8,753 nt of DNA. Source: Verrucomicrobiaceae bacterium (lineage in GTDB: Bacteria > Verrucomicrobiota > Verrucomicrobiae > Verrucomicrobiales > Akkermansiaceae). The notes below the pieces were generated by a model that worked only from the letters and a program-made list of their open reading frames with translations, was not told the origin of the DNA and made no database searches. Below are positions 1-8,753 of this stretch, piece by piece; position 1 is the stretch's first letter; each line of letters begins with the position of its first letter. The translations under genes were made by a program, and so were the position numbers. The DNA lies in NCBI GenBank assembly GCA_003820635.1, contig RPOS01000128.1:1-8753 (forward strand). Direction: 5' to 3'.

Positions 1-111
1 CTCGATGAAGTCCCACCAGTCGTGGTCTGGGTAGTGGTTGCACCAGTCGTAGTATTCTTTCTCAAACCGCTTGGGGTCTTTCTCTTTGAGCTGCAAGGCT
101 GTGAGCTGCAT
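1..111 (-). CDS. Small phage protein, 3' end cut by window edge
   Basis: The first 37 codons of a gene run off the left edge with no stop. The start is ATG at 111, one base past the TGA of the preceding gene (TGACATG), with the SD GGAGA at good spacing. The visible protein begins MQLTALQLKEKDPKRF and continues with an aromatic, charged stretch containing YYDW and DWWDF. I recognise this style (an 'LKEKDPKRFEKEYY..W' N-terminus followed by WWD) from small uncharacterised phage proteins, but no function is known to me. It is the third gene of a unit 944 to 1 whose two internal junctions are identical in sequence, so it is probably translated together with the two paralogous genes before it. Confidence 0.8.
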   Translation of the reverse strand, partial: MQLTALQLKEKDPKRFEKEYYDWCNHYPDHDWWDFIE

Positions 112-112
112 G

Positions 113-559
113 TCAGTCTCCTTCGTACATGGCAATGACAGCTGGCAGCAGCAGGACCGCTGCGTGGTTGCCTGCGCCTGCTAGCGTTCGTACGACGTCA
201 GGCGGCAGGTCGAGGATGTATCCGCAGTCGTCCCATGCGATTAAGCACCGAGCAGCGTCCCGAGCAGCGGCCCAAGCATCGCCCCAAGCAGCGTCCCGAG
301 CAGCGTCCCAAGCATCGCCCCGAGCAGCGTCCCGAGCAGCGTCCCGAGCAGCGTCCCGAGCAGCGTCCCGAACAGCGGCCCAAGCAGCGTCCCAAGCAGC
401 GTCCCGAGCAGCGGCCCGAACAGCGTCCCAAGCAGCGGCCCGAGCAGCGTCCCGAGCAGCGTCCCAAGCAGCGGCCCATTTCTTCGGATGTGCCGCAGTG
501 TGTGCCAGCACTCGGTCAATATGCTTGGCATTGGGTAAGTCGTCCCAGGCGTTAGTCAT
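113..559 (-). CDS. Ala-rich tetrapeptide-repeat phage protein (148 aa)
   Basis: The start is ATG at 559, preceded by GGAGACTGAC; a longer frame to 700 exists but would overlap the preceding gene and lacks support. Three parts are visible. Residues 1-27 (MTNAWDDLPNAKHIDRVLA...) match a familiar phage N-terminus. Residues 28-104 are about 19 tetrads of the type R/W-D-A-A, probably one long Ala-rich helix carrying a stripe of Arg, Asp and Trp. Residues 105-148 are a compact module (WDDCGYILDLPPD...LAGAGN...EGD). The last 36 residues are 18/36 identical, without gaps, to the C-terminus of the protein encoded just upstream (561-944). Such repeat proteins with variable tetrad number are known in phages but have no assigned function. 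The repeat is also a DNA tandem array (248-478), so length changes by slippage are likely. Confidence 0.88.
   Translation of the reverse strand: MTNAWDDLPNAKHIDRVLAHTAAHPKKWAAAWDAARDAARAAAWDAVRAAARDAAWDAAWAAVRDAARDAARDAARDAARGDAWDAARDAAWGDAWAAARDAARCLIAWDDCGYILDLPPDVVRTLAGAGNHAAVLLLPAVIAMYEGD
248..478. repeat. Degenerate 12-bp coding tandem repeat, about 19 units
   Basis: On the plus strand the unit is close to GCAGCGTCCCGA. Variants GCAGCGGCCCAA and GCATCGCCCCAA exchange Arg for Trp or alter the small residues in the encoded tetrad (R/W)DAA. All units keep the reading frame, so expansion or contraction changes protein length in steps of four residues. The periodicity opens long spurious ORFs in several other frames on both strands here. 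Confidence 0.95.
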
Positions 560-560
560 G

Positions 561-944
561 TCAGTCTCCTTCGTGTAGCAAGCGCATAGCGTCCAGCACC
601 CAGAGAGCGTCCTCGTTACCCGAGCCAGCCAGCGTGGCGACAGCGTCGGGGTGCAGGTCGAACAGGTAGCGTGTCTCGGGCCGGTCGAGCAGCAGCACAC
701 AGGCGTTCACAGCCCAGAAGGGCATACGGTATCGGTGCATGCCATACCACCCGTAGGCGACGCTGGAAGTGAATGGCGGGATAGTCAATCCTCCGACCCT
801 AACCCTGATGGTTCTGGGTACCGCTTCAGCTCCCGCCATGATCGCCAGCACAAGGCTGCGGTTAATGTGGGCGTCGAACGCCTCCTCGAACCGCACTGTG
901 GATGATTTCCAGTCACGGTCGAATGCTTCATCAGGCAAGCTCAT
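561..944 (-). CDS. Phage protein paralogous to the repeat protein at its C-terminus (127 aa)
   Basis: The start is ATG at 944 with SD GGAGA, one base after the TGA of the VWA gene. Residues 1-40 (MSLPDEAFDRDW...) are helical and charged with a hydrophobic patch LVLAIMAGAEA at 31-41. Residues 42-80 look beta-rich and aromatic (PRTIRVRVGGLTIPPF, YGWYGMHRYRMPFW). Residues 92-127 (RYLFDLHPDAVATLAGSGN...HEGD) align without gaps to the last 36 residues of the repeat protein at 113-559, with 18 identities. The shared module and the identical gene junctions point to a local duplication followed by exchange of the N-terminal part. It heads a three-gene block whose leader element (980-996) lies inside the 3' end of the VWA gene. 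Function unknown. Confidence 0.88.
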   Translation of the reverse strand: MSLPDEAFDRDWKSSTVRFEEAFDAHINRSLVLAIMAGAEAVPRTIRVRVGGLTIPPFTSSVAYGWYGMHRYRMPFWAVNACVLLLDRPETRYLFDLHPDAVATLAGSGNEDALWVLDAMRLLHEGD

Positions 945-945
945 G

Positions 946-2133
946 TCAGTCTCCGATGTGCACGGTGGTGCCGTAGGGTGGTCTAATCGTTAGACTAGTG
1001 AGTGCCCACAGCACGGGGTAGCCGGGTGGGGTGCCGAACGGCGTCTCGCCGTCGGTCAGCACAACACAGGCGTCAGGCTTGATGTTCTTGGCGTGCATGT
1101 AGTCGAACGCAACGGGCAGGTCTGTGCCGCCACCGCCACGGGGTTGCAGGTCTGCTACGGCAAACTGTCCGTGCTCGAAGGTCTGGTGGGCAGCAACGCG
1201 AGTGTCGACATACATCACGTCTACGTACGTGGGCTTGACCTGCTCGATGATGACAGCCAGCTCGGATACGAACCGCGTGGCAATGTCCGTGCCGAAGCAC
1301 GACCCGCTGGTGTCGAACACGACAGCCAAGCGCGTCATAGTAGTGCTCACCATAGACGGCAGGTAAATGTCCGCGTCTAAGTACCGTCTGTTAGGTCTGC
1401 GCCATGTCGCCTCGTCACGGCCTGTGCACGTCTCACTCACAAACTCACGCAGCACCTCACGCCAGTTACGGGCAGGGTGCAGCAGCTCACCGAATGAGGG
1501 CGTATTGTCGAGGCCCATCTGGGCAGCACGTCGCTTGGCAAGTATCTCGCCTTGGCGTAGCGCTTGGTCGATCTCCTTGATGCGCTTGTCGTCGAACGCT
1601 TGTTGCGCTGCGTCGGATGTATCGGCGTCGGATGTATCGGCGTCGGGTGGGGGTGCGTTGTCGGGCAGATGCTCGTCGAACGACTGGGGTGGGGTAGGAG
1701 GCGGGTTCTTCTTGAGGTCGGCAAAGATACGACCGACTGACCAGCCCCGGTACTTAGGCTCAGGCTGCACACCTAGGGCGGGCATAGCGAGGAAGTCATC
1801 TGTGCCGTTCATGTCCATCAGGGTCAGGTTCACGAAGTGATCCATCGCAATGTTAGCGAGCTGGGCATTCTCGTTGATGAGTGAGCGCCATACCCGCAGG
1901 TGGCGGTAGGCTTTGTGTTGCTGCTCGTGCAGGATGAGCAGGCGCAGTTGTGGGTCGGTGAGTGAGGAGACGAACTCGGGGTTGACCATGACATTCCACC
2001 CGTCAGTCGCAGCGGTGGGTATGGTGTCCGTGATAGTGAGCTTGCCACATGCCATGATGCCGGCGTACCGGCAGAAGCGTGGGTGTCTCATGATGGCGAT
2101 CTTCGCCTTGTTGATACGGTCTTGAACTTGCAT
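946..2133 (-). CDS. VWA-like protein with HEXXH metallopeptidase-type N-terminal domain (DUF2201/COG3864 type, 395 aa)
   Basis: The start is ATG at 2133 behind ACTAAGGAACAACC. The N-terminal domain carries the zincin motif HEQQH at residues 69-73 in the context LLILHEQQHKAYRH, then NIAMDHFVN (94-102), as in DUF2201 metallopeptidase-like domains. A Pro/Asp-rich linker (about 142-178) contains a duplicated DADTS. The C-terminal VWA-like domain has the MIDAS motif DTSGS at 274-278, a GGGGTDLP loop at 333-340 and VVLTDGE at 357-363. In cellular genomes such proteins are paired with a MoxR-type AAA+ ATPase; that ATPase is encoded at 5021-6085, about 2.9 kb upstream in the same direction, not adjacent. 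The role is inferred as substrate recruitment or metal-dependent remodelling with the ATPase. The last 16 codons (SLTIRPPYGTTVHIGD) also contain the leader dyad and SD of the next gene. Confidence 0.88.
   Translation of the reverse strand: MQVQDRINKAKIAIMRHPRFCRYAGIMACGKLTITDTIPTAATDGWNVMVNPEFVSSLTDPQLRLLILHEQQHKAYRHLRVWRSLINENAQLANIAMDHFVNLTLMDMNGTDDFLAMPALGVQPEPKYRGWSVGRIFADLKKNPPPTPPQSFDEHLPDNAPPPDADTSDADTSDAAQQAFDDKRIKEIDQALRQGEILAKRRAAQMGLDNTPSFGELLHPARNWREVLREFVSETCTGRDEATWRRPNRRYLDADIYLPSMVSTTMTRLAVVFDTSGSCFGTDIATRFVSELAVIIEQVKPTYVDVMYVDTRVAAHQTFEHGQFAVADLQPRGGGGTDLPVAFDYMHAKNIKPDACVVLTDGETPFGTPPGYPVLWALTSLTIRPPYGTTVHIGD
980..996 (-). promoter_or_regulatory. Leader dyad copy 1 (inside the 3' end of the VWA gene)
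   Basis: The plus-strand sequence is GGTCTAATCGTTAGACT, with 6-bp perfect arms around a 3-nt centre. It lies 35 nt upstream of the ATG at 944 and wholly within coding sequence, specifying SLTIR of the VWA protein. On the start-codon side it is followed by CCACCCT as in the composite copies. The usual second palindrome is replaced by CACCCTACGG, with a weaker GCAC-CACC-GTGC hairpin after it. Confidence 0.75.
1611..1640. repeat. Two perfect 15-bp tandem units in the VWA gene linker
   Basis: CGTCGGATGTATCGG occurs twice in direct contact, followed by a partial third copy (CGTCGGGTGG). It encodes the repeated DADTS/DTSDA segment of the acidic Pro-rich linker between the HEXXH and VWA domains. 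The repeat keeps frame, so the linker length may vary between relatives. Confidence 0.9.
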
Positions 2134-2179
2134 GGTTGTTCCTTAGTGGTTTCCTTGGTAGTTAGCGTGATGCGAAGCA

Positions 2180-2196
2180 GGTCTAATGGTTAGACC
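2180..2196 (-). promoter_or_regulatory. Leader dyad copy 2 (VWA gene leader)
   Basis: GGTCTAATGGTTAGACC has perfect 7-bp arms. It lies 46 nt upstream of the VWA gene start at 2133. The TAA stop of the preceding gene (2190-2192) is formed inside the dyad. It is flanked by a direct repeat GCGAAGCA at 2172-2179 and 2199-2206. No CACCCT palindrome accompanies this copy. Confidence 0.8.
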
Positions 2197-2543
2197 ACGC
2201 GAAGCACCTCAATAGTGTTATTGAGCTTGTTGACTGAGGTGATAACGGCGCCTTTACCCCAACGTGCAGTGAACCACCCAGACATGGTGCCGCGCAGTCC
2301 TTCGAGCTCATATTTACCCGCAGGCACAATGCGCATATCGCCCGGCTGCATATCTATCACCATTGGTCGGTAGTAGTTACTCATCTCCCCAATCGGATGC
2401 GCCGAGACACGTTTTGTTTTGACGGGGGCCAGCACAAGCTCGCCGTACTCCGTGCCGTCTGGGGAGATGATCTTGTACTTTGCCTTGATGGAGTTGAGCA
2501 GCAGCACAGCACGATCCAATGCGGTTTTTTCTACGTTGTTCAT
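2190..2543 (-). CDS. Conserved-looking hypothetical phage protein (117 aa)
   Basis: The start is ATG at 2543 with the SD AGGGA provided by the last codons of the preceding gene (AGGGACTAATCATG). The N-terminal 25 residues are helical (KTALDRAVLLLNSIKAKYKI), followed by ISPDGTEYGELVLAP (26-40) and a basic KTKR. The C-terminal half ends in GAVITSVNKLNNTIEVLRVV. This architecture (helix, short beta pair, basic hinge, beta-rich tail ending 'NTxEVLRV') is familiar to me from uncharacterised phage proteins that may bind nucleic acid. That function is an impression, not shown by a motif. It is last in the four-gene block 3334 to 2190. Its stop codon lies in the leader dyad of the VWA gene, and its 3' end also holds the hairpin at 2208-2225. 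Confidence 0.85.
   Translation of the reverse strand: MNNVEKTALDRAVLLLNSIKAKYKIISPDGTEYGELVLAPVKTKRVSAHPIGEMSNYYRPMVIDMQPGDMRIVPAGKYELEGLRGTMSGWFTARWGKGAVITSVNKLNNTIEVLRVV
2208..2225 (-). other. Hairpin near the 3' end of the 117-aa gene
   Basis: CTCAATA-GTGT-TATTGAG is a perfect 7-bp stem with a 4-nt loop, located 11 bp before the leader dyad at 2180-2196. It lies in coding sequence (residues LNNTIE). There is no T-run, so it is not an intrinsic terminator. With the dyad it makes a tandem hairpin pair in the mRNA ahead of the VWA gene. Confidence 0.5.
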
Positions 2544-2545
2544 GA

Positions 2546-2953
2546 TTAGTCCCTGTAGTAATAAGTCTGTCCGTCAATCTCAATGGTGGAATAGTCTGAT
2601 CTGATGTTCTCTGCGGTAGCTTCCCAGTCGATCTCGATGTACCACGCCAACTTCTTGGGCACGTCGCCTCCGTCCTCCAGCATCTCCCGCACATGGTCGC
2701 TGAAATGACTCTCATGAATGAGAAAGTCGGCACTACCTACCTCTTCGATAATGTCGATTAGCTTGGCGTACTCCTGACCCTCGGGCTGTTGTTTCTCCCA
2801 TACCTCGGCAGTCTCTTCGCGCAGGTTGTTGTAGTCGTCGTGGTCTTCGTCGATGCCAGCCTCCTCGCACGTCTCATCGAGGAACTGATCGCGCTCATCC
2901 TCTAGCTCGGACACTCTGTCCCGTAGCTCGTCAACATTTAGATAGTCACTCAT
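2546..2953 (-). CDS. Highly acidic phage protein, possible DNA mimic / antirestriction-like (135 aa)
   Basis: The start is ATG at 2953, overlapping the preceding stop as ATGA. By my count 42 of 135 residues are Asp or Glu against 11 Lys or Arg, a net charge near -31. Residues 1-60 are likely coiled coil (VDELRDRVSELEDERDQF). The C-terminal half reads FLIHESHFSDHVREMLED (79-96), then KLAWYIEIDWEATAENIR and a final TIEIDGQTYYYRD. The 'HExxFxxxVxExLED...W..IDWEATAxNIRxDY' pattern is one I associate with phage and plasmid proteins often placed near antirestriction factors of the ArdA kind. The match is from memory, and the strong acidity fits DNA mimicry but does not prove it. It is third in the block 3334 to 2190. 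Confidence 0.85.
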   Translation of the reverse strand: MSDYLNVDELRDRVSELEDERDQFLDETCEEAGIDEDHDDYNNLREETAEVWEKQQPEGQEYAKLIDIIEEVGSADFLIHESHFSDHVREMLEDGGDVPKKLAWYIEIDWEATAENIRSDYSTIEIDGQTYYYRD

Positions 2954-3117
2954 TGCTTGGCCTCCTTAAGTAGTGCTGTCTGTAAGCGTGTCAGGTCACG
3001 CTGGTGGTCATACATCTGTGGCCGTGGCGTATAGGCTCGGCCTATCCGTGTCGGGTTCCAGTCCTTGTGTAACCGCACAATCGTGCGTCCGTTTGATGTT
3101 GTCTCAAGTCGTAGCAT
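2950..3117 (-). CDS. Small basic hypothetical protein (55 aa)
   Basis: An upstream ATG at 3174 is in frame, but the ATG at 3117 has the SD GGAG six bases before it (GGAGATCACCATG) and gives a 14-nt overlap with the preceding gene, a spacing seen twice more in this window. I therefore use 3117. The 55-aa product (MLRLETTSNGRTIVRLHKDW...) is basic, with a beta-like N-terminus, a Pro/Arg-rich middle (NPTRIGRAYTPRP) and a C-terminal helix (LTRLQTALLKEAKQ). Its stop overlaps the next start by ATGA, so translation of the two is probably coupled. Not recognised. Confidence 0.75.
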   Translation of the reverse strand: MLRLETTSNGRTIVRLHKDWNPTRIGRAYTPRPQMYDHQRDLTRLQTALLKEAKQ

Positions 3118-3334
3118 GGTGATCTCCGTTTTTCTTGGCCAGAGCTTTGGCTGATTTAGCTGCGTATTCTTCACTCATTAGGTACTCCGCCAGCTTGTAC
3201 AAAAACCGCACACTGGCAGCATGTCGCTTGCTAGTTACTGCAAACGTGGCCGGAATGGTAGAAAGCAGCTCTTTGATGTATATCCCATAGTCCGCCCGAA
3301 ACGGTGGTTGCCCACCGGGTTTACGTAGTTTCAC
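3104..3334 (-). CDS. Small basic hypothetical protein, GTG start (76 aa)
   Basis: The frame is open to a GTG at 3361, but that start would sit inside the palindrome at 3359-3374 and has no SD. The GTG at 3334 lies six bases after AAGGAC (ACCAAGGACACAATCGTG), matching the ACTAAGGACACA-type leaders of the genes starting at 2133, 6085 and 6924, so 3334 is preferred. The protein begins MKLRKPGGQPPFRADYGIY and has two predicted helices (YIKELLSTIPATFAV; ASVRFLYKLAEYLMSEEYAAKSAKALAKK). It ends in GDHHATT. It is basic and soluble, with no motif I can name. It heads the four-gene block 3334 to 2190. Confidence 0.72.
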   Translation of the reverse strand: MKLRKPGGQPPFRADYGIYIKELLSTIPATFAVTSKRHAASVRFLYKLAEYLMSEEYAAKSAKALAKKNGDHHATT

Positions 3335-3358
3335 GATTGTGTCCTTGGTAATAATTGG

Positions 3359-3390
3359 CACCCCATACAGGGTGGTCTAGCGGTTAGAAC
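3359..3390 (-). promoter_or_regulatory. Leader element copy 3 (dyad plus second palindrome)
   Basis: The palindrome CACCCC-ATAC-AGGGTG (3359-3374, one mismatch in the stem) shares its last G with the dyad GGTCTAGCGGTTAGAAC (3374-3390), the most degenerate of the eight copies. It lies 39 nt upstream of the GTG at 3334. The TAA of the preceding gene (3384-3386) is formed by the dyad arm. Confidence 0.75.
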
Positions 3391-3746
3391 GGCACGTCTA
3401 CCTCGTCGCCCAGTTTTGAGGCGACGTAGCAACGCATGGCTGCAATGAGGGGGGTTGGGCCGTACTCATGCTCTCTGTCACTCATTGGGAAGAGTGCTTT
3501 CCAGCGACATGAATCGTCGTAAAGCAATGAAGGCTCATAAGCCACTGAAATTTTCTCCCGCTCGATGATCGGCCCTGCGTGCATCCAACTGGACGCATAC
3601 CGTGACTTTTTAGGGTCTTTATATTTGTCTCCTTTCATCAGGTATGGGTAGCTACCTGCGTTGTCTGTGGCGGTGACTAGCTGCCACCCTTCGGCAAGAT
3701 CAACCGCTAGGTTGAGCGCCATACCTGTCAGTTCACTTGCCTTCAT
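3384..3746 (-). CDS. NinX-like phage protein (DUF2591 type, 120 aa)
   Basis: The start is ATG at 3746: GAGGAG lies seven bases upstream, while ATGs at 3752 and 3761 are too close to the SD or lack one. It begins MKASELTGMALNLAVDLAEGW and contains MHAGPIIEREKISV (about 55-68) followed by YGPTPLIAAMRCYVASKLGDEVDVPF at the end. The 'M(K)xSELTG', 'GGPIIE+E+I' and 'GxTPLxAAMRxYVxSKxGxEV' blocks in this order are those of the DUF2591 family, which includes NinX of lambdoid phages. Its function is unknown. It overlaps the preceding gene by 14 nt and is last of the six-gene block 4975 to 3384. Its stop lies in the leader dyad of the next block. Confidence 0.88.
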   Translation of the reverse strand: MKASELTGMALNLAVDLAEGWQLVTATDNAGSYPYLMKGDKYKDPKKSRYASSWMHAGPIIEREKISVAYEPSLLYDDSCRWKALFPMSDREHEYGPTPLIAAMRCYVASKLGDEVDVPF

Positions 3747-4065
3747 TTGCATACTCCTCAAGGGATTGGATTAACTTCTTGCGTCGTTCTGTATGCTGCT
3801 TCTTCTGGTAAGAATCGGAGCTGAGATTAAGACGTACGTACTCTTTCGATCCGGGCATACAGGCCAGAGTCAGGCGTATCATCTTCCGCACTGTTTCCTC
3901 CCGCTCGGCGTTCAGTTTGAGTAGCTTCTCGATGTTGTCGGTCAGCTGAGGCAGGACGGCGGCAGCGCGCTCCATCTCGGGCACGTGGTAGTCCGGCCAC
4001 TGCTCCTCCGGGTACTCGCCCTTGATAGTGTTAGCGGCGAACATCAGCAGCTCATGTGCTTTCAT
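3733..4065 (-). CDS. Helical hypothetical protein (110 aa)
   Basis: The start is ATG at 4065 directly after GGAGGGGAA, overlapping the preceding stop as ATGA. The N-terminus MKAHELLMFAANTIKGEY resembles the 'MKAHELL..AA' start of several small phage proteins. It shares its first five residues with the membrane protein at 4292-4486 (MKAHE) and nearly with the NinX-like protein (MKASE). Residues 30-110 are likely long helices (MERAAAVLPQLTDNIEKLL; EREETVRKMIRLTLA; HTERRKKLIQSLEEY), compatible with a coiled coil. It overlaps the next gene by 14 nt. Not recognised beyond this. Confidence 0.82.
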   Translation of the reverse strand: MKAHELLMFAANTIKGEYPEEQWPDYHVPEMERAAAVLPQLTDNIEKLLKLNAEREETVRKMIRLTLACMPGSKEYVRLNLSSDSYQKKQHTERRKKLIQSLEEYANEGK

Positions 4066-4295
4066 TTCCCCTCCACTTGACGTATTACTGCACGCGCCCT
4101 ACGTATCTCGGCCATGTCCCGGTTATGGTCAGCACAGTTAATCAACTCCTTGCACGAGGCGAGCAGGTCAGGTGCTGCGTCGTGCAATCGCTTCCTAGCC
4201 GTCTCCTGCTGGAAGGTCGGGCACGGTCGCACCAGCCCCTTGTCGATGTGCGGGTCGTCACCGCAGAAATTAAGGCAGTCACACTTGGGTTTCAT
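4062..4295 (-). CDS. Cys-rich small protein with phage 'AAPDLL' tail (77 aa)
   Basis: The start is ATG at 4295 with SD GGAGATCAAT, overlapping the preceding stop as ATGA. The N-terminus holds four Cys (residues 5, 7, 11 and 25 in CDCLNFCGDDPH...VRPCP) plus His16, which could bind zinc; this is inference from composition. Residues 36-77 (RLHDAAPDLLASCKELI...RRARAVIRQVEGK) match the helical 'AAPDLLxxLxxL...ARAxI' tail seen in many small phage proteins, including the protein at 4715-4975. Function unknown. Confidence 0.82.
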   Translation of the reverse strand: MKPKCDCLNFCGDDPHIDKGLVRPCPTFQQETARKRLHDAAPDLLASCKELINCADHNRDMAEIRRARAVIRQVEGK

Positions 4296-4486
4296 ATTGA
4301 TCTCCGGTTACGTTTCCAATAATCAACAACAACAGCGCAGGTGAAACCAACAAGGCCAGAAAGCGCAGTGTTTAGTGACATCACGAGCAGGCTTGCCCCA
4401 TTTGTTATCCATAGGGCTAAAAGGCCCACATGCGCAGCTAACATTACAAAAAAAGCCGTGTAGAGCATTCGTTCATGCGCTTTCAT
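4292..4486 (-). CDS. Small two-span inner-membrane protein (64 aa)
   Basis: The start is ATG at 4486 with GGTGA eight bases upstream; it overlaps the preceding gene by 14 nt. Two hydrophobic segments, about residues 8-27 (LYTAFFVMLAAHVGLLALWI) and 33-54 (LLVMSLNTALSGLVGFTCAVVV), are joined by a short polar turn (TNGAS). The C-terminus is basic (DYWKRNRRSI), predicting N- and C-termini in the cytoplasm. Size and topology would suit a small holin-like or superinfection-type membrane protein. It sits among early-type genes with no lysin nearby, so a lysis role is not supported. The stop overlaps the next start by ATGA. Confidence 0.8.
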   Translation of the reverse strand: MKAHERMLYTAFFVMLAAHVGLLALWITNGASLLVMSLNTALSGLVGFTCAVVVDYWKRNRRSI

Positions 4487-4697
4487 ATATCTTCACCTTC
4501 ACACAGTTACCCATTAGCCCGGTGATCTCACACCGGGCGAACTCATCCTCATCTCCGAATACGAACGTGGCGCCGGGGTAGTGGGCTAGCCATTGGTTGA
4601 GCTGGGCCTCCTCGTGATCAGTCAGTCCGGTCACGTCGCCGTACTCCACGGGGCAGATGTAGTGCTGGCCTATCGTGGCCTCTTCGATTAAGTTCAT
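4473..4697 (-). CDS. Small acidic phage protein (74 aa)
   Basis: The start is ATG at 4697, nine bases after AGGAGA. Residues 9-60 read IGQHYICPVEYGDVTGLTDHEEAQL...QWLAHYPGATFVFGDEDEFARCEITGLMGNCVKVKI. The pattern 'L...E...L..WLA.YPGATF......F..CEITGL.G.V..' is familiar from small phage proteins of unknown function. It is predicted to be one helix followed by a beta sheet. It is second in the six-gene block 4975 to 3384, with a 17-nt gap from the gene before and a 14-nt overlap with the gene after. Confidence 0.83.
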   Translation of the reverse strand: MNLIEEATIGQHYICPVEYGDVTGLTDHEEAQLNQWLAHYPGATFVFGDEDEFARCEITGLMGNCVKVKIYESA

Positions 4698-4714
4698 TAG
4701 TTATCTCCTGTTGC

Positions 4715-4975
4715 TCAGGCAATGGCGGCACGGGCTGCGACTACATCCGGATGATCTTTGTGAAGTTCGTTTGGAAACGTAGACGCCATGCTTTGCAGCG
4801 TTTTCAGCGCCTCCAACAAGTCAGGCGCAGCGGCGATCAAGCGAGCGTTTGCTTTTGCATCATTCTCGCCGTGGTAGACCGTGGCATTCGCCACTGCCCA
4901 GCCGCTAGCGTCGTAAATGATCTTTTCAGCTTGTTTAACGCCGACGTGCCACGGCCCGGGTGTGTGTTGTGTCAT
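4715..4975 (-). CDS. 'HTPGPW' phage protein (86 aa)
   Basis: An in-frame ATG at 4987 exists, but the ATG at 4975 has GGAG six bases upstream (GGAGACCACTATG) and gives the usual family start MTQHTPGPWHVG. The middle (IIYDASGWAVANATVYHGEND) is beta-rich. The tail AKANARLIAAAPDLLEALKTL...VVAARAAIA is the typical C-terminus of this abundant but uncharacterised phage and prophage family. It heads a six-gene block; its leader carries the composite element at 4995-5027. Confidence 0.88.
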   Translation of the reverse strand: MTQHTPGPWHVGVKQAEKIIYDASGWAVANATVYHGENDAKANARLIAAAPDLLEALKTLQSMASTFPNELHKDHPDVVAARAAIA

Positions 4976-4994
4976 AGTGGTCTCCATGCTGGTG

Positions 4995-5027
4995 CACCCT
5001 ATACAGGGTGGGTCTAACGGTTAGAAG
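4995..5027 (-). promoter_or_regulatory. Leader element copy 4 (dyad plus second palindrome)
   Basis: The perfect palindrome CACCCT-ATAC-AGGGTG (4995-5010) abuts GGTCTAACGGTTAGAAG (5011-5027). The dyad lies 35 nt upstream of the ATG at 4975. The TAA of the MoxR gene (5021-5023) is part of the dyad, and its outer two base pairs are lost to the codons for the final Phe and Tyr. Confidence 0.8.
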
Positions 5028-6085
5028 TACTTGCCCATATCCGACGCTGCACGCCGGAACAGCGAGTCGGCACAGGCCATCGGGGCCTTGTCACGGTTGC
5101 CCGCCACGGTGGTGATGTACAGCGCACGTGCCTCGAACGACTCCCATCGGTTGATATACGTCATGACAGGGGCGATAGTCGTGCGGGTCGTGTCCATCGC
5201 CAGCCTGAAGGCCAAGATAAAGTAACTGGCAGTGTCCGGGGGCAGTGGGGCAGTGTCCGGGTGCTCGGTAATAGTCTCGGTGGGCGGCAGCTTGTCAGAC
5301 AGCCGCAGCAGGGCGTCCATGTCGCGGGCAGCAGACTCACCCACGGTGCCAATCAGGGCAGGTAGTGTAGCTTCGCCTAGCGTGTGGCGATGCGTGATGA
5401 TGTGTGAGGCATGAGCGAGAGACCGAGGGCTACAGAAGGCACGGGTCTGGTTGTTGAGGGGGTTGAATATGTACGGGTTCTTGGTCGTGGGGTCGTCGGC
5501 ATAACACTCGAACACTTGGGAATATTCTTGGGCGAAGGCCAGCACCTCTGCTGCGATGGCGTTGTGAGGGGAGGATGTGGCCCAGTTGATCCACTCCTCT
5601 GCCGTGGGGTTGGCAATAGGCAGCACAGTCATGCGGTTGTACGCATGAGCCGGGATGTTATCTCCCACGCCGTCAGTGTCGAGGTTAGTCGTGGCAAAGA
5701 CTATAGAGCCCGGGGGCAGGGGATGGTCGCCTAGCCTGCGCTCGAGGATGACCGGCAACAGCATGTTAAGCACCGGCCGGGACGCCTTGCCCAGCTCGTC
5801 GAGCATGATAAGCACGGGGCGTGGCTGGTGTGCACCGAACCGTACGTTCGGGGCGTAGGTCGTGGTGGGTATGGCGTGGGCAGGTCGGTCAATGATAGGC
5901 AGCCCGAGGTCGCCTAGGTCTAGGTTAGCGCAGTCGATGTACGCAGGGTGGTAGTCCGGCATGTGACGTGCAAGGGACGTGAGGATGCTCGATTTGCCGA
6001 TGCCCGGGGCACCGCGCAGGAGGAACGTATTGGTGTGTCCGCAGGTCTGCACGAGGGTGGCAGCTTGTTGCAGTGTGACTTTCAT
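5021..6085 (-). CDS. MoxR-type AAA+ ATPase (354 aa)
   Basis: The start is ATG at 6085 behind ACTAAGGACACACC. Motifs in order are: Walker A GAPGIGKS at 25-32; Walker B VLIMLDELGK at 91-100 with the DE pair at 96-97; sensor 1 ATTN at 131-134; a likely arginine finger R151 in AHAYNRM; and sensor 2 region SPRSLAHA at 219-226. The C-terminal part (about 245-354) is helical. This is the MoxR/RavA branch of AAA+ proteins, ring ATPases that act with a VWA-domain partner in complex assembly or metal insertion (e.g. MoxR with VWA proteins, RavA-ViaA). The expected partner is encoded at 946-2133 in the same direction. The phage role is unknown. The leader has the dyad at 6135-6151 and a 21-bp repeat. 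Confidence 0.92.
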   Translation of the reverse strand: MKVTLQQAATLVQTCGHTNTFLLRGAPGIGKSSILTSLARHMPDYHPAYIDCANLDLGDLGLPIIDRPAHAIPTTTYAPNVRFGAHQPRPVLIMLDELGKASRPVLNMLLPVILERRLGDHPLPPGSIVFATTNLDTDGVGDNIPAHAYNRMTVLPIANPTAEEWINWATSSPHNAIAAEVLAFAQEYSQVFECYADDPTTKNPYIFNPLNNQTRAFCSPRSLAHASHIITHRHTLGEATLPALIGTVGESAARDMDALLRLSDKLPPTETITEHPDTAPLPPDTASYFILAFRLAMDTTRTTIAPVMTYINRWESFEARALYITTVAGNRDKAPMACADSLFRRAASDMGKYF

Positions 6086-6113
6086 GGTGTGTCCTTAGTG
6101 GTGATGAATAGAT

Positions 6114-6134
6114 ATGTGAATAGATAGTTGACTG
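6114..6134. repeat. 21-bp direct repeat, copy A (MoxR leader)
   Basis: This copy is identical over 21 bp to 6266-6286 in the coding sequence of the preceding gene. It lies between the leader dyad and the MoxR start. In minus orientation the leader also contains a short tandem of TATCTATTCA, so this stretch is rich in TCTATTCA units. Confidence 0.85.
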
Positions 6135-6151
6135 GGTCTAACGGTTAGACT
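6135..6151 (-). promoter_or_regulatory. Leader dyad copy 5 (MoxR leader)
   Basis: GGTCTAACGGTTAGACT, with 6-bp perfect arms, lies 49 nt upstream of the MoxR ATG. The TGA of the preceding gene (6151-6153) directly adjoins it. Instead of the CACCCT palindrome it is followed, toward the start codon, by the 21-bp repeat. Confidence 0.8.
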
Positions 6152-6924
6152 CAGGCAGGGATGTGAGTGACGAGGGTTTCTATCGTGTGGTACATGTGCT
6201 CCTTGGCTTTAGTGAGGATGTGGTTGAGGGTGTCCTTGGCTGGCAGCTTGCGCTGTTGCCACATGATGTGAATAGATAGTTGACTGTACGCGGCAACAAC
6301 GGCAGGCCACAGCTCAGGCTGAGTGGTGATAGCAAGGGCAACAGCTCGGGAGTCATATAGCTTGTGCTGGTAATAGAGCTGTTGCGTATCGTTGGCAGCG
6401 GCAGCGTCTTTAGTGTCGGGCACCCCAGCGTGCAGCACAGGGAACACTGAGCGGAACTCCCGTGCAGAAGCGGCGAAGGGTCGGGATTGGGTGGTGTCGA
6501 TACACCTGCGCTTGAACGGAAGGGATCGACGGGGTGTGCCGTGTTGGTTGAGATACATCCCATCGTAAAAGGCGTAGTGGCCGTGGGTGGGGCTGTACAG
6601 GTGCCACTGGCTGAGTCCGAACCGCTTGTGTGAATAGATTCGAGACGGCAGTTTGATACGTGCGAGGGCGCTGTTGAGCGTGTCCTTGGTGACGTTAGTG
6701 CGCCACGAGCTGGCGTCGAGCTGCACTCGACCGTCGGGATAGGCTCGAAGGATGGGGGTTTTGTGGCACACGACCTCTGCACACAGAGGGCTGACGGTCA
6801 CGCGCTGGTTTGTCTTGCGTCGTTTGTGAGCGTCTAGCGGGGCGGAGCCTACGTAGGCACCTCGCTTGTATTTGTGTTTGTCGTAGTGGGCGGCAAGTAA
6901 GTCGTATGCAGTGGGCAATGTCAT
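6151..6924 (-). CDS. Hypothetical phage protein, histidine-rich (257 aa)
   Basis: The start is ATG at 6924 behind ACTAAGGACACATC. Not identified. Residues 1-45 are basic (AAHYDKHKYKRGAY; AHKRRKTNQR). Residues 50-85 (EVVCHKTPILRAYPDGRVQL followed by DASSWRTNVTKDTLN) look like the 'hxTxI....dGxxxLdsxgWxTxTTKxxIN' beta domain I know from uncharacterised phage proteins. The rest is mixed, with a helical C-terminus (LPAKDTLNHILTKAKEHMYHTIETL). The phrase KDTLN occurs twice (80-84 and 230-234). There are at least 16 His residues, but no metal-binding spacing I can name. It is the first gene after the strong promoter at 7029-7057. Codons 213-220 fall in the second copy of the 21-bp repeat shared with the MoxR leader. 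Confidence 0.85.
   Translation of the reverse strand: MTLPTAYDLLAAHYDKHKYKRGAYVGSAPLDAHKRRKTNQRVTVSPLCAEVVCHKTPILRAYPDGRVQLDASSWRTNVTKDTLNSALARIKLPSRIYSHKRFGLSQWHLYSPTHGHYAFYDGMYLNQHGTPRRSLPFKRRCIDTTQSRPFAASAREFRSVFPVLHAGVPDTKDAAAANDTQQLYYQHKLYDSRAVALAITTQPELWPAVVAAYSQLSIHIMWQQRKLPAKDTLNHILTKAKEHMYHTIETLVTHIPA
6266..6286. repeat. 21-bp direct repeat, copy B (coding)
   Basis: This copy is identical to 6114-6134 and lies 152 bp away. Here it encodes about YSQLSIHI near the C-terminus of the 257-aa protein. One copy is coding and the other is leader, so the match is not explained by protein homology. Confidence 0.85.
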
Positions 6925-6944
6925 GATGTGTCCTTAGTAGTGGT

Positions 6945-6993
6945 CACCCTATGCAGGGTGGGTCTAACTGTTAGACCGCCTAGCAATAGGCGG
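6945..6993 (-). promoter_or_regulatory. Leader element copy 6 with three consecutive hairpins
   Basis: Three hairpins follow one another: CACCCT-ATGC-AGGGTG (6945-6960), GGTCTAACTGTTAGACC (6961-6977) and CCGCCTA-GCAA-TAGGCGG (6976-6993). The last two share two bases. The dyad is 36 nt upstream of the ATG at 6924 and about 45 nt downstream of the predicted transcription start of the promoter at 7029-7057. No T-run follows any stem. Confidence 0.82.
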
Positions 6994-7028
6994 CTGGGTT
7001 GTGGTCGAGAACTCAGTATTGAGTATGT

Positions 7029-7057
7029 ATTATATCATATACTAGCCTATTTGTCAA
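7029..7057 (-). promoter_or_regulatory. Sigma-70 promoter, full consensus
   Basis: On the minus strand TTGACA (7057-7052) and TATAAT (7034-7029) are separated by exactly 17 bp, a perfect match to the bacterial consensus. The -35 box overlaps the stop codon of the HTH gene. It should drive the 257-aa gene and the operon beyond, with transcription starting near 7022. A consensus promoter implies use of the unmodified host polymerase early in infection. Confidence 0.92.
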
Positions 7058-7391
7058 GTAGGTGGGCTACAGCGGTGGCCCGTAGGTGGTCAATGATCTG
7101 CTTAACGCGTTGGCGGGATAGGCCATGCACGGCACCAGCCTTCGCCATGCTCTGGCCCTCGTACGTGACGCGCTTGTAAATATCTTGGTCCCGCGTGGCC
7201 GTGGGTAGGGTGGCAAGCGAGAGGGTGGGCATGTCCTCGGGGTTGGAGTAGTGCTGGAGAGTGGCAACAAACTCCGCTAGCGGGTAGAGGCGGCCTGTCA
7301 GCATGACATAACGCACGCCTTCTATATATTGTAGGGGTAAAGGTAAACCGTCGAGAGTCGGCAACAGTTCAAGCTTGAGGTTGGGGGTCAT
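7047..7391 (-). CDS. Putative HTH DNA-binding protein (114 aa)
   Basis: The frame is open to 7511, but the upstream part covers the promoter and leader; the ATG at 7391 has AAAAGGACTCAAG before it and is used. Residues 1-60 (MTPNLKLELLPTLDGLPLPL...) look beta-rich with two helices. Residues 74-104 (RVTYEGQSMAKAGAVHGLSRQRVKQII then DHLR) fit a sigma region 4-like or small-regulator HTH, with LSRQRVKQII as the recognition helix. It is the first gene of the leftward transcription run and its leader carries both palindromes, so it is a candidate for the factor that binds them. That link is inference from position. Confidence 0.82.
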   Translation of the reverse strand: MTPNLKLELLPTLDGLPLPLQYIEGVRYVMLTGRLYPLAEFVATLQHYSNPEDMPTLSLATLPTATRDQDIYKRVTYEGQSMAKAGAVHGLSRQRVKQIIDHLRATAVAHLLDK

Positions 7392-7407
7392 CTTGAGTCC
7401 TTTTGTG

Positions 7408-7439
7408 CACCCTATACAGGGTGGTCTAATCGTTAGACC
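7408..7439 (-). promoter_or_regulatory. Leader element copy 7 (dyad plus second palindrome)
   Basis: The perfect CACCCT-ATAC-AGGGTG (7408-7423) shares a G with the perfect dyad GGTCTAATCGTTAGACC (7423-7439). The dyad is 31 nt upstream of the HTH gene ATG and about 40 nt downstream of the predicted start from the promoter at 7483-7511. This is the cleanest copy outside coding sequence. Confidence 0.85.
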
Positions 7440-7482
7440 GGAGGGGATAATACTAGGATAAATACGTACGAAGCAAGATACA

Positions 7483-7511
7483 AGTATATCACACGGTGGC
7501 GTGTTTGTCAA
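7483..7511 (-). promoter_or_regulatory. Sigma-70 promoter of the HTH gene
   Basis: On the minus strand TTGACA (7511-7506) and TATACT (7488-7483) are 17 bp apart. The spacer contains a perfect inverted repeat ACACG-GTGG-CGTGT (7491-7504), which could be an operator between the two boxes. Predicted transcription start is near 7476. Confidence 0.87.
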
Positions 7512-7860
7512 GTATAGGGGTAAGTGGGAAGTATTATGAACAAGGTGAAGATAGTTATGAAAGAATCTCGTAGTACTTTATAACCAAAAAAACGTTACAG
7601 CGTCACTTTTTTGTTGCCTAAAATCAATGACTTGAAAAAATATAGGTTACGCACTTAGTCTAAAAAGCCTTTAGAATCAACGGGGTATCGATGTGACGTT
7701 ACGCCAAAAAAGGGTGGGTGGCTGCCGGAGCCCTTTTCAGCGAAAACACGGAAAGATATGTTCTATAACCAGCAAGGAAAGGGGGAAAAAGGAATTTCCC
7801 AGCCGCACTCCCCAAAAACAGCGTAACAGCGCTACAACTACTAACAAATAATTAATTTAT

Positions 7861-7874
7861 CTCTCTCTCTCTCT
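7861..7874. repeat. (CT)7 microsatellite
   Basis: Seven perfect CT dinucleotides adjoin an AT-only patch in the gene-free region. It is a polypyrimidine run that may be slippage-prone. Confidence 0.95.
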
Positions 7875-7895
7875 GTTAAATCAGTCACTTGCACT

Positions 7896-7928
7896 ATAAG
7901 AAAACCTGTAACGTTTTCACGTTACAGG
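7896..7928 (-). terminator. Intrinsic terminator after the 114-aa gene at 7958
   Basis: On the minus strand CCTGTAACG-TGAAAA-CGTTACAGG forms a 9-bp perfect stem with a 6-nt loop, followed at once by TTTTCTTAT. It lies 30 bp after the stop at 7958, in the right orientation to close that one-gene unit. The arms are also two of the GTTAC motifs of this region. Confidence 0.82.
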
Positions 7929-7957
7929 AGTGCCTCAAAACGTTACACGCGTTACAC

Positions 7958-8302
7958 TCATTCTGTTCTTTTCTCTAGTTTAATATACCCGTTCGGCAGC
8001 TCTGTTGCCTTCACCTTGCCGGCCATAATTCGGCAGAACTCTCGCAGCCTTGCCGCGCTCGGGAAGAGCTCCTTCAGTACTCTTGCTTCGTCTGCGGTCA
8101 GGGTTATCTGGGTTGTGGCGCGATCTGGCAGCCTAGTCACGGTGATACTGCCCCCACGCTCAGTTTTCCACGTCATGCGCTTGCCTGCCTGTGCCGCATA
8201 CACGTGGCAGTAGGTCTTAGCCCGCGCAGCGCGTTCAGGGCCTATGGTGCAGCTCTCGCCCACTTGCATGTTTTTAAATGGCCATACAGTTCGTGAAAAC
8301 AT
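7958..8302 (-). CDS. Hypothetical phage protein (114 aa)
   Basis: The start is ATG at 8302 with the strong SD AAAGGAGAAATC. Residues 7-58 (WPFKNMQVGESCTI...ARAKTYCHVYAAQAGKRMTWKT...GSITVTRLPD) follow the pattern '(Y/W)PFxxMxVGxS......A......A...GKxFxxxT..G.I.V.R' of a small domain common in phage proteins of unknown function. Residues 66-100 are helical (LTADEARVLKELF, AARLREFCRIMAG) and the tail KATELPNGYIKLEKR is beta-like. It is basic and soluble. It forms its own transcription unit: -10 box at 8382, leader dyad at 8317 and terminator at 7896. Confidence 0.86.
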   Translation of the reverse strand: MFSRTVWPFKNMQVGESCTIGPERAARAKTYCHVYAAQAGKRMTWKTERGGSITVTRLPDRATTQITLTADEARVLKELFPSAARLREFCRIMAGKVKATELPNGYIKLEKRTE

Positions 8303-8316
8303 GATTTCTCCTTTGA

Positions 8317-8333
8317 GGTCTAACGATTAGACC
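8317..8333 (-). promoter_or_regulatory. Leader dyad copy 8
   Basis: GGTCTAACGATTAGACC has perfect 7-bp arms and lies 14 nt upstream of the ATG at 8302, so close that the base-paired form would end just before the SD AAAGGAG. No CACCCT palindrome accompanies it. Confidence 0.82.
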
Positions 8334-8381
8334 GTTGCATCATAACGGCGCCTAACCCATTTGTAAATCTACTACTATCTT

Positions 8382-8387
8382 ATTATA
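8382..8387 (-). promoter_or_regulatory. -10 box of a probable promoter with weak -35
   Basis: A perfect TATAAT reads on the minus strand. Seventeen bp upstream is TGGCTG (8410-8405), a poor -35. The distance from this box to the leader dyad (49 bp) is close to that at the two strong promoters (44 and 52 bp), which supports it as real. A direct repeat ACTATGACG at 8411-8419 abuts the -35 position and recurs at 8460-8468, suggesting help from an activator. Confidence 0.55.
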
Positions 8388-8514
8388 CACTCACTCGCCC
8401 GCCCCCAGCCACTATGACGCCCTCGCGCCCGCTCGCCTGCCCCTCGCTCGCTACTAACTACTATGACGTTTCGCCCACGACACGCCCGCTGACGCGGGCA
8501 AAATCGATGGGCGC
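8388..8514. other. GC-rich spacer with direct repeats and a hairpin
   Basis: This is non-coding as far as I can see. It contains GC-rich low-complexity sequence built from GCTCG/GCCCG units, a direct repeat ACTATGACG (8411-8419 and 8460-8468, 49 bp apart), and a hairpin GCCCGC-TGAC-GCGGGC (8484-8499). That stem is identical to the stem of the terminator just beside it, with no T-run of its own. A plus-strand ORF crossing this region and the terminator has no SD and is taken as spurious. Confidence 0.6.
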
Positions 8515-8536
8515 AAAAAAGCCCGCCGAAGCGGGC
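8515..8536 (-). terminator. Strong intrinsic terminator
   Basis: On the minus strand GCCCGC-TTCG-GCGGGC is followed by TTTTTT: a GC-only 6-bp stem closed by a UUCG-type tetraloop and a perfect U-run. It ends the transcript arriving from beyond the right edge, 5 bp after the stop of the 27-codon ORF. Confidence 0.93.
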
Positions 8537-8541
8537 CTGTC

Positions 8542-8625
8542 CTACCATTCAAAGAGCCATGCCAGAATCACAAAGCCCGCCATGATCGCCAGCGTGAGCC
8601 AGCCTAGTTCCTGCCCTACGCTCAC
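8542..8625 (-). CDS. Tiny single-span membrane peptide (27 aa)
   Basis: A GTG start at 8625 overlaps the TGA of the preceding gene (GTGA), with AGAGG eight bases upstream. The product begins MSVGQELGWLTLAIMAG, continues FVILAWLFEW and stops at TAG 5 bp before the terminator. Residues 8-27 form one hydrophobic segment of 18-20 residues, predicted transmembrane, with the short polar N-terminus outside the span. Stop-start overlap, SD-like spacing and position just before a terminator favour a real gene, though it is very short and uses GTG. Such micro-membrane proteins occur in phage lysis and late cassettes, but no family can be named. Confidence 0.5.
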   Translation of the reverse strand: MSVGQELGWLTLAIMAGFVILAWLFEW

Positions 8626-8753
8626 GCGTCAAGCCTCTCAAGCTCTTCCTGCCACCCTAGCAGGGCATCGCATTGTGCGAGGGTATCTTTGACCACCGTA
8701 TCAACCCGGCGCGAGAGCTCGGGGGGCAAGGTGCCACTAGTGCGGCATTCAAG
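8622..8753 (-). CDS. C-terminal end of a gene entering from the right (43 aa visible)
   Basis: The minus frame is open from the edge to TGA at 8622. It reads ECRTSGTLPPELSRRV near the edge and then DTVVKDTLAQCDALLGWQEELERLDA, a helical, amphipathic tail with two Cys. The 'C...LP.EL......L.QCDALL.W' style resembles the end of phage Rz/Rz1-like spanin subunits. With the tiny membrane ORF following, a lysis-cassette end is possible, but this is a weak inference from 43 residues. The gene ends a transcription unit closed by the terminator at 8515-8536. Confidence 0.65.
   Translation of the reverse strand, partial: LECRTSGTLPPELSRRVDTVVKDTLAQCDALLGWQEELERLDA

Follow-up and report, generated by a model that had tools for sequence, protein, structure and literature searches.

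Repeated palindromic dyads at the head of early gene blocks as putative operators of a phage-encoded DNA-binding protein

Introduction

In cluster A mycobacteriophages such as L5 and Bxb1, stoperators are described in passages of two papers as 13-bp asymmetric sites bound by the monomeric repressor of a temperate phage (PMC6550527, PMC9283540). Many repressor sites are found genome-wide, most of them off promoters, in addition to sites at the early promoter, and stoperator and repressor vary together between phages (PMC6550527, PMC9283540). Another group of repeats, the SAS and ESAS of cluster K mycobacteriophages, is located right before the starts of non-structural genes, their function not being established (PMC3203893, PMC12699233). 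ESAS is an inverted repeat with 17-bp imperfect arms, spacers mostly of 4-13 bp and a consensus varying by subcluster, and is linked to the 13-bp SAS GGGATAGGAGCCC; the relevant passages of both papers name no partner protein (PMC3203893, PMC12699233). The PeSL of T4-like phages is presented as a repeated cassette made of an early promoter and a stem-loop (PMC4503421), and N4 is reported to carry three virion RNA polymerase promoters with conserved loop bases, for which -11A/G is needed (PMC4496689).

Here, a dyad repeated along a stretch of 8,753 nt, hereafter the window, was analyzed together with its counterparts in related sequences. The copy number, placement, lineage specificity and arm invariance of the dyads were computed, as was their co-variation, observed in one branch, with one helix of the first-early-gene protein. 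With a probability of roughly 55%, we propose that the dyads are operators for a phage-encoded, probably dimeric DNA-binding protein, involved in roadblock of early transcription and in autoregulation.

Results

Dyads of the window

The window was scanned with GGTCTAAYNRTTAGACC at 0-3 mismatches, yielding 4 copies at zero mismatches, 6 at up to one, 8 at up to two and 8 at up to three. As a chance control, the count at up to three mismatches averaged 0.08 over 300 first-order Markov sequences and never exceeded 1, versus the 8 observed. All eight dyads listed in an earlier sequence-only reading (980 to 8317) were recovered at their coordinates, its gap of 14-49 nt between dyad and start codon was borne out by measurement (Table 1), and its partition into eight gene blocks, each preceded by one dyad, agrees with the ORF list, blocks being judged by eye. 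For five of the eight copies, the dyad either overlaps the end of the gene before it or touches it; hence, true intergenic gaps occur only at 6961, 7423 and 8317. All eight copies share the sense 3' end GACC, whereas their 5' end is variable; stop-codon overlap accounts for this in part only.

Table 1. Dyads and genes of the window.
Feature	Position	Strand	Gap to start codon (nt)	Remarks
Dyad copy 1	980..996	-	35	Before gene 944-561; within 3' end of VWA gene
Dyad copy 2	2180..2196	-	46	Before VWA gene 2133-946; contains TAA stop of 2543-2190
Dyad copy 3	3374..3390	-	39	Before block from 3334; contains TAA stop of 3761-3384
Dyad copy 4	5011..5027	-	35	Before block from 4975; contains TAA stop of ATPase gene
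Dyad copy 5	6135..6151	-	49	Before ATPase gene 6085-5021; one base shared with previous stop
Dyad copy 6	6961..6977	-	36	Before gene 6924-6151; begins 45 nt past predicted start, TTGACA-17-TATAAT promoter
Dyad copy 7	7423..7439	-	31	Before gene 7391-7047; begins 37 nt past predicted start, TTGACA-17-TATACT promoter
Dyad copy 8	8317..8333	-	14	Before gene 8302-7958; weaker TTTACA-17-TATGAT promoter, predicted start is the dyad itself
MoxR-like ATPase gene	5021..6085	-		phrog_1297
VWA / metallopeptidase-like gene	946..2133	-		DUF2201, phrog_1314
114-aa HTH protein gene	7047..7391	-		Sigma-70 region 4-like, under Pfam's cut-off
Cut-off ORF	8622..8753	-		Like small second gene of G001 (by-eye comparison)

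Layout and arm types in relatives

Relatives were found with the MoxR-like ATPase gene (phrog_1297) as query. The sequence-only reading would have been refuted by a motif equally common away from gene starts; however, in the close relative G001 (63,884 bases), all 11 exact cores are located in the early block (19982-33713) and none elsewhere, the reversed pattern giving 0 copies. As judged by eye, a dyad occupies the matching position in G001 for seven of the eight window leaders, and the dyad of the VWA-gene leader (2180), absent at that place in G001, is present in G003 and G004. The layout is not peculiar to this sequence, as more distant relatives repeat it with different palindromes, of the TTTCGTAC, TTTCATAC, TTTCCCAC, CTTCACAC, TTACTGTC and CATCTAA types. 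In 38 of 39 loci encoding the first-gene protein, which hold 1 to 15 copies each, a single arm type out of the five counted is used per phage, the exception (L072) carrying one copy of a second type. The sister phages L022 and L025 are 90.7% identical in DNA over a 3.3-kb stretch from the ATPase to the VWA gene and yet have different arms at shared places; when four of their leaders were aligned, both flanks were conserved in two and mostly the downstream flank in the other two. Finally, CATCTAA arms are found with a 2-base or a 3-base centre among relatives (L017 against G010), which is awkward for a rigid dimer.

Arms, centre and recognition as DNA or RNA

Among 303 copies in 46 sequences, the arms were nearly invariant within a genome and the central base was free (A60 C133 G57 T53). 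The previous observation of uncompensated arm changes was upheld by these copies and by a second count. When single-pair departures were counted over the inner six pairs (29 in all), 25 were broken, 3 were wobble pairs and 1 was compensated. Because the arms are near-invariant, the centre is free and departures are uncompensated, a dimer on DNA half-sites fits better than an RNA structure, and the same arms support an operator of a phage regulon, the first option of the sequence-only reading. Usual RNA recognition is the opposite of a fixed stem with a free loop centre.

Since most copies are probably transcribed, a role in RNA is conceivable. The dyad would then form a hairpin in early mRNA (7-bp stem, 3-nt loop), cut by an RNase, protecting the 5' end, or bound by a protein for translation control of the next gene. 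This is in line with the short distance of the window copies from start codons (14-49 nt), with arms running directly into the ribosome site in some relatives, and with centres of 2, 3 and 4 bases among relatives, which would suit loops. Against it stand the fixed stem sequence and free loop centre of the 303 copies, the prevalence of broken pairs (25 of 29), and the position of one dyad in the window clade. In all five loci of this clade, a dyad lies at most 2 bp from the -35 box heading the early region, or overlaps it by one base, and is therefore outside the transcript of that promoter. A hairpin function is thus judged unlikely on balance, and a role in mRNA processing is disfavoured.

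Candidate binding protein and co-variation

The 114-aa HTH protein had been put forward as candidate binder from the sequence alone. However, tblastn finds it in 4 of 33 sequences (the window, G001, G002 and G006), several of the 33 being fragments; therefore, it is not a general partner of the dyads. The protein encoded by the first early gene (32809-33588 in G001, 259 aa), which matches no known family, is most likely the best candidate for dyad binding, ahead of the HTH protein. In the window, the candidate regulator gene would be the next one upstream of the cut-off ORF, beyond the right end.

Co-variation of this protein with arm type was evaluated in 19 chosen loci of one branch, 13 of CGT and 6 of CAT type; 12 CAT loci of another branch, five CCC loci and the near-duplicates L058, L059 and L068 were left out. 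Residue 82, located in a predicted helix (76-93) that follows a long predicted helix (7-44), is T in 13/13 CGT-type and V in 6/6 CAT-type loci, and its position is occupied by a gap or Asn in the excluded 12 CAT and five CCC loci. When columns were compared across 20 families present in at least 15 of the 19 loci (3,614 columns), two columns with at most four residue kinds separated CGT from CAT, both in the first-gene protein and 8 residues apart. A two-state column like residue 82 was found in none of the 19 other well-sampled families; two other families (17 loci) have one type-separating column each, but with seven residue kinds. Among families with 8-13 loci, between one and four separating columns were seen in 15 of 32, so that small samples are weak as proof. 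The CGT/CAT type changed at least four times on the terminase tree, and four times on the first-protein tree after removal of its separating columns.

The five window-clade loci have a single dyad type common to all, and the co-variation evidence comes only from the branch of the 19 chosen loci. Comparison of the first proteins of the window clade with the others gave no significant homology (hhalign probability 0.4%, E 0.16), though the same helix was aligned.

Placement relative to promoters

In 38 of 39 first genes, a dyad precedes the matched start by 101-237 nt. Besides, the dyad begins 20-39 nt past a predicted sigma-70 start in 45 of 286 copies, versus 2.1 expected. A promoter was found upstream of 54 of the 286 copies, and 50 of these 54 dyads begin 26-47 nt past the predicted start. 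Such a position would suit nut-like antitermination, in which the hairpin would act as boxB and, through a lineage-specific N-like phage factor and Nus proteins, allow read-through of the long early operon; the boxA-like GCTCTTTA is indeed present in some leaders of L029, L031, L022 and L023, and once in G001. We regard this as improbable, however, given that GCTCTT[TA]A is absent from the sense strand of the window, that the dyad recurs at each gene block of the window instead of once per operon, and that the central loop base is free.

The repetition of promoter-dyad cassettes within a genome, and their differences between phages, recall mobile cassettes of PeSL type (early promoter and stem-loop before the ribosome site) providing homology for gene shuffling without a dedicated binder. 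This explanation is slightly less probable still: a promoter accompanies 54 of 286 copies only, and neither in-place arm changes between sister phages nor co-variation with one protein residue would be expected from it. DNA-hairpin promoters of N4 type for a virion RNA polymerase are very improbable, for although the palindrome has a 3-base centre and the named phages with a related MoxR-like ATPase include some that we take to be N4-like, the template-strand loop centre is a purine in only 5 of 8 window copies, all four bases occur there among the 303 copies, and a start about 12 nt from the centre would not fit where a dyad reaches as far as the ribosome site, as some do. In G001, a 2267-aa protein is a partial match to the N4 virion polymerase family, restricted to residues 98-443.

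Discussion

If the dyads are operators as proposed, host sigma-70 polymerase would first transcribe the early genes, and the accumulating first-gene protein, presumably as a dimer, would then fill the operator beside the promoter heading the early region. Further sites would be occupied about 26-47 nt past other early promoter starts and just before the ribosome sites of operon-internal gene blocks. The bound protein may block or stall polymerase, early transcription being damped block by block, and would limit its own synthesis as an autoregulated, stoperator-like brake. By analogy, the window's own first-gene protein may act like its distant counterpart.

For a regulator that binds a dozen sites, a shift in DNA specificity poses a problem, since all the sites must change as well. 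Several natural switches between related genomes are available here (TTACTGT versus CTTCACA in the sister phages, CGT versus CAT at least four times, CAT versus CCC), and both a protein and a residue can be put forward as candidates. Besides, the dyads offer a simple means of spotting early regions in uncultured phages, in which the first-gene protein likely represents a new DNA-binding family.

A broader and more doubtful suggestion is that this group of phages, being lytic, controls its early genes by a self-recognition code, composed of a first-made DNA-binding protein of unrecognised fold and about 5-15 palindromes per genome, in which all sites and a few residues of one helix change together. 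If so, even phages whose early genes show about 90% DNA identity would no longer have a common code, and a repressor-and-operator identity system would exist without lysogeny, directed for instance against co-infecting relatives.

Comparison with described systems

The dyads share with the N4 promoters, as far as the cited passage describes them, a location in early DNA and a palindrome with a 3-base centre, but they number about ten per genome and have a free centre, against three sites with a conserved loop. Unlike at lambda-type nut sites, no boxA (GCTCTT[TA]A) is found on the window's sense strand, boxA being present in some relatives' leaders. The dyads differ from PeSL, as presented in the source passage, in that a promoter was found for 54/286 copies and in that the arms behave as protein half-sites. 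With SAS/ESAS, in the passages cited, they have in common their repetition just ahead of start codons and a palindrome that differs between groups; instead of the long arms of ESAS, they have 6-8 bp arms and a 3-base centre (a single base if one more pair is included, and 2 bases in some relatives).

A search of 9 records, several of them fragments, returned no phage integrase (PF00589). As in cluster A stoperators, following the cited passages, many dyads are located at gene ends or in short gaps rather than at promoters, five of eight in the window overlapping or touching the preceding gene. Unlike these asymmetric 13-bp sites, the dyads are palindromic with both arms near-invariant, and, in contrast to the genome-wide stoperators, they are confined to the early block in the one near-complete close relative.

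Distribution of the dyad

The sequence-only reading had located eight copies of the dyad, each 14–49 nt upstream of a start codon and one per gene block; positions, spacing and arrangement were all borne out. The chance expectation is 0.08 copies in random sequence of the window's composition, and all genes headed by the dyads lie on the minus strand. The gene content (including a MoxR-like ATPase, a VWA protein and a NinX-like protein) and a close relative, G001 (IMGVR_UViG_3300036985_002667, 63,884 bases), whose ATPase is 95% identical, indicate that the window is the early block of a tailed phage of about 64 kb. Among the matches listed, the nearest to the family A DNA polymerase of G001 are those of Rhizobium phages RHph_TM and of Pseudomonas phages such as KPP25 and Rollin (33–35% identity).

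All 11 exact dyad cores of G001 fall within 19982–33713; the remaining 50 kb have none, and a control search with the reversed pattern gave no match. Allowing two core mismatches added one site, again inside the early block, and by eye seven of the eight window leaders have a counterpart in G001. Elsewhere among the 10 records searched, the core was found eight times in G002, five in G003, twice in G004 (versus one match for the reversed control), once in G010 and never in the other five.

Besides, four of the eight leaders hold a second dyad close to CACCCYATRYAGGGTG, placed after the main dyad, which it abuts or overlaps, and ahead of the ribosome site; among 101 loci searched, an exact copy occurs only in L011, L012 and L050, once each. 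The motif AAGTCATTGATTT in the window's non-coding stretch also occurs in the early non-coding DNA of L022 and L023, and the window's repeat ORF has similar counterparts, in succession, in L013.

Features of the window and of related loci
Record	Position	Feature
Window	7423	main dyad, +37 from predicted promoter start
Window	6961	main dyad, +45 from predicted promoter start
Window	3361–3376, 4994–5009, 6945–6960, 7408–7423	second dyad
Window	7440–7957	about 500 bases, non-coding, with CT repeat and AAGTCATTGATTT
Window	113–558	minus-strand ORF with long Ala-Arg-Asp-Trp repeats
L022	5011–6300	largely non-coding, with boxA-like CGCTCTTTAACAA
L023	7713–8910	largely non-coding, with boxA-like CGCTCTTTAACAA
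L042	804–879	tRNA-Thr(TGT) gene
L044	1894–1970	tRNA-Thr(TGT) gene
L037	3764–10567	gene for a 2267-aa protein

Probable half-sites and lineage-specific palindromes

Counting pairs from the axis over 303 copies in 46 sequences, several of them near-identical phages from different samples, the consensus was kept in 298–303 copies at pairs 3–6, 297 at pair 2, 280 at pair 1, 285 at pair 7 and 214 at the outermost pair, the central base being free (A60 C133 G57 T53). Because at most one core mismatch was admitted, compensated core changes were invisible to this count. A second count of the inner six pairs without mismatch limit (45 sequences) gave 266 identical, 25 broken (some resembling chance matches), 3 wobble and 1 compensated. 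Since the stem is fixed and the loop centre free, this pattern points to half-sites read in DNA rather than in RNA.

Phages found through the ATPase carried, in the fetched stretches, another recurrent dyad than that of the window: CATCTAA-GCC-TTAGATG in G010 and L016, and the arms ATGTAA, ATTTAA, TTACTGT, CTTCACA, TTTCATA, TTTCGTA and ACCTGC around a three-base centre in further relatives. The centre has two bases in G006 (L050), L011, L013, L017, L020, L021 and L035; L033 and L034 have the palindrome of L035 in their ATPase leader, in fewer than three copies. No recurrent dyad of comparable kind was found in L014, L027, KPP25 (L054) and Rollin (L056). Across 3.3 kb around the ATPase, the DNA of the sister phages L022 and L025 diverges by about 9%; L022 has eight exact copies with the TACTGT arm and none with TTCACA, whereas L025 has five with TTCACA and none with TACTGT. 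Of four leaders aligned, two have conserved flanks on either side of the dyad, and the other two chiefly downstream of it.

The non-coding stretches of L022 and L023 also hold conserved blocks resembling small RNAs, some right after a dyad. In L042 and L044, the tRNA genes start two bases past the dyad end, with one base between; the corresponding copy in G001 directly precedes the DNA polymerase gene, on the opposite strand. In the large protein of L037, LPD38 is found close to the end, and the N-terminal part matches the N4 virion RNA polymerase family partially. GTTACCT-N3/4/5-AGGTAAC in Rhizobium phage RHph_TM3_14A (L055) is a separate site family in a named phage, with 65 matches listed, some overlapping, in 49.9 kb (up to three mismatches) versus 2.8 expected from simulated sequence, spanning early and late genes.

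Position relative to promoters

Promoters were predicted as TTGACA (up to one mismatch) and TATAAT (up to two) at a spacing of 16–18. From these predictions, in related phages whose homologous cassettes are non-independent, 45 of 286 dyad copies begin 20–39 nt past a predicted start, versus 2.1 when positions are drawn at random within those spans; for the 54 copies with a predicted promoter upstream, the start-to-dyad distance is 26–47 nt in 50. At the TTGACA box heading the early region, a dyad lies within 2 bp or overlaps by one base in all five window-clade loci (G001, L098, L099, L100 and L101), and is thus outside the transcript of that promoter, a further point in favour of DNA over RNA. 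The L098 copy has one core mismatch, and in L099 an additional ORF precedes the first-gene homologue.

A repressor that also blocks elongation would sit at the promoter that opens the early region, with further operators 26–47 nt into other early transcripts and ahead of internal blocks. As the layout of the dyads fits this expectation, we propose that the dyads would serve as operators of such a repressor. Activation or antitermination may produce the same layout with the opposite sign.

A candidate binding protein

The protein of the first early gene in L022 and L025 is 51% identical overall between them, with a well-conserved C-terminal part, versus 83–97% for other long early proteins and 72–88% for small HTH proteins (ORF-by-ORF comparison); a few short ORFs are also poorly conserved, including one at 51% in the non-coding stretch. 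No Pfam domain was found in the 98 members of its family in the collection, the weak L022 and L025 hits being below cut-off. Of the 39 viral loci encoding it, 16 are CGT, 18 CAT and 5 CCC by commonest arm; 11 have just one or two dyad copies, including L072, which has one extra CCC copy besides its main type.

CGT and CAT types are intermixed on the terminase tree. Residue 82, Thr or Val, tracks dyad type exactly in 19 loci (13 CGT, 6 CAT), which belong to the branch holding both types, near-duplicates L058, L059 and L068 and the 12 CAT loci of another branch being left out; as they were selected after viewing the alignment, the test is not blind. Among 20 families in at least 15 of these loci (3,614 columns), this is the sole one with type-separating columns of at most four residue kinds (Thr/Val at 82; Leu,Lys/Ile,Val at 74). 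A single separating column, with seven residue kinds, was seen in each of two further families present in 17 loci; where families cover 8–13 loci, 15 of 32 show one to four. Type changes number at least four on the terminase tree, where shuffled labels average 5.2, and four on the first-protein tree after removal of its 18 separating columns, of which 16 consist mostly of gaps. Helices in the protein's AlphaFold2 model (mean pLDDT 86, pTM 0.55) lie at 7–44 (long), 60–71 and 76–93, the last holding residue 82. Val replacing Thr as A:T replaces G:C would plausibly fit, chemically, a major-groove contact. Besides, 38 of the 39 first genes have a dyad 101–237 nt ahead of the matched start, a position other than residue 1 in a few loci, as would be expected of an autoregulated gene.

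The first early gene of G001 encodes 259 aa, with 35 relatives, and by sequence belongs to a distinct family. Its model (mean pLDDT 86, pTM 0.60) likewise has a long N-terminal helix, at 9–51, then helices at 55–70 and 99–115; profile comparison of the two families paired the same helix, non-significantly (probability 0.4%, E 0.16). The window ends just short of this gene, its last cut-off ORF resembling the next gene in G001. Since the window stops there, its phage's first-gene protein is a candidate dyad binder by position and analogy.

Comparison with known systems

Support for these readings is comparative throughout; related loci are non-independent, and the effective sample is the number of switches, i.e., at least four CGT/CAT, plus CAT versus CCC and TTACTGT versus CTTCACA. 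No published account of the dyad system was found in open-licence PubMed Central papers. The dyad resembles the ESAS of cluster K phages, for which the relevant passages of PMC3203893 name no partner. In the stoperator system of cluster A mycobacteriophages, as described in passages of PMC6550527 and PMC9283540, the repressor also blocks elongation. Being palindromic, the dyad is not a stoperator by that element's own definition, but the layout is alike, with a site at the early promoter and sites within transcripts.
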